Part shown: positions 1 through 64,000 of the stretch, piece after piece
Layout: the number at the start of each line of letters is the position of its first letter
How positions within the stretch are numbered: the stretch's first letter is position 1
From: Amphibacillus jilinensis Y1
GTDB lineage: Bacteria; Bacillota; Bacilli; Bacillales; Amphibacillaceae
DNA length: 64,000 bases
Direction: 5' to 3'
Assembly (NCBI RefSeq): GCF_000306965.1
Contig: NZ_JH976441.1
Location: forward strand, 67,188 to 131,187
Notes under the pieces: generated by a model
Database searches by the model: none
Told to the model about the DNA's origin: nothing
The model's input: the letters and a program-made list of their open reading frames with translations, nothing else
Translations under genes and position numbers: made by a program

Positions 1-195
1 ATGTCTTGCAATTTGTACACGGTCCCATGGGTTTAGATGTCCATAAATATCTTTTTCCAATTTTTCTAGTCTTGCTTCTAATGTCTTAATCTCAGATGAC
101 AAATCCATTTCACTTGCTGCTGTCATTGTTTTTAGTTCATTTATTTTTTCTCTAAGTTCGAAGATTGGTTTTTCAAAATCAAGGACATACTTCAT
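1..195 (-). CDS. accA: Acetyl-CoA carboxylase carboxyltransferase subunit alpha, 5' part only
   Basis: The first 65 codons read on the minus strand from an ATG at 195 to the window edge. The N-terminus is a helical coiled segment rich in Glu and Lys and contains [13 protein letters not shown] near its end, as in AccA proteins. AccA and AccD form the carboxyltransferase half of acetyl-CoA carboxylase, which transfers the carboxyl group from biotin to acetyl-CoA to give malonyl-CoA. The start overlaps the accD stop by four bases (ATGA), so the two subunits are translationally coupled. A GGGGG ribosome binding site lies about 8 bases upstream. The rest of the gene is outside the window. Confidence 0.93.
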
Positions 196-1055
196 TGTTT
201 GTCCCCCTTTTGCTGATGTAAGTCAAGGATAGTTGTTAAAAGTTTTTTTAAATCTGAACGTTTAACCACACGATCAATCTGACCATGCTCTAATTGGAAT
301 TCAGCCGTCTGAAATGTATCTGGTAACTTCTCACGAATTGTTTGTTCAATAATACGTCTACCAGCAAACCCAATAAGTGCTCCCGGCTCAGCAAAATGAT
401 AGTCCCCAATTGAGGCGAAGCTTGCAGTCACGCCCCCAGTAGTAGGATTTGTCATCACAACAATCATACAGCCCCCTGCTCGATTAAAACGTTCAACTGC
501 CATTGAAGTTTTACCCATTTGCATGAGACTAATCATGCCTTCTTGCATACGTGCGCCACCTGACGCTGTAAAAAAAATGATGGGCAACTCCTGTTCACGT
601 GCTGTCTCTAAAGCTCTCGCTATCTTTTCACCAACAACCGCTCCCATACTCGCCATACGAAAGTGTGGGTCCATCACAACAAGTGCTGTTGGTAAACCAT
701 TTACTTTTGCTTTTCCCGTGACAACAGCATCTTTAAGGCCCGTCTTCTCTTGATCTTTTTTTAACTTTTGTTCATATTCTGGGAAATCAAGGGGATTATT
801 TGTTTCTATATCAGCATCCCATTCTTCAAAGGTATGCTCATCTGCCATACTATTAATTCTTTGTTGTGCTGTCATTTTATGATGTGTACCACAAGCAGGA
901 CAGACATGAAGGTTATTTTTCCATTCCTTCTCATAGAAAATCTTTGAGCAATTATGACACTTTTCAACTAAGCCCTCAGGAATTTCTTGTTTTGCTTTTT
1001 CTGTTGGTATCGCTGCGTATTTCTTTTTTTTTGCAAAAATACTTTTAATTTGCAT
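192..1055 (-). CDS. accD: Acetyl-CoA carboxylase carboxyltransferase subunit beta
   Basis: 287 residues, the usual AccD length. The N-terminal zinc ribbon is visible as CHNC and CPAC about 20 residues apart (residues 30-55), followed by the crotonase-like carboxyltransferase fold with [13 protein letters not shown] and [10 protein letters not shown]. It pairs with AccA in malonyl-CoA synthesis, the first step of fatty acid synthesis. The reading frame is open seven codons further upstream, but the ATG at 1055 is preceded by a GGGGGAAG ribosome binding site at the right spacing and gives the family N-terminus [13 protein letters not shown]. It lies just downstream of a GntR-family gene and ends in a four-base overlap with accA. 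Confidence 0.96.
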
Positions 1056-1084
1056 CGATCTTCCCCCTTGCATCATTTAAACCA

Positions 1085-1675
1085 TTATTCATTTGAAAAA
1101 AACTGCTCAAGTTTTTTTAACTTAAAAGCTTCCATCAGTCTTACCATATCTGGAGGTTGATAGTCATTGTCAAATGAGCAATTAAAGCCATATAGAAGTG
1201 CCCATATCTTGGTAAATAACTCATTTCTTATCTGCTTTAATATCACTCGAAAAAATTTTTCATGACCTAACTCAATCCATTTGCTCATACTATGATGCGA
1301 CCATTCATCTAAAACGGCCTCACGATGGTAAGTATAACCATTTCTAATAATCGCTTCTTCAAGTGAAACAAGTACATCTGTTATTTCACCTTTTACACGT
1401 GCATCCTGAAAAATAAAAGTAGAGAGTAACGATAGTGTTTGATAAGATTGATAAGCTTTTAAATACGTCCCTTCGCCTTGACGTGTTTCAATCAAACCTA
1501 ATAACTCTATTGCTCGTAATCCTTCACGAATGGTCGAACGGCTCACTTGTAATTGTTCAGCTAATTCCCGTTCTGAGGGTAGACGATCTCCTGCTTTTAA
1601 TTGTTCCAATTTAATATATGATTTGATTTTTTCTAAAACATTTTCGTATGCTTTGGTCTCATTACGGTTTGTCAT
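1085..1675 (-). CDS. GntR-family (FadR subfamily) transcriptional regulator
   Basis: 196 residues. Residues 10-75 form a winged helix of the GntR type: LPSERELAEQLQVSRSTIREGLRAIE is the recognition helix region, here shown only by its key pattern SERELAE and SRSTIREGL. The C-terminal part is helical, as in FadR/FCD-type effector domains, but is short. It sits between malic enzyme and accD on the same strand, an arrangement seen in several Bacillaceae, so it may control carbon flow into fatty acid synthesis (inference). AGGGG seven bases before the ATG supports the start. The ligand and operator are unknown. Confidence 0.85.
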   Translation of the reverse strand: MTNRNETKAYENVLEKIKSYIKLEQLKAGDRLPSERELAEQLQVSRSTIREGLRAIELLGLIETRQGEGTYLKAYQSYQTLSLLSTFIFQDARVKGEITDVLVSLEEAIIRNGYTYHREAVLDEWSHHSMSKWIELGHEKFFRVILKQIRNELFTKIWALLYGFNCSFDNDYQPPDMVRLMEAFKLKKLEQFFSNE

Positions 1676-1778
1676 TTTACAACCCCTTAATTTTACTATA
1701 GAAAAGGATAAAATGATAATGAAGCGACAAACATGTTTGATATTAAAATAACCGATTTTCTAAAAATACCCTATACGT

Positions 1779-1830
1779 TATAAAGCGAACCTGCAATCAG
1801 CAGATGTTTTATATCTACGCTTGCTAGCAA
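1779..1830. repeat. Degenerate fragment of the dispersed palindromic repeat
   Basis: ATAAAGCGAACCTGCAATCAG matches the 5' end of the intergenic repeat family found elsewhere in this window (consensus ATAAAACRAACCTTCAATCAG). Only the first part is recognisable. It lies just past the 3' end of the malic enzyme gene. Confidence 0.5.
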
Positions 1831-1839
1831 ACGCCAAAA

Positions 1840-3018
1840 TCACAGTCGTGCAACACCTGATTCTTGTGCCGCTTTAGCGACAGCTTTGGAAACCGAATCA
1901 GCAACTCTTTGATCAAAAGGATTAGGAATGACATAGCGATCAGTTAGATCTGCGTTACTAACAAGGTTGGCAATCGCATGAACAGCTGCAACTTTCATTT
2001 CTTCATTGATATCCGAAGCTCTCACTGCAAGTGCTCCCTTAAAAATCCCTGGAAAGGCAAGAACGTTATTTACTTGGTTTGGATAATCAGATCTCCCCGT
2101 GCCAACAACGCGTGCACCAGCTTCGATTGCATCTTCTGGTAATATTTCAGGATCCGGGTTAGCCATCGCAAATAAGATTGGATCTTGATTCATTGATGCA
2201 ACCATCGCTTTACTTACTAGCCCAGCTAAAGATACACCAATAAAGACATCAGCACCTTTAATAACTGTAGCCAAATCACCTTCCTGCTTTTCTTTATTTG
2301 TGATCTTAGCCACTTCGTCTTTAATCGGATTCATTCCAAATGGTCGTCCTGCATAAATGGCTCCTTTAGAGTCACACAATACCATATCTTTCACACCAAA
2401 ATGTGCAAGCAATTTAACGATTGCAATACCTGCTGCTCCTGCTCCGTTTATGACCACTTTAGTGGATGAAAACTCTTTCCCCACTAGCTTTAAAGCGTTG
2501 ACTAAGCCAGCAAGTGTAACAATGGCTGTTCCATGTTGATCATCATGAAACACAGGGATATCTAATTCACGTTTTAACCGCTCCTCAATGATGAAACAAT
2601 CAGGTGCAGCAATATCTTCGAGGTTAATCCCTCCAAATGTCGGTGCAATTTGTTTAACTGCTTCTATAATTGCTTCGTTATCTTGTGTATTTAAGCAAAT
2701 TGGAAAGGCATCAACATCAGCAAAATTTTTAAAAAGAACAGCTTTTCCTTCCATCACAGGCAATGCCGCTTGCCCACCAATGTTACCTAAGCCTAGTACC
2801 GCTGAACCATCTGTCACTACCCCCACCATATTGCTTTTCATTGTATACAAGTAGGCAGAATTCGGGTCATCTTTAATTTCAAGACAAGGTACAGCAACTC
2901 CAGGTGAATAGGCTAAGCTCAACTCTTCTTGATTAGTAACTGATACTTTGGATTTTACAGAAAGCTTACCTTTGTTCTCTTTATGCATATTTAATGCCTT
3001 TGCTTTTAACGTTGTCAA
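1840..3018 (-). CDS. ytsJ: NAD(P)-dependent malic enzyme (decarboxylating malate dehydrogenase)
   Basis: About 392 residues. Converts malate to pyruvate and CO2 with reduction of NAD(P). The malic enzyme N-terminal domain carries LAYSPGVAVPCLEI and VTDGSAVLGLGNIGG. The catalytic region includes FHDDQHGTAIVTLAG, and the Rossmann part includes VVINGAGAAGIA. The frame is open to an ATG at 3057, but no ribosome binding site precedes it. The TTG at 3018 gives an N-terminus that aligns with B. subtilis YtsJ and has AAGGG upstream, so a TTG start is chosen (inference). The order dnaE-ytsJ-(GntR)-accD-accA is the Bacillus order. Confidence 0.93.
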   Translation of the reverse strand: MTTLKAKALNMHKENKGKLSVKSKVSVTNQEELSLAYSPGVAVPCLEIKDDPNSAYLYTMKSNMVGVVTDGSAVLGLGNIGGQAALPVMEGKAVLFKNFADVDAFPICLNTQDNEAIIEAVKQIAPTFGGINLEDIAAPDCFIIEERLKRELDIPVFHDDQHGTAIVTLAGLVNALKLVGKEFSSTKVVINGAGAAGIAIVKLLAHFGVKDMVLCDSKGAIYAGRPFGMNPIKDEVAKITNKEKQEGDLATVIKGADVFIGVSLAGLVSKAMVASMNQDPILFAMANPDPEILPEDAIEAGARVVGTGRSDYPNQVNNVLAFPGIFKGALAVRASDINEEMKVAAVHAIANLVSNADLTDRYVIPNPFDQRVADSVSKAVAKAAQESGVARL

Positions 3019-3190
3019 TGCAACTCGCGCCCTTCTATTTAGATAGTATGAAACCATTATATGGTAGCAATTGGCCTGACCAATGAACTTCTCTATTATA
3101 TCAAATAAGCCCCTCGTGTAAATATTACCGCTTCAAATTTCTATACAAATAGCGCAATCTAGCACAATAGTCTCAGCGTCTTTCTTCATT

Positions 3191-6100
3191 TTACGCTTTT
3201 AACACAACATTTTCTTGCCCGAAGTGTGCCTCGAGTTGCTTAATGGCATGATACTGTGGATCAATAAAATAGTCTTCTGACAAACGAAAGGTCTTCTTAT
3301 GGTTGGACTGATAAATAATGATCGGTATTTGGCCTGGATATTGCTGGCTTACATCATTAATTAATGGCAGATACGCTTCTAACTCATCTTCTTGATTGAC
3401 CTTAATAAATAACTGTTTATCAATGGTTGGTTCAGAAGGCAGTTTATCTAATGTTAGCTGGTCTAAGCTTTGAATAATAACCTGTACCTTGCCATGACGC
3501 CAATCTTTTTTCCCTTTAACTACAACAATCATTTGTTCCTCTATCATTGGCTTTATGTCTCGATAAAGGTCAGGAAAAATAACAGCTTCAATCTCTTCCT
3601 TCTCATCAGCTAACTGAAGAAAAGCCATTGATTCGCCTCTTTTCGTACGAATAATTCTAATCGATTGAACAATCGCAACACATGCTGGTATTTTTTGATC
3701 TTGCTTCGAATAAATGTGAGAAATATCTATCAAACCATGGCTACGAAGCACACGCCGTTTCAATGCTAGCGGATGATCGGTAACAAACATACCTAATAAT
3801 TCTTTTTCATAAGCTAATTTCTGCATGACAGAGAATGGTTCAACTTGCTGATACTGGCCTTCTAGTTGCAAACCATCGACAAAGAGATCCGCTTGGTCAC
3901 CCAAACCACCAAAAAGTTCCCCTTGTTCCATGGCACCATCAACGGTGGCTAATAATGTAGCACGGTCTGCACCCCATTCATCAAAGGTACCGGCAAGAAT
4001 CAATGTCTCAACTGCTGAACGATTAACAACTTCTAAAGAAATACGCATACAAAAATCAAATAGATCCTTGAAGAGACCTGCTTGCCTCACTTTCACGATT
4101 TCATTAATAACCGGATAACTTAAGCCTTTAATTGATGACAAACCCATTCTTATTGAACCGTGATCTGGACGATAGTGATAATAGCTTTTGTTAATTGAAG
4201 GGGGCAATAAAGAAAGTGAAGCTTTCTTTGCTTCCCTAATAAACTGCTGAACTTTGTCTTGCTGACCTGTGATTGCATTTAATAATTCGGTGAAAAAATA
4301 GACTGGGTAATGAGCTTTCAAGTATGCCAATTGATAAGCAATAATGCTATAGGCAACAGCATGACTTCGATTAAACCCATAGTTAGCAAAGCGATAGATC
4401 CAAGAAAAAATCTCTTCAGCTACATGCTGGGCATAGCCTTTATTCAAACACCCCGTTATAAATTGTTGCTTAACTGATTCAATATCTTCTTGCTTCTTTT
4501 TGCTAATAGCTCGACGTAAAATATCCGCCTCACCATAGCTTAACCCTGCGAATTGATGGGCTAATTGGATGATCTGTTCCTGATATATTAACACCCCATA
4601 AGTAGCATCTAAAATTGGCTTTAAATCTGGATGGATATAGCTAACCTTTTCCTCTTGATGCTTACGTTTAATATAAGTATCAATGAAATCCATTGGGCCT
4701 GGTCGATATAAAGCATTTACTGCAACGACCTCTTCAAAAGTAGTTGGTTTTAATGTTTTTAAAACACGTTGCATGCCTGCGGACTCAAGTTGAAAAACAC
4801 CAGTTGTTTCGCCTCTTTTAAGCAAATCAAATGTACGTTGATCATCAAAAGGAATCTCACTTAATTTCAACGATTCCTTTTGATATCGACTAATCAAGTT
4901 GATAATTCGTTCAATTGTCGTCAAATTACGCAAACCTAAGAAATCCATTTTCAATAATCCAATTGCTTCTAAGTCACCCATAGGAAACTGGGTTAATAGA
5001 TTACCCGCTTGGTCATGAATGAGCGGAACGGTTTTCAGCAACGGCTGATCATGAATAATAACCCCAGCAGCATGTGTTGACATATTACGCGGTAAGCCTT
5101 CCAATACTCGGGCAACTTTGAAAAAACGTTGAAGCTCCTCATCCTCTTTAATAAAATCAAGTAACCGATTAGATGACTTAACCACCTTAACAATGGAAGC
5201 ATCGCCTTGAGCAGGAATTTCTTTTAAAATAAATTTTAAGTCAGCATCCTTGAGTTTGAACACTTTAGCCAATTCACGAATAATCGAACGCGCTTTAAAG
5301 GTCCCAAATGTCCCAATCTGCGCGACAGATTCATAACCATACTTATCCTTAACATAATCAATAACTTCTTGTCTGCGATGGTCTGAAAAATCGACATCAA
5401 TATCAGGCATCGACACACGTTCAGGGTTAAGGAAACGTTCGAACAAAAGATTATATTTTAATGGATCTACCGTTGTAATACCTAATAAATAAGCAACGAC
5501 AGAACCAGCTACTGAGCCCCGACCAGGTCCAACTAAAATATCTTGAGCTTTAGCAAAACGTATGAAATCCCAAACAATTAAGAAATAATCGCTAAAACCC
5601 ATTTCTTGAATAACTGATAGCTCATAGTCCAATCGGCCTTTGACTTGGCTCATGTCCGAATGTTTTTGATCTGCAGCCTGTTCACAAAGCGCACGTAAAT
5701 AAGTAGAAGCATCTTGATCATCTTCGAGCGGATACCTCGGTAGCATGTGCTGATTAAATGTTAACTCAACCTTACAAGCCATTGCCATTCTTTTGGCTTG
5801 GTCGATAAGTTCAGGATAACCTTCAAAAAAATGATACGCCTCGGTTTGATTAAAAAAGTGATAGCTATTTACGACGTCAAACGGATCTAAGCCGTTTTTC
5901 TTATCAATGGCACGAAGGCACTGAAAAGCTTGCTGATCCTCACCTCTTAAGTAACGCACATCACCGAGTGCAACTAATGGCAACTGAAACTGTTGAAGTT
6001 GATCAACTTGATCAAGGTCAAACCGTGTTAAGCCGATCGACGTTCCCTCAGGCCAAATATCAAGAAATTGACGCACTGCTTCTTGATCTGATCTATTTAA

Positions 6101-6496
6101 ATATTGATTTAAAACACTGTGTTGAAATGGAATAATAATCAGACAATCTTTCAGTAACGTCAAGCATTGTTGGTAATCAATCCACTTCTCCTCGCTTGCT
6201 TGAATGATTGAACTTATTTGCACTAATGACTGGTAGCCTTCATTACTTTTCGCCAATAAGATTATATCTTCAGACTGATTATTTATGTATACTGATGTCT
6301 CCATGCCGATAATCGGTGTAACGCCCTCTCTTACACAAGTCTGATAAAAAGACACCGCTCCGTGTAATACATTGTGGTCAGTTAAGGCAACAGCCGACAT
6401 TTGATGCTGCTTCGCCATTTGCACAAGGTCGTTAATCTTTACTGTACTCTGCATAAATGTATAGGCACTTTTTACTTGTAAATGTACAAATGACAA
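3191..6496 (-). CDS. dnaE: DNA polymerase III subunit alpha, DnaE type
   Basis: 1101 residues, close to the 1115 of B. subtilis DnaE, which with PolC replicates the chromosome, mainly extending primers on the lagging strand. Visible in order: a PHP domain (ALTDHNVLHGAV near residue 40), the palm with GPGRGSVAGS (about 323) and the catalytic PDIDVDFSD (364-372), FQLESAGMQRVL, RPGPMDFIDTYI, FNRSHAVAYS, and a C-terminal OB-fold region around residues 970-1050. The start is TTG at 6496, set by AGGAGG eight bases upstream. Lies divergently from ytrH. Confidence 0.97.
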   Translation of the reverse strand: MSFVHLQVKSAYTFMQSTVKINDLVQMAKQHQMSAVALTDHNVLHGAVSFYQTCVREGVTPIIGMETSVYINNQSEDIILLAKSNEGYQSLVQISSIIQASEEKWIDYQQCLTLLKDCLIIIPFQHSVLNQYLNRSDQEAVRQFLDIWPEGTSIGLTRFDLDQVDQLQQFQLPLVALGDVRYLRGEDQQAFQCLRAIDKKNGLDPFDVVNSYHFFNQTEAYHFFEGYPELIDQAKRMAMACKVELTFNQHMLPRYPLEDDQDASTYLRALCEQAADQKHSDMSQVKGRLDYELSVIQEMGFSDYFLIVWDFIRFAKAQDILVGPGRGSVAGSVVAYLLGITTVDPLKYNLLFERFLNPERVSMPDIDVDFSDHRRQEVIDYVKDKYGYESVAQIGTFGTFKARSIIRELAKVFKLKDADLKFILKEIPAQGDASIVKVVKSSNRLLDFIKEDEELQRFFKVARVLEGLPRNMSTHAAGVIIHDQPLLKTVPLIHDQAGNLLTQFPMGDLEAIGLLKMDFLGLRNLTTIERIINLISRYQKESLKLSEIPFDDQRTFDLLKRGETTGVFQLESAGMQRVLKTLKPTTFEEVVAVNALYRPGPMDFIDTYIKRKHQEEKVSYIHPDLKPILDATYGVLIYQEQIIQLAHQFAGLSYGEADILRRAISKKKQEDIESVKQQFITGCLNKGYAQHVAEEIFSWIYRFANYGFNRSHAVAYSIIAYQLAYLKAHYPVYFFTELLNAITGQQDKVQQFIREAKKASLSLLPPSINKSYYHYRPDHGSIRMGLSSIKGLSYPVINEIVKVRQAGLFKDLFDFCMRISLEVVNRSAVETLILAGTFDEWGADRATLLATVDGAMEQGELFGGLGDQADLFVDGLQLEGQYQQVEPFSVMQKLAYEKELLGMFVTDHPLALKRRVLRSHGLIDISHIYSKQDQKIPACVAIVQSIRIIRTKRGESMAFLQLADEKEEIEAVIFPDLYRDIKPMIEEQMIVVVKGKKDWRHGKVQVIIQSLDQLTLDKLPSEPTIDKQLFIKVNQEDELEAYLPLINDVSQQYPGQIPIIIYQSNHKKTFRLSEDYFIDPQYHAIKQLEAHFGQENVVLKA

Positions 6497-6638
6497 TGGA
6501 TTAACCTCCTACATAAGTTCTTTGTTATAGTCTATTATAGCTGATCGGTTAGCCAATTGAAAAATAAAAACATAGACAACCTTATCCAAACATAGACTAG
6601 CACTAACCTATATGTTTGCCTAAAAAGGAGTTTATCAT

Positions 6639-6971
6639 ATGGAAGAACGTTTTTTTGCCACGATCATCCAATGTTTTTTTATTGCTTTAGGTGTTGTTAT
6701 TGGCGGGGCGTTCATTGGTAGTATTGGCGCCTTTGCCAGCGGTGAACCCCCTTTAACATTAATGGGTCGGATTGCCAAAAGTCTCAGGATATGGGCAATA
6801 GTAGCTGCAATTGGCGGAACATTTGATGTTATTTCGAATTTTGAACGTGGTATTATGGAAGGCTCTACGATGGATATCGTTAAACAAATTATCATCATTA
6901 TTACAGCAATGGGTGGCGTTCAAGTTGCTTTATTAATTATAGAATGGTTAATCCAAGAGGAGCTGACTTAA
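6639..6971 (+). CDS. ytrH: Sporulation membrane protein YtrH
   Basis: 110 residues with three hydrophobic segments (about 8-30, 48-64 and 80-105). The sequence and location (divergent from dnaE, overlapping ytrI) match YtrH, a B. subtilis mother-cell sporulation protein needed for efficient spore formation. AAGGAG lies eight bases before the ATG. The stop overlaps the ytrI start by one base (TAATG), so the pair is translationally coupled. Confidence 0.88.
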   Translation: MEERFFATIIQCFFIALGVVIGGAFIGSIGAFASGEPPLTLMGRIAKSLRIWAIVAAIGGTFDVISNFERGIMEGSTMDIVKQIIIIITAMGGVQVALLIIEWLIQEELT

Positions 6972-7474
6972 TGCATATCCCTCCTTACTTTAAATTTAAA
7001 GATTGGCAACTTTTATTTGTTGGTATGTTTATAGGTGCTTTAATCGGTTACCTCGTTTTTATCTACATGTACGGTGAATTAATGGAAAAACGCATTGAAG
7101 AAAATTTGCGATTAAGAACTGAGAGACAAGAATTACAACTTGCCTATGAAACCCTTGAAGAAAATCTTACAGAGCTTAATGAGAAATATCAACAGAAATT
7201 AGTGATTAATGCGATTGATATCATTATTATTAATGCTGATCATTTTAAATTAGATCGTTTTATTTTACACGAATTAGAAGAGTTGATTAAGGAAGAAGTA
7301 AGCGATATCTTAGGATCAGAAGTAGCTACCATAAATGATAACTACCCTTTATTAATTAAGATGGTCGAAAATAAAAATTACGAGATAGACGGTTTTATTT
7401 ACCAAGCGCACATTAAACATTTATTTATCAATGAACAAAGCGAAATTCATATTGAGCTTGATGTCCAAAGGTAA
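6971..7474 (+). CDS. ytrI: Sporulation protein YtrI
   Basis: 167 residues: one transmembrane segment (about 14-36, LLFVGMFIGALIGYLVFIYM), then a Glu-rich coiled coil (about 40-75), then a small globular domain. This is the architecture of YtrI, the partner of YtrH in sporulation. The frame is open nine codons upstream, but the ATG at 6971 overlaps the ytrH stop and has GAGGAG seven bases before it. It ends beside a bidirectional terminator. Confidence 0.87.
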   Translation: MHIPPYFKFKDWQLLFVGMFIGALIGYLVFIYMYGELMEKRIEENLRLRTERQELQLAYETLEENLTELNEKYQQKLVINAIDIIIINADHFKLDRFILHELEELIKEEVSDILGSEVATINDNYPLLIKMVENKNYEIDGFIYQAHIKHLFINEQSEIHIELDVQR

Positions 7475-7496
7475 AAGAGATCAAATCTCTTTTACC
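7470..7496. terminator. Bidirectional terminator between ytrI and nrnA
   Basis: GGTAAAAGAGAT and ATCTCTTTTACC form a perfect 12-bp stem around a three-base loop, with the A- and T-rich stem serving both convergent genes. Confidence 0.8.
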
Positions 7497-7525
7497 AGTA
7501 TTTAGAAACAAGATCTGTCTTACTG

Positions 7526-8473
7526 TCATTGACAAGCTTGTTCAAGTGCTAATTTCAATTGATCCGCCTCTTGCCAATTATATACGGTAGCACCCGCAGC
7601 CAACGGATGCCCCCCTCCATTAAATTGTGCTGCAATTTCATTAATAGCAACACCTTTTGAACGAAGGCGAACACGAATTAATTGTTCTTCTTCTACAAAG
7701 ATTGCCCAACATTTTATTCCTTTGATATCACCAAATACGCCTACTAGTGAACTCGTTTGAGCTGCTGTGACTTGATAACGTTCTAGAATTTCTTTGGTTA
7801 GCTTTACTGTACAAACACCGGTTTGGCTATGATCCAGTTGGTCCAGTAAATATCCTTTTAATTGCGCAATCGGGAGCTCCATTTCGTACATTTGGTTATA
7901 TAAGGCGCTGCGATCAAACGGATAATGAACTAAATCTGCCGCTACTTTAAACGTATAAGGCGTCGTGCTCGGAAATAGAAATCTCCCCGTATCTCCAACC
8001 ATACCGGCATAAAGCAAACGTGCTACTTCGGTATTCATTTTCAATTCTTGCTGCGCCCCGGAAATTAGCGTATAAATCATTTCAGAAGTAGAACTGGCAT
8101 CCGTATCGACCCAACTCAGATCACCGTAAGGATCTACTTCAGGGTGATGGTCAATCTTTATTAATTCGCGCGCCTTCATAAAACGCTGGTCATCGATTCG
8201 TGGGCGATTGGCTGTATCACAAATGATAACAAGTGCATCTTCATAAAGATTGTCTGCTATTTGATCCATTGTGGCTAAATAACCCAATGATGCTTCATCT
8301 TCTCCAACGCAATAGACCTCTTTTGCAGGAAAGCTCGTTTGAATGGCTTTCGCTAAACCCACTTGAGCACCAAAAGCATCTGGATCTGGTCTAACATGGC
8401 GATGAATAATAATTCGATTGTATACTTTAATTCTATCGATAATCCGCTCAGTAATGTCATTCATAAGTGACAA
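7526..8473 (-). CDS. nrnA: Bifunctional oligoribonuclease / pAp phosphatase (DHH family)
   Basis: 315 residues, the normal NrnA length. It degrades nanoRNAs of two to five nucleotides and removes the 3' phosphate from pAp. The DHH domain shows RHVRPDPDAFGAQ, CDTANRPR and IDHHPEVDPYG (metal-binding Asp and His residues), and the C-terminal DHHA1 domain ends with FNGGGHPLAAGA. A stop-to-start distance of only 9 bases from ytoI places both in one operon, as in B. subtilis ytoI-ytqI. Confidence 0.95.
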   Translation of the reverse strand: MSLMNDITERIIDRIKVYNRIIIHRHVRPDPDAFGAQVGLAKAIQTSFPAKEVYCVGEDEASLGYLATMDQIADNLYEDALVIICDTANRPRIDDQRFMKARELIKIDHHPEVDPYGDLSWVDTDASSTSEMIYTLISGAQQELKMNTEVARLLYAGMVGDTGRFLFPSTTPYTFKVAADLVHYPFDRSALYNQMYEMELPIAQLKGYLLDQLDHSQTGVCTVKLTKEILERYQVTAAQTSSLVGVFGDIKGIKCWAIFVEEEQLIRVRLRSKGVAINEIAAQFNGGGHPLAAGATVYNWQEADQLKLALEQACQ

Positions 8474-8482
8474 CTCCTATCT

Positions 8483-9796
8483 TTAATATCGGTCAATCAA
8501 TTGGCCTATCAACACCGCTTTACCAACGATATCCTTTTCATGAAATAATTCGATATCTACTTTTACCGATTTTCTTCCAATTTCTAAAATACGTGGAATG
8601 ATGTCGATCGCACTTTCAAGTTGAACAGGCTTTATAAAATAAACAGAAATATTTTCAACAACAAGGTCTCCTTTTTTAGTGTAAGCCATAAGACGGCTAC
8701 TTACTTCAGTAATAAAGGAAACCAACACCCCATTAGATAAGGTGCCAAGTGCATTGGTCATTTGCGGTGTCACTTGAGACTTAAATATATATTGTGCCCC
8801 TTCTTGTCTCATTGTAAGCCCACTCGTTACAATATCATCAATCGTTTCTCCAACTTGAGGTTGTCTCTGTACATGTTGAAGGGCTTTTAACACATCTTGC
8901 CTAGAAATCAAACCAATCAGTCGATGATTTGAACTAACAACAGGTACGATTTCAATACCTTCCCAAACCATCATGTGAGCGGCATAAGCCAGCGAGGTTT
9001 GATTGAAGACAGTAATCGGATTTTTTGTCATCACTTTCTCAACAGTTATATCCGGTGATTTTCCAATTACATCTTTAGACGTAATAATACCGACCACACG
9101 CATCTGTTCATCAACCACTGGATAACGCGAATGTGTTGTATGATCTTTTAGATAATACCACCGTTCTAATTGATCTGTTCTTTTTAAATAGTGCGTTTTT
9201 TCGTAAGGGGTGTAAATATCCCCAACAAGAACGATCTCTTTCTTAATCAATTGATCGTAAATAGCTCTATTAATCATGGCTGCCACCGTAAACGTATCAT
9301 AACTCGTTGATATAATCGGTAGTTGTTGTTCATCTGCTAAGCGTTTAATGTGATCATCTGTATCAAATCCGCCTGTAATAAGGACAGCTGCTCCTTCTTC
9401 CAGCGCTAATTGATGTGCCTCTACTCTATTACCGATAATCAACAAAGAGTCTTTTTCTAAATAGCGCATCATGGCATCTGTTTTCATTGCACCAATAACA
9501 AATTTATGTAAGGTTTTATGTAATCCTTCGCGTCCACCCAACACTTGGCCATCTACAATTCCGATAATCTCAGCAAAGGTTAAATGTTCGAAGTTTTCCT
9601 TCTTTTTCTGTTCAATTCGAATTGTTCCTACACGTTCGATGGTACTAACTAATCCTTGATTTTCAGCTTCTTTGATCGCTCGATATGCGGTACCTTCACT
9701 AACACTTAAATTTTTAGCGATTTGTCTAACCGAAATTTTATTACCAACTTTTAATGACTCAATATGATGTAATATTTGTTCATGCTTAGTCGCCAA
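8483..9796 (-). CDS. ytoI: YtoI family protein: winged helix, DRTGG, CBS pair and hotdog domains
   Basis: 437 residues. Domains in order: a DNA-binding winged helix (about 1-65, KISVRQIAKNLSVSEGTAYR), a DRTGG domain (70-180), two CBS domains (190-310, recognised by VVGIITSKDVIG and LIGLISRQDVL) and a hotdog-fold C-terminus (320-437). This is the architecture of B. subtilis YtoI. CBS pairs usually bind adenine nucleotides, which suggests a nucleotide-responsive regulator, but its targets are unknown. The start at 9796 is preceded by an AGGTG motif. Upstream gene of nrnA. Confidence 0.9.
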   Translation of the reverse strand: MATKHEQILHHIESLKVGNKISVRQIAKNLSVSEGTAYRAIKEAENQGLVSTIERVGTIRIEQKKKENFEHLTFAEIIGIVDGQVLGGREGLHKTLHKFVIGAMKTDAMMRYLEKDSLLIIGNRVEAHQLALEEGAAVLITGGFDTDDHIKRLADEQQLPIISTSYDTFTVAAMINRAIYDQLIKKEIVLVGDIYTPYEKTHYLKRTDQLERWYYLKDHTTHSRYPVVDEQMRVVGIITSKDVIGKSPDITVEKVMTKNPITVFNQTSLAYAAHMMVWEGIEIVPVVSSNHRLIGLISRQDVLKALQHVQRQPQVGETIDDIVTSGLTMRQEGAQYIFKSQVTPQMTNALGTLSNGVLVSFITEVSSRLMAYTKKGDLVVENISVYFIKPVQLESAIDIIPRILEIGRKSVKVDIELFHEKDIVGKAVLIGQLIDRY

Positions 9797-9962
9797 GGTA
9801 CTTCACCTAACTTTCTTAACTGTACTATATTTCTTATCTATAAGTGTTATTATACAGTTCTTTACTTGAAGTATCAATTTTGGTCATACGATTTAAAAGA
9901 TTTTCAACTAGACACATGTTTAAGCATTTCATTCAATACAATGAATGAAAAGGGTATCAAAA

Positions 9963-9992
9963 TTGAACGTAAAGGTTTACAAATGCTATAAT
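9963..9992 (+). promoter_or_regulatory. Sigma-A promoter of the universal stress protein gene
   Basis: TTGAAC, an 18-base spacer, and TATAAT preceded by TGC (an extended -10). About 40 bases upstream of the start codon. Confidence 0.65.
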
Positions 9993-10032
9993 CGGGTATA
10001 GGAATATATAAAACGTTAGAGGAGTGATAGCG

Positions 10033-10512
10033 ATGCCAGCAGAAGAATATAAACGCATTGTCGTTGCAGTGGACGGTTCACAAGCTTCTTTAAAAGCTTT
10101 TAAAAAAGCTGTTCATGTTGCTAAGCGTAATGATGCTGATCTTATTATTGCCCATGTTGTTGATACTAAAACAATCTCAACTGCTGAAACCTATGATCAA
10201 TCCATGATAAATCGTTCTGAAACATATGCAAGCCAGCTATTAAATGACTATAAAATTCAAGCGGAAAGTGCGGATGTAAGAAAGGTTGAAACCCATATTG
10301 ATTACGGGTCACCTAAGGTTCGCATCCCAAAATATGTAGCAAAAGCTTTTAATGCAGATTTAATCATGTGCGGTGCAACAGGCTTAAATGCAGTAGAGCG
10401 CTTTCTAATTGGCAGTGTTTCAGAAAATATAACACGCTATGCTCCATGCGATGTCCTTGTCGTTCGCTCAGACGATGAAGTTGAAGAACAAAACTTAGAG
10501 CAAACGATTTAA
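10033..10512 (+). CDS. Universal stress protein, UspA family
   Basis: 159 residues forming one UspA alpha/beta domain. The beta-1 strand IVVAVDGSQAS and the nucleotide-binding loop CGATGLNAVERFLIGSVS (GxxGx9GS pattern) indicate the ATP-binding subgroup. The ATG at 10033 is chosen over an ATA/ATG a few codons upstream because GAGGAG lies eight bases before it. It is a single-gene unit next to ackA. The physiological role is not known. Confidence 0.92.
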   Translation: MPAEEYKRIVVAVDGSQASLKAFKKAVHVAKRNDADLIIAHVVDTKTISTAETYDQSMINRSETYASQLLNDYKIQAESADVRKVETHIDYGSPKVRIPKYVAKAFNADLIMCGATGLNAVERFLIGSVSENITRYAPCDVLVVRSDDEVEEQNLEQTI

Positions 10513-10571
10513 TATTTTTTGGTAACCGAAGCATCGCGTAACTATCAGTGCTTTGAACGATCATCTAAATA

Positions 10572-10725
10572 ATACAAATCTTCAATCAGTGAGCGTTTTA
10601 TTCTTCGCTCACTTGATTGTTAGTTGAGTGAATCAGAACATTAGCGACCGTTATCACCTACCTATATAGATTTAAATATTCTTTAATTTTAGGTAGGGGT
10701 TTTACGGACGATTAGCTGTGATAAG
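10572..10725. repeat. Dispersed palindromic repeat, long copy A
   Basis: Full-length copy of about 154 bp: 5' end TACAAATCTTCAATCAGTGAGCG, first hairpin arm followed by CGCTCACTTGATTG, then GTTAGTTGAGTGAATCAGAAC, a second hairpin (CACCTACCTA with TAGGTAGG) and the 3' end ACGGACGATTAGCTGTGATAA. The same modules recur at 15188, 17273, 19970, 22960, 33272 and 37372. Lies between convergent uspA and ackA. Confidence 0.8.
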
Positions 10726-10735
10726 TCTTAATTAA

Positions 10736-10770
10736 AAAGGGACACTCCATAAAAAACGGAGTGTCCCTTT
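10736..10770 (-). terminator. ackA terminator
   Basis: AAAGGGACACTCC and GGAGTGTCCCTTT form a perfect 13-bp stem with a 9-base A-rich loop, followed by T residues on the minus strand. Confidence 0.88.
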
Positions 10771-10776
10771 TCCTAT

Positions 10777-11964
10777 TTATAATGCTAATCGTGCTACATC
10801 TCGCGCAATCATAACTTCTTCATTTGTTGGAACAACTAATACTTTAACTGGGGAATGTGGATAATTAATAAATGTTTCTTTACCACGAACATCATTTCTA
10901 GCAGGGTCCCAATATACCCCCATAAATTCTAAGCCTTCTAACACACGCTCTCGAACTGCTTTACTATTTTCTCCGATCCCTGCTGTAAAGATAATCGCAT
11001 CAACGCCGTGCATCTTAGAAGCATATGAACCAATGTATTGGTGAATACGTCCGGCAAAGATCTTTAAAGCTAATTCAGCACGTTCATTACCTTGGCCTGC
11101 TTTTTCTTCAATATCTCTTAAGTCACTAGAGAAACCAGAAAGTGCTAACATACCACTTTCTTTATTTAATACATGAAGCACTTCATTAACATCTTTACCT
11201 GTCTTATCCATAATATAAGGTACTAGGGCTGGATCCAAACTACCAGAACGCGTCCCCATCGTAACCCCTTCAAGTGGCGTAAAGCCCATTGTTGTATCAA
11301 TAGACTCACCATTTTTAACGGCTGCAACACTTGCTCCATTACCAATATGACATGTAATAAGACGTAATTTTTCTAGTGGTGCATCCAGCATTTCTGCAGC
11401 TCGCTCTGAAACATATTTATGACTTGTCCCATGAAAACCATATTTACGAATACCAAAATCTTGATAATACTCATATGGTAAACTGTATAAATAAGATTCA
11501 GGTGGCATCGATTGATGAAAAGCAGTATCAAACACAGCAACAGCAGGTACATTAGGCAAAATGTCTTTAAATGCCTTAATACCTGTTAAGTTAGCAGGAT
11601 TATGTAATGGCGCCAACTCTGATACTTTGTCAATTTCAGCTATTACTTCATCAGTGACAAGTACAGAGTCACTAAAGCGTTCGCCACCATGTACAACACG
11701 ATGACCTACACCATCAATTTCTTCCAATGACTTAATTACACCAGAGGCTTGTAATTTTTCTAATAATAATTGAACAGCCTTCTCATGATTTGGAATATCT
11801 GTGGTAACCACGTCTTCTTGTTCTCCGTATTCTAATTTAAATACAGAATTTTCAATACCAATACGCTCAACCAAACCTTTGGCTAAAACAGTTTCATCTG
11901 GCATTTCAATCAATTGGAATTTTAGTGATGAACTACCAGCATTAATAGATATAACTTTACTCAA
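10777..11964 (-). CDS. ackA: Acetate kinase
   Basis: 395 residues, exactly the B. subtilis length. Makes ATP and acetate from acetyl phosphate in overflow metabolism. The N-terminal phosphate-binding motif [52 protein letters not shown] and FTAGIGENS are all present. The gene has its own promoter with a catabolite-response element upstream and a strong terminator, so it is a single-gene unit probably activated by CcpA, whose gene is at 52152-53150. Confidence 0.98.
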
Positions 11965-12017
11965 AATCCTTCAATCCTTTCGGGTTCCCTATTTAGTCTA
12001 TTTATATACCACTTATA

Positions 12018-12073
12018 TTTTAACGAACAATCGACATAAAATGCAACTTGAAAGTTATATGAAAACGATACCA
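12018..12073 (-). promoter_or_regulatory. ackA promoter with upstream cre (CcpA operator)
   Basis: On the minus strand TTGCAT (12046-12041), 17 bases, then TTAAAA (12023-12018). About 14 bases upstream of the -35 box is TGAAAACGATACCA (12060-12073 on the plus strand), which fits the cre consensus TGWNANCGNTNWCA with one mismatch. Its centre is near -55 relative to the expected start, the position known for CcpA activation of B. subtilis ackA. Confidence 0.65.
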
Positions 12074-12098
12074 GTTAATATTTTTAATTTTTCAGCAA

Positions 12099-13076
12099 TT
12101 AATACCCTTCTTTGTTAAACCATTGATTCATCTTTAACACGATATTTTCCGTCGCTTTTACATCTTTAAATGAAGGTAATTGCGCCATTAAAACCTCTTT
12201 AGGCGATTGCGTCTGCTCTGATTTCTTTTGTAATACAAAAATGCTCTTGGCTTGCTCCTCTGCTCGGAAGATATTATTCGGTAATTGAAGCAATGCAATC
12301 ACATGAGCAGATTCTTGAATAAGCTGGTGTAATTTTGTAGCCTGGTCACTATTAAACAGTGTATTTGGAATAACGAAAATTAAGAATCCTCCAGCTTTTG
12401 TATAATTTAAACTTTGTTCAATAAGAAGATGATGGGCATAAGTATGCTCACCTGACATGAAAACTTTAAATGCACGAGCTCTATCGTCATCAGGATAATA
12501 GCCTACAGGTAAATCTGCAACAACCAGATCTACAGGGTCTAATAACAACGGTTGAATCGTATCTTGATGAAAAAATTCGACCTCATTTTCTTGTAAATTA
12601 GCACTAAGAGAAGCGAGTTGAATAAAAGTTGGATCAATTTCACTTCCAAAAGCTTTGACTAGCTTTGCGTTTTGGTTCATTAATGCATTCAATAAATTTG
12701 CAGATCCTACAACAGGATCAAATATAGTTAATTTGTCAGTGCGAGGATATAACTTTTCAATAAGATAATTCATATACGAAGCTACCGTATCTGGTGTAAT
12801 AAGATGCTGGATTTGCATAGCACCTTTCATACTTTTAAGTGTTGCCAATTCAATCGTTTTACGGATCTGCTCTTTCTGCAGTCGATCAAAATCAATCGCT
12901 TGAACTTTTTTAATAAACATCAGATTGTCTTCTGGAAAGCTTTGCTTATCTTCGTCATCCATTAGAAAAATATTTAATAAATCAAGTAAGCCATCCATAT
13001 ATGTTAAATCATTTGCTTTAACATGTTGTTCAATCACATTATCAATTTGTTGAAAACACGCTTCAACGCTATTCAT
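12099..13076 (-). CDS. ytxK: Class I SAM-dependent methyltransferase, YtxK
   Basis: 325 residues. The N-terminus is helical; the central region resembles N6-adenine methyltransferases, with the SAM-binding motif FDPVVGSANLLNAL and a catalytic-type loop VADLPVGYYPDD (an NPPY-like motif with altered first residue). In B. subtilis ytxK lies next to ackA, as here. The target is not known. The ATG at 13076 is preferred over an ATG three codons earlier because GGGAGG overlaps the latter. Confidence 0.88.
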   Translation of the reverse strand: MNSVEACFQQIDNVIEQHVKANDLTYMDGLLDLLNIFLMDDEDKQSFPEDNLMFIKKVQAIDFDRLQKEQIRKTIELATLKSMKGAMQIQHLITPDTVASYMNYLIEKLYPRTDKLTIFDPVVGSANLLNALMNQNAKLVKAFGSEIDPTFIQLASLSANLQENEVEFFHQDTIQPLLLDPVDLVVADLPVGYYPDDDRARAFKVFMSGEHTYAHHLLIEQSLNYTKAGGFLIFVIPNTLFNSDQATKLHQLIQESAHVIALLQLPNNIFRAEEQAKSIFVLQKKSEQTQSPKEVLMAQLPSFKDVKATENIVLKMNQWFNKEGY

Positions 13077-13178
13077 AATAAGCATTCCTCCCTTTTACAA
13101 TATGCAGTATAACATACAGGGGCTAAACCGTCTCGTTTAGTAAAAAACTTTTCCTTCATATGCTGGACCACATGAAGG

Positions 13179-13218
13179 AAAAAAGTAGCACAGCTTTGAT
13201 TTGCTGTGCTACTTTTTT
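13179..13218 (-). terminator. ytfJ terminator
   Basis: AAAAAAGTAGCACAGC and GCTGTGCTACTTTTTT form a perfect 16-bp stem. It overlaps the last bases of ytfJ and could also act for convergent transcription. Confidence 0.88.
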
Positions 13219-13624
13219 AGTGATGCTCTCTTTTACGTTGATCAAGCATGTCTTTAATCTTTTCAAAAGCTTGAGGGGCCACATCGACAAGCTTTTCGTA
13301 TAGATGGGTATGCTCATGCAGATGTATAAGCTCATTGCCTTGCTTGTGCATGACAAGAAAAGCAATTGGCGTAATCGATACACCACCGCCACTTCCCCCA
13401 CCAAATGGGAGGAGTTCTTCATCAGACTGGTCTTGACTCTTACTATGGTGTCCTGAAAACTCACTTCCCCCAGCAGCAAAGCCAAAGCCTACTTTCGATA
13501 CGGTAATAATGGTACTTCCATCAGATGTTTGGATCGGATCCCCTATAACCGTGTTGACATCAACTATTTTTTTCAATTGTTCCATAGCCGTCGACATTAA
13601 ACCTTCTATTGGATGTTCTTGCAT
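13217..13624 (-). CDS. ytfJ: Sporulation protein YtfJ (GerW family)
   Basis: 135 residues. GerW-type proteins are needed for germination in B. subtilis. Conserved features include the N-terminal helix MQEHPIEGLMSTAMEQLKKI, DPIQTSDGSTIITVSKVGFG and the glycine run GGGSGGGVSITPIAFLV. The unusual Gly density in the middle is normal for the family. It lies 16 bases downstream of ytfI on the same strand, so the two form an operon. Confidence 0.92.
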   Translation of the reverse strand: MQEHPIEGLMSTAMEQLKKIVDVNTVIGDPIQTSDGSTIITVSKVGFGFAAGGSEFSGHHSKSQDQSDEELLPFGGGSGGGVSITPIAFLVMHKQGNELIHLHEHTHLYEKLVDVAPQAFEKIKDMLDQRKREHH

Positions 13625-13640
13625 CGTTACCTAATCTCCT

Positions 13641-14159
13641 TTAATTAGAATTAGATCTTCTGAAATACATATGAATAGCATGTCCCAGTCTCATTGAAAA
13701 CATGCATTGACAATGACTATGAAACATCGCATGATTATAGATAGGTTTGACAACATAATTTACACCATTTACTGCATCAAAGTATTCAGAAAACCCTGTA
13801 ATAATAAGACTTTTACAACTTATGAGGAGTCCTACGAATATGGCTGTATGATCAGCTTGATGGAGGCCTATTGTGGTCATCCAATTCAATGTTTGACACT
13901 TAATCTGTCGCATTTGTGATAATCGAGGAAATATGTTTATTTCTTTTTTTGTATTAGAAAATTGTAGCAGTTTATCTAACAATTGTTCTGGCATGTAAAC
14001 ATCAGATTTTGAATATAGAGAAATCGCTAAGCATTTATATGTTTTCTTGATGATGACTTTATCTGCGATATCAATTGAGATATCCACATAAAAAGGGGCG
14101 TAAATGATGATAAATAAAAAAATAATTAATAACGCTAAAGATATTAATAAGATAAACAT
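13641..14159 (-). CDS. ytfI: DUF2953 protein YtfI
   Basis: 172 residues with an N-terminal transmembrane helix (about 1-25) and a C-terminal region matching the DUF2953 pattern (HADHTAIFVGLL-like and GEx-type motifs are weakly kept). The ATG at 14159 is preferred because GAGGAG lies eight bases before it; the frame is open eight codons further. Located just upstream of ytfJ, as in B. subtilis. Function unknown, probably linked to spore germination through YtfJ. Confidence 0.78.
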   Translation of the reverse strand: MFILLISLALLIIFLFIIIYAPFYVDISIDIADKVIIKKTYKCLAISLYSKSDVYMPEQLLDKLLQFSNTKKEINIFPRLSQMRQIKCQTLNWMTTIGLHQADHTAIFVGLLISCKSLIITGFSEYFDAVNGVNYVVKPIYNHAMFHSHCQCMFSMRLGHAIHMYFRRSNSN

Positions 14160-14268
14160 AGTTATACTCCTCTGTTGACTCATTTCGCTCTACACATCGT
14201 TTAATTTATGTCTTTAAAGGCTATAGAATACTATTAGAATCATTTAACTAGACGAAGGAGGTAAGATA

Positions 14269-15075
14269 GTGACAACACATGTATACATACATTATCCCCA
14301 AACGATGCAAGGTACATTCCAAGCGAATGAAATAAAACAACAAGCATCTAATCATCCGGTTCAATTTGTTGACCAAGCAAACCGAGCTGATATTATTATA
14401 AGTTTAGGTAACGACGGACAGTTTCTTCATACAATAAGAGAGACGGGTTTTTCCAAATCCGCCCTATACATCGGGGCAACACAAGACCTTAATTTTGGTC
14501 TGTACGCAACGATTCATTATGCTGATTTAGGTAAGCAATGGCCTAATATTTTAAATAAAGAAATGCATCATACATTCGACTTGTTAGAAGTTAGCATAGA
14601 CAATGGCAAACCTCATTTCTGCTTAAATGAATTTAGTATGCGCTCGAGTATTATTAAAACAATCGCTATTGATGTTTTTATCGATCAAAAATTATTTGAG
14701 CATTACCACGGGGACGGATTAATTATTTCCACACCGACAGGGAGTACAGCTTACAACAAATCTGTTGGTGGTGCAATTGTTGAGCCAGCTTTAACCTGTA
14801 TGCAATTGACAAAAATTGCTCCACTAACCAACGCTAACTTTAATCTATTGCACAGTCCTACGATCTTGTCTGAAAAGCGAACCGTTAAATTAGAGGTTAT
14901 TCAAGATGGGAATGACTATCCTATTATTGGACTTGATAATGAAGCTTATCCCATATCATTAATTCGAGAGGTAAACGTAAAGATATCTGATCGGCAATTA
15001 CATTATTTCAGACCATCTGGATTAGACTACATTAATCAAATATCCGATATGTTTATCCATAATAAAATGTTATAA
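14269..15075 (+). CDS. nadK: NAD kinase (second Bacillus paralog type)
   Basis: 268 residues. NAD kinase makes NADP from NAD and ATP or polyphosphate. The C-terminal half matches B. subtilis YtdI (NadK2) very well: CLNEFSMRSSIIKT, GDGLIISTPTGSTAYNKS and PIIGLDNEA are intact. The start is GTG behind AAGGAGG. Oddity: the normally invariant GGDGT motif reads GNDGQ (SLGNDGQFLHT, residues about 45-56), so the catalytic Asp is kept but the second Gly and the Thr are replaced. Monocistronic, with a terminator at 15082. Confidence 0.9.
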   Translation: MTTHVYIHYPQTMQGTFQANEIKQQASNHPVQFVDQANRADIIISLGNDGQFLHTIRETGFSKSALYIGATQDLNFGLYATIHYADLGKQWPNILNKEMHHTFDLLEVSIDNGKPHFCLNEFSMRSSIIKTIAIDVFIDQKLFEHYHGDGLIISTPTGSTAYNKSVGGAIVEPALTCMQLTKIAPLTNANFNLLHSPTILSEKRTVKLEVIQDGNDYPIIGLDNEAYPISLIREVNVKISDRQLHYFRPSGLDYINQISDMFIHNKML

Positions 15076-15081
15076 TCACGC

Positions 15082-15122
15082 AAAAATCGCAGTTTCCTGT
15101 CATTAAGGCACCTGCGATTTTT
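15082..15122 (+). terminator. nadK terminator
   Basis: AAAAATCGCAG and CTGCGATTTTT form an 11-bp stem around a 19-base loop, right after the nadK stop. Confidence 0.8.
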
Positions 15123-15187
15123 ATCTATGATCGGTTTAATGTCTTTCTTGCTTTTTAGAACTGAACGTCACTTATTCATTCATTACT

Positions 15188-15239
15188 ATAAAACGAACTT
15201 TCAATCAGCGGGCGCTTTACGAGGTTATCTGTGATAAAC
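15188..15239. repeat. Dispersed palindromic repeat, internally deleted copy B
   Basis: ATAAAACGAACTTTCAATCAG is joined after a few bases to GAGGTTATCTGTGATAAAC, so the 5' and 3' ends of the repeat are present without the middle. The 3' end overlaps the last codons of the amidohydrolase gene on the minus strand. Confidence 0.75.
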
Positions 15240-16820
15240 AATGGTGCCATCTACTACGGTCATGCCAACATTGATTTTGTGAATCATATGCTTTTCAACT
15301 TGAAAGGGATCTTGCTCTAATACTGTAAAATCAGCTAAATAGCCCTCTTTAATTAGACCTGTTTCTTGTTCTTTACCAATCACATAAGCACTACCTTTTG
15401 TATATAAAGAGATCGCCTCATATACCGTTAATTGTTGTTCGGCATTATAAATTTGCTGATCAATCGTTGAACGTCTCTCAACAAATGCTTCAATACCATA
15501 AAGCGGATTAACGTCCTCAATTGGTGCATCAGAACCAGCAGCACAGGCAATCCCATGGTCTAGGAAAGTCCGCCACGGATAAGCTGTTTTTATCCGGTCA
15601 CTTCCAAGACGTTGGATAACCCACGGAAAATCAGATGAAACAAAAGTAGGTTGAATATCTAAAACAGCATTAAGCTTTGCCAGTTTATTAATCAAGGGTT
15701 GGTTAACAATCATGGCATGAATAATACGATCACGATATCGTGCTGTCAAAGGATACGCTTCAAGTAATTGCGCCACGGTGTTAATCGCAGCATCGCCGAT
15801 CGCATGAACCGCAACAGGGAGTTGTAATGAACGTGCCTTTGCAATAAGGGCTGCTAATTCCTCCTTGGTATGTATCGCTAGTCCTGTATTAGATGGATCA
15901 TCATGATAAGAAGCTTCTAACCATGCCGTCCGACCACCCAAAGCACCATCAGCAAATATTTTCATCGCACCATACTCAACAAAGGGGGTCCCTTCTTTGT
16001 AACGAAGAGATTGTTTAGCAAAGTCATCAATAACCTCATGATGAACCAACAGATGAGCCCTGAATTTCCTGTCATCTCCATTTATACTTTGTTTATATGC
16101 TTGCGAAACTTTATTAAAACTCCCTTTTCCATAATAGGCTAAATCTTCACTATGTCCACCAACTAAACCCAAGCTAAGCAAATAATCTATGGACAAATCA
16201 ATCAATTGTTTTAATTCTTCTGTTGATCGATCTGGAACAGCCTGTTTAATTAAATCTTGAGCAGTATCTAAAAAGTATCCTGTTATTCTGTTATTACGAT
16301 CACGCATGATTTTTCCGCCTTGAGGATCTTTCACACCTTCTGTAATTTGCGCTGACTCAATTGCCTTTGTATTAGCTATCAACGCATGACGACATACACG
16401 TGTTAATATTATTGGATGATGATTTGAAATGTCATCCAATTCCTTACGGTCAATGATGCGTTGTTCATCCCATTGATTATCATTCCAACCTTCACCAAAT
16501 AACCATTGACCTGAAGGTATGCTTTCAACCCGTTCACGTACACATGCCAAGACTTCTTCTGCGCTCATACATGTTGATAAATCTAAGTGCGCCAATTTTT
16601 CCCCTTGCCCAATAATATGTAAATGACTATCCACAAAACCAGGAAATATATATCTTCCTGTTAAATCGATTTCTCTTTCTATATCAGACTTAAATTGTGT
16701 CTTTAACCGTTGATATGTTCCAACCTTTACTATTCGCCCCGCCTGTGTGTATACAGCTTCTACTGTATCGTTGACTTCACACATCGTATAAAAGGTACCA
16801 CCAAACCATAATATCCCCAT
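15225..16820 (-). CDS. Amidohydrolase, YtcJ-like (Amidohydro_3 family)
   Basis: About 531 residues. A metal-dependent hydrolase: the HxH metal motif is in GFVDSHLHIIGQG (about residues 55-65), a third ligand region is in AVHAIGDAAINTV and a catalytic Asp is in AAGSDAPIEDVNPL. YtcJ-type proteins have no established substrate. ATG at 16820 lies nine bases after GGGAG; a GTG one codon earlier is possible. The final residues (YHR and stop) are encoded by the end of the repeat element at 15188-15239, so the original C-terminus was probably altered when the element arrived. Confidence 0.87.
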   Translation of the reverse strand: MGILWFGGTFYTMCEVNDTVEAVYTQAGRIVKVGTYQRLKTQFKSDIEREIDLTGRYIFPGFVDSHLHIIGQGEKLAHLDLSTCMSAEEVLACVRERVESIPSGQWLFGEGWNDNQWDEQRIIDRKELDDISNHHPIILTRVCRHALIANTKAIESAQITEGVKDPQGGKIMRDRNNRITGYFLDTAQDLIKQAVPDRSTEELKQLIDLSIDYLLSLGLVGGHSEDLAYYGKGSFNKVSQAYKQSINGDDRKFRAHLLVHHEVIDDFAKQSLRYKEGTPFVEYGAMKIFADGALGGRTAWLEASYHDDPSNTGLAIHTKEELAALIAKARSLQLPVAVHAIGDAAINTVAQLLEAYPLTARYRDRIIHAMIVNQPLINKLAKLNAVLDIQPTFVSSDFPWVIQRLGSDRIKTAYPWRTFLDHGIACAAGSDAPIEDVNPLYGIEAFVERRSTIDQQIYNAEQQLTVYEAISLYTKGSAYVIGKEQETGLIKEGYLADFTVLEQDPFQVEKHMIHKINVGMTVVDGTIVYHR

Positions 16821-16895
16821 CACTCACTGCTCCCTTTCAATCATATCGCCCATTCCATTGTTAAATTAAAAGATATCAAAAAAATAGACAATTGA

Positions 16896-16928
16896 AAAGA
16901 GTAGCGCTTATTAGCACTACTCCTCTTT
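16896..16928 (-). terminator. Spore protein gene terminator
   Basis: GAGTAG(C)GCT and AGC(A)CTACTC form a stem with one mismatch, flanked by AAAA and TTTT, just after the sspA-type gene on the minus strand. Confidence 0.7.
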
Positions 16929-16938
16929 TATCATTTGA

Positions 16939-17142
16939 TTAGTGTGATTGTCCACTTAATTGTTGTTCAGCCATTTGTACTAAACGTTTTGTAATTTCAC
17001 CACCAACAGATCCGTTAGCACGTGAAGTTGTATCAGGACCAAGGTTAACACCAAATTCTTGAGCAATTTCGTATTTCATTTGATCAAGCGCTTGGCTTAC
17101 ACCTGGTACAACTAATTGATTGCTACTATTGTTATTTGCCAT
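16939..17142 (-). CDS. sspA: Small acid-soluble spore protein, alpha/beta type
   Basis: 67 residues. Binds and protects spore DNA. The germination protease recognition site YEIAQEFGV is present, and the C-terminal helix-turn-helix region contains [19 protein letters not shown]. Asn- and Gln-rich N-terminus and length are typical. The ATG at 17142 has AGGAGG eleven bases upstream; the GTG at 17154 overlaps the ribosome binding site and is rejected. Adjacent to thiI, as sspA is in B. subtilis. Shows that the organism forms spores. Confidence 0.95.
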
Positions 17143-17272
17143 GTCTGTTTTCACCTCCTCCTTAATACATTTCTAGAATGTGCAGATTGGAGGTTCTCAT
17201 ACAGAAAAAAAACTGGTAGTTGTTACATATTAAGTGAACAACACGGTAAGGCTGCTCTTTTAGTTAAACGAG

Positions 17273-17361
17273 AGCATCCGTTATTATCACGCACCTCAAT
17301 CGTTCTACCTTGGTTGTCTATTTTGATCTGAGTGTTTTACGAACGGTTATCTGTGATAAAC
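17273..17361. repeat. Dispersed palindromic repeat, 3' half copy
   Basis: AGCATCCGTTATTATCACGC at the left and GTTTTACGAACGGTTATC then TGTGATAAAC at the right match the 3' half of the family. CCGTT and AACGG can pair across the element. Lies beyond the 3' end of thiI. Confidence 0.65.
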
Positions 17362-17381
17362 CTAACTATTAGGAAAATCAT

Positions 17382-18590
17382 TTAAAATAGATCTTGCAAC
17401 AAATCCTCATCCCTCTTGTTCCCATAAAGCGTGACAACATTAATACCTTCTAAAAGTTCATCCAGTTCAAGAGATAAATCAAGTTGGTTTTCAAAATATG
17501 TGACCTTATCTAATTTTGGTTTTGTTTTAGGAGAATTAGGGACAAATACCGTACAACAATCTTCAAAAGGACGAATTGAAATAGGATATGTACCTATTTC
17601 CTTAGCGGTTTGAATGATTGCGCTTTTATCAACAGCTATCAGTGGACGGATAATCGGAAACGAGGTTACAGCATTAATGGCATGCATACTCTCCATCGTC
17701 TGACTTGCAACCTGGCCCAAGCTTTCTCCAGTCGTAATAGATAAGATATTTCTTTGTTTCGCTACGATCTCACTTATCTTTAACATCATTCGACGCATAA
17801 CCGTCATTGAATAACCGTGAGGAATTTCACGATGAATCTTTTGTTGCATTGCCGTAAACGGAACAATATGAACATTAACCTCATGACCGAATTCAGCAAG
17901 CTTATCAGCTAGATCTAATACTTTCTGTTTTGAGGCTTCGCTTGTGTACGGCGGAGAATGAAAATGGATCGCTTCAATTTTCACACCACGTCGCATCGAC
18001 AAATAGCCAGCGACTGGACTATCTATTCCACCAGAGAGTAATAATAAACTCTTACCTGATGTTCCAACCGGCAACCCACCAGCACCTGGAAATCGAGCAG
18101 ATGTAATAAATGTAGCACCTTTCCTAATATCGATGTGAATTTCAACATCAGGCTGATGGACGTTAACTGTAATATTCTCTGTATTCTTAAGTAAATGTGA
18201 ACCAATCACATGATTAAATGTTTGTGAGTCGATTGGAAAATCTTTATCACCACGCTTGGTAGTCACCTTAAACGTCCGAACACGCTCAACTTCCTTTAAT
18301 GCATATAATGCAGCCTCTTTAATCGCGTCTTCATTATTCTCTGTTTTAATAGCCAAACTTAAACTCTGAATCCCAAATATAAAGCGGCAAATATCAATAA
18401 TAGCTTGAGGATCGGCACCGTTTAATAAGATGCTCATTCGATCACGTCCGCTTTTAATTTTCACAGTAGGAAAAGCTCTGAGTTGATGACGAACATTTTC
18501 GTGCAGTTGGTTAATAAATACTTTTCTATTTTTTCCTTTTAACGATAATTCACCATAGCGAATTAATATATGATCATACAACATTGTCAT
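17382..18590 (-). CDS. thiI: tRNA 4-thiouridine synthase / thiamine thiazole sulfur donor ThiI
   Basis: 402 residues, the short form without a rhodanese domain, as in other Bacilli. N-terminal ferredoxin-like and THUMP domains (about 1-165), then the PP-loop ATPase with LLLLSGGIDSPVAGYL (about 182-197). It makes 4-thiouridine in tRNA with sulfur from the neighbouring cysteine desulfurase. Its ATG overlaps the nifZ stop (TAATG), so the two are coupled. A second ATG two codons later is an alternative start. Confidence 0.96.
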   Translation of the reverse strand: MTMLYDHILIRYGELSLKGKNRKVFINQLHENVRHQLRAFPTVKIKSGRDRMSILLNGADPQAIIDICRFIFGIQSLSLAIKTENNEDAIKEAALYALKEVERVRTFKVTTKRGDKDFPIDSQTFNHVIGSHLLKNTENITVNVHQPDVEIHIDIRKGATFITSARFPGAGGLPVGTSGKSLLLLSGGIDSPVAGYLSMRRGVKIEAIHFHSPPYTSEASKQKVLDLADKLAEFGHEVNVHIVPFTAMQQKIHREIPHGYSMTVMRRMMLKISEIVAKQRNILSITTGESLGQVASQTMESMHAINAVTSFPIIRPLIAVDKSAIIQTAKEIGTYPISIRPFEDCCTVFVPNSPKTKPKLDKVTYFENQLDLSLELDELLEGINVVTLYGNKRDEDLLQDLF

Positions 18591-19729
18591 TACCCCATTA
18601 CTTTACTTAATTCTTTAATTATTCTTTTTAAAACACGTACAAACAATTCAATTTCACCGTCTGTATTTTGAAACGAGAAACTCACCCTTAAAGCGGAAGT
18701 TGTTCTTTCGCGAGGAAGCTGTATCGCACGTAATACCGCACTTTCATCTGTTCGTTTCGATGAACAGGCAGATTTTGTTGAAACAAAAATATGATTTTCT
18801 TCTAAGGCATGTAAAACAACTTCCGGTTTATATGCTGGAATAGAAAAATTTAAAATGTGTGGTGCCTGACCTTCAGGGGTATTAATGACAACCTCAGGAA
18901 TTTCTTGAAGGCGTTGACGCAATTGCTGATTTAAATGGTCTAAATACTCAGGGTGATGCAATTTTTGTTCGGTTATTAAGCGCATTGCTCTCACTAGCGA
19001 GACAATGCCAGCAAGATTCTCGGTCCCAGAGCGCTTATCTGTTTGTTGGCCACCACCGTGAAATAGTGGGAAAAGTCGAATACCCTCTTTAACATACAAC
19101 AATCCCGTGCCTTTTAAACCATGTATTTTATGACCGGATATTGAACACAAATCGACATAGGAACGTTTTAAATCTAAGCTAATTTTCCCAAAACCTTGGA
19201 TATCATCAACGTGAAAATAGGTTGTTGGTCGATTCTTAAGAAGTTCTCCAATCTCTTTAATTGGTTGAATCGTACCTAACTCATTATTAACATGCATAAT
19301 ACTTACTAATATTGTATCTGCTTGCAATGCTTCTTTAACAGATTCAACTTCAACAACGCCTGATTGATTAACAGGTAGATAAGTTACATTAAACCCTAAC
19401 TCTTCTAACGCTTGACATGCTGAAAGCACAGAAGGATGCTCAATAGTAGTCGTAATAATATGTTTACCACGCTTTTGATACGCTAAAGCTACCCCTTTAA
19501 TCGCTAAATTATTCCCTTCTGTCCCACCAGAAGTGAAAATGATTTCAGTTGGTTCAACATTCATGATCTGACCAGCTTGTTGATGTGATTTTCTCAATAA
19601 TTTATCTGCATCTAATCCGAACTGATGGGCTGAGGACGCATTTCCATAATAAGTTTCTGATACAGTAAGGAAGCTATCTAGCACTTCTTGTGATGGCTTT
19701 GTCGTTGCGCTATTATCAAAGTAAATCAT
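18590..19729 (-). CDS. nifZ: Cysteine desulfurase dedicated to ThiI (NifZ)
   Basis: 379 residues. PLP-dependent: the lysine is in SISGHKIHGLKGTG, the TSGGTEGNN phosphate loop is at about residue 67, and the catalytic Cys is in STKSACSSKR near residue 320. In B. subtilis NifZ passes sulfur to ThiI, and the one-base overlap with thiI here supports this pairing. An IscS/NifS-like housekeeping role is the alternative. Confidence 0.94.
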   Translation of the reverse strand: MIYFDNSATTKPSQEVLDSFLTVSETYYGNASSAHQFGLDADKLLRKSHQQAGQIMNVEPTEIIFTSGGTEGNNLAIKGVALAYQKRGKHIITTTIEHPSVLSACQALEELGFNVTYLPVNQSGVVEVESVKEALQADTILVSIMHVNNELGTIQPIKEIGELLKNRPTTYFHVDDIQGFGKISLDLKRSYVDLCSISGHKIHGLKGTGLLYVKEGIRLFPLFHGGGQQTDKRSGTENLAGIVSLVRAMRLITEQKLHHPEYLDHLNQQLRQRLQEIPEVVINTPEGQAPHILNFSIPAYKPEVVLHALEENHIFVSTKSACSSKRTDESAVLRAIQLPRERTTSALRVSFSFQNTDGEIELFVRVLKRIIKELSKVMG

Positions 19730-20057
19730 TAGAATACCCCTTCGTCTATCTATTGCACTGCATTATTCTAACATAATTCCGTCCCTAGATGAACCTTTGC
19801 TTAAGACGGAAATTTGTACTTTTAAGCTATGATCAATGTCCCTTTGATTATAGGATAATCAAAAATACAAATAACTTTCCACTTCTATATATTAAGAAAC
19901 ACTCATCTTTTGGTGAAGAGACCCTTAAAATCTCTAACCTGTTGCTTTTCCCGTCTTTGTTAAAAATGCATAAAACCAACCTTCAATCAGTAGAAGGATA
20001 TCTGTGATGAAATTCTAACGTCGAACAAGTAAAAATCCCAAGCATAAGCTAGGGATT
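19730..20057. other. Intergenic region after nifZ start and before the 20058 gene
   Basis: 328 bp upstream of nifZ. It should hold the nifZ-thiI promoter close to 19740-19790. The remainder is AT-rich, with a short repeat remnant at 19970-20012 and the terminator at 20032-20059. I see no protein-coding potential; the 72-codon open frame at 19789-20007 has no homology I recognise and no ribosome binding site. Confidence 0.5.
19970..20012. repeat. Dispersed palindromic repeat, internally deleted copy C
   Basis: ATAAAACCAACCTTCAATCAG followed within a few bases by GGATATCTGTGATGAAA: both termini of the family with the middle lost. Confidence 0.65.
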
Positions 20058-20059
20058 TT
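20032..20059 (-). terminator. Terminator of the ezrA unit
   Basis: AAAATCCC and GGGATTTT form an 8-bp stem with a 12-base loop at the 3' end of the 20058 gene on the minus strand. Confidence 0.7.
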
Positions 20060-20438
20060 AATTCAGATCAAGCGCACCGAGTAATGCATCAACAGATACA
20101 GGACTATCTTTTTCAAACTCATAAAGAATATCATTGTAAGGACTGCTAGCCCTTTCCACGAGCGAAGAAGGCGGCTCCTCTTCTGTGTTTGTGTTTGATA
20201 CTGTTTCAAGTTGCTCCGTTTCGTCTTGTTCAGCCTCTAAACGGGATGCTTCTTCATCCTGCTCAACTTGTTCAAATCTCGATAATTTCCCCGAAACTTC
20301 TGCACCTAATTCGCGTTGCTCATCTACGTTAGGCTGAGCTTGGTAGATAGGGTCTAATTCAACAAAAAACAATGTGAAAAATAGTCCCCAAATACTAAGT
20401 GTTAATATTGACATACTGAATATTGATACAAATTTCAT
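20058..20438 (-). CDS. Acidic single-pass membrane protein downstream of EzrA
   Basis: 126 residues, not recognised. One transmembrane segment at about 5-27 (FSMSILTLSIWGLFFTLFFV) is followed by a strongly acidic, low-complexity region rich in Glu, Asp and Gln (40-100) and a short C-terminal motif DALLGALDLN. Eighteen bases separate it from ezrA, and GGGGGG lies before the start, so it is almost certainly co-transcribed and perhaps co-localised with the division apparatus (inference). No Bacillus ortholog is known to me at this position. Confidence 0.7.
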   Translation of the reverse strand: MKFVSIFSMSILTLSIWGLFFTLFFVELDPIYQAQPNVDEQRELGAEVSGKLSRFEQVEQDEEASRLEAEQDETEQLETVSNTNTEEEPPSSLVERASSPYNDILYEFEKDSPVSVDALLGALDLN

Positions 20439-20456
20439 CTGCCATCCCCCCCTCGA

Positions 20457-22151
20457 TTAACTTGGCACTTTAATACGCGTTTCAAGGCGAGCTAGTGCTC
20501 CTGGTTCTATATCTTCTAATGCCTGTGAAGCAATCTCTAATGCTTCTTGATAACGAAACTCCCTAAACATTTGTTCAGCTTCTAATAATTTTGCAGCCAA
20601 CACTGGATATTGACTACGGTAACGATTGGCATATTGAATAACACGCTCAACAAGGTAAGCTTGTTCAATAATTAAATCGGTTTGCTCTAACAATAAACTT
20701 ACCGATGTAGAAGCTTCATTTACTGTATGGTTAACCTTCCCCATATCCAAAGGTTGTTCATTTAAATGTTCCATCACTGCATTGCATTTTTCTGTGGCTT
20801 CATCTAATTGATTCCAAATGAATGACGGAATACCAGGTAAATTACTTTTTTGCAAGCGACGATTGGTATCGTACAATTGACGTTGTAGCACTTGAATCTT
20901 TTCTTTTGCTTCCACTTCATCTTTTCGAATCGTTTTAACTTGCTCTTTAAACTCTTCATGAGATTCTTTTAGTTTTTGTAAATCTTGATAGCTTGTCTCT
21001 AATTGATCACGAAGTGAAACATAGGTTTGCTTTTCTTCTGTCATTTCTGTCATCATCTGTTCATGTTGACGTTCTAATTGATGAATCCATTTCTGGAGGT
21101 TAGCGTATAGTTCCAGATCACTACCTTCCATATAATAAGTTTTCTGTAATTCTTTTACCTCTTCATCTGTTTCTTGAAAAGCTTCAACCACATCGACAAT
21201 CAAGGTTTTGAAATTATCTAAGTGTTTATCTATATACTGTTTTGCATTTGCTTCTTTTTCCAATAAGCTATATATCTCTTGAATACGCTCTTCTAAACTT
21301 GTTACAAAATCATAAACAGATCCATCATCTGTTTCTTCTATACGCTTTAAATATTTGGCAATTTCCTGTTCGAAACTAGCTAATTCCTTAAGGAAATTAT
21401 GATGTTCGATACGATATCCTTCTTCCTTCATTTCTTTAATACCATTTTTAAGTTGATTAATTTGATCAGGTAGCTCTTGCTTACATTTTTTATAAATGAC
21501 AGGAAAATCTTCCATTCGAATGGTCAGATCAGCTAATTGTTCTTGAATGGTCTGAATAATTTGACGGGCTTCATAATAATTCCCCTCATCACTCGCTGCA
21601 TAAAATTGATCAAGCAACTGTTGGTGTTCATCGATTTCTTTTTCAAATCGTTGTTCAGCTTCCCCGAACAAATGTCGCCCTTCAAGTAGCGTCTGACGCA
21701 AGGACTTAATTTGTGGAATAACCTTCTCTACTTCTTTTCTGCTTTGCTTTTCTGAATCCAGTAAATCATCTAATTCGCTATACATATTTTTTATTGTCTG
21801 TTCAATTTCATTAAGTGTTTTCTCCACAGCAGCTAAATTTTTCTTAGCTGTCGGGATTTTAAAGCTATCAGCTGCCGCCTCAGCATCAAAGAGGTACTCT
21901 TCGATATCCGGTAAATCACGTGTTAAAATTCGATCCCATGTCTCTTTCCAAGATTCGAACTTCTCTTGTGTTTCCCCAGAGAGCCGTAATGCCTTGACGC
22001 GTTGCAACTCTGCTGTGACGTTCCGATTCATAATATCCATTTTCCATGCTTCAAGTTGATCGACGCGATCATACACTCTTTTTCTTAAAATTAAACCCAC
22101 AACAATTAATGTTATAATAACGAGAATAAACCCTATAATATAGGTGACCAT
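20457..22151 (-). CDS. ezrA: Septation ring formation regulator EzrA
   Basis: 564 residues against 562 in B. subtilis. One N-terminal transmembrane helix (about 3-22), then long coiled-coil spectrin-like repeats, then the conserved QNR patch region IQYANRYRSQYP followed by LEAEQMFREFRYQEALE. EzrA acts at the membrane to keep FtsZ from forming extra rings and to link FtsZ to cell-wall synthesis. AGGAGG lies just upstream. Transcribed with the small acidic membrane protein downstream. Confidence 0.96.
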   Translation of the reverse strand: MVTYIIGFILVIITLIVVGLILRKRVYDRVDQLEAWKMDIMNRNVTAELQRVKALRLSGETQEKFESWKETWDRILTRDLPDIEEYLFDAEAAADSFKIPTAKKNLAAVEKTLNEIEQTIKNMYSELDDLLDSEKQSRKEVEKVIPQIKSLRQTLLEGRHLFGEAEQRFEKEIDEHQQLLDQFYAASDEGNYYEARQIIQTIQEQLADLTIRMEDFPVIYKKCKQELPDQINQLKNGIKEMKEEGYRIEHHNFLKELASFEQEIAKYLKRIEETDDGSVYDFVTSLEERIQEIYSLLEKEANAKQYIDKHLDNFKTLIVDVVEAFQETDEEVKELQKTYYMEGSDLELYANLQKWIHQLERQHEQMMTEMTEEKQTYVSLRDQLETSYQDLQKLKESHEEFKEQVKTIRKDEVEAKEKIQVLQRQLYDTNRRLQKSNLPGIPSFIWNQLDEATEKCNAVMEHLNEQPLDMGKVNHTVNEASTSVSLLLEQTDLIIEQAYLVERVIQYANRYRSQYPVLAAKLLEAEQMFREFRYQEALEIASQALEDIEPGALARLETRIKVPS

Positions 22152-22332
22152 GTTAATCCTCCTTGAACCTATCGACCATTTTACACGAGAACCTAAGTTC
22201 GTTCGCTTGATTTATGATTAGGATGTATTATCATTATCATATCATGAACATTAGACTTTTTGCTAAAAAAAATCAAATTAATTCGTTTTTTGTCATTTTA
22301 TATATCGGCATGATTTTAAAAATATTTAAAAA

Positions 22333-22361
22333 TTGCATCTTGTTTTATTCAAGGGTATAAT
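22333..22361 (+). promoter_or_regulatory. Sigma-A promoter of ytsP
   Basis: TTGCAT, a 17-base spacer and TATAAT, about 40 bases before the ytsP start codon. Confidence 0.75.
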
Positions 22362-22401
22362 TTGCTATTAAAAAGAGAGTCTAAAGGCGGAGGAGATTTC
22401 A

Positions 22402-22881
22402 ATGTTTGAGGAAAAATCTTATGATGAGTCAAGAGAAAAAAATTATCAGTTATTACTAAAACAATTGGAAGCACTTATTGAAGATGAGCAAGATCAGATT
22501 GCCAATTTATCAAATAGTTCAGCATTACTCAATCAATTTCTAGATCAAGTGAATTGGGTTGGCTTTTATTTAATGAAGGATGATGAATTAATATTGGGGC
22601 CTTTCCAAGGTTTACCTGCTTGTGTTCATATCCAAATCGGTAAAGGGGTTTGTGGTACAGCTGTCAGTGAAAGGGCGACACAACGCATTGCTAATGTCCA
22701 TCAATTTCTCGGGCACATTGCTTGCGACGCAGCTAGCCAATCTGAAATCGTTATTCCTATTATCAAAAATAATGAGGTTATTGGTGTTTTAGACATCGAT
22801 AGTCCGATAGTAGATCGCTTTGATGAACTCGATCAAAAGTATTTGGAGAAATTCGTTGAAATCTTGCAAAAATATTTGTAA
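22402..22881 (+). CDS. ytsP: Free methionine-(R)-sulfoxide reductase, GAF domain (YtsP)
   Basis: 159 residues, one GAF domain. It reduces free methionine-R-sulfoxide. The three signature cysteines are at 74, 84 and 108 (PACVHI, GVCGTAV, HIACDAAS), with the spacing of characterised enzymes, so it should be active. GGCGGAGGAG precedes the ATG. Monocistronic; the same gene order with ytrP is found in B. subtilis. Confidence 0.93.
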   Translation: MFEEKSYDESREKNYQLLLKQLEALIEDEQDQIANLSNSSALLNQFLDQVNWVGFYLMKDDELILGPFQGLPACVHIQIGKGVCGTAVSERATQRIANVHQFLGHIACDAASQSEIVIPIIKNNEVIGVLDIDSPIVDRFDELDQKYLEKFVEILQKYL

Positions 22882-22959
22882 GAGTAAAGTTAGCCTACTT
22901 ATTTCTTCTACCGTAATAGCCAAAAGATTATCGATACAATTTAATTTTTAGCATTTACA

Positions 22960-23030
22960 TAAAACAAACTAACAATCACTGGGCGTTTTCGTGCTTCTCC
23001 CAGTGATTGTTAGTTGAATGAATCAGGACC
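22960..23030. repeat. Dispersed palindromic repeat, 5' half copy D with perfect hairpin
   Basis: After ATAAAACAA, the arms ACTAACAATCACTGGG (22968-22983) and CCCAGTGATTGTTAGT (22999-23014) are exact 16-bp complements around a 15-base loop, then TGAATGAATCAGGAC. The 3' half of the family is missing. It lies between convergent ytsP and ytrP and may serve as their terminator. Confidence 0.8.
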
Positions 23031-23034
23031 GCTC

Positions 23035-24897
23035 TTACAAATTTGGTTCAATTTGAAACTGGTTTTTTCCACTTCGTTTTGCTCGATATAAAGCTTGATC
23101 CGCCATATCAAATAATGTAATGAAATCCACTTTACATTCTCTGTTCCAAAAAGCCATCCCTATTGAAGCTGTGATCCTCGGTTCCGTTAATCGTTTGATT
23201 AAATCAAGTAATTGAGTCACAAAAGCTTGGCCCTCTCTAGCGCTTTTATGGGGCAAATATATTGCTAACTCTTCTCCTCCCCAACGTGCCGCAAAACCGC
23301 TATCTTCGATTCTGTCACGGATAATATCAGATACTTGTATTAAAATATGGTCCCCGACATCATGACCATGTAAATCATTAATCTGTTTAAAATCATCAAG
23401 ATCGATTAAAATAAATACGCCTTGCTGATCATGATTAAGATGTGTCATGCATCGCTCATCTAAATATTTTCTTGAATACAACTTTGTCAAATAATCTGTT
23501 ATAACGGCAAGTTCTAATTGCTCACGTAATAATGTATTTTCAAAAGCTAATGTAGCATGATAAGTTAATGATTTCATCAACTTAAACTGATCAAAAGAAA
23601 AAAAATAAGGTTTTGGATGTAAAACGACAATCAAACCAATTAGCTTGTCCGTTTGAATCATTGGCAATAAAATGACTGAGCTATAATAATGGTGTTCGCC
23701 ATATCTTGTTCCATAATCACCAATAAACACAGCATCTTGTTCTTTTTGAACGAGGCTGTATAATTTATCAACAAAATCGCGACTATCATCACGATGAAAC
23801 AGTTGAGTTGAAGCAGATTCTATCTTATACCCTACTGAAGGATTGGCTAAAAGAAAACCAATTTCATCTGTTTTAAAGGATTCTTTAAACTGTTTTTTAA
23901 TGAATGCTGTAATATCCAATAGACCATTTAATTTATTCAACTCATGCACAAAGGTATTAATCAGTTGTAAGTCTTGAATCAATTGGTTCGATTGTTGGTA
24001 CAATTGTGCATTCTCTAATGCATTGCCGGCAGTATTGGCTAATAATCGAACGAACTCAATATCTTCATTCGGAACATGGTCGATTTCTACAGCAGTTAGT
24101 TGCATAACCCCATAAATACCTTGTTTTCCATTTAACGGTGCATATAAGTTGATTTTATTTTGATTAGGTTTTTGATCAAGTTTAATTTCACCTGTTAAAA
24201 AAGCTTGAACACTTGCTTTATCAGCATATTCTTCATTATAAATTAACTCTTTAACAGGTAAATCTTGATCACCTTGATAATTTTTGGACAAAAATAAGTT
24301 ACAGTTAAACTGTGGATAAATCGATCGAATCGTTTCAATGATTTCACTAAGAACATCTTTGGGATTCATTGTTGAATGGAATTTTTGCGTCACGTTGTAC
24401 ATTAATTCGTATTTATTAGCCTGTGCTTGAGCATTATATGTATTAGTCAGTTCAATTAGTAACGTATTCATATCCTCAGCAATTTGAATAAATTGCTCTC
24501 GTTGGTTTTCCAAGTGATTGTTATCTTCTTCAACAAATAGAACTAAATAACCATTAAGATGAATGTGATTGCCCAAACCAATGATACAAACCTGCTGCTC
24601 TGTTTCTACATGCATCACCTCAGTCCCCGGCACTACAGCAAAACGATGTTGAGAATTGACTGCCTTAACACTATCTGAAGTCATCTTTTCCACGAATTGA
24701 ATGGTTTTACTACTTGTTGTCCCTGATAACATGTAACAATCTGTCCAGGTATTATATAGGTAAAGTGCTACTGCATCTGCTTGGATCAATAATTCAACCT
24801 GTTTAAGTATAATATGTATTGATTCCCTACTTTGATAAGGATTCTTTTGCTCATGAAGAAAAGTGGCATGGTTTTCGGTTAAGGTATATGACTTCAT
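23035..24897 (-). CDS. dgcP: Diguanylate cyclase with GAF domains (YtrP/DgcP type)
   Basis: 620 residues. Two or three GAF-like sensor domains occupy about 1-450 and a GGDEF domain the last 165. The active-site motif reads RWGGEELAIYLPH, a functional GGEEL variant, and DLDDFKQINDLHGHDVGD supplies the other substrate contacts. It makes c-di-GMP from two GTP, which in Bacilli lowers motility; a motPS stator is encoded later in the window. Divergent from rpsD, as in B. subtilis ytrP. Confidence 0.92.
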   Translation of the reverse strand: MKSYTLTENHATFLHEQKNPYQSRESIHIILKQVELLIQADAVALYLYNTWTDCYMLSGTTSSKTIQFVEKMTSDSVKAVNSQHRFAVVPGTEVMHVETEQQVCIIGLGNHIHLNGYLVLFVEEDNNHLENQREQFIQIAEDMNTLLIELTNTYNAQAQANKYELMYNVTQKFHSTMNPKDVLSEIIETIRSIYPQFNCNLFLSKNYQGDQDLPVKELIYNEEYADKASVQAFLTGEIKLDQKPNQNKINLYAPLNGKQGIYGVMQLTAVEIDHVPNEDIEFVRLLANTAGNALENAQLYQQSNQLIQDLQLINTFVHELNKLNGLLDITAFIKKQFKESFKTDEIGFLLANPSVGYKIESASTQLFHRDDSRDFVDKLYSLVQKEQDAVFIGDYGTRYGEHHYYSSVILLPMIQTDKLIGLIVVLHPKPYFFSFDQFKLMKSLTYHATLAFENTLLREQLELAVITDYLTKLYSRKYLDERCMTHLNHDQQGVFILIDLDDFKQINDLHGHDVGDHILIQVSDIIRDRIEDSGFAARWGGEELAIYLPHKSAREGQAFVTQLLDLIKRLTEPRITASIGMAFWNRECKVDFITLFDMADQALYRAKRSGKNQFQIEPNL

Positions 24898-25152
24898 TTA
24901 CAGGTTCCACCCATCTAAAAAATAATCAAAATAAGCCATTCAACTCATATTATAACGCAAATATTTCTAAATGCCTACCAAAAAGATAGTAAATTATACT
25001 TATAAAGTAAAGACTTGTTTTTTTGACAAATCCTTTCAATAACAGCGTTTTATCGCTATTTACCACAAAAAACAAGCGCATAACAACCCAGTGTAGAAAC
25101 AAGGTCTTTTTACCCTATTTTTCACATATCTAGACTGCTTGATAAGTAAAGG
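24898..25152. other. Divergent ytrP-rpsD intergenic region
   Basis: AT-rich region between the ytrP start and the rpsD promoter. It should hold the ytrP promoter on the minus strand near 24930-24960. I see no further gene. Confidence 0.5.
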
Positions 25153-25181
25153 TTGACTCAGATGACTAAAAAACATATAAT
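25153..25181 (+). promoter_or_regulatory. rpsD promoter
   Basis: TTGACT, a 17-base spacer and TATAAT: a near-consensus sigma-A promoter, with transcription expected to begin near 25188, about 187 bases before the start codon. Confidence 0.85.
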
Positions 25182-25187
25182 AGACTT

Positions 25188-25374
25188 TGTGTAAAAAAGG
25201 TAGCCTCTGTGAACCGCCGGTTGTTCATTTTGTTCCTTATCTATTGATAATGTAAGGTGTATCGTGTAACTCTCTGCTGCTGGAGCGATGGTACATGAAA
25301 ACAAAATGACAAGCGATTATCGGGCACAATATCTTGTTTTATGCAAAATCTAATATAAAAGGAGAGATTGCACT
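25188..25374 (+). ncRNA. rpsD mRNA leader, probable S4 autoregulatory structure
   Basis: TCATTTTGTT (25225-25234) is exactly complementary to AACAAAATGA (25300-25309), enclosing a CCTTA/TAAGG hairpin (25235-25257) and a second domain. B. subtilis rpsD is known to be repressed by S4 binding to its leader, so this enclosed multi-hairpin structure is the likely binding site. The identification rests on position and folding, not on a scored model. Confidence 0.6.
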
Positions 25375-25977
25375 ATGGCTCGCTATACAGGTCCTGTATG
25401 GAAAAAGTCTCGTCGTCTCGGTATTTCATTAACGGGTACAGGTAAGGAATTAGATAAGCGTCCTTACGCCCCTGGACAACATGGTCCAAATCAACGCAGA
25501 AAGCTTTCAGAATATGGTTTACAATTACAAGAGAAGCAAAAACTTCGCTTCATGTATGGGGTAAACGAACGTCAATTTAGCAACCTTTTCGAAAGTGCTG
25601 GCAAAATGAAAGGTGTACACGGTGAAAACTTCATGGTTCTTTTAGAATCACGTTTGGATAATCTTGTTTACCGCCTTGGTCTTGCTCGTACGCGTCGTCA
25701 AGCACGTCAATTAGTAAACCATGGTCATATTACTGTTGATGGTGGTCGTGTCGATATTCCATCATACAGTGTGAAACCTGGTCAATCAATTGGTGTACGT
25801 GAGAAATCACAAAAACTTGATATCATTGCTGAAGCTATTGAAGCTAACACGTTCGTACCTGAGTACTTAACTTTCGATGCTGATAAGCTTGAAGGTACTT
25901 ACTCACGTTACCCAGAACGTACTGAGTTACCAGCAGAAATCAACGAAGCACTTATTGTTGAGTGGTACTCACGTTAA
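25375..25977 (+). CDS. rpsD: 30S ribosomal protein S4
   Basis: 200 residues, identical in length to B. subtilis S4. N-terminus [38 protein letters not shown] and the S4 RNA-binding domain (about 90-155, [23 protein letters not shown]). A primary 16S rRNA-binding protein that starts assembly of the small subunit body. Strong ribosome binding site GGAGAG. It is monocistronic, with a terminator at 26005, and probably autoregulated through its leader. Confidence 0.99.
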
Positions 25978-26004
25978 GGAAGATAGTACGCATACCTTAA
26001 GATT

Positions 26005-26049
26005 AAAAAACCTAGAAACCTTGTTAAATCAAGTGTTCTAGGGTTTTTT
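26005..26049 (+). terminator. rpsD terminator
   Basis: AAAAAACCTAGAA and TTCTAGGGTTTTTT form a 12-bp stem with a U-rich 3' end. Confidence 0.88.
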
Positions 26050-26206
26050 GTTTGATTTGCTATACGCAAGATAATGTGTGAAAAAGAACTAAATTGGGGC
26101 TAGTAATATATAATGTGGGCATATGTATGTAAAGGAAAAATTTTCAACCGGTTTAGATTAGTCAATTAACTCAAGGCTTCCATAGTCCTCTTTAAATCAA
26201 ATACGA

Positions 26207-26235
26207 CAAAAGAAATTATTGAAAAATTTCTTTTG
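26207..26235. terminator. Perfect hairpin downstream of the 26258 gene
   Basis: CAAAAGAAATT and AATTTCTTTTG are 11-bp complements around seven bases. It lies after the 3' end of the small membrane protein gene on the minus strand and is probably its terminator. The rest of 26050-26257 is AT-rich with no gene. Confidence 0.5.
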
Positions 26236-26257
26236 AAAATCACCTTTAAAAAGTGAC

Positions 26258-26467
26258 TTAATCAATAAAATATAAAAATGAATGATAAACTAAAAACAAA
26301 TACAATAAGCTCATAGCCGGCTTAACTACTGCTCTCGGTATTTTGAAAAAAATAAGAATGTGGCCAATAACTAACACTACCACAAAAGGAAGAAAAAGTA
26401 CCTTAGCTAAATCCCAAGCCATTTGATTTATAACTGAATTATCGACACCATCAAAAATGTTTCCCAT
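26258..26467 (-). CDS. Small two-helix membrane protein, unknown
   Basis: 69 residues, not recognised. Two hydrophobic stretches (about 22-42 and 51-68) leave little outside the membrane. AGGAG seven bases before the ATG supports translation. It lies 70 bases downstream of another membrane protein gene on the same strand, in the accessory block between rpsD and tyrS. No function can be assigned. Confidence 0.6.
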   Translation of the reverse strand: MGNIFDGVDNSVINQMAWDLAKVLFLPFVVVLVIGHILIFFKIPRAVVKPAMSLLYLFLVYHSFLYFID

Positions 26468-26538
26468 ATTAAACTCCTATTAATTTTTAAAATTGGTTAA
26501 ATTTATTACATACGCACTAAATTTTAAAACATTGCATA

Positions 26539-27087
26539 CTAAAACAGTTCCTCAATTAATTCGTCAATAACAAACTTGTATAACCCCCTTCTAGCTTTGT
26601 TCCTTAAAGTCATGAATGTAATAAACCACGCAGATATGATTATAAGTAAAGTAAAAAAAATCCCCCTTAAGAGAACAAAGTTAAAGATATCACCTATTAC
26701 TTGAATAATATGTTCTGTGAACTCATTAATTAAATTAAACTGATCTTCTTCCGATTCCATCGTAGGTAACTTAAGATTTAAAAGTTGTTCACTAGAAAGA
26801 ATACTTACTGATATCCCCAAAGTAAGCAGTGCTATAATGGAACTAAATGCAAAGGCAATGAAACCGGAAAAAATTGAATTTAATAAACTCACGTCAACAC
26901 TAGAGTCTAGCCAAATTATCTTCATTTGCATTTTAGATTTAATTTTTTTTATTTCCTCTTTGGTATAATCTTGACAGATAGCTTTTTTAAAATGATCTAC
27001 ACTACTTTGGGACTTAAAATTTAACTTCCAGTATTTATTCTCTAAAAATTTAAAAATATTTTTTTCATTATAAAAATCTCTAGTCAT
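26539..27087 (-). CDS. Membrane protein with two transmembrane segments, unknown
   Basis: About 182 residues from the ATG at 27087, which has GGGGG seven bases upstream; the frame is open 34 codons further without a ribosome binding site. The N-terminal 80 residues are charged and cytoplasmic in character, followed by two transmembrane segments (about 98-122 and 150-172) and a short acidic tail. No family is recognised. Possibly part of the same acquired segment as the 26258 gene. Confidence 0.6.
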   Translation of the reverse strand: MTRDFYNEKNIFKFLENKYWKLNFKSQSSVDHFKKAICQDYTKEEIKKIKSKMQMKIIWLDSSVDVSLLNSIFSGFIAFAFSSIIALLTLGISVSILSSEQLLNLKLPTMESEEDQFNLINEFTEHIIQVIGDIFNFVLLRGIFFTLLIIISAWFITFMTLRNKARRGLYKFVIDELIEELF

Positions 27088-27279
27088 TAAGACACCCCCT
27101 TTTCTAATCATATCGGAGGATATGGTAAAATGTTTAAGAAAATCACTTGTTTTACAAACAACAAAGAGCCTTATCTCAAGACTCCTCATTCATAATCGAA
27201 AAAACACTATGCTAGCAGTACTTGTTATTGACAATCCTTTGCAGTGATTGTATAGTGGATCTTACATACAGGAAAGGAG

Positions 27280-27409
27280 GATTATTAAAAATGACACCAT
27301 CAGGAAGATTACGCCAGCAAACTTTGAACAATAAGTAACTTAATATGTTCAAAGGCTCTGTTTTCATAAACCAGAGTAAACGGGAGTAGTCTGCACATTT
27401 TTAATAATC
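27280..27409 (+). ncRNA. erm attenuator leader with 14-bp inverted repeat
   Basis: GATTATTAAAAATG (27280-27293), containing the end of the leader ribosome binding site region and the leader start codon, is exactly complementary to CATTTTTAATAATC (27396-27409). The repeat encloses the leader peptide. Leaders of inducible erm genes work by ribosome stalling on a short peptide that refolds the mRNA and frees the methyltransferase start; this arrangement is consistent with such control, with the detailed fold unknown. Confidence 0.65.
27291..27338 (+). CDS. erm leader peptide, RLR stalling class
   Basis: 15 residues: MTPSGRLRQQTLNNK. It is preceded by AAAGGAGG. The Arg-Leu-Arg motif at positions 6-8 and the TLN near the end closely resemble the ErmD leader (MTHSMRLRFPTLNQ), a peptide known to stall macrolide-bound ribosomes at RLR. 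It lies about 270 bases upstream of the erm-like reading frame. Role by analogy; stalling is not shown for this sequence. Confidence 0.75.
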   Translation: MTPSGRLRQQTLNNK

Positions 27410-27592
27410 TTCGACGGGGAAGTATATACTTTTTTTGTGAAGAAAGGCAGATATCCATCTGTCTTTCTTTCGTATGTCTTTTTTCACTAATACAAAGAAA
27501 AAATGTCTATTTACCATACCTCGTTTACTCTTCACCACGGACAGCAGCCTGTCTGTGGTTTTTTTATGATTACACCCCTTCGAATCCCATAA

Positions 27593-28341
<749 letters not shown>

Positions 28342-28342
28342 T

Positions 28343-28375
28343 GTTGAGGGGTTGCCGATTCCAGCAACCCTCAAC
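28343..28375 (+). terminator. erm terminator
   Basis: GTTGAGGGGTTGC and GCAACCCTCAAC form a stem of about 12 bp with one bulge immediately after the erm stop, followed by TTATT. Confidence 0.7.
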
Positions 28376-28788
28376 TTATTACCTTTACTAAGGGCACAGC
28401 AGATTGATTAAACAGAAAAAAGGAACTTTTGATCCCTTTATGTAACTGCTAAACGAAAATAATCAATTGGGCATGCGGACAAAATCTTAGACCAAAAAGT
28501 CTTAGGAGGAAGTCCATGTATACTTATAAAAAAAATTAAAGATCGATTCTGTAAACATGCTCGTCCAGAAGTGGGTACATGCCTTTTCATGGATGCCACA
28601 TAATTTTGGTACATAGCTTCTATTTAATTATCACCCATCAAACGTCATACCCTATGGCTTAAATCTGAAAAAATAAGTGGGGCAAAATTCCTTGTTGATT
28701 GACAAATAGAAAAAGGAGTATTATTATAATTTTCAAATAATCAACTAATTTTTTCTAAATTAATAGAAATTAGGAGAGGTTGAAATAA
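28376..28788. other. 413-bp region without a gene
   Basis: AT-rich. A TTGACA at 28699 with TATAAT at 28725 may be the promoter of the next gene, although the spacing is long. A 25-codon open stretch around 28520-28600 is preceded by AGGAGG but is interrupted by a stop and matches nothing I recognise. No repeat copy. Confidence 0.4.
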
Positions 28789-28980
28789 ATGAACGAGAAC
28801 AAGGAAAATCCTGAAAGAAGAAGAGAAAAGTTGAGACAAGAGGAGCTGAAAAGGCCTTCAAGTAGTGTTCACGGAAGTGTACTTTCTGATCTGGTTGGTG
28901 CCATGGGTTGGAAAGGCACTTTACTGTTAATTATTCTAATAATAGTAATTTTTTTCATAGTATCTATCTTCGTGAGATAA
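28789..28980 (+). CDS. Small DUF6366-like membrane protein
   Basis: 63 residues. Highly charged N-terminus (NPERRREKLRQEELKR), a GSVLSDLVGAMGWKGT segment and a C-terminal transmembrane helix (about 43-62). The NPERRRExLRQEELKR plus LxGxxGWKGT pattern matches small Bacillus proteins of the DUF6366 type. GGAGAGG precedes the ATG. Function unknown. Confidence 0.7.
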   Translation: MNENKENPERRREKLRQEELKRPSSSVHGSVLSDLVGAMGWKGTLLLIILIIVIFFIVSIFVR

Positions 28981-29135
28981 AACAAACATTCTTTGGAGTC
29001 TGTTTTTTTGAAAGCTACTTTATATAGAAAAAAATTTAAGATTTAAACCGATAAGTGATAAAGCCTCAAATTAAGTACACGCTCAAGCAGTTGAAGCTGC
29101 TTGAGCGCATGAAAATAAGTTAATAAAATTTCGGA

Positions 29136-29630
29136 CTATGCATCCTTATGAATCTCAACTGAGTCTACGCTTGTTATCGAAAGATTAATTTCACCCTCAG
29201 CTTCCTCACCAACGATTCTAAAACGAGACTTTCCTTGTTCTAAAGGAATTTGTATCGTCCCTTGGTCAGTTCCTTCAAAAATAACATCAATTGTATCATC
29301 AGGGCTCACCAATACCGCTTTAAATCTACCCTCAGTTATCTCACTTTCATAATTAACAGTTAATATTGCCCCATTATTATTTTCAGATTCAAATGTCCAT
29401 AGCGTATCTATTCCCGAAAAGAAGAAACTTAAATGATAGTCTCCATTTCTTACGCTTTCTCGCCTATTACGATATATTTGACTTTCACTTTGTGAAGCAA
29501 TTCGATCCTCGTCGTCATAAATACCCTCTATCGTACGCGGAAGAATAACTAAAAATAGCACAGAAAATAAGATTCCAATAATGACCATCCCTGAAGCAAT
29601 GGCCAAAATAATTTTAATTTTTTTATTCAT
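29136..29630 (-). CDS. Membrane-anchored extracytoplasmic protein, cut off from its RBS by an IS
   Basis: 164 residues. One N-terminal transmembrane or signal-anchor segment (about 6-30), then an external beta-rich domain with a C-terminal section resembling a small carbohydrate- or protein-binding beta sandwich (no family recognised). The IS at 29637 begins six bases upstream of the ATG. The original upstream sequence, with AGGTAGGT at proper spacing, is now at the far side of the IS (31193-31220), so the gene is probably poorly translated or silent. Confidence 0.65.
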   Translation of the reverse strand: MNKKIKIILAIASGMVIIGILFSVLFLVILPRTIEGIYDDEDRIASQSESQIYRNRRESVRNGDYHLSFFFSGIDTLWTFESENNNGAILTVNYESEITEGRFKAVLVSPDDTIDVIFEGTDQGTIQIPLEQGKSRFRIVGEEAEGEINLSITSVDSVEIHKDA

Positions 29631-29636
29631 TTATGT
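29628..29636. repeat. Target site duplication of IS copy 1, left
   Basis: CATTTATGT, repeated exactly at 31193-31201 on the other side of the IS. It includes the start codon (as CAT) of the 29136 gene. Confidence 0.75.
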
Positions 29637-31192
29637 GAGTGAATTTCATAATTCAGAGTCCTTGAGCCCCAACGAGTTTGAGAGATAAAAAAGGAAGTAC
29701 CTCCCCAAATCTTGTATAATGGTAGTTGAGAGACAACCAAAAAAAGACTGGAGGAGTACCCCTTATGACCATTATACGACAACAAAACTTATTTGGCATC
29801 CAAGAATTATACGAGATGGAACCTACCCAACGTTATGAAGCCATTATTTCAGCAATAGATTTGGATGCTATCTACCATGAAATAAACAAAAAATCCCGAC
29901 TTGGTGCACCCGTAGCGTTGAATTATGCGGCGATGATTATTTCTATGTTTGTACGAATCGTTGAGCGCATTCCGACGATGAAGGACCTGATCAAACGTCT
30001 GAATGATGACGTTCTATTTAAGTTGAATTGTGGGTTTCTTGTGTCTGACAACACTCCCTCTGAAGCTGCCTATTCACGACTTATAACGAAACTGAGTGCC
30101 TCTGATGTGTTAGAGAAGTCACAAGAGAAAGTTGTTCTTCAAGCCATTGCTGAAGGCTTTATTATGGATGACACCGTCGCTATTGACGCCACCCATTTTG
30201 AAGCACGTGATCAAGCACCACCAAAAGAAGAAAAGCCAAAAGCAGAGCCTAACAAGCGCGGGCGCAAACCAAAAGACGAGCGAGAACAATGGCTGATGGA
30301 ACAAGCAGAAAAGGAAGCAAAACTTCCCCTTTACGAAAAGAAAATAGAAGCTCAGTTGGATGTTCCTTTACATGAGTTACGTTCGGAAGTTCCTCAAGAC
30401 CCTAAATGGGGTGTGAAAAAGAACAGCGAAGGAAAAAATGTCTTTTGGTACGGCTACAAAGGTCACTTAGCTGTTGGAACATCCAGTCAGTACATTTTAC
30501 AGTCTCTTTTTTCTTCTGGCAGTCTCAATGATGGAAAAGCAGCTATTCCTTTATTAAAGGGAGTGGATGAATGCCTATCCTTGCCTTTTTTGACCTACCA
30601 GACAATGGATGCAGGATATGACTACGCCCCTATTTATGTTCAAGTTCATCGAATGGGAAACCAATCTGTCATTGCTTATAATAAGAAAAATGAAGCAGAA
30701 CCCATTGGGTTTGATAAACACTTTGCCCCAACCTGTTTTAGGGAACATTCCTATCGTTATGATAGTTTTTATGCCAAGTATGAAACGTTGAAATACACAA
30801 GACCAAAAGAATGTAGCGACTGTCCTTTAGCTAACGAAAGTATTTGCCAAAAGGTTTATAAAGTAAAAATCACGACAGATCTCCGAAAATATACAGCCCC
30901 AGCTCGTGGGTCAAAAGCGTGGAAACATATATCAAAGCGCCGCTCAGCAGTAGAACGCGTCAATGGTTATCTAAAGGAATATTTTCAACTGGACAATGTG
31001 CGTTATCGAACTGGAAAACGAGCAAAAGTTCATTTTGACATCGTCACGCTTGTTTATAATGCATCAAAATTAGCAAGTGATCGTGTGAATTTAGTGTTAA
31101 ATCAGCAACAAGTTGCTTAAAAAAACTTTTTAAAACGATATCACTAAAATTCTGTAGGTCTTTAAATTTTTAAAAAGATGAATTATGAAATT
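29637..31192 (+). mobile_element. IS1182-family insertion sequence, copy 1
   Basis: 1556 bp, same length and, as far as read, same sequence as the copy at 54648-56203. Terminal inverted repeats AATTTCATAATTC (left, after GAGTG) and GAATTATGAAATT (right end). It carries one transposase gene. The 9-bp direct repeat CATTTATGT flanks this copy. Confidence 0.9.
29765..31120 (+). CDS. IS1182-family transposase, copy 1
   Basis: 451 residues from the ATG at 29765, which lies eight to nine bases after GGAGGAG; the open frame extends 13 codons upstream. N-terminal DUF772-type domain (ARLGAPVALNYAAM-like region, residues 40-110), a charged linker rich in Lys, Pro and Glu (160-200), and a C-terminal DDE nuclease domain with a Cys-rich segment (KECSDCPLANESICQ) and ISKRRSAVERVNGYLKEYF. 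Both copies in the window encode the same protein, so both may be active or recently moved. Confidence 0.9.
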   Translation: MTIIRQQNLFGIQELYEMEPTQRYEAIISAIDLDAIYHEINKKSRLGAPVALNYAAMIISMFVRIVERIPTMKDLIKRLNDDVLFKLNCGFLVSDNTPSEAAYSRLITKLSASDVLEKSQEKVVLQAIAEGFIMDDTVAIDATHFEARDQAPPKEEKPKAEPNKRGRKPKDEREQWLMEQAEKEAKLPLYEKKIEAQLDVPLHELRSEVPQDPKWGVKKNSEGKNVFWYGYKGHLAVGTSSQYILQSLFSSGSLNDGKAAIPLLKGVDECLSLPFLTYQTMDAGYDYAPIYVQVHRMGNQSVIAYNKKNEAEPIGFDKHFAPTCFREHSYRYDSFYAKYETLKYTRPKECSDCPLANESICQKVYKVKITTDLRKYTAPARGSKAWKHISKRRSAVERVNGYLKEYFQLDNVRYRTGKRAKVHFDIVTLVYNASKLASDRVNLVLNQQQVA

Positions 31193-31201
31193 CATTTATG
31201 T
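31193..31201. repeat. Target site duplication of IS copy 1, right
   Basis: CATTTATGT, identical to 29628-29636. Confidence 0.75.
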
Positions 31202-31280
31202 ACCTACCTATTTGATTTATTCAATTAATCATTGTCTTAATTCAAGTTTTTCTTCAATATCCTTAACTAGAAGACATGAA

Positions 31281-31556
31281 TCATAATTTATCTAGTTCAG
31301 CTAACTTATTACTTGAAAAATTTTCTTCCTTAGTCTCCAACCCTTTAGAAATTAATTGCTTGATTTGATTGTGATTAAAGAAAACATTAATCTCTGAGAA
31401 AATATGACCTTGAGGATAAGGACAAGCGACATAATCCCAGACTGTTTCGTTATTTTCTTGTTATTGCTTTCTTCCGTAAATCATTAAAGCATGCCCTACT
31501 ATACTTGTTAAAACAACCGAACCTATCGGTAATAATTGTTTACCGACATCAAGCGC
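31281..31556 (-). pseudogene. DUF4176 protein remnant (LXG/type VII secretion associated)
   Basis: Minus-strand frame reads LLPIGSVVL, then LMIYGRKQ, an in-frame TAA at 31463-31461, then ETVWDYVACPYPQGHI and FFNHNQIKQLI, ending with TGA at 31281. The PIGSVV/MIYGRK/DYVxCPYPxG/FFNH series is the signature of DUF4176 proteins, small proteins usually encoded next to LXG polymorphic toxins. It has no start codon, carries an internal stop and has lost part of its middle, so it is a decayed gene. It runs directly on from the 31556 membrane protein gene on the same strand. Confidence 0.7.
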
Positions 31557-31954
31557 TAATGAATGTCTTTATCCATTTTTCCATGCACACCAGCTTTTTC
31601 AAGGTAATAATCTCTAAATAACGAAGAAATAAGAAGATGGAATTTCTTTAATACGAACATAAAACCAATAATAACAATGTTCAAAAATATAACATACCAT
31701 TGAAACAAAGACCAAACTAAGACATAAAAGATGTGATATATAAGAATTGAAAAGCCTAGACCCAAAGCTAAATTAAATAGCATGAGATGATAAATTTTTA
31801 AGTGATGACTTAAGTTAGTTGTTGTTTTCTTGATTTCATTCAAATGTTTTAGCTCTTGTCTGATCCGTTTATACGGATCAACAAACCAATCAATTATCTT
31901 AGCAGCAAGTGGATATTTATTTCCGAAGTTTTTCAAGATATGCATATGTCTCAT
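31556..31954 (-). CDS. Small membrane protein beside the DUF4176 remnant
   Basis: About 132 residues with two transmembrane segments (about 58-80 and 84-106) between basic flanks. Starts possible at 31954 or a few codons on; GAGGG precedes these. The frame extends to a GTG at 31999 without a clear ribosome binding site. Not recognised as a named family. By position, it may belong to the same decayed LXG-type locus as the DUF4176 fragment (inference). Confidence 0.5.
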   Translation of the reverse strand: MRHMHILKNFGNKYPLAAKIIDWFVDPYKRIRQELKHLNEIKKTTTNLSHHLKIYHLMLFNLALGLGFSILIYHIFYVLVWSLFQWYVIFLNIVIIGFMFVLKKFHLLISSLFRDYYLEKAGVHGKMDKDIH

Positions 31955-31999
31955 CTTCCCTCTATATATTAAACCTTTTCGTTTATAAACAATATCCAC

Positions 32000-32382
32000 T
32001 TTATTTTATCGAAATTTCTTTCTAATAAAAATAAGGCAAAAGTTATAAATCTAATTAATATTTAACTATATTTTAACTAACTAAATGTTTTAGCCTAGGA
32101 TTTTATGATTAGAAAATCCTAGGCTATGACAAAACAAGCTCTATTCAATGGGTTGGGTAATCTGCTTTCAATACTTAAAAAATCTCCGATCGAAGACTAA
32201 CCAAAGATATGAAGCCTAGCAATACAAAGCTATAAAGACAGAATAGCTTAAACATATATTGAGATCGCGTTTGTAACTTTAATGTTCTCCCTGAGCACTT
32301 AATATTAATAAACGACTTAATTAGATTTTCTACCTTTATAAAGACCTTCAGGGTGTATCAGCCCTATTATCAAATAAGCGGC
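32000..32382. other. 383-bp region with a hairpin and a possible small membrane ORF
   Basis: Contains AGCCTAGGATTTT (32092-32104) and AAAATCCTAGGCT (32113-32125), a perfect 13-bp hairpin likely to end transcription. On the minus strand 32175-32357 is open for 60 codons, ending in a hydrophobic helix (FKLFCLYSFVLLGFISLVSL) and RSEIF, but without a good start codon. It may be the tail of a lost gene. No confident gene call. Confidence 0.4.
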
Positions 32383-33054
32383 CTACCATGGCCACCAACT
32401 TGAAACGGTCTGCCAAATTCTTTGAAACCAATTTAATTGTTGCTCAGCCGGTTCTTCTACTGAGCTCGTGGTAGTTTCAACATCCTCCCCCTCTTGATCA
32501 TCGACCATAGGTAAGATTGAAAACGCATCACCTTGCTCCACATGAACAAATTCTTCTCCAAATTGCTGATAAAGTTGGGCAGCATGCTCTTCAGTGTATG
32601 GAACAATCCCAACGTTCACCACACCATTCCTAATATCTGTTCCAACGAAATTAATTGAAAAGTCGCTGTACTCAAAACCTGCCGCTTCAATTTCTGCTTG
32701 TTTTTCATCCAAATCTTTTTGCGTATAATCTATTTCTAAAAATTGAGCTAACGCATCACCAGATAAATTAGATAATTCATCCAAGTCATTTTCACTTAAA
32801 GGTTTTGAGAATAAAAAGGTGTAAATATTTTGATCGTCTTCAGTCCAATCAAGATACATTGTTTCAAAAGCTTCAGCGAGATGGCTGTCAATATAGGATT
32901 GAATGTCTTCCAATTTTTCTTGATTTGGATCATCAATAGTAAAGTCATATTCAATGGAATCGAACCGTTCATCTAAATCGTCTTCTGAGGCGGATAACAT
33001 AGTAGGGAATAGGATAATGACTATTATTGAGTAAGTAACTATTGCTTTTTTCAT
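32383..33054 (-). CDS. Secreted protein with acidic body and Trp-rich C-terminus
   Basis: 223 residues, not recognised. A signal peptide covers about residues 1-22 (KKAIVTYSIIVIILFPTMLSA). The body is acidic and alpha/beta in character, with a repeated DLDE pattern. The last 16 residues (LNWFQRIWQTVSSWWPW) contain five Trp and look like an amphipathic membrane-binding or surface-active tail. AGGAGG precedes the start. Isolated gene in the accessory block. Function unknown. Confidence 0.7.
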   Translation of the reverse strand: MKKAIVTYSIIVIILFPTMLSASEDDLDERFDSIEYDFTIDDPNQEKLEDIQSYIDSHLAEAFETMYLDWTEDDQNIYTFLFSKPLSENDLDELSNLSGDALAQFLEIDYTQKDLDEKQAEIEAAGFEYSDFSINFVGTDIRNGVVNVGIVPYTEEHAAQLYQQFGEEFVHVEQGDAFSILPMVDDQEGEDVETTTSSVEEPAEQQLNWFQRIWQTVSSWWPW

Positions 33055-33536
33055 ATAATTACCTCCTGTTAAACTTAAAGCATGCTCTCATAAGATAGTG
33101 AACTGAAAGATCACACTTTCATTATTAAATATGACGGAAACGACTATAAAATGTTACAACATAAATGGAAAAAATTTATTTTTCCCTCAATTGAATAAAT
33201 CATTGTCAAAAATCCGATCTACGATGAATCTATGATTACAAAATGAGGAGCTAGCTTTCTGGTGGTTTTTAATAAAACAAACCTTCAATCAGTGAGAGGG
33301 TTCTTCTCCCACTAATGGGTCGTTAGGTGAATCAAGACACTAGCATCCATTAGCTCTATTCTCTATTTCGTGGGGATATTTTACGTAAAGTAATCTGTGA
33401 TAAAAGTAATTCAAATCTTCAATAGAAACTTCCACCATTCAATTTAATTACTTTTTATTAGTCAATGATCGCCTTATTATAAAAAAACTACTTAAAATAT
33501 CTACTTCTTCGCGAAGAATCTGCTTACCTTCCTCTT
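33055..33536. other. Intergenic region holding repeat E
   Basis: 482 bp: upstream region of the secreted protein gene (33055-33270), repeat E (33272-33405), then AT-rich sequence up to the 3' end of the ABC operon. GTAGATATTTTAAG and related short AT palindromes are visible near 33490, but no convincing terminator. No gene. Confidence 0.5.
33272..33405. repeat. Dispersed palindromic repeat, long copy E
   Basis: Starts ATAAAACAAACCTTCAATC, has GTTAGGTGAATCAAGAC in the middle and ends GTAATCTGTGATAAAA. Positions 33306-33373 are 66 of 68 identical to 37380-37447 in copy F, in the same orientation, with the ABC operon between them. Confidence 0.85.
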
Positions 33537-34199
33537 TTATGCAAGGCTTGATTGCGTATGATTTTCTAAAACTGTTAAATTACCATTATCCATTTCACAA
33601 ACCGTATCGCACAAGGCATTGATATCCTCTGCATAATGCGATGACAGAATAATCGTTAACCCATGTGTATTAAGGCGCTGAAACAACTCCCGCATTTCGA
33701 CAACACCTTGCTTATCTAACCCATTCATCGGCTCATCTAGAATAAGTAGTTCTGGTTTTTCCATAATCGCTTGAGCAATAGCAAGGCGATGCCTCATGCC
33801 GAGCGAATATTTGCTGACATGCTTTTTGCTCTCTGGGTCAAGTCCTACTTGTTTAATTGATTGTTTAATGTGTTGATCTGAGATTTTCCGTTTAATCGAG
33901 GCTAGCAACTTTAAATTTTTAAAACCGCTTAATCCTCCAATAAAACCTGGTTCTTCGATGATCAAGCCAATATCTTGTGCTGTTGCTGGTTTTACTTGTT
34001 TTCCTTTAATACGAATTTGACCGCTTGTTAATTTCATAAATCCACAGATTGATTTAAATAACACCGTCTTACCTGACCCATTGCGACCAATCACCCCGTG
34101 AATCTTACCTGTTTCAAATTTGATTGATACATTATTTAGTGCATTGACTGCTTTGAAAGACTTAACCGCTTGTTCGATCTCAACCATATATCCTGTCAT
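33537..34199 (-). CDS. ABC transporter ATP-binding protein
   Basis: 220 residues, one nucleotide-binding domain. Walker A GRNGSGKTV, Q-loop region IIEEPGFIG, signature YSLGMRHRLAIA (a LSGGQ variant common in ABC-2 type exporters), Walker B LLILDEPMNGLD and switch His in LSSHYAED. It is the last gene of a four-gene operon with two permeases and a lipoprotein, all nearly touching. AAGGAG precedes the ATG. Probable role: export or removal of a peptide or lipid-like compound, as in bacteriocin immunity transporters (inference). Confidence 0.9.
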   Translation of the reverse strand: MTGYMVEIEQAVKSFKAVNALNNVSIKFETGKIHGVIGRNGSGKTVLFKSICGFMKLTSGQIRIKGKQVKPATAQDIGLIIEEPGFIGGLSGFKNLKLLASIKRKISDQHIKQSIKQVGLDPESKKHVSKYSLGMRHRLAIAQAIMEKPELLILDEPMNGLDKQGVVEMRELFQRLNTHGLTIILSSHYAEDINALCDTVCEMDNGNLTVLENHTQSSLA

Positions 34200-34200
34200 C

Positions 34201-35064
34201 TCAAAAACTCCTTTCTCTTAATGACAAATCCTTATGAACAAATGCTTTAGCTGCGATTATACCCATAATTACAATTGCCAAGACAAGAAAGACAATTGTA
34301 TACGTAGGGGAAGGAAGCGACTGATTATTCCAACCTACAGAAGAAATGCTTAACCAATTAATCGGCGACATAAAAAAGATTATATGTCCGAAACTTAAGA
34401 AACCAAGATAGTAAGAAAATAACGAGAACGCAACAAACGATCCAGCTACCACGACACCACTGGTCTGTTTAATCAGTACATTAAAACACAAAATTGTCAA
34501 TCCAATAAAAATAGTCACCAAACAGAAAAACAATAAGCTTAACACAGTAGCTTTGATCGGAGTCATTAATTCAACCAATTCCGGATTAAAAAAGATTGTG
34601 ACTCTATCCGATGCAAGCATTGGGTCATTGGCAAGCGATCGAATGATGATCCCCCAGTCCATTGTAAATTTTAAATGAGGGATAAAGACAGCTACAGAAA
34701 TTAAAAAAGTAATTATTGTAAAGAGAATCGATGATAAAACAATATATATAAGCTGTCCTACAAACCATTTTAGCCGCCCTATCCGCATTATCACAAATGG
34801 CATATGATGATCATTAAAGGGCGCATCACAAAACAATAAGATTGCTAAAAATGCAAACACTTGTAGCACTGGTGGAGTGAAGAGATGCGCGAAGACCCAA
34901 GGAGATATCCCTTCGCCAACATATGCAGTAAATCTGGCAAGCTCATGGGCATTGTAAAGTAAAAAGGTAAAGGTAATTATTAAAACAAGATAAATACGTG
35001 GATTGACAATCCATTTTTTTATATTCAAAATACTACAGCGTATAATAAGGGATAAATTAGCCAT
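34201..35064 (-). CDS. ABC-2 type transporter permease, second
   Basis: 287 residues with about six hydrophobic segments (about 20-38, 62-82, 95-120, 170-195, 205-232, 255-275). Its start overlaps the end of the upstream permease by eight bases, and AAGGAGG precedes it. The substrate is unknown. With the 35057 gene it would form the membrane part of the transporter served by the 33537 ATPase. Confidence 0.8.
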   Translation of the reverse strand: MANLSLIIRCSILNIKKWIVNPRIYLVLIITFTFLLYNAHELARFTAYVGEGISPWVFAHLFTPPVLQVFAFLAILLFCDAPFNDHHMPFVIMRIGRLKWFVGQLIYIVLSSILFTIITFLISVAVFIPHLKFTMDWGIIIRSLANDPMLASDRVTIFFNPELVELMTPIKATVLSLLFFCLVTIFIGLTILCFNVLIKQTSGVVVAGSFVAFSLFSYYLGFLSFGHIIFFMSPINWLSISSVGWNNQSLPSPTYTIVFLVLAIVIMGIIAAKAFVHKDLSLRERSF

Positions 35065-35833
35065 GCGCGACCCTCCTTTTCACACAATACACAGACAAAT
35101 AACTTAATGGTAGAGCTATTATCAAAGCAATCATTAATTTTAATCCAAACGTCCGCAGTGGTGATCCGGCATCATAAATACTTTCAAAAATATAAAGTGC
35201 CCTTAAGTATCCTGGAATGCTCAAAGTTGATGTTATCCGGTGCCAGACAAAATAAAATACAGCCGGTGAAGCTAGCACAACAATAGGCTGCGGGATGACT
35301 GTCGATACAAAAAAAGCAATCATTGCAAATATGCTTGAACTAAGTGCAACATGTGAAATATAGATGACTAGATATCGAATCAGTTCATTATTTTCTACAT
35401 AAACTGAATAAGCATCTTCAATATACACACCTTGATTAAGTGGGAACCAAAGCGTTAAAAGAACCACAACCAAGACTAACCCCACGACAGTGGTTAAGAA
35501 AGCTGAAATTGCACTAAATAAAAACTTACTTAAAGTATATAGTGTAACACCCGTTCGCATCACCCACGGAAAAACTGCTCGCTCCTGCCATTCACTTGCA
35601 AATGACAGAGTAAAGGGTATTAAAGGTAGCGTCCCTAAGACAAGCATAAGATTACCATGCGCCCCAGTTAACCCCATACCTAGTAAATCTATTGAACCGT
35701 AGGTACTAGATAAAAATGAGCTAATGGTAGCAATCACAATTAAGCTAATGAGGATACTGCACAGCAATAACCGCGCTGATAAGATTGAACGCAAAATCTG
35801 TATACGTTGTAAATTAATGATGATGCCCTTCAT
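35057..35833 (-). CDS. ABC-2 type transporter permease, first
   Basis: 258 residues with about six hydrophobic segments, the first at about 17-40. The start overlaps the lipoprotein stop by four bases (ATGA), indicating tight coupling. No family name is assigned beyond ABC-2-like; similar paired permeases accompany lantibiotic and other bacteriocin immunity ATPases. Confidence 0.78.
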   Translation of the reverse strand: MKGIIINLQRIQILRSILSARLLLCSILISLIVIATISSFLSSTYGSIDLLGMGLTGAHGNLMLVLGTLPLIPFTLSFASEWQERAVFPWVMRTGVTLYTLSKFLFSAISAFLTTVVGLVLVVVLLTLWFPLNQGVYIEDAYSVYVENNELIRYLVIYISHVALSSSIFAMIAFFVSTVIPQPIVVLASPAVFYFVWHRITSTLSIPGYLRALYIFESIYDAGSPLRTFGLKLMIALIIALPLSYLSVYCVKRRVAHG

Positions 35834-36945
35834 GATACTTCCCCCGCTCTCTTTATTCGTTCACCTGTCATTGCATTAAACACATAAAACCTGTAATCAT
35901 AATAAGATTCCATCGAGCTAAACGTCTCTTTCGTTTTAACTTCAAAAACCCATGCCGGTATTAAGCGATACTGCTCATCATCGACTACAGCGACATAATT
36001 TAAGGTTAAATCACTAATAATGGTCTCCTTTTCAACAATAGAAAATTGATACAACTCTATTAATTTATCCATCGCATCCTGACGACTAATCAGTGGTTTC
36101 ATTGAACTTTTTTCTATAGTCTTGTAATATCTCCTAACTTCCAGACTATTAAATCCACCATCATTATAAATAGCTGTAATCTCCGTTTGCGTAGCCTCTC
36201 CTTCTTCTATCGGTAGGTCTTGCCAAATCGCATTCATAAGAGGAATATCATCGATGACTTGCCTAAAATGCATTAAATAAGCTTCTTCACTTTTATTCCA
36301 CTCAAACCATTCTTCTTCTCTCTGCTCTCCTAGAAGATAATGCGTGTAATGCTCTTGCATCGTATCAAGATCTAATGCATAGACCATATCCATTTGTAAA
36401 TCCTTTAAACCTAAGTCAGCCAATTGTTCAACTATAATCTGCTCGACATCAAGATAAGGTGAAAAATCGAGATCAGTAAATGTTTGGAAGTCTTCATTAT
36501 TATAATAAGAGCTAAGCTGTGCAGTTTGATTAGGTGGACCTGGATCACTAAATACAACAGCGTCATAATTAGGAAAACGATCTTTCTCACTCCTTGAATA
36601 GGATAGCCCACCATCAAGTCCGCCATATTCGCCGAATGCATCACCTCCATCATAGGTTATCAAATATTCAATAACCCCATCCCCTTCAGCTATGTATTGT
36701 GGACCCATTGCATAAATCAATTGTTCAACTATCTTTCCGTCTAACAATTGGGCGGCAACTATATCTATATCGAGATCAATAAAATCAGCTTTGTATTCGG
36801 CTGCCTCAGCATACTCGACAACTGATTCCAAATCAAAACCTACCTGAACTTGCTCTGGTAAGACACCACTGGAATTTGAGTCTTCATTTGATTGGCAGGC
36901 ACTTAACAAAAATATAATAAATACAACCCATACATTTTTCCACAT
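35830..36945 (-). CDS. Lipoprotein of the ABC operon
   Basis: 371 residues. A lipoprotein signal peptide ends in LLSACQ, with Cys at about 17 as the lipidated residue. The mature protein is acidic and Tyr-rich. The C-terminal part contains ISRQDAMDKLIELY, IPAWVFEV and FNAMTGERI, reminiscent of YycI/PepSY-like extracytoplasmic domains, but the assignment is weak. It heads the four-gene operon and probably sits on the outer face of the membrane next to the transporter, as immunity lipoproteins do (inference). Confidence 0.78.
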   Translation of the reverse strand: MWKNVWVVFIIFLLSACQSNEDSNSSGVLPEQVQVGFDLESVVEYAEAAEYKADFIDLDIDIVAAQLLDGKIVEQLIYAMGPQYIAEGDGVIEYLITYDGGDAFGEYGGLDGGLSYSRSEKDRFPNYDAVVFSDPGPPNQTAQLSSYYNNEDFQTFTDLDFSPYLDVEQIIVEQLADLGLKDLQMDMVYALDLDTMQEHYTHYLLGEQREEEWFEWNKSEEAYLMHFRQVIDDIPLMNAIWQDLPIEEGEATQTEITAIYNDGGFNSLEVRRYYKTIEKSSMKPLISRQDAMDKLIELYQFSIVEKETIISDLTLNYVAVVDDEQYRLIPAWVFEVKTKETFSSMESYYDYRFYVFNAMTGERIKRAGEVS

Positions 36946-36970
36946 GAAAACACATCCTTAATAAATTGAA

Positions 36971-36991
36971 GCAGGATGCGAGTAATCCTGC
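36971..36991 (-). terminator. Hairpin between peptide remnant and lipoprotein gene
   Basis: GCAGGAT and ATCCTGC form a 7-bp stem with a 7-base loop and a short T-rich tail on the minus strand. It lies about 20 bases before the lipoprotein start. Weak intergenic hairpins at this position often lower readthrough from a highly expressed small peptide gene into downstream genes. Confidence 0.5.
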
Positions 36992-37003
36992 ATTTTCAAG
37001 AAA

Positions 37004-37159
37004 TTAGGGCGCCCAAGTCCCCGCAACAGTATAGCGCGTAAAATCCCAGTTTGTCGGATATCCAGATAGACTATATGATTGTCTGACTCCACCATATCCT
37101 GAACGATAGGAGAAATTTCTTCTTCCAGATGTAGAAATATTACCTACAACATCTGTTGC
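37004..37159 (-). pseudogene. Secreted-peptide-like reading frame, start and signal lost
   Basis: 51 codons open on the minus strand, beginning ATDVVGNISTSGRRN, with FSYRSGYGGVRQSYSLSG and ending YTVAGTWAP before TAA. Rich in Gly, Ser, Tyr and Arg, it looks like a mature secreted peptide. Immediately upstream in frame is TAA, then eight codons (SVFGGSTV) and another TAA. A good ribosome binding site (GGGAGG) stands about 70 bases upstream, but no signal peptide follows in frame. It probably was a bacteriocin-like or signalling peptide gene that has been damaged. No family identified; it could also be a chance frame. Confidence 0.4.
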
Positions 37160-37544
37160 TTATACAGTTGAGCCTCCGAAAACGCTTTAATGTACATATT
37201 ATCCAAATAAATCAAAATACCTCCCTATAATTTTATTTGCATATGATATTTTAAAACGCTTTCCTTACGAGCTAAACTTTGCAAAATCGAAAGATACAGT
37301 ATCGCAAAACTTTCTTCTAAACAAGTATTTAAAAATCAAAACAAATAATCCTTGTCTATTAAATACAATTTGCGTTCTCCTCCCACTAATGGGTCGGGAG
37401 GTGAATCAAGACACTAGCATCCATTAGCTCTATTCTCTATTTCGTGGTGGCCATTTTATGGGCGGTTATCCGTGTGAACATTTAGCGATTTTCTCAATCT
37501 GTTATAATGGAGTTAAAAGAGGCTTAAGAATTGAGGTGATCAAC
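37160..37544. other. Upstream region of the ABC operon and repeat F
   Basis: Contains the presumed control region of the lipoprotein/ABC operon (minus strand), a GGGAGG at about 37227, the repeat at 37372-37467 and, on the plus strand, an extended -10 (TGTTATAAT, 37500-37508) that probably drives the EcsC-like gene. No other gene. Confidence 0.5.
37372..37467. repeat. Dispersed palindromic repeat, copy F
   Basis: CTCCCACTAATGGGTCG, AGGTGAATCAAGACACTAGC and TATTCTCTATTTCGTGG are shared base for base with copy E at 33306; 3' end GGGCGGTTATCCGTGTGAA. The 5' end is missing or diverged. Confidence 0.85.
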
Positions 37545-38294
37545 ATGACGGAATACGAACAGCTTGTCTTAAATGAAATTGAGCAGTGGCGCAAGCAATT
37601 GGTCAAACGGCCCAGCATATTCGGTCAAATGACCAAGCAAGCACAGACGAAATTAAATACCTTAATCCCACAAAAGGCGCATGATATAATTACCGACAGT
37701 ATTAAGCATATGGTTAAAGCTACCTTAGTCGGATCATACGTCACGACAAATAAAAAACAGCCGCTAGGCGATAACTTGTATGAGATGGACCAATTGTTTT
37801 TTGAAAAATTTAAATCGTTTCAGAAAGCCGCTGTCATCGAGGGTGCTGGCACTGGTGTTGGTGGATTTTTGTTAGCATTGACTGATTTCCCATTGTTACT
37901 ATCAATAAAAATTAGATTTTTGTTCGAAGTGGCGACCATTTATGGCTATCATGTTGAGGCGTACGAGGAACGCATGTTTATTCTTTATGTTTTCCAACTT
38001 GCCTTTTCAAGCGATACCAAAAAACGTCAAACTTACGACTTCGTTTGCAATTGGAATGAAAAAAAGAAGTTTGTTACTGATGTTGATTGGTACACATTCC
38101 AACAAGAGTATCGAGACTATATGGATGTAGCGAAACTGTTTCAAATGATCCCAGGCTTTGGCGCAGTTGTCGGTGCTTATGCCAATCATAACTTACTTGA
38201 AAAATTAGGTGAGACCGCCAAGCGCGCTTACCAACTTCGGTATTTAACGGATAGAGGAATAATCAATCCCGACAGCGTCAGCGAAAATCACTAA
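37545..38294 (+). CDS. EcsC family protein
   Basis: 249 residues. The central region IEGAGTGVGGFLLALTDFPLLLSIKIRFLF and the later PGFGAVVGAYANHNLLEKLG are typical of EcsC-domain proteins; B. subtilis EcsC is encoded with an ABC transporter but has no known activity. The ATG at 37545 has GAGGTG six to eight bases upstream; an in-frame start at 37458 lies within the repeat and is rejected. Monocistronic. Confidence 0.87.
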   Translation: MTEYEQLVLNEIEQWRKQLVKRPSIFGQMTKQAQTKLNTLIPQKAHDIITDSIKHMVKATLVGSYVTTNKKQPLGDNLYEMDQLFFEKFKSFQKAAVIEGAGTGVGGFLLALTDFPLLLSIKIRFLFEVATIYGYHVEAYEERMFILYVFQLAFSSDTKKRQTYDFVCNWNEKKKFVTDVDWYTFQQEYRDYMDVAKLFQMIPGFGAVVGAYANHNLLEKLGETAKRAYQLRYLTDRGIINPDSVSENH

Positions 38295-38360
38295 GACGCT
38301 TTCATTTTCTGTTCAGATGTCTTTAATGCATTATTTTACGTACAAGTAATAAAGCAAAGA

Positions 38361-38388
38361 ACAAGCATCATAAGTTAACGATGCTTGT
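38361..38388. terminator. Terminator between the EcsC-like gene and ung
   Basis: ACAAGCATC and GATGCTTGT form a 9-bp stem at the 3' end of ung; it can serve both convergent genes. Confidence 0.65.
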
Positions 38389-39067
38389 CTTCCTCTGTGA
38401 TCTGCCAATCAATCGGCTCACGACCAGCCTGTTCTAGGTACGCATTCGCTTTTGAAAATGGACGGCTGCCAAAGAAGCCACGATGTGCCGAGAGCGGGCT
38501 TGGGTGTGGCGACTTAACGATGTAATGCTTGCTCGTATCGATTAGCGCTAGCTTTTTTTGAGCCGCTGCCCCCCATAGTAAATAAACGACTGGCTCCTGC
38601 TTTTCGTTTAATACCTCAATGACACGATCGGTAAATCGCTCCCATCCTTTTCCTTTATGCGAATGAGCCTGTCCTTGTCTAACAGTCAGCACATTGTTCA
38701 AAAGTAAGACGCCCTGCTCCGCCCACTTCACTAAGTAACCGTGTGAAGGAATTGCGTAACCTAAATCAGTTTGTAGCTCCTTATACATATTTTGTAACGA
38801 TGGTGGGATAGCTACCTGAGGCTTAACAGAGAAACTTAATCCATGCGCTTGGTTTGGTCCATGATAAGGATCTTGACCAAGAATGACCACCTTGACATGT
38901 TCAAAAGACGTGTAATGTAAGGCATTAAAGATGTTATTCATATGCGGATAAATAATATGTGTTTGGTACTCTTGCTTTAAAAATTGGCGTAATTGCTTGT
39001 AGTAGGACTGCTCGAACTCCTGTCCAAGAACATTCGACCAGTCATTATGTAAAATTTCCTTTGCCAC
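38375..39067 (-). CDS. ung: Uracil-DNA glycosylase
   Basis: 230 residues. Removes uracil from DNA at the start of base excision repair. The catalytic water-activating loop [18 protein letters not shown] (Asp at about 67) and the minor-groove loop [11 protein letters not shown] are intact. Monocistronic, divergent from the riboswitch-controlled gene. In B. subtilis ung is elsewhere, so its place here is part of the rearranged block. Confidence 0.97.
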
Positions 39068-39154
39068 GATTCTTTCATCCTCTCAAGTAACTTTGTTAGA
39101 TAACCAAACAAGAAGATTGCATTGCTTCTGTAACTAGTTTAGCATACATACTAA

Positions 39155-39258
39155 CACTTTCGTATAACCTTAAAGATTGGTTTAAGGGTCTCTACTAAGA
39201 AACCGCAAATTTCTAGCTACGAAAATATGTATAACAGCATATTTTCGTGGCTTTTTTT
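39155..39258 (+). promoter_or_regulatory. Variant purine riboswitch with overlapping terminator (predicted ON switch)
   Basis: P1 TTTCGTA (39158-39164) with TACGAAA (39218-39224); P2 CCTTAA with TTAAGG; L2 GATTGG; J2/3 GTCTCTAC (39188-39195); P3 AGAAA with TTTCT; L3 CCGCAAA; J3/1 with C at 39217, the position that selects guanine-type ligands. These match purine aptamers. Position 25-45 is a C-G pair instead of U-A, and the base before C74 is G rather than A. A terminator formed by GCTACGAAAATATG (39216-39229) and CATATTTTCGTGGC (39238-39251) plus T7 contains the P1 3' strand, so P1 and terminator exclude each other. Confidence 0.82.
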
Positions 39259-39291
39259 GTATCTTAAAACTAGTATCAAAGGAGGAATAAA

Positions 39292-40629
39292 ATGCGAATT
39301 TTAATAAAAAATGCTGAAATTATCACGATGAATTTTGAAGAAGACATTATTTATGGTGACCTCTTGATTGAGGATGATCGAATTGTTGGACTTGGCTCTG
39401 ATTTGGAAAATACTGATTATGATAAATGGATAGATGCTAGTGGCAAAACGATTATCCCGGGTTTTGTGCAAACCCATATCCATCTTTGTCAGACCGTTTT
39501 TCGTGGCCAAGCTGATGATCTTGAACTAATGGATTGGCTCAAACAAAAAATCTGGCCGCTTGAGGCCGCACATGATCAAGAATCGATTTACTACTCTGCT
39601 ATGCTGGGCTTAGGTGAGCTGATCCAAAGCGGTACGACTACCATTGTCGATATGGAGACTGTCCATCATACCGATTTTGCCTTTCAAGCACTAGCTAAGA
39701 GTGGTATTCGCGCGCTTTCTGGTAAAGTAATGATGGACAAAGGCAACCAAGTTCCACTCCCCTTGCAAGAAAAAACAAGCGATTCGATTCAACAAAGTGT
39801 TGATTTATTAGAAAAATGGCATAACTATGACCACGGTAGATTACAATATGCTTTTTCACCACGATTTGTCGTATCCTGTACTGAAGCCTTATTAACTGAA
39901 GTTAAGCGACTTTCTGATCATTACGATGTGATGGTTCATACCCATGCCTCGGAAAATAAAGGCGAGATTGATATTGTCCAGCGGGAAACAGGAATGCGCA
40001 ATGTCGTCTACTTGGATCACTTAGGCTTAGCTAACAAGCGTCTCATTTTAGCACATTGCATTTGGCTTGATCAGCTTGAAAAACAAATCATACGCGAAAA
40101 AGGCGTCCATGTTAGTCACTGTCCCGCTTCTAATCTAAAGCTAGCCTCGGGTATTGCTGATATCCCTGAGATGCACGGCCACGGCACCTGTCTCAGTCTT
40201 GGCGCAGACGGCGCTCCCTGCAACAACAATTTAGATATGTTTAACGACATGCGTCTGGCTGCCCTGATTCAAAAGCCCGTCCATGGCCCAACAGCAATGC
40301 CTGCCAAAGCCGTCTTTAAGATGGCAACCATTGGTGGAGCAAAAGCAATTGGGCAAGACCATGATATTGGAAGTTTAGAGGTTGGCAAGAAAGCAGACTT
40401 AGCCATTCTTGATCTGAATAATTTTCACACTTACCCTTCGGTGGAGGTTGACCCGATTTCACGGGTTGTTTACAGTGCCACGAGGGCTGACGTTGAGACA
40501 ACGATTATCAATGGTAAGATCGTGATGGAAAATCGTCACATGCTTACGATTGATAAGGCGGATGTTTTACAACAAGCGAATCAATCAATTCGTCAGCTAG
40601 TGAAGCGGTCAAAACAATTCCTTAAATAA
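39292..40629 (+). CDS. Amidohydrolase/deaminase of the TRZ/ATZ family, riboswitch controlled
   Basis: 445 residues. Metal-dependent deaminase or hydrolase: HxH ligands at 62 and 64 (FVQTHIHLCQ), a His in MVHTHASENKGE, a His in LAHCIWLD and the Asp in LGADGAPCNNNLDM. The DLELMDWLKQKIWPLEA segment is shared by 5'-methylthioadenosine/S-adenosylhomocysteine deaminases, 8-oxoguanine deaminases and related enzymes. The purine riboswitch upstream suggests a purine base or nucleoside substrate (inference). AAAGGAGG precedes the ATG. Confidence 0.88.
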   Translation: MRILIKNAEIITMNFEEDIIYGDLLIEDDRIVGLGSDLENTDYDKWIDASGKTIIPGFVQTHIHLCQTVFRGQADDLELMDWLKQKIWPLEAAHDQESIYYSAMLGLGELIQSGTTTIVDMETVHHTDFAFQALAKSGIRALSGKVMMDKGNQVPLPLQEKTSDSIQQSVDLLEKWHNYDHGRLQYAFSPRFVVSCTEALLTEVKRLSDHYDVMVHTHASENKGEIDIVQRETGMRNVVYLDHLGLANKRLILAHCIWLDQLEKQIIREKGVHVSHCPASNLKLASGIADIPEMHGHGTCLSLGADGAPCNNNLDMFNDMRLAALIQKPVHGPTAMPAKAVFKMATIGGAKAIGQDHDIGSLEVGKKADLAILDLNNFHTYPSVEVDPISRVVYSATRADVETTIINGKIVMENRHMLTIDKADVLQQANQSIRQLVKRSKQFLK

Positions 40630-40683
40630 CCATTCAATTTAATGTTTAACATTAAATATCTAATGATATTTATTAATTTTTAA

Positions 40684-40712
40684 TTGTTTTTGCAAGGATA
40701 TTACCATATAAT
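40684..40712 (+). promoter_or_regulatory. Promoter of the DUF2975/XRE pair
   Basis: TTGTTT, a 17-base spacer and TATAAT, 35 bases before the start of the DUF2975 gene. Confidence 0.65.
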
Positions 40713-40746
40713 GAAAACATATCTTGATTGAAGGGTGTGATTCAGT

Positions 40747-41367
40747 ATGGAACAATCTTTGCGTTCGATGCAACAGACAACAAATAGAGTATTACAAGTT
40801 TTGAATTTTGTGTTAGCAGGTGGGTGTCTATTCTTTCTTATTGTATTCGTTATGTTAGTGTGGGCAAGCTTTTTACCAGGTGATTCCTTTTCAATCGAAC
40901 AAGGAATAGAGCAATGGGCACTAAATGCTAACTTAACAGAAAATGGCACAAGCTTCTTTTCAACTGTGTCTTTTCGTCATCTCCCCAGCCTTCCAGAGCA
41001 CAGGATTAATGTTAAAGCTGCTTTTTTGGTCCAGTTATTTTTCAACCTACTTATTTATTTATCACTATTCATCTATGCAATTTATCAATTAAAACAAATT
41101 TTACTAACCATGTACGAAGAAGATGGACCATTTACAATGGAGAATACAATAAGGTTAAAGCGATTAGGCTGGCTAATTGTCGGTTATGCTCTGCTTAGTG
41201 ATCTCATTGTTCTGTTAGCTATGCTCGTATTTTCGACGCATACCTTCTCCATATCTTATGAAGTCATTAATTTTACAGCTTTAATCATTGGCGCAGTTTT
41301 ACTCATACTCGCACATGTTTTCCAATACGGATCTTTTCTACAGCACGAATACGACACAACTGTATAG
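40747..41367 (+). CDS. DUF2975 membrane protein
   Basis: 206 residues with four hydrophobic segments (about 17-40, 92-116, 140-163, 172-196). DUF2975 proteins (B. subtilis YoaS type) are paired with a small XRE regulator, as here, with 12 bases between the genes. Function unknown; they are thought to act with the regulator in sensing at the membrane. GAAGGGTG precedes the ATG. Confidence 0.85.
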   Translation: MEQSLRSMQQTTNRVLQVLNFVLAGGCLFFLIVFVMLVWASFLPGDSFSIEQGIEQWALNANLTENGTSFFSTVSFRHLPSLPEHRINVKAAFLVQLFFNLLIYLSLFIYAIYQLKQILLTMYEEDGPFTMENTIRLKRLGWLIVGYALLSDLIVLLAMLVFSTHTFSISYEVINFTALIIGAVLLILAHVFQYGSFLQHEYDTTV

Positions 41368-41379
41368 TGGAGGACCAAG

Positions 41380-41589
41380 ATGGCGATTATTATAAGACTA
41401 GACCGCATACTAGCGGATAAAAAAATGAAACTAAACGATCTGGCGGAAGCCATTGATATTTCCAATGTGAATCTGTCAAATTTAAAAACTGGAAAAGTAA
41501 AAGCCATACGCTTTTCAACCTTGGAAGCAATTTGTCAGGAGCTAAATTGCCAGCCCGGTGATATTCTTGAATACCTACCCGATAACTAA
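41380..41589 (+). CDS. XRE-family regulator, YozG type
   Basis: 69 residues, a single helix-turn-helix domain: LDRILADKKMKLNDLAEAI, then ISNVNLSNLKTGKVKAIRFSTL, ending CQPGDILEYLPD. This is the YozG/Cro-type regulator found after DUF2975 genes. GGAGG lies before the ATG. It probably regulates its own operon. Confidence 0.9.
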   Translation: MAIIIRLDRILADKKMKLNDLAEAIDISNVNLSNLKTGKVKAIRFSTLEAICQELNCQPGDILEYLPDN

Positions 41590-41625
41590 TGATCGAAAAA
41601 TTTTAAAAAGGATGGTGTGAGCTGA

Positions 41626-42792
41626 ATGACCAAATTAGCGCAAGCAGAAGCATTTTTAGCAGCAAAGCAGCAGGAAATGATTGATTTATGGGAAAACATT
41701 ATTCGTATCGAAAGCCCCTCAAATGATGTTGCAGGTGTCAATGCCGTTGCAAGCTACTTAACAGATTATTGTCGCAAAGTGAATCTTGAGACAAAGACTT
41801 ATCCTTTCAATCAAGCGGGTAGCAGTTTAATAGCCTATACCCCTGCTAGACATCTACCTAATATCGCTCTTGTCGCCCATATGGATACGGTGCAACCGGT
41901 TGGCTCATTCGGAGCTGATCCAATTACTTATCAAGATGGCTTCCTCCATGGTCCAGGAGCTTATGACTGTAAGGGTGGTATTGTCATTGCATTGTTTGTT
42001 ATTCAAGCTTTACAACAAATGGGTTACGACAAACGACAGCTTAAGCTCATTTTGTCAGGTGATGAAGAGGTTGCCCATCAGCTTTCACAGGGGCAAGGTG
42101 CTAAGGTTTTTGATCTAGAAACGTCCTTTACCGCCACTGCATTCACTTGTGAAAGCGCCCGATTAAGTGGTGATGTCATTACAAAGCGAAAGGGCGGTGC
42201 TTTTTATCGATTCGACATAAAAGGGATTTCTGCCCACGCTGGCAATCATCCACTTGGTGGAGCAAGTGCGATCCAAGAAGCAGCCCATAAAATGATAGCG
42301 ATTGAAAAGCATACTAACCCTGAGGGTACGACCTATAATTGCGGTGTGATTGAAGGCGGTACTGGAACAAATGTCATTCCAGATACATGTACCTTCAAGG
42401 TAGGCGTTCGTTTTAAAACAAATGCCGACTTAGATCAAGCAGAGCAGTTACTGCAAGCCATTAATGATCAAGCGTTTATCGACAACACGGTTTCAACGTT
42501 GACAAAAGAAGCCGCCTTTTTGGCAATGGAGGAAACCGAAAAAACGCCCGACCTATTCCAGCTTTACCACGATGCACGAAGTGATTTGGGCTTTCATAAA
42601 CCTAAACCGTTGTATGTCGGGGGCTGCTCAGATAGTGCTTATTTAACCGCTAAAGGCATTCCGACATTATGTGGAGTAGGTGTGATCGGCGTTGACCCGC
42701 ATTCATCGAATGAGCGTGCACGCGTTTCATCACTTCAGGAACAAGCACTTACGATTGTGAAAACGATATTGGATATGCCGGATCAGTTCTGA
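41626..42792 (+). CDS. M20 family metallopeptidase (ArgE/DapE/carboxypeptidase G2-like)
   Basis: 388 residues. The first zinc ligands are in ALVAHMDTVQPVG, the bridging Asp in GPGAYDCKGGIV and the catalytic Glu pair in LSGDEEVAH. A dimerisation domain occupies about 185-300 (ISAHAGNHPLGGASAI) and the last ligand His is in GVDPHSSNERA. It hydrolyses an amide or peptide bond in an unknown substrate. Start 35 bases after the XRE gene, with AAAGGATGGTG upstream; perhaps one transcriptional unit. Terminator at 42921. Confidence 0.9.
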   Translation: MTKLAQAEAFLAAKQQEMIDLWENIIRIESPSNDVAGVNAVASYLTDYCRKVNLETKTYPFNQAGSSLIAYTPARHLPNIALVAHMDTVQPVGSFGADPITYQDGFLHGPGAYDCKGGIVIALFVIQALQQMGYDKRQLKLILSGDEEVAHQLSQGQGAKVFDLETSFTATAFTCESARLSGDVITKRKGGAFYRFDIKGISAHAGNHPLGGASAIQEAAHKMIAIEKHTNPEGTTYNCGVIEGGTGTNVIPDTCTFKVGVRFKTNADLDQAEQLLQAINDQAFIDNTVSTLTKEAAFLAMEETEKTPDLFQLYHDARSDLGFHKPKPLYVGGCSDSAYLTAKGIPTLCGVGVIGVDPHSSNERARVSSLQEQALTIVKTILDMPDQF

Positions 42793-43305
42793 GCCCATAC
42801 AACTTTTCACGGCGAACCGTTGATGATAAAAGCTTGTCACCGAGATTCCGCGTCAAGTGAGTGGAGCATAAGTTGCATCATACAACCTAAATAGCCTTTC
42901 AAATGAAACATCTAATATTTAGAAGGGAACAGCGACATTCTGCCGTTCCCTTCTCATTTTTATTCTTTTTTCGAGGAATTGTACTGTTAAAGGGTGCGTT
43001 ATTTACATGTTGAGTATGGCATCGTTAGTCATGCTCATTCCACCATTGCCGCAATAGCTCCAGATGTAGCACCTGTTGCGGTATTAACAGCAACCTCTCC
43101 CCCAACTAACATTAACTCACACACGATGTACTACTTGATAATTAAATTTACACTTCGACCAACAACGACTGTTACATATCCCCCTTGTAAATCAGCAAAT
43201 ATTATAGTATTGCTTTTTGCCTATGCACTCTATTTTAAGAAAAAGATTAATTTTATTACGATCGGGTAATTGTATATAGGGATTTATAAAGCAAGGGGTG
43301 ATAAC
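42793..43305. other. Intergenic region after the M20 peptidase
   Basis: About 510 bp. It holds the terminator at 42921-42960. On the minus strand near 43010-43080 a short frame MLVGGEVAVNTATGATSGAI preceded by GGTTG but no clear ribosome binding site, and a separate fragment GGYVTVVVGRSVNLIIK near 43150-43200, suggest decayed coding sequence for a Gly-rich protein; neither is complete. The 91-codon plus-strand frame (42994-43269) looks non-coding. Confidence 0.4.
42921..42960 (+). terminator. M20 peptidase terminator
   Basis: AGAAGGGAAC and GTTCCCTTCT form a perfect 10-bp stem with a 14-base loop, followed by CATTTTT. Confidence 0.85.
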
Positions 43306-44424
43306 TTGGAATTGAATGTAGGTTTAATTTGCGCTCCAGAACTACCTGAAACCATATGTAGAGAATTGATTGAACCATTAAGTAGGTATTGTCAAAATCA
43401 TGTCGATGATAAATACGAGTGGACATTAGATATTATGGTTGACCCATTAACAGGAGCTGTAGAAGATTCAAAGGAAATATTTAATGAAGCGAGTAAAATA
43501 GCAGACCAACAAAATTGGGATTATACGATATGCGTAACTGATCTTCTTCTGTTTGATAAGAAGAAGATCATCTTAGCAGATCTAAACAAAGATCTTGATA
43601 TCGCACTCCTCTCTTTGCCAGCTTTTGGTGCGCCACCAATGAAAAACAGAACATTTAAAATGATCAAACAAATTGTTTATGAACTGCATAATCAAGACCT
43701 AAGTGCTGCAAGAATAAAGGAAACCGCTACACATCAAATGAAGCAAAAATTGAGATTATCGCCTATTAAACGGAGGAAAGCTAGCATATCCGAAGAAACA
43801 AACGTGATCCGCTATTCTGTCGTGCCCAAAATAAATGGTAAAGTTAGGGCAATTTTTGGAATGACTTATGCCAATAGACCTTGGGCAGTGATTGCCTCTT
43901 TTAAACCCATTATTGCTGTCGCGTTTGCTACAGGTGCTTACACGTTAATTTTTCCTACGTTATGGGAATTAAGTATACATTATAATCTGTTAAGACTCGT
44001 CGCCATTACCTTTGTAGCTATTACTAGTATGATTATTTGGATGATCGTTTCCCATCATTTGTGGGAGAAACGTACTAAAGAAGGAAAAGCCAAAATGAAA
44101 AAACTTTATAATACAACGACGTTAATAACCTTAACTGTTGCAGTGTTAGCCTATTACATCGTCCTCTTTGCTATATTTTCAATTGCAATCGTCTTTTTTG
44201 TTCCGCCCGACTTATTTGAATCCTTGACAGAGATAGAAAAAGATGTAACACTAACTAGTTTTTTACGTTTAAGCTGGTTAGCAACTTCAATTGCAACGTT
44301 AGCAGGATCGATAGGCGCCAGCGCTGAAAGCACAGAATTAATTCGTAATATCGCCTATGGTTATCGGCAAAACCGGCGCTATAATGAAGTAAAAGAACGC
44401 AATGTTCAAGATGATAACAACTAG
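43306..44424 (+). CDS. Membrane protein with N-terminal cytoplasmic domain, unknown
   Basis: About 372 residues, starting at TTG 43306 eight bases after AAGGGG (the frame is open 12 codons further). The N-terminal 190 residues resemble an alpha/beta domain (ELNVGLICAPELPE, WDYTICVTDLLLFDKKKII, DIALLSLPAFGA) found in uncharacterised bacterial membrane proteins. Four transmembrane segments follow (about 205-225, 235-258, 280-305, 325-350). No function known. Ends 59 bases before the cation transporter start, so they may share a transcript. Confidence 0.72.
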   Translation: MELNVGLICAPELPETICRELIEPLSRYCQNHVDDKYEWTLDIMVDPLTGAVEDSKEIFNEASKIADQQNWDYTICVTDLLLFDKKKIILADLNKDLDIALLSLPAFGAPPMKNRTFKMIKQIVYELHNQDLSAARIKETATHQMKQKLRLSPIKRRKASISEETNVIRYSVVPKINGKVRAIFGMTYANRPWAVIASFKPIIAVAFATGAYTLIFPTLWELSIHYNLLRLVAITFVAITSMIIWMIVSHHLWEKRTKEGKAKMKKLYNTTTLITLTVAVLAYYIVLFAIFSIAIVFFVPPDLFESLTEIEKDVTLTSFLRLSWLATSIATLAGSIGASAESTELIRNIAYGYRQNRRYNEVKERNVQDDNN

Positions 44425-44483
44425 CTTAACATTGAACAAATATGATATAATGAGCTTTGACTTTTAAGATAGGAGCAGATATA

Positions 44484-45398
44484 ATGCAACAAAATAACAG
44501 TCGTGAACATGCGCTATTGAAAATCTCAGTATATGGCGCTATTATTTTTTCTGTGACTGGAATCGTCATTGGCTTGCTTGTTGGCGCTCAAATGATTTTA
44601 TTTGACGGGCTATATTCACTCGTGAGTTTGGGGCTTTCGATATTATCTTTAATCGCAGCGAGGTTTATTAGTAAGCATGATATTAACAATTATCCATTTG
44701 GTAAAGATAAAATTGAGCCGTTAGTCGTGCTAATCAAATACTTTGTTATACTCGTACTTGTTATCGCCTCCCTTATTTCAGCTTTAATGGCTTTAGCCTC
44801 TGGTGGTAGAGAAGTAGCCGTAGGTATTGCTTTAATCTATTCAACCCTAGCAACAGTTTTATGTATTGGCATCACCTATTATTTAAAAAAAGAGGCTAAT
44901 AAAGTACGTTCTGCCCTTTTACAAGCAGAAGCTAATCAGTGGTATATGGATACATTAGTTAGTGTTGCTGTGTTAATAGGTTTTGTAATCTCATATTTAC
45001 TTAATCTTTTTATAACAACTCAATTTATCGTACCATTTATTGATCCAATTATGGTCATAGCTGTATCGATTTATTTTATTAAAGTACCCATTGAGGAAAT
45101 GTCGACTGCATTACGTGAAATCTTAGACATGCCACCGAAGGGAAAAATGCCAGATCAAATTAAACAATTTATCAAGGTGCTTGCCAGAGAACGTGATTTT
45201 GATGAAACCATTGTGAGAATTACTAAAGTAGGTAAAACTTTGTGGGTTGAAATTGATTTTGTCATTAAAAAAGAGGAATTAGCGTCTTTAACTGATCAAG
45301 ACCAAATTAGAGAAGCTATAGACCGCTACTTAGATCAATATCCTTATCAAAAATGGTTAACGGTCTCCTTTACAAAAGATCGGAAATGGGCATTGTAA
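44484..45398 (+). CDS. Cation diffusion facilitator family transporter, divergent metal site
   Basis: 304 residues, six transmembrane helices and a C-terminal cytoplasmic domain (about 225-300). The YPFGKDKIEPL motif of CDF proteins after TM2 is present. The metal-site residues differ from zinc CDFs: TM2 has DGLYSLVS where HSLxD or DxxxD is usual, and TM5 has QWYMD where HxxxD is usual. This is a known divergent subgroup, so the ion is uncertain. The ATG at 44484 has AGGAG nine bases upstream. Confidence 0.85.
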   Translation: MQQNNSREHALLKISVYGAIIFSVTGIVIGLLVGAQMILFDGLYSLVSLGLSILSLIAARFISKHDINNYPFGKDKIEPLVVLIKYFVILVLVIASLISALMALASGGREVAVGIALIYSTLATVLCIGITYYLKKEANKVRSALLQAEANQWYMDTLVSVAVLIGFVISYLLNLFITTQFIVPFIDPIMVIAVSIYFIKVPIEEMSTALREILDMPPKGKMPDQIKQFIKVLARERDFDETIVRITKVGKTLWVEIDFVIKKEELASLTDQDQIREAIDRYLDQYPYQKWLTVSFTKDRKWAL

Positions 45399-45460
45399 AA
45401 AAACAAGCCAGTAACCCATGATTATTTTTTAAAAAAACAACAAAATACTGTCACAAGGTT

Positions 45461-45494
45461 AGGCGCACTAAACACTCAGGTGTTTAGTGCGCCT
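45461..45494. terminator. Bidirectional terminator between CDF gene and tyrS
   Basis: AGGCGCACTAAACAC and GTGTTTAGTGCGCCT form a perfect 15-bp stem around a four-base loop. Confidence 0.88.
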
Positions 45495-45533
45495 TATAGT
45501 ATATCTCCTGTGCTCTCTTACTTATTTTACATG

Positions 45534-46868
<1,335 letters not shown>

Positions 46869-46989
46869 TTAGAAAAGGCACACTCGCTCGCTTTCTAGTG
46901 AATATGTTAACTTTTCTTAATGTTAGCCCTTTAAAATTTTTGAGCTTGTTACTTCCTACTTTTTGTTGTATCATCCTTTCTTAACAAAC

Positions 46990-47225
46990 AAAAAAAGAGC
47001 AAAACACATCCCAAAAGGGACGAGTTTTACTCTCGCGGTACCACCCTCGTTGCAATCTATCATTGCCACTTGAATTGATATCGATGCACTATGTTGCACC
47101 GCCTACACCTTAAGTTGTGTATAGGAAGCTCAAGAACGTAATTCACGCTAATACTATGCTCTGACTTGCACCATCCGTCAGCTCTCTTAAACCAGGGAAT
47201 ATTAACATTACTTCAATCTATCATC
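46990..47225 (-). promoter_or_regulatory. Tyrosine T-box riboswitch of tyrS
   Basis: On the minus strand: Stem I start AGAGAGCTGACGGATGGTGC (47187-47168), specifier region GAATTAC with TAC for tyrosine (47140-47138), the T-box core AGGGTGGTACCGCG (47047-47034), and a terminator GAGTAAAACTCGTCCC / GGGATGTGTTTTGCTC followed by a T-run (47032-46990). Uncharged tRNA-Tyr should stabilise the antiterminator and allow tyrS transcription. Confidence 0.95.
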
Positions 47226-47328
47226 ACTAAAATATTTACTGTTGTGTTACATTATTATCATAATTTCATGACAATCGCAAGCTTTTTTTAAAAAATGTCG
47301 GCTCAGATACTTCTTAATTGCTGAAATA

Positions 47329-47337
47329 TGCTATAAT
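47329..47337 (+). promoter_or_regulatory. Extended -10 promoter of the class A PBP gene
   Basis: TGCTATAAT, 29 bases before the ATG, without a clear -35 box. Confidence 0.5.
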
Positions 47338-47365
47338 ATGAGATGGAATTTTAGGAGGTATTGAT

Positions 47366-50362
47366 ATGACTTTTCAAGAACGACTAAACAACATCTGGAA
47401 GAAAACTAAATCTTTGATCGATAAAGGTGTTATTCAAAAAGTTGCAAGAATTAGTTATGATGTGGTTTGGAATATAATATTATTTTTCATCGTAATTGGT
47501 ATCATCGCTGTCTTCTTTATTGGAGGATTAGGAGCTGGATATTTTGCATCATTAGTCAAAGATGAGCCCCTCCGCTCACAAGAATCGATGGTTAGTGCTA
47601 TCCACAATTACGAAGAAACGTCAGAAATATATTTTGCCGATGAAGTTTATATGGGAGAAGTGAGCTCTGATATTCATCGAGAAGAAGTGAGCTTAGATAA
47701 TGTTTCTGATTATATTATTAATGGCATTATCGCTACTGAAGATGAGTATTTTCAGACACACGATGGTATTGTCCCTAAAGCGATTATGCGTGCCATGTTT
47801 CAAGAGGTTTCAGGTTCAGCTACGCAAACAGGTGGTAGTACGTTAACACAACAAATTATTAAAAATCAATTGTTAACAAATGAAGTATCATTTGACCGAA
47901 AAGCGAAAGAAATTATATTAGCATTACGACTTGAACATTTCATGGAAAAGGATGAGATTCTTGAGGCTTATCTTAACATTGTCCCATTTGGACGAAATGC
48001 TAATGGTCGAAACATTGCAGGTGTCCAAACGGCAACACAAGGGATTTTTGGTGTTGACGCTGATGATGTTAACTTAGCGCAAGCCGCTTTTTTAGCTGGA
48101 CTTCCTCAGAGTCCGATCACTTATAGTCCTTTTAACAATAATGGTACATTAAAGGATGAAGATGGACTTGAAGCCGGACTTAATCGGATGCAAACCGTTC
48201 TAGCAAGAATGGAACAAGCTGGTTATATAACTGAAGCGGAACGTGAAGAAGCATTGGCATTTGATATTGTTGATAGTTTTGCTAATCGTTCTCCTTCAGC
48301 CTTTGAAGAATATCCGTATTTAACAGAAGAAGTACGGAGACGAACAGAAGAGATCTTTATTGAGTATCTAGCTGAAGAAGATGGCTATACAATGGAAGAT
48401 TTAGATGGTAATGACGAATTAAAAGAACAGTATCAAATCTATGCCTCAAGAGAGTTATCTCAAGGTGGTTATAAAATTCATACCACCATCAATAAGGAAA
48501 TGTATGATACTTTTCAGGACGTTGCTGAGAATTTTAATAACTTTGGTCAAGATAAGACCGCACGAAATGAGCAGTCTGGTGCTGTTATTATGACACAAGA
48601 TCCAGAAACAGGTGAAGATGTCCCCTTAGTTACGCCTGAGCAAGCCGGAAGTATACTAATTGATAATAGCACAGGTGCGATTATTGCTTTTGTCGGTGGT
48701 CGTGATTTTGAACAAGATAATCAAAACTACGCCACTCGGGTAAGTCGTTCAGTTGGTAGTACAGCAAAACCATTACTCGTTTATGCGCCTGCAATGGAGT
48801 TAGGTGTTATCCAACCAGGATCAATCATTGCTGATGTCAATTTAGACTATGGCGAAGGAAAAGGTTGGCCTAATAACTTTACAGTAGGTCGCTATTATGG
48901 TTTAGTGACCGCTCGAACAGCACTTGCCAATTCATATAACGTTTCCGCCGCTTCTATTTTTCAAGATTTGCAACAAGAGACTGATGCGTTTACTGAGTAC
49001 GGTGAAAAAATGGGACTTTCTCATAACAAGAATGTTACGCTTCCTTCTTTTGCCATTGGGACTTATAGTTCAACGATTGAAGAAAACACAAATGCTTATG
49101 CAGCGTTTGGTAATGAGGGGGAATATCTTGAAAGTTATATGATTGAAACCATTGAATCGTTAGATGGAGACATTATCTTTGAACATGAAAGTGAATCTGT
49201 TGATGTTTTTAGTACCCAAACAAATTATTTGATGCTCGATATGATGCGTGATGTATTAACACAAGGCACCGGTAGAACAGCTCGAAGTCAGTTGAGAAAT
49301 GCTAGCGTGGACTGGGCTGGTAAAACTGGTACATCTAATAATGCTGCTGATAACTGGTTTGTCGCAACTAATCCTAATGTCACTTTAGGGACATGGATTG
49401 GCTATAACTATAATCAACCACTTGATGATGGATATAGCGGAAGAACACAATCATTGTGGGCCGCATTAGTAAATGCCGCCACTGAAGTCGATCCTGATTT
49501 AATGGCGCCATCATCAAGGTTTTCTCAGCCTGATAATATTGTTTCACGTTCATTTAGTCTTGTTTCAGGCAAAGCTCCTTCTAAGATAAGTCAATCGCTC
49601 GGATTAGTGGGCAGTGACATTTTTAATGCAGCCTATACACCGTCAAATGACGATGACAGCTTAATTGATGGAAGCTATGTGATTATGGATGGTGAAGCTG
49701 TCGTTGCAGGAAGTAATACACCAGAAGAATTCACACAAGATGATGGGGTCATGTTTAACCCAGATTGGTTGAGTGAGATGGGCTATGATCAGCTCGATGA
49801 TATTAGTCAGTTAATTCCAGACAATAATTCTGCATGGGATGCGGTTGAAATTCCAGAATTAGTTGACATTGAAGATAACGGAAATAATCCAAATTCACCT
49901 ACTTCCCTCTCCAAGTCAGGTAATAACTTGACTTGGAGTGCATCATCAAGTCGGTATGTTGTTGGTTATCGTATTTATCGTGCAGATGATCCAGATGATG
50001 ATTTCTCTCTTTATGATTCAACGATTGATACAGATATAAATGTCGGTAGTAACTCAGCTGTTTACCATGTCGTAGCTGTCAATTACTTTGGTCGTGAATC
50101 GGAACCTTCATCTTCTTATGTTGATGGTGAGTTTGATCAAGACGATGAAGATGAAGATGAGGATAATGATACCGATGATGACAATAATGAAGACAGCAAT
50201 AGAAGCCGTGGCAATAGAAATAATGATCATCCCTCATATCGTGATGAAGAGGAAGAAGATGAGGATAGTCAAGATGGTGATGATGGCAGTGATGATGCAG
50301 ATAACGATGAAGACAATGAGAACGATGGTTCTGATGATAACAGAGAAGAAGACGATGGTTAA
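47366..50362 (+). CDS. Class A penicillin-binding protein with FN3 domain and acidic tail
   Basis: 998 residues. A short cytoplasmic N-terminus, a transmembrane helix (about 33-58), a glycosyltransferase 51 domain (about 95-290: EDEYFQTHDG, GGSTLTQQIIKN, EAYLNIVPFG), and a transpeptidase domain with SxxK STAK (about 463), SYN (about 522) and KTGT (about 652). An FN3-like domain (about 845-925) and a highly acidic, Asp/Glu/Asn-rich tail of about 70 residues follow. It polymerises and crosslinks peptidoglycan outside the membrane. Long acidic tails are common in halophile and alkaliphile surface proteins. GGAGG precedes the ATG. Confidence 0.95.
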   Translation: MTFQERLNNIWKKTKSLIDKGVIQKVARISYDVVWNIILFFIVIGIIAVFFIGGLGAGYFASLVKDEPLRSQESMVSAIHNYEETSEIYFADEVYMGEVSSDIHREEVSLDNVSDYIINGIIATEDEYFQTHDGIVPKAIMRAMFQEVSGSATQTGGSTLTQQIIKNQLLTNEVSFDRKAKEIILALRLEHFMEKDEILEAYLNIVPFGRNANGRNIAGVQTATQGIFGVDADDVNLAQAAFLAGLPQSPITYSPFNNNGTLKDEDGLEAGLNRMQTVLARMEQAGYITEAEREEALAFDIVDSFANRSPSAFEEYPYLTEEVRRRTEEIFIEYLAEEDGYTMEDLDGNDELKEQYQIYASRELSQGGYKIHTTINKEMYDTFQDVAENFNNFGQDKTARNEQSGAVIMTQDPETGEDVPLVTPEQAGSILIDNSTGAIIAFVGGRDFEQDNQNYATRVSRSVGSTAKPLLVYAPAMELGVIQPGSIIADVNLDYGEGKGWPNNFTVGRYYGLVTARTALANSYNVSAASIFQDLQQETDAFTEYGEKMGLSHNKNVTLPSFAIGTYSSTIEENTNAYAAFGNEGEYLESYMIETIESLDGDIIFEHESESVDVFSTQTNYLMLDMMRDVLTQGTGRTARSQLRNASVDWAGKTGTSNNAADNWFVATNPNVTLGTWIGYNYNQPLDDGYSGRTQSLWAALVNAATEVDPDLMAPSSRFSQPDNIVSRSFSLVSGKAPSKISQSLGLVGSDIFNAAYTPSNDDDSLIDGSYVIMDGEAVVAGSNTPEEFTQDDGVMFNPDWLSEMGYDQLDDISQLIPDNNSAWDAVEIPELVDIEDNGNNPNSPTSLSKSGNNLTWSASSSRYVVGYRIYRADDPDDDFSLYDSTIDTDINVGSNSAVYHVVAVNYFGRESEPSSSYVDGEFDQDDEDEDEDNDTDDDNNEDSNRSRGNRNNDHPSYRDEEEEDEDSQDGDDGSDDADNDEDNENDGSDDNREEDDG

Positions 50363-50384
50363 TAAAACGAATCTTCAAAACGAG

Positions 50385-50417
50385 TAACGCTTGGGTAATT
50401 CCCTAGCGTTATTTTTA
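50385..50417 (+). terminator. PBP gene terminator
   Basis: TAACGCT and AGCGTTA form a 7-bp stem with a 13-base loop, followed by TTTTTA. Just before it ATAAAACGAATCTTCAA (50362-50378) resembles the 5' end of the dispersed repeat. Confidence 0.7.
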
Positions 50418-50426
50418 TTTAACAAA

Positions 50427-50460
50427 AAACAGCACATTGTTTTAAAACAATGTGCTGTTT
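50427..50460. terminator. motS terminator
   Basis: AAACAGCACATTGTTTT and AAAACAATGTGCTGTTT form a perfect 34-base palindrome just downstream of motS on the minus strand; it may act in both directions. Confidence 0.8.
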
Positions 50461-50469
50461 ACTATAAGC

Positions 50470-51246
50470 TTAATTCAATGATTGTGCTAATTCTAAGATG
50501 ACAATTTCAACTCTTCGATTACGTTGCCAATTATCTGGTGAATCATTCGGTGCTACTGGCCGAGTATCACCAAAACCTACCGCAATGAAACGCTCTTCAT
50601 CAAAATCATTTGCGTCAATAATATGACGAATCACACTACTTGCTCTCGCTCCAGACAACTCCCAATTCGAAGGAAATGCCGGTGTAGAAATAGGACGATT
50701 ATCTGTATGCCCTTCTACCCGAACACTGTTCGGTATATTAGAGAGTAATAATGCCACCTTATCTAAAAATGGCTCACCTTCTGATTTTATGACAGCTTCA
50801 CCGGTATCAAACAGAATACGTTCCTGTAAAATAAGAACAACACCTTGATCCGTGCGATTAGCTGAAATAACTTCTTGCAATTGATTCACTTCTAAAAAAT
50901 CCTCAATTTCTTCTAACAATTCTTCCAATGACTCTTGATCAGACTCTAATTCATCTTCATCTAAGCCGTCTTCTTCAAATAAATTCTGTTTAAAATTATC
51001 AAATTCTTCTTGTTGTTGATTCAAATCAGCACTATCTGACGGATTGTCCATTTCCACCGTAGAAGGAAAACCATCAAAAATCATTCGATTACGAAAAGAT
51101 TCTGCCACAGCTTCAAACCGAGCTGCATCAATTTGCGACATTGAAAATAGTAAAATAAAAAATACTAATATAAGTGTCATCATATCTGAGAAGGTGGTCA
51201 TCCATTTTGGGCTACCCTTAGGTGGCTTTTTATTAGGACGCTTCAT
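50470..51246 (-). CDS. motS: Flagellar stator protein MotS (MotB family)
   Basis: 258 residues. One transmembrane helix (about 18-38, MTTFSDMMTLILVFFILLFSM) with the ion-carrying Asp in TFSDMM, a plug region, an acidic linker (80-125) and the OmpA-like peptidoglycan-binding domain (VRVEGHTDNRPIS, ELSGARASSV). The position next to ccpA matches B. subtilis motPS (ytxDE), a sodium-driven stator. Sodium use is inferred from context and the SMSQ type helix, not proved. Start overlaps the motP end by 14 bases. Confidence 0.9.
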   Translation of the reverse strand: MKRPNKKPPKGSPKWMTTFSDMMTLILVFFILLFSMSQIDAARFEAVAESFRNRMIFDGFPSTVEMDNPSDSADLNQQQEEFDNFKQNLFEEDGLDEDELESDQESLEELLEEIEDFLEVNQLQEVISANRTDQGVVLILQERILFDTGEAVIKSEGEPFLDKVALLLSNIPNSVRVEGHTDNRPISTPAFPSNWELSGARASSVIRHIIDANDFDEERFIAVGFGDTRPVAPNDSPDNWQRNRRVEIVILELAQSLN

Positions 51247-52060
51247 TTGCTATACCCTCCACTGCATCTTCGCTTTCAACAGAACGGCGCTTACGCATAT
51301 CATCAGATAGAAAAGCACTTAGTTTCTCTTTAAGAATTCGTGGGTTTTGACCGGATTGCACACCAATTACACCTTCAATAATAATCTGTTTCGTAAATAC
51401 TTCTTCATCTGTCTTGGCTTCTAACTTACCAGCCATTGGCATAAACACTAAGTTAGCCATAACTGCGCCATAAAACGTTGTTAATAAAGCAACAGCCATT
51501 TGAGGACCTAATGTTGTCGGGTCATTAAGATCATTTAGCATCAGAACAAGCCCAATTAATGTACCAATCATTCCCCATGCAGGTGCGTAATCACCAGCTT
51601 TCTCAATTATCATACGTCCTTTGGAATGTCGATCTTCCATTGCTGTTACTTCTGCACTCATGATGTCCTGAATAACTTCAGGCTCGATACCATCAATGGC
51701 TAATAAGACGCCTTTTTTAATAAATGGATCATCTACATCTTCTAATTCACCTTCTAGCGCCAGTAGACCTTCACGTCTAGCACGTTCTGAAAGTCGTTCA
51801 AACAAGCTAATAAGCTCTTCTAAATTATGATCATTCTTGTTAAATGACTCCTTGACTACACGTCCCATCATCTTAACTTGATCAAGGTTAAAGTTAATAA
51901 GTAGCGCTGCTGATAATCCCCCAATTACAATAACCATGGAAGAGATTTGAATAAAAGCTAGAAATCCATCAAAACCTCCACTACTTGATATGATTCCAAA
52001 AGAAATCATAATAATACCTAATGTAATGCCGATTGGTGTTAAAATATCTGTTTTTTTCAT
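51233..52060 (-). CDS. motP: Flagellar stator protein MotP (MotA family)
   Basis: 275 residues, four transmembrane segments (about 7-27, 33-55, 148-170, 180-205), with conserved PAWGMIGTLIGLVLML and AVALLTTFYGAVMANLVFMP. Forms the stator with MotS and couples ion flow to flagellar rotation. No other flagellar gene is in the window, but a diguanylate cyclase at 23035 could influence motility. GGAGAG precedes the ATG. Confidence 0.93.
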   Translation of the reverse strand: MKKTDILTPIGITLGIIMISFGIISSSGGFDGFLAFIQISSMVIVIGGLSAALLINFNLDQVKMMGRVVKESFNKNDHNLEELISLFERLSERARREGLLALEGELEDVDDPFIKKGVLLAIDGIEPEVIQDIMSAEVTAMEDRHSKGRMIIEKAGDYAPAWGMIGTLIGLVLMLNDLNDPTTLGPQMAVALLTTFYGAVMANLVFMPMAGKLEAKTDEEVFTKQIIIEGVIGVQSGQNPRILKEKLSAFLSDDMRKRRSVESEDAVEGIANEAS

Positions 52061-52151
52061 ATGCTCTCTCCTTAACTAACATAAAATCTTTGGATGAAAG
52101 TGATCATGCCAAGGATTTGCAAGTTCGATATTTCGTATATCGGCAATAATT

Positions 52152-53150
52152 TTATTTTGTTGAGCTTCTTTCAATAATTTGGTGTGGTAAAATGACATTC
52201 GAGTTTGTCACTTCTTCTTTGTTCATATACTTTGTTAGTAAACGCATAGCAACCGCACCGATATCATACATTGGCTGTACAATAGTGGAAAGCGTTGGTC
52301 GAACCATTGTTGCTAATCTTGTATTATCAAAGCCGAACACTTCAATATCATCAGGTACACTTAAGCCTTTATCTTGAATGGCATGAATCACACCTAACGC
52401 CATTTCATCTGAAGCTACGAAAATAGCAGAAGGTCGTCTGTCTAAGCCTAGCAACTGATCAGCTGCTTCTATACCTGAACCATAAGTGAAATCACCACGG
52501 ATAATATAAGCTTCATTTAAGCTTTGACCCGTTTCTTCTAGTGCACGTAAGTAACCACGATATTTTAATTCGTTAGCTGCTGTTTCTTCTACACCTGTTA
52601 CAAATGCAGGATGTGCATGTCCATTATCAATTAATAGTTTAGTCGCCTCATAACCAGCAACTTCGTAGTCAATATTAACTGATGGAATCGTTTGAGTAGG
52701 ATCTACTGTAGCTGCTAAAGCAACTGGTACTGGTGACGTTTTGAACTGCTGTATATGCTCATCTGTAATACGTCCCCCCATAAATACAATTCCATCTACT
52801 TGTTTTTCAAGCATCGTATTAATTAATTTCACTTCTTTATCAATGTTCTGGTCCGAGTTACTCAATATAATATTATATTTATACATATTAGCAATATCGT
52901 CGATACCACGAGCCAATTCTGAGAAGAAAATGCTCGAGATATCCGGAATAATCACACCAACTGTTGTTGTCTTTTTGCTGGCCAATCCTCGTGCCACCGC
53001 ATTAGGGCGATAGCCTAATCTTTCAATGGTTTGTAAAACTTTCTTTCTTGTCGCAGGCTTTACATTCGGATTTCCATTCACCACTCTTGAAACAGTAGCC
53101 ATTGATACATTTGCTTCACGTGCAACGTCATATATCGTTACATTCATCAT
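52152..53150 (-). CDS. ccpA: Catabolite control protein A
   Basis: 332 residues, LacI family. The helix-turn-helix [20 protein letters not shown] is nearly identical to B. subtilis CcpA, followed by the hinge [12 protein letters not shown] and [14 protein letters not shown], and the effector and HPr-Ser-P interacting domain. It is the global regulator of carbon catabolite control, acting at cre sites such as the one upstream of ackA here. The start at 53150 follows GGAGG; the frame is open four codons more. Adjacent to aroA as in B. subtilis. Confidence 0.98.
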
Positions 53151-53327
53151 TTCAACCTCCAATAGTAAATAAAATAATCGTTTTCCTAGTTATGTACAGT
53201 ATAGCATAGTAAGCTATTTCCCATACTATATCGACATCTTATGATTTAAAATACATACAATAGTATAACAAATTTCGCAAAACAAGTCTGTGGTTTCTAG
53301 CTTATTTTGAATTGAAAAAATCAAAAG

Positions 53328-53363
53328 GCCCTAAAAATTACATTTATAGGCAATTTTTAGGGC
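53328..53363 (-). terminator. aroA terminator
   Basis: GCCCTAAAAATT and AATTTTTAGGGC form a perfect 12-bp stem around a 12-base loop, just before the aroA stop side. Confidence 0.82.
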
Positions 53364-53371
53364 TATACTAC

Positions 53372-54439
53372 TTATTTCTGAACAACGACTTGATTCATAA
53401 ATTGATCAAATTGTTCAAAATCCATTTGTTGTTGCGCATCTGATAAAGCAACGGCCGGATCTGGATGTACCTCAGCCATAACACCATCTGCTCCAATTGC
53501 TAGAGCTGCCTTTGCAGCGGGAATTAATAAATCTCTTCGCCCTGTTGAATGGGTTACATCTACAATAACAGGTAAGTGCGTTTCTTGTTTCAAAATGGGA
53601 ACTGCAGTAATATCTAGTGTGTTTCGTGTTGATGTTTCATATGTGCGAATACCACGTTCACAAAGAATGATTTGACCATTACCTCTAGAATTAATGTACT
53701 CTGCTGCATTAATAAAATCTGATACCGTAGCAGACATCCCACGCTTCAGTACAATTGGCTTATTCACTTCTCCAGCCGCTTTTAACAACTCGAAATTTTG
53801 CATGTTTCTTGCACCAATTTGAATAACATCTAGATATTCTGCTGCTTTTTCTATATCTGCTGGGTTTACAATTTCACTTACTACAGCTAAACCATATTCT
53901 TCAGCCACTTGCTTGAGAATTTGTAATCCTTCAAAACCGAGCCCTTGAAAATCATATGGAGAAGTTCTAGGCTTAAAGGCTCCCCCACGAATAATTTTCA
54001 ATCCTTTATTTTTTATTTGTTCAGCGACTTGAGCAACTTGCTGGTAACTTTCTACCGCACAAGGTCCAAAAATAAAGTGTGGGTCTCCACCTCCAAAAGC
54101 TGCTCCATTAATATTAATAATGGTATCTTCAGCTTTACGCTTTCTTGAGACAAGTAATTCCTTGCTGTGGTCCTTCTCTTGTAATTCTAAGCCCGCCTTG
54201 AAAATTTCTTTGAACAAATGAATAATAGTAGCATCTTGGAACGGTCCATTGTTATATTTTTTAATCAACTCTAGCATGTCACGTTCTCGTACTGGATCAT
54301 ATTTTTTATCTGCTCCATGATTTTCCTTTGCATGAGCCGTTTCTTTTACCAATTCAGCACGCTTGTTAATCAAGTTTAGTATTTCTAAGTTAACTTGATC
54401 AAGTTGTTCTCTTAATTGATCCAATTGTTGATTACTCAA
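53372..54439 (-). CDS. aroA: Chorismate mutase / DAHP synthase fusion
   Basis: 355 residues. N-terminal AroQ-type chorismate mutase (about 1-90, [19 protein letters not shown]) fused to type I-beta DAHP synthase (95-355: [46 protein letters not shown]). Catalyses the first step of the shikimate pathway, with the mutase domain giving chorismate or prephenate feedback in Bacilli. The start is TTG after GGGGG. A terminator separates it from ccpA, so it is probably a separate transcript. Confidence 0.97.
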
Positions 54440-54643
54440 TCTGATTACCCCCTGTTAATGTTAGCTTATCCAAAAAGACAGCTTTTTTCTTTACTTTTAA
54501 AAACAACTCAACGACAATTAACCTAAACCATTAATTGTAGTATAATAAAAAGATATAATGAATAATTAGGGATTATTATAGCTAATTATTTCTCACTTGT
54601 CACTACAATGTTAAAATATTTAGTATTTTCTTTTAATTTTAGT

Positions 54644-54647
54644 GATT
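54644..54647. repeat. Short direct repeat flanking IS copy 2, left
   Basis: GATT, also found at 56204-56207 right after the IS. A 4-bp duplication is possible but could be chance; copy 1 shows nine bases. Confidence 0.4.
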
Positions 54648-56203
54648 GAGTGAATTTCATAATTCAGAGTCCTTGAGCCCCAACGAGTTTGAGAGATAAA
54701 AAAGGAAGTACCTCCCCAAATCTTGTATAATGGTAGTTGAGAGACAACCAAAAAAAGACTGGAGGAGTACCCCTTATGACCATTATACGACAACAAAACT
54801 TATTTGGCATCCAAGAATTATACGAGATGGAACCTACCCAACGTTATGAAGCCATTATTTCAGCAATAGATTTGGATGCTATCTACCATGAAATAAACAA
54901 AAAATCCCGACTTGGTGCACCCGTAGCGTTGAATTATGCGGCGATGATTATTTCTATGTTTGTACGAATCGTTGAGCGCATTCCGACGATGAAGGACCTG
55001 ATCAAACGTCTGAATGATGACGTTCTATTTAAGTTGAATTGTGGGTTTCTTGTGTCTGACAACACTCCCTCTGAAGCTGCCTATTCACGACTTATAACGA
55101 AACTGAGTGCCTCTGATGTGTTAGAGAAGTCACAAGAGAAAGTTGTTCTTCAAGCCATTGCTGAAGGCTTTATTATGGATGACACCGTCGCTATTGACGC
55201 CACCCATTTTGAAGCACGTGATCAAGCACCACCAAAAGAAGAAAAGCCAAAAGCAGAGCCTAACAAGCGCGGGCGCAAACCAAAAGACGAGCGAGAACAA
55301 TGGCTGATGGAACAAGCAGAAAAGGAAGCAAAACTTCCCCTTTACGAAAAGAAAATAGAAGCTCAGTTGGATGTTCCTTTACATGAGTTACGTTCGGAAG
55401 TTCCTCAAGACCCTAAATGGGGTGTGAAAAAGAACAGCGAAGGAAAAAATGTCTTTTGGTACGGCTACAAAGGTCACTTAGCTGTTGGAACATCCAGTCA
55501 GTACATTTTACAGTCTCTTTTTTCTTCTGGCAGTCTCAATGATGGAAAAGCAGCTATTCCTTTATTAAAGGGAGTGGATGAATGCCTATCCTTGCCTTTT
55601 TTGACCTACCAGACAATGGATGCAGGATATGACTACGCCCCTATTTATGTTCAAGTTCATCGAATGGGAAACCAATCTGTCATTGCTTATAATAAGAAAA
55701 ATGAAGCAGAACCCATTGGGTTTGATAAACACTTTGCCCCAACCTGTTTTAGGGAACATTCCTATCGTTATGATAGTTTTTATGCCAAGTATGAAACGTT
55801 GAAATACACAAGACCAAAAGAATGTAGCGACTGTCCTTTAGCTAACGAAAGTATTTGCCAAAAGGTTTATAAAGTAAAAATCACGACAGATCTCCGAAAA
55901 TATACAGCCCCAGCTCGTGGGTCAAAAGCGTGGAAACATATATCAAAGCGCCGCTCAGCAGTAGAACGCGTCAATGGTTATCTAAAGGAATATTTTCAAC
56001 TGGACAATGTGCGTTATCGAACTGGAAAACGAGCAAAAGTTCATTTTGACATCGTCACGCTTGTTTATAATGCATCAAAATTAGCAAGTGATCGTGTGAA
56101 TTTAGTGTTAAATCAGCAACAAGTTGCTTAAAAAAACTTTTTAAAACGATATCACTAAAATTCTGTAGGTCTTTAAATTTTTAAAAAGATGAATTATGAA
56201 ATT
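54648..56203 (+). mobile_element. IS1182-family insertion sequence, copy 2
   Basis: 1556 bp, same ends and internal sequence as copy 1 (29637-31192) and same orientation. Inserted between aroA and the ftsA-like gene, about 130 bp before the latter's start. Flanked by GATT on both sides. Confidence 0.9.
54776..56131 (+). CDS. IS1182-family transposase, copy 2
   Basis: 451 residues, identical in translation to the transposase of copy 1. Start at the ATG after GGAGGAG. Upstream inside the element AAGGAAGTACCTCC can pair with GGAGGAGTACCCCTT, which contains the ribosome binding site, so translation may be held back. Confidence 0.9.
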   Translation: MTIIRQQNLFGIQELYEMEPTQRYEAIISAIDLDAIYHEINKKSRLGAPVALNYAAMIISMFVRIVERIPTMKDLIKRLNDDVLFKLNCGFLVSDNTPSEAAYSRLITKLSASDVLEKSQEKVVLQAIAEGFIMDDTVAIDATHFEARDQAPPKEEKPKAEPNKRGRKPKDEREQWLMEQAEKEAKLPLYEKKIEAQLDVPLHELRSEVPQDPKWGVKKNSEGKNVFWYGYKGHLAVGTSSQYILQSLFSSGSLNDGKAAIPLLKGVDECLSLPFLTYQTMDAGYDYAPIYVQVHRMGNQSVIAYNKKNEAEPIGFDKHFAPTCFREHSYRYDSFYAKYETLKYTRPKECSDCPLANESICQKVYKVKITTDLRKYTAPARGSKAWKHISKRRSAVERVNGYLKEYFQLDNVRYRTGKRAKVHFDIVTLVYNASKLASDRVNLVLNQQQVA

Positions 56204-56331
56204 GATTCGATTTAATATTGAATATAAGCTTTTTATACTTTTTCCTTTAATAATAAAAATGGTTTATGCGAATTGAAATTTTTTTGTTACACTTTAATTT
56301 ATATAGCACGTGAATAGAAAGGATACAAAGA

Positions 56332-58467
56332 ATGGATAATACAATTTTTGCACTAGACATTGGTACAAGATCAGTTATAGGTTTGTTGTTAGAAGTCAAT
56401 GATCAGTCATATAAATTAGTAGATTATGTGATTGCCGAACATAAAGAAAGATCTATGCTCGATGGACAGATTCATGATGTTGTACTCGTTTCCCAAGTCA
56501 TTAACGATGTCAAAAAAGAGTTAGAAGAAAGACATAACTTAACTTTGGATAAGGTTTGTGTCGCCGCTGCAGGACGTGCTTTAAAAACGAAACGAACAAC
56601 TATAACTAAAGAGATTGATCAACATCCTCTTATTAATAAAGAAGATGTACGCTTTCTCGAGCTAAGTGCTGTTCAACAAGCACAACATCATTTGGCGCAT
56701 GAAGAAAAAGATACAAACAGCCAAACTCATTATTATTGTGTCGGATACTCTGTTCTACAATATAAACTTGACGATGACATTATTGGCTCCCTTATTGATC
56801 AACAAGGACAACGAGCTGAGGTAGAGATTATTGCCACTTTTTTACCTAAAGTTGTTGTAGAGTCTTTGCTTGCAGCCCTTCAACGCGCTAACTTAGAAAT
56901 GGCAGCTTTAACACTAGAACCGATCGCCGCCATAAATGTACTTATTCCTGAGTCCATGCGTCGTTTAAATGTTGCTTTAGTTGACATTGGCGCCGGTACA
57001 AGCGATATTGCGCTTACTGACGAAGGGACCATTACAGCATATGGTATGGTCGCAAAAGCAGGCGATGAAATTACTGAAGCAATAAGTGACTATTACCTCC
57101 TTGATTTCAATGAAGCAGAACGCGTTAAACGTCAGATTACTGAATTTGGAGAAGCTACCATTACTGATATTCTCGGTTTTGAACAAAGCGTCTCATTAGA
57201 AGATGTAACTAAAGCGATTGCACCTTCAATAGAACAATTAGCTCAACATATTGCAGAAGAAATGATTACACTGAATAACAGATCTCCTAAAGCAGTTATG
57301 TTAGTAGGTGGTGGTAGTCTAACCCCAAATTTAACACATGTATTAGCTAAGAAGTTAAGTCTACCGATTAACCGTGTAGCAACCCGAGGTACAGAAGCGA
57401 TACCTAATTTAGAAGCCCAAGTAGACATACCAGAGGGGCCTGCTTTTATCACACCAATTGGCATCGCAATTGCGGCCAAGCAGAATCCCGTTCACTATAT
57501 CAGTGTGACTGTTAATGATCGTGCAGTTCGTTTATTTGATATGAAGCAATTAACTGTTGGTGATTGTTTACTTGCTGCCGGCGTTTACATCGAAAAAATG
57601 TATGGAAAGCCGGGTATGGCTTATATGGTAACCTTTAATAAGCAAAACATTACGCTACCTGGTAGTCACGGTAAACCTCCCCGTGTGCTATTAAACAATG
57701 AGCTAATAAATGTGGACCACCCGATAAAACATGGGGATCAGTTATATGTTGAGAAAGGACAGGATGGGGTTGAGCCACACGTTACCATTGAAGAGATGGT
57801 CGATACATACAATAGTTTTTCTATTACTTTCAATAATGAGACGTATACCATTAAGCCGACATTGAAAGTTAATGGCTATGTGACAAGTCCAGATTATATC
57901 CTTAAAGATCATGACGATATCACTATAGAGGAAACAAAAACATTAGCAGCATGGCTACAAAGTGTGGGAAAACAGTCGCTACTTGCTGAACTATCAAGCT
58001 ATATTGTGTATTTAGATAATCAAAAAATTGAACTATCTAGTTTTTCTGCTCAGTTAAAGGTTAATAACAAAAAGGCTACGCCAAATCAAGCCTTAAAAGC
58101 TAACGATACAATTACATTCAAACCAGCCAAAAAAGCTGCGGTTTCTGATCTACTGAATCTTTTAGATATTAAAGCAACCAAAAAACTAAATGTTATCTTT
58201 AACGATCAAAAAGTTGAGTTAGAAAAACATATTATTTCTGTTTATCTCGGTGAACAACAGCTTAGTTTATCAGATTTAGTTGCACCTGAATCTAAATTAA
58301 CACTTAAACAAGCTGATGATCAGGCTTTTATCTTCCAAGACTTATTTAGATTTGTATCAATAGATATAAGTGAAATAAAAGGTAATGTTTCAATTCTAAA
58401 AAATAGTCAACCTGCGACTTTCCTTGACCCTCTATCTGAAAATGATGTGATTGAAATTAAATATTAA
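56332..58467 (+). CDS. FtsA/PilM-like actin-fold protein with long C-terminal extension
   Basis: 711 residues. The N-terminal about 380 residues show the actin-like ATPase motifs of the FtsA/PilM group: FALDIGTRSVIGLLLE (phosphate 1), VALVDIGAGTSDIALT (phosphate 2) and VMLVGGGSLTPNL (adenosine). The C-terminal 330 residues contain repeated small beta-rich modules with motifs such as VLLNNELINVDHPIKHGDQL and LKANDTITFKP. FtsA proper is about 440 residues, so this is a paralog, perhaps a membrane-associated scaffold; role unknown. AAAGGA precedes the ATG. Confidence 0.82.
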   Translation: MDNTIFALDIGTRSVIGLLLEVNDQSYKLVDYVIAEHKERSMLDGQIHDVVLVSQVINDVKKELEERHNLTLDKVCVAAAGRALKTKRTTITKEIDQHPLINKEDVRFLELSAVQQAQHHLAHEEKDTNSQTHYYCVGYSVLQYKLDDDIIGSLIDQQGQRAEVEIIATFLPKVVVESLLAALQRANLEMAALTLEPIAAINVLIPESMRRLNVALVDIGAGTSDIALTDEGTITAYGMVAKAGDEITEAISDYYLLDFNEAERVKRQITEFGEATITDILGFEQSVSLEDVTKAIAPSIEQLAQHIAEEMITLNNRSPKAVMLVGGGSLTPNLTHVLAKKLSLPINRVATRGTEAIPNLEAQVDIPEGPAFITPIGIAIAAKQNPVHYISVTVNDRAVRLFDMKQLTVGDCLLAAGVYIEKMYGKPGMAYMVTFNKQNITLPGSHGKPPRVLLNNELINVDHPIKHGDQLYVEKGQDGVEPHVTIEEMVDTYNSFSITFNNETYTIKPTLKVNGYVTSPDYILKDHDDITIEETKTLAAWLQSVGKQSLLAELSSYIVYLDNQKIELSSFSAQLKVNNKKATPNQALKANDTITFKPAKKAAVSDLLNLLDIKATKKLNVIFNDQKVELEKHIISVYLGEQQLSLSDLVAPESKLTLKQADDQAFIFQDLFRFVSIDISEIKGNVSILKNSQPATFLDPLSENDVIEIKY

Positions 58468-58490
58468 ATTTTAAAAATACAGCTCAAATA

Positions 58491-58533
58491 AAACAAATGC
58501 CGAGTGTCTTTTTCAACACTCGGCATTTGTTTT
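58491..58533. terminator. Bidirectional terminator between the FtsA-like gene and ytxH
   Basis: AAACAAATGCCGAGTGT and ACACTCGGCATTTGTTT form a perfect 17-bp stem around eight bases. Confidence 0.9.
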
Positions 58534-59020
58534 ACTTATCTTTTACATCTTTAGCTGCTTTTTCAACTGTCTTCTTTACGTCCTTTGCAGCATCTTCTGT
58601 TACTTCTGCTTTTTCCTTTGCTGTTTCTTTAAGTTCATCTGCCTTTTCAAGTACATCTGCTTTCGTTTCTTCTACTTCATCATAAGCACGATTGATTTTT
58701 TCCTGTAACGACCGCTTTGTTTCATTAAATTTATCATGAAATTCTTGAGATTTTTCTGTTACTGCTTTTTGAAGATGAGCCTTTTGCTCTCTAGCGTAAT
58801 CTTTAAATTCATCTGTTTTCTCGTAGGCAACATCTTTCCATTCACTGGCCTTATCCTTTAACTCGTGTGCACCTTTATTAATATCTTGTCTTAATTCTTT
58901 TCCCGCCTTCGGAGCAAACAATAGAGCTAATGAAGCACCAATTGCTGTACCGACTAATGATCCAATTAAAAAATCCTTAGCGTTAATATTGTCACTTGAA
59001 TGATCTTTTTGTTTCGACAT
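58532..59020 (-). CDS. ytxH: YtxH family general stress protein
   Basis: 162 residues. An N-terminal glycine-zipper-like hydrophobic segment (FLIGSLVGTAIGASLALLFA, about 18-37) followed by APKAGKELR and a long Lys/Glu/Asp-rich helix with LEA-like repeats (LKDKASEWKDVAYEK). B. subtilis YtxH is a sigma-B/sigma-H dependent stress protein. It follows ytxG by 24 bases in one operon. The usual ytxJ gene is absent here. Confidence 0.88.
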   Translation of the reverse strand: MSKQKDHSSDNINAKDFLIGSLVGTAIGASLALLFAPKAGKELRQDINKGAHELKDKASEWKDVAYEKTDEFKDYAREQKAHLQKAVTEKSQEFHDKFNETKRSLQEKINRAYDEVEETKADVLEKADELKETAKEKAEVTEDAAKDVKKTVEKAAKDVKDK

Positions 59021-59044
59021 AATTTAATTCCTCCCTAAAATATT

Positions 59045-59479
59045 CTATAATGATTGCTCATTATTCTTTTTTCTTCTTTTAAACAACTCCATAACCACTG
59101 TTCCCCATTTAACAGCTTGAGCTGTCTCTTCTTTGTTTTCTACTGCTACTTTTGAAATAGCATCAGACACTTGTTTAATCGATTGATTAAAACCAGAAAC
59201 CGTATCACCTAAACCACTAATACTATCAACAACACCATTTAGTCGCTTTGACTTCTCATTGATGTCTTCTGCTAATGCATTCGTACGGTTTAATAAAAGT
59301 GTAGTCTCTGTTGTTATACCTTCCATCTGCGTTTCTAATCCCTCTAATGTATTAGCCACATTGGCCATGGTCCGCTCTGTTTCTTTTAGCACCTTAATAA
59401 TGTATACAACCAAAGCTGCAAAAGCAATAGCGAATATTATTGCTGCGAAATACAGAAGGTTTACCATACTGTTCTGCAC
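59045..59479 (-). CDS. ytxG: YtxG, DUF948 protein
   Basis: 144 residues. One N-terminal transmembrane helix (about 8-30) and a coiled coil with regular heptads, typical of DUF948. Upstream gene of ytxH; both are stress-induced in B. subtilis. Function unknown. A GGAG-type sequence precedes the start. Confidence 0.88.
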   Translation of the reverse strand: MQNSMVNLLYFAAIIFAIAFAALVVYIIKVLKETERTMANVANTLEGLETQMEGITTETTLLLNRTNALAEDINEKSKRLNGVVDSISGLGDTVSGFNQSIKQVSDAISKVAVENKEETAQAVKWGTVVMELFKRRKKNNEQSL

Positions 59480-59651
59480 ACTCCTTTTCTATGTAGTTAA
59501 CCGATAAAGCCAGCATAGTGGTATTTACCCGTTACAGGTACATTTAAACATACTCTTTTTATAAACTTAGCAAATTTATAAAATTTATTCGTGACAAACT
59601 TGGTACTCAGTAAGTGAATGAAGTAGAAAACTTTTCACCTATAGATAGAAA

Positions 59652-59684
59652 AGCCGCTTCAATAAAATTCGCTATTGAGCGGCT
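59652..59684 (-). terminator. murC terminator
   Basis: AGCCGCTTCAATA and TATTGAGCGGCT form a stem of about 12 bp with one bulge, followed by T residues on the minus strand. The rest of 59480-59708 holds the ytxG promoter region and no gene. Confidence 0.75.
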
Positions 59685-59708
59685 ATTTTCCTGCTTATTG
59701 ATCTCATT

Positions 59709-61001
59709 TTATCCGATTTCTTCATAGGCGATTTGATACTTCTGTATATCTCCCGCCCCCATAAAAACGAGGACACCGCTTTTATTATCCTTAAGTTCAT
59801 CAGTAGTATCTAACGTAAGTAATTTACTATTCGGAACTAAAGCTTGTAGATCTTCAATCGATAATTTCCCAGCAAGTTCACGTGCTGAGCCAAAGATATC
59901 ACACAAATAAACAAAATCGGCTAACTTTAAGGCATTAGCAAACTCTTGCAAGAACATTTTCGTTCGAGTGTAAGTATGGGGCTGAAAAATTGCCGTAACC
60001 TGTCGATTTGGATATTTCTTACGAATAGCATCAATCGTTGCCTCAATTTCTTTAGGGTGGTGGGCATAATCATCAATGATAATTTGGTTACTTTTCTTCT
60101 TCTCTGAGAATCTTCTTTTAACACCACCAAATGTAGCTAAATGCCTAATATCTTCTGCTTGCATCCCTTCGTAATGACACAATGCAATAACCGCTAATGC
60201 ATTTAACACACTATGTTTACCATATGTAGGTATGGTAAATGTCTCATAAAAATTGTTGCGCACAAACACATCAAATTGTGTACCTGAAGCTACTTCAGAA
60301 ATATGTTTTGCTTGAAAATCATTACTTTCTTCAAATCCATAATATAGAACGGGAACTTTGGCTTGGATTTTTTGCAAATATTCATCATCACCACAAGCTA
60401 CAATCCCTTTTTTGACTTGATCAGCCATTTCTTGAAAAGCATTAAAAACATCATCAACACTTGTAAAGTAATCAGGATGATCAAAATCAATATTTGTCAT
60501 AATGGCATAATCAGGCTTATAAGCTAAAAAATGTCGACGATATTCACAAGCTTCAAAGACAAAATATTCACTATTTGCATGACCTAACCCTGTTCCATCT
60601 CCAATTAAATACGATATAGAATACGTTTGATCAAGAACGTGAGCGAGTAAACCTGTCGTTGATGTTTTCCCATGGGCTCCTGTAACAGCAATGCTCGTAT
60701 ATTGACTAAGCCACTCACCTAAAAATTCGTGGTAGCGATAAATCGGCAGCCCCAGTGTTTTTGCTTCGACAATTTCTTCATGGTCATCTTTAAAAGCATT
60801 ACCAGCAATAACCGTTAGACCCGGTTTAATATTAGATTTAGAAAATGGATAGATAGGTATGCTTTTCTGTTTTAATGCCTCTTCTGTAAAAAATGTCTTT
60901 TCAACATCAGAGCCTTGAACCGTTTCACCAGCATCATGAAGTATTTGAGCTAATCCACTCATACCTGTTCCTTTAATGCCAACAAAATGATAAATCGTCA
61001 T
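59709..61001 (-). CDS. murC: UDP-N-acetylmuramate--L-alanine ligase
   Basis: 430 residues. Mur ligase adding L-Ala to UDP-MurNAc in peptidoglycan precursor synthesis. N-terminal Rossmann domain [16 protein letters not shown], the ATP loop [14 protein letters not shown] (about 107-120), the metal-binding [10 protein letters not shown] and DFDHPDYF, and the C-terminal domain with [11 protein letters not shown] and FQPHTYTRT. In B. subtilis it lies between ytxG and sftA; here a nicotinate phosphoribosyltransferase gene intervenes. Confidence 0.97.
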
Positions 61002-61184
61002 AAATTTGTACCTCCAAAAGAGTGATCGACTCTTTTAAAATATTAGAAAACACAGATGATACTTATTGATTAAGCTATCTGTCGTTTTACTATAACATAA
61101 GTATTCATTACATAATAAAAGTACCTCAATCGCACAATTTTATATTATATCATAAAAAAATGTTTTTCACAGGTAGATATGTGG

Positions 61185-62294
61185 TTAATTCTGAAAAAAT
61201 ACTTTTTCTAATCTAGGATTAGGCCGGTACTGGCGACCAAATTTTGATTCAGGTTTGCCATTTAGTACAACACTGTCTCCAGTAAATCCTATTTTGATAT
61301 CAAGGAGGCTACGCCCTACACCATATAAATCAACAGGAACGTTCCGTTTCTCAAACATACGGATTTTGGATTCTGTAAACCCACCACTTGCAATAATCTT
61401 TACATGATCAAAACCTTCATCATCTAAAGCCTGTCTTAACGCAAAAATAAGTTCTGGATTGACTCCTCTAGGATCAAACGCCCCCATGACATGTTGATTT
61501 CTAAGAAAGTATTTGTCAACCATATTGTTTGACGTATCTAAACGAACCCCTTTTAAGGTTTCACCAAATTCTCGGGCAACTTTCAGCGCATCTGTTATGA
61601 CATCGTTATTATAATCCACTAGTACCATTAGCTCATCTTGCGGATATACTTCATGATAAGCCTTTGCTGCCTCTACTACATCGCCTTCAAATAATTGAAT
61701 TAGTGCATGCGGCATGGTTCCCATCCCCGTCTTTCCCCACCACTCATTCATTGCATGGGTGGCTTGCGCCGTAGAGCCTCCTATAAAAGCGGCATAGCCA
61801 TCTCCTGCTTGCTGAGTATAATGATCGTCTCTATCTCCCATAAAAATGACGGGCTTTTGTTTACCAGAAGTTCTTCCCGCTTTAACTACATTGTATACAT
61901 TTGTTGCAACAGAAGTGCGTCGAGATAATATACCATCAATAATCCCCTCCAGGTAACCAAATGATTGGTAGGGGCCTTTTATCGTAAGCACTGTTTCATA
62001 CGGACTAATTTTATCTCCATCCTTCAACGAATGGATGTCTAATTGCTCAGGGTGGTCAGCAAAAGTGTGTATGAGCGCGATAGCCTCATCTGTACCACAT
62101 AGAACGGCATTTTCCTTTTGAAAAAACTGCATAATGACCTCATTATTTGGTCGCTTCTTCTCAGCAATCTCTTTTGTCTTTAAAAAATAAACAGCTGAAA
62201 ACCAACCTTCCTTAATACGCTCATCAAACTTAAATGTTTTATTGGTCAAACGATCAATCTTTCCATTTAACTTCATTGCAATTTCTTTTTCCAT
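61185..62294 (-). CDS. Nicotinate phosphoribosyltransferase (short type)
   Basis: 369 residues. Converts nicotinate and PRPP to nicotinate mononucleotide in NAD salvage. RRTSVATNVYNV, FMGDRDDHY, GGSTAQATHAMNEWWG, LVDYNNDVITDAL, VRLDTSNN and IIASGGFTESKIRMF place it in the NAPRTase/QPRTase family. The ATG at 62294 has GAGGAG nine bases upstream; the open frame runs 19 codons further. It supplies NAD, substrate of the NAD kinase at 14269. Confidence 0.88.
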   Translation of the reverse strand: MEKEIAMKLNGKIDRLTNKTFKFDERIKEGWFSAVYFLKTKEIAEKKRPNNEVIMQFFQKENAVLCGTDEAIALIHTFADHPEQLDIHSLKDGDKISPYETVLTIKGPYQSFGYLEGIIDGILSRRTSVATNVYNVVKAGRTSGKQKPVIFMGDRDDHYTQQAGDGYAAFIGGSTAQATHAMNEWWGKTGMGTMPHALIQLFEGDVVEAAKAYHEVYPQDELMVLVDYNNDVITDALKVAREFGETLKGVRLDTSNNMVDKYFLRNQHVMGAFDPRGVNPELIFALRQALDDEGFDHVKIIASGGFTESKIRMFEKRNVPVDLYGVGRSLLDIKIGFTGDSVVLNGKPESKFGRQYRPNPRLEKVFFQN

Positions 62295-62365
62295 TGGTTT
62301 AAACTCCTCGTTAGCTTGTATAAGATTATTATTGTAAATGACTACTGACACGTCAACTTATTGAC

Positions 62366-64000
62366 TCATAGTTGATTATATTCTTCCTTGGATACCAATA
62401 GGCTCCTCGGTTTACTACCATTTTGACCCGAGATAACACCCTGTTCTTCCAGAGCATCAATCAGTCGTGCAGCTCTATTATAACCTATTTTAAAACGACG
62501 TTGTAACAATGAGGTGCTAATACTATTATTCTCCAGAACAAATGTTAACGCTTCTTGATAGAGTTCGTCCTCTGTTTCCAACTGTTCATTGCGTTGGATT
62601 AATTGCTCTTGCTCAAATAAATAATTGACTTCACCTTGTTGCCGTACATGGCTCGTAATACGCTCAATTTCTTCGTCTGAAACGAATGCACCTTGAATAC
62701 GTAATGGCGTTCTGGCACCATTTTCGACAAAAAGCATGTCACCTTTACCAAGTAATCGTTCAGCTCCATTCGTATCAATCATTGTTCTCGAATCAACCTG
62801 TGAAGCGACACTAAAAGCAATTCTTGTTGGTATATTCGCTTTAATTAACCCAGTAATGACATCAACTGATGGTCGTTGTGTTGCCAATAAAAGATGGATT
62901 CCACATGCACGTGCTTTTTGAGCAATTCGACAGATGGCATCCTCTACATCTTGAGGCGCAGCCATCATCAAATCAGCCAATTCATCAATAACAATGATGA
63001 GATACGGGAGCTTCTCTTCTGAATTGTTTTGTTTTTCAATTTTTTGATTATAACGTTCTATATCACGCGTTCCTGAATCAACAAATTTCTGATAACGCAG
63101 CTCCATCTCTTCAACCGCCCACTTCAAAGCCTGAGTAGCTGCTTTCACATCGGTTATGACGGGTGAGACAAGATGTGGGATTTCATTGTACGGAGCAAGT
63201 TCTACCATTTTCGGATCAACAAGCATTAAACGTACATCTTTCGGTGACGCTTTAAATAAAAGAGAAAGTAAGATTGCATTGATACAAACACTTTTCCCAG
63301 AACCTGTTGCACCTGCGATTAAGCCATGGGGCATTTTTCTTATGTCTGATACAATAGACTGGCCAGAGATATCAAGACCTAGCCCAATAGTCAGAGGAGA
63401 CTGAGCATTATAAAACGTCTCTGATTTAAAAATATCTAGTAGACCAACAGGTTGAGCTGTCGGATTTGGAATCTCAATACCAATTGCATTTTTTCCGGGT
63501 ATCGGTGCTTCTATCCGAATATCTTCAGCTGCCATATTTAATTTTATATCATCACTTAAATTCTTCACTTTACTTACTTTTGTCCCTGATTCAAGCTGTA
63601 TTTCAAAACGTGTTACTGACGGTCCTTGCATGACATTAACCACATCAGCATTAACATTAAACTGAGCTAATGTCGTTGTCAATCTTTCTGACTGACTATT
63701 AACCCATCGTTGGTCCATACCTTTTGCTGATGGAATATCGTCCAGTAAATGTAATGGAGGACGCTGATTTTCAGATGAAACAACTGTTTTTCTTTTTTGG
63801 TCGCGTCGGCGTTTATCACTCGGTGTCATTCTAACGTTAAAAGGATGGTTACGTTGAACCTTCTGATTCCGTCTATCTTTCTCGATCGGTTCTTCCTTTG
63901 ATTGCATATCAATTGCATGCTCAACGTTCTCTCTTTTTTCAGGTTCGGTTAAACGTTCTGTACCTTGCTCATCACTAATGGTTATATCATCGCGCTCAAA
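62366..64000 (-). CDS. sftA: DNA translocase SftA, C-terminal part (5' end outside window)
   Basis: The frame is open from 62366 to the right edge (544 codons), so the N-terminus is outside the window; an internal ATG at 63907 is not a start because coding continues (ISDEQGTERLTEPEKRENVE). FtsK/SpoIIIE ATPase: Walker A GATGSGKSVCINAIL, LMLVDPKMVELAPYN, Walker B LIIVIDELADLMM, ATQRPSVDVITGLIKANIPTR, and a C-terminal gamma winged helix (SLLQRRFKIGYNRAARLIDALEEQG). The long acidic/basic soluble N-terminus and position after murC fit SftA, which clears DNA from the septum, rather than SpoIIIE. Confidence 0.93.
   Translation of the reverse strand, partial: FERDDITISDEQGTERLTEPEKRENVEHAIDMQSKEEPIEKDRRNQKVQRNHPFNVRMTPSDKRRRDQKRKTVVSSENQRPPLHLLDDIPSAKGMDQRWVNSQSERLTTTLAQFNVNADVVNVMQGPSVTRFEIQLESGTKVSKVKNLSDDIKLNMAAEDIRIEAPIPGKNAIGIEIPNPTAQPVGLLDIFKSETFYNAQSPLTIGLGLDISGQSIVSDIRKMPHGLIAGATGSGKSVCINAILLSLLFKASPKDVRLMLVDPKMVELAPYNEIPHLVSPVITDVKAATQALKWAVEEMELRYQKFVDSGTRDIERYNQKIEKQNNSEEKLPYLIIVIDELADLMMAAPQDVEDAICRIAQKARACGIHLLLATQRPSVDVITGLIKANIPTRIAFSVASQVDSRTMIDTNGAERLLGKGDMLFVENGARTPLRIQGAFVSDEEIERITSHVRQQGEVNYLFEQEQLIQRNEQLETEDELYQEALTFVLENNSISTSLLQRRFKIGYNRAARLIDALEEQGVISGQNGSKPRSLLVSKEEYNQL

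Follow-up and report, generated by a model that had tools for sequence, protein, structure and literature searches.

A predicted guanine ON riboswitch upstream of a probable guanine deaminase gene in Amphibacillus jilinensis Y1

Introduction

Guanine-I riboswitches (RF00167) have a three-stem junction with L2-L3 loops, carry U22, U47, U51 and C74, control purine genes at the level of transcription and usually act as OFF switches. The leader of the gene at 39292 of the window (the whole stretch of 64,000 nucleotides analysed here, 67188-131187 of contig 8) is alike in architecture, in these four bases and in its mode of control. It differs in having G73, a 6-nt L2, a weakened 54-72 pair and a catabolic target, and its predicted output is ON. 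In the B. subtilis pbuE adenine riboswitch, whose output is also ON, a P1 held by the ligand and a terminator compete for the P1 3' strand. The 39292 leader is likened to pbuE by layout, from general knowledge and without a comparison of the sequences; its C74 is of the guanine type and its target is an enzyme gene, whereas the target of pbuE is an efflux pump.

Two variants of the purine aptamer, guanine-II and xanthine-II, are predicted in PMC9295807 to be ON switches in Bacillota. There, guanine-II has a one-nucleotide insertion in J2/3 and lies mostly upstream of PRT genes, and xanthine-II combines U51G with insertions in J2/3 and J3/1 and lies upstream of purine-degradation genes. Following these definitions, the 39292 leader was assigned to neither variant: its J2/3 counts 8 nt, without an insertion, and its target is a deaminase, unlike guanine-II, and U51 is kept beside a J2/3 of normal length, unlike xanthine-II.

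The closest described enzyme is the E. coli GuaD-type guanine deaminase (TIGR02967; PDB 6ohb), which resembles the 39292 protein in the motifs HxHxxQ, PRF, HTHxxEN and GKVMMD, although the two share only about 30% identity in the alignment and the 39292 protein falls below the TIGR02967 cut-off, in a different subfamily (NF005557). Furthermore, a rice amidohydrolase resembling SAH deaminases is a guanine deaminase that is inactive on 5'-deoxyadenosine, MTA and SAH (PMC8360030); it is a precedent by its likeness to SAH deaminases, not by an established membership of NF005557.

We propose that the locus combines a guanine-sensing ON riboswitch with a guanine deaminase, so that guanine would induce its own breakdown. 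We give this reading, which is built on sequence comparison, folding and gene context, a probability of about 0.72. Switch and enzyme are parts of known kinds. A literature search found no description of a riboswitch-deaminase association, nor of catabolic targets (guanine deaminase, xanthine dehydrogenase) for guanine ON switches.

Results and Discussion

The Aptamer and Its Ligand

The features of the locus are collected in Table 1. The initial annotation had described a three-stem purine aptamer and proposed scoring it against the covariance model of the family. The RF00167 match is significant and well above the gathering cut-off, with 65.0 bits against 37 (E-value 4.5e-9 when the whole window is searched, 1.4e-11 when 201 bases are), RF00167 being the best-scoring model of its clan for this aptamer. 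Covariation corroborates the architecture. Among the deaminase-linked aptamers 79 of the 84 cells of P2 and 62 of the 72 cells of P3 are paired, more than in every shuffle, which does not hold for P1 alone; in the set of 25 aptamers P1, P2 and P3 are all above every shuffle. The pair counts were taken from parsed motifs because P3 was misaligned in the MAFFT alignment, and the motif parser misread J3/1 in two loci (L007 and L029).

Table 1. Features of the 39292 leader and gene (window coordinates).
Feature	Position	Strand	Remark
Purine aptamer	39140..39239	+	RF00167 match, model 1-102
P1 5' strand UUUCGUA	39158..39164	+	
P1 3' strand UACGAAA	39218..39224	+	Common to terminator 5' arm
P2-L2, 7 pairs including C-G 25-45, 6-nt loop GAUUGG	39168..39188, bounds approximate	+	
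J2/3 GUCUCUAC with U47, C48, U51, A52, C53	39189..39196, bounds approximate	+	
P3-L3, 5-pair stem AGAAA/UUUCU, loop CCGCAAA	39197..39215, bounds approximate	+	
J3/1, G39216 = G73, C39217 = C74	39216..39217	+	A39215 precedes; both pair in terminator
Intrinsic terminator, stem 39215-39230/39237-39252, loop 39231-39236, U tract to ~39258	39215..39258	+	
Ribosome-binding site AAAGGAGG	39278..39285, approximate	+	Lies outside switching hairpin
Amidohydrolase, 445 aa, NF005557 ("5'-deoxyadenosine deaminase")	39292..40629	+	Guanine-deaminase active-site signature

In the sequence and the alignment, U22, U47, U51 and C74, through which guanine aptamers contact their ligand, are all intact, and C74, the specificity base that contacts the ligand, is of the guanine type. 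Taken on its sequence, the leader is most likely a guanine-type purine riboswitch of ordinary purine architecture. All the core departures listed in the initial annotation are truly present, but the suggestion that they mark a different ligand was not supported. The C-G at 25-45 is an ordinary pair change in P2, C48 is frequent among A73 aptamers as well, and an L2 one base below the usual length recurs in relatives and in the ade leader of the window genome itself; since each of these three changes is either widespread or compensatory among standard aptamers, they were rejected as signs of an altered ligand. G73, for its part, occurs before guaA and purE.

At position 73, which is not a ligand contact, the usual A is replaced by G. 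The G73 pattern gave 79 matches, one or two of which may be due to chance, in 64 of the 400 class genomes and 19 of 146 genera, and the A73 pattern was found in 281 of the same genomes and in 118 genera. Neither G73 nor the short L2 is the majority state, and a possible effect of either on binding is counted against the guanine reading. Only 21 of the 79 G73 matches keep C54, so G73 accompanies a changed base in P3, and the closing 54-72 region of P3 is weakened in the 39292 leader. G73 aptamers are found upstream of guaA, of purE and of purine permeases, genes whose aptamers would be expected to bind guanine; their presence in guaA and purE leaders makes G73 a recurrent variation that does not exclude an aptamer from the guanine riboswitches. 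The combination of G73 and a changed 54-72 pair is probably a natural sub-pattern in which guanine binding is kept. The idea that G73 is confined to ON switches was rejected, since the G73 leaders of guaA, purE and some permeases have separate terminators and thus look OFF.

Where the G73 aptamer is combined with an ON-type terminator, the gene behind it encodes the deaminase, a xanthine dehydrogenase subunit or the FAD oxidoreductase. It is conceivable, though in our view rather unlikely, that the G73/altered-54-72 aptamers are a natural sub-class of guanine riboswitches whose specificity has shifted, for instance towards a modified guanine or towards finer discrimination, and whose terminators compete for C74, inducing a purine-degradation regulon. 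That regulon, an equally doubtful part of the same reading, would comprise the deaminase, xanthine dehydrogenase, the permease and the uncharacterised FAD oxidoreductase. We also consider it improbable that the ligand has switched to 8-oxoguanine, N2-methylated guanine, xanthine or hypoxanthine and that the enzyme degrades that compound. Such a switch would fit the distinct sub-pattern that G73 forms with the altered 54-72 pair, the ligand changes known among purine aptamers (PMC9295807) and the activity of the wider guanine deaminase cluster on 8-oxoguanine or N2,N2-dimethylguanine (PMC13054789). However, the four contact bases are unaltered, guaA and purE are preceded by G73 aptamers as well, and the protein shares PRF and GKVMMD with E. 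coli GuaD; the entry 7ww2, an 8-oxoguanine deaminase, reads APCSPF instead.

The Enzyme

The 39292 protein scores 720.6 bits with NF005557 (cut-off 522), 409 bits with the N-ethylammeline chlorohydrolase models and 257 bits with the TIGR02967 guanine deaminase model, under the cut-off of 375; its overall similarity is greater to SAH/MTA deaminases and the N-ethylammeline chlorohydrolase models than to TIGR02967. The active site reads HIHLCQ at 62-67, GKVMMD from 144, PRF at 190-192 and HTHASEN from 216. A Gln after strand beta-1 binds and stabilises the exocyclic oxygen, and only the guanine deaminase cluster has it (PMC12828455). Here Q67 takes that place and is found together with the catalytic residues E221, H255 and D306, as expected of a guanine deaminase active site. 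When E. coli GuaD is aligned, HxHxxQ, GKVMMD, GRLxYAxxPRF and HTHxxEN are in common, and HxHxxQ and PRF were present in every orthologue locus read, including those of Desulfovibrio and of a Heimdallarchaeota MAG. An SAH/MTA-type relative has HTHILM, with Met, and APHSPY at the corresponding motifs, and the solved adenosine-type relatives have Met and no Arg-Phe at the signature sites. The protein is thus most likely a guanine deaminase, which would convert guanine to xanthine and ammonia. These residues argue against 5'-deoxyadenosine as its substrate, and the name attached to NF005557, 5'-deoxyadenosine deaminase, has probably been propagated in error.

There is a small chance that the switch senses guanine as a general signal of purine excess and that the enzyme really deaminates 5'-deoxyadenosine (or MTA/SAH), as its equivalog score and an overall sequence closer to SAH deaminases than to GuaD would have it. 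The Gln and the Arg-Phe match guanine deaminases and not the adenosine-type relatives, however, and in one genome (G057) an adenosine-type amidohydrolase sits behind a U74, adenine-type, aptamer. Aptamer and enzyme specificity therefore agree in both cases, U74 going with the adenosine-type enzyme and C74 with the guanine-type enzyme at 39292.

The window genome (3.84 Mb) has no other recognisable guanine deaminase: no TIGR02967 member was found elsewhere in it, and its PF00383 (cytidine-deaminase-fold) genes are only TadA, ComEB, a RibD-length frame and a Cdd-length frame, the last two assigned solely by frame length. Neither a xanthine dehydrogenase nor a clear XPRTase was found in the window genome, and both results are counted against the preferred reading of guanine-induced guanine breakdown.

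That reading ties the ligand of a riboswitch to the probable substrate of the enzyme that it controls, and the regulation of the gene, the residues of the active site and the neighbouring genes all speak for guanine and against the NF005557 name. If it is true, a gene is misnamed in 56 of the 400 sampled class genomes and in more beyond them, and guanine ON switches gain guanine deaminase and xanthine dehydrogenase as catabolic targets.

The Terminator and the Direction of Control

The terminator has a 16-pair stem followed by a U run, with a folding energy of -21.5 kcal/mol (z -7.8); none of 200 shuffles was as stable, and one terminator was found against 0.1 expected. As the initial annotation had stated, its 5' strand holds the entire P1 3' strand, and it takes up C74 (C39217) and G73 (G39216) as well. 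When successive transcript lengths were folded, P1 was seen up to ~39244 and the terminator won from ~39248, and no antiterminator was seen in the leader by sequence or by folding. Since P1 and the terminator are mutually exclusive and no antiterminator was seen, a P1 held by the ligand should block termination. The ON switch claimed in the initial annotation is thereby supported by the overlap and the folding series, at the level of a prediction, and the leader is most likely a transcriptional ON switch. With guanine absent, the nascent RNA would refold, J3/1 and the P1 3' strand forming the 5' arm of the terminator, and transcription would stop. With guanine present, C74 would pair with the ligand, P1 would be held, the terminator arm would be unavailable and the gene would be read.

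The deaminase gene was found in the 56 class genomes mentioned above, and a genome of the same genus has an orthologue at 94% identity. A purine aptamer is present at 13 of these 56 genes, 44 loci having been read. It lies directly upstream of the deaminase in Amphibacillus, Metabacillus, Alkalihalobacillus, Fictibacillus, Neobacillus and four further genera; in Thermoflavimicrobium the aptamer precedes a permease and the deaminase follows it. The pairing of riboswitch and deaminase thus extends over about nine genera, mostly with the terminator over P1. This layout was seen in 16 of 20 deaminase leaders, the four without a recognisable ON terminator being those of Fictibacillus (two), Neobacillus and L031. 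It was also seen in all tested leaders of xanthine dehydrogenase operons and of the FAD oxidoreductase, whereas purE, guaA and several permease leaders have a separate later terminator instead. Some parts of the leader are alike across distant genera, which suggests that these are not all independent events. That the 39292 element is degenerate, or an OFF switch, is very unlikely. A73G and a shorter L2 and P3 might weaken binding, and some deaminase leaders miss the terminator, but the RF00167 score and the covariation, the terminator-P1 overlap kept in distant genera and the lack of any visible antiterminator that could yield an OFF output all argue against it.

Related Loci

The initial annotation had taken an ON switch before an amidohydrolase as a sign of substrate-induced purine catabolism, and the target fits that proposal. 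In two genomes of the same family (G020 and G021) the region behind the deaminase gene holds a purine aptamer together with a xanthine dehydrogenase operon and an AzgA-like permease.

Besides the 39292 leader, four purine aptamers are present in the window genome, preceding genes that by sequence are guaA-like, of purE type, AzgA-like permease and adenine-deaminase-like. The guaA leader was read as having a separate terminator and antiterminator and was therefore counted as OFF, against the ON-type call of the script. No NCBIfam model matched the AzgA-like permease, whose aptamer has U at position 73 (L003). The adenine-deaminase-like gene reaches 376 bits where the cut-off is 472, its frame being cut by the end of the locus, and lies behind a C74, guanine-type, aptamer (L004), an unexpected pairing.

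Elsewhere, the xanthine dehydrogenase operons at L097, L098, L148 and L151 each lie behind a purine aptamer whose terminator is of the ON type, and the last two loci have a second, opposite-facing purine aptamer before a purine permease. At L057 and L099:2871-4178 an amidohydrolase resembling MTA/SAH deaminases lies behind a U74, adenine-type, aptamer that has an ON-type terminator. ON-type G73 aptamers were also seen before an FAD-dependent oxidoreductase (MKKYDVIVVGAGPAGIFTCYEL...) at L115, L116, L122, L139-L142, L152 and L154; this aptamer-linked protein is uncharacterised and occurs in several large-genome genera of Bacillota. Within the window itself, a T-box leader (47013-47233, minus strand, 105.9 bits) lies upstream of a gene at 45534-46820 that resembles tyrosyl-tRNA synthetase.
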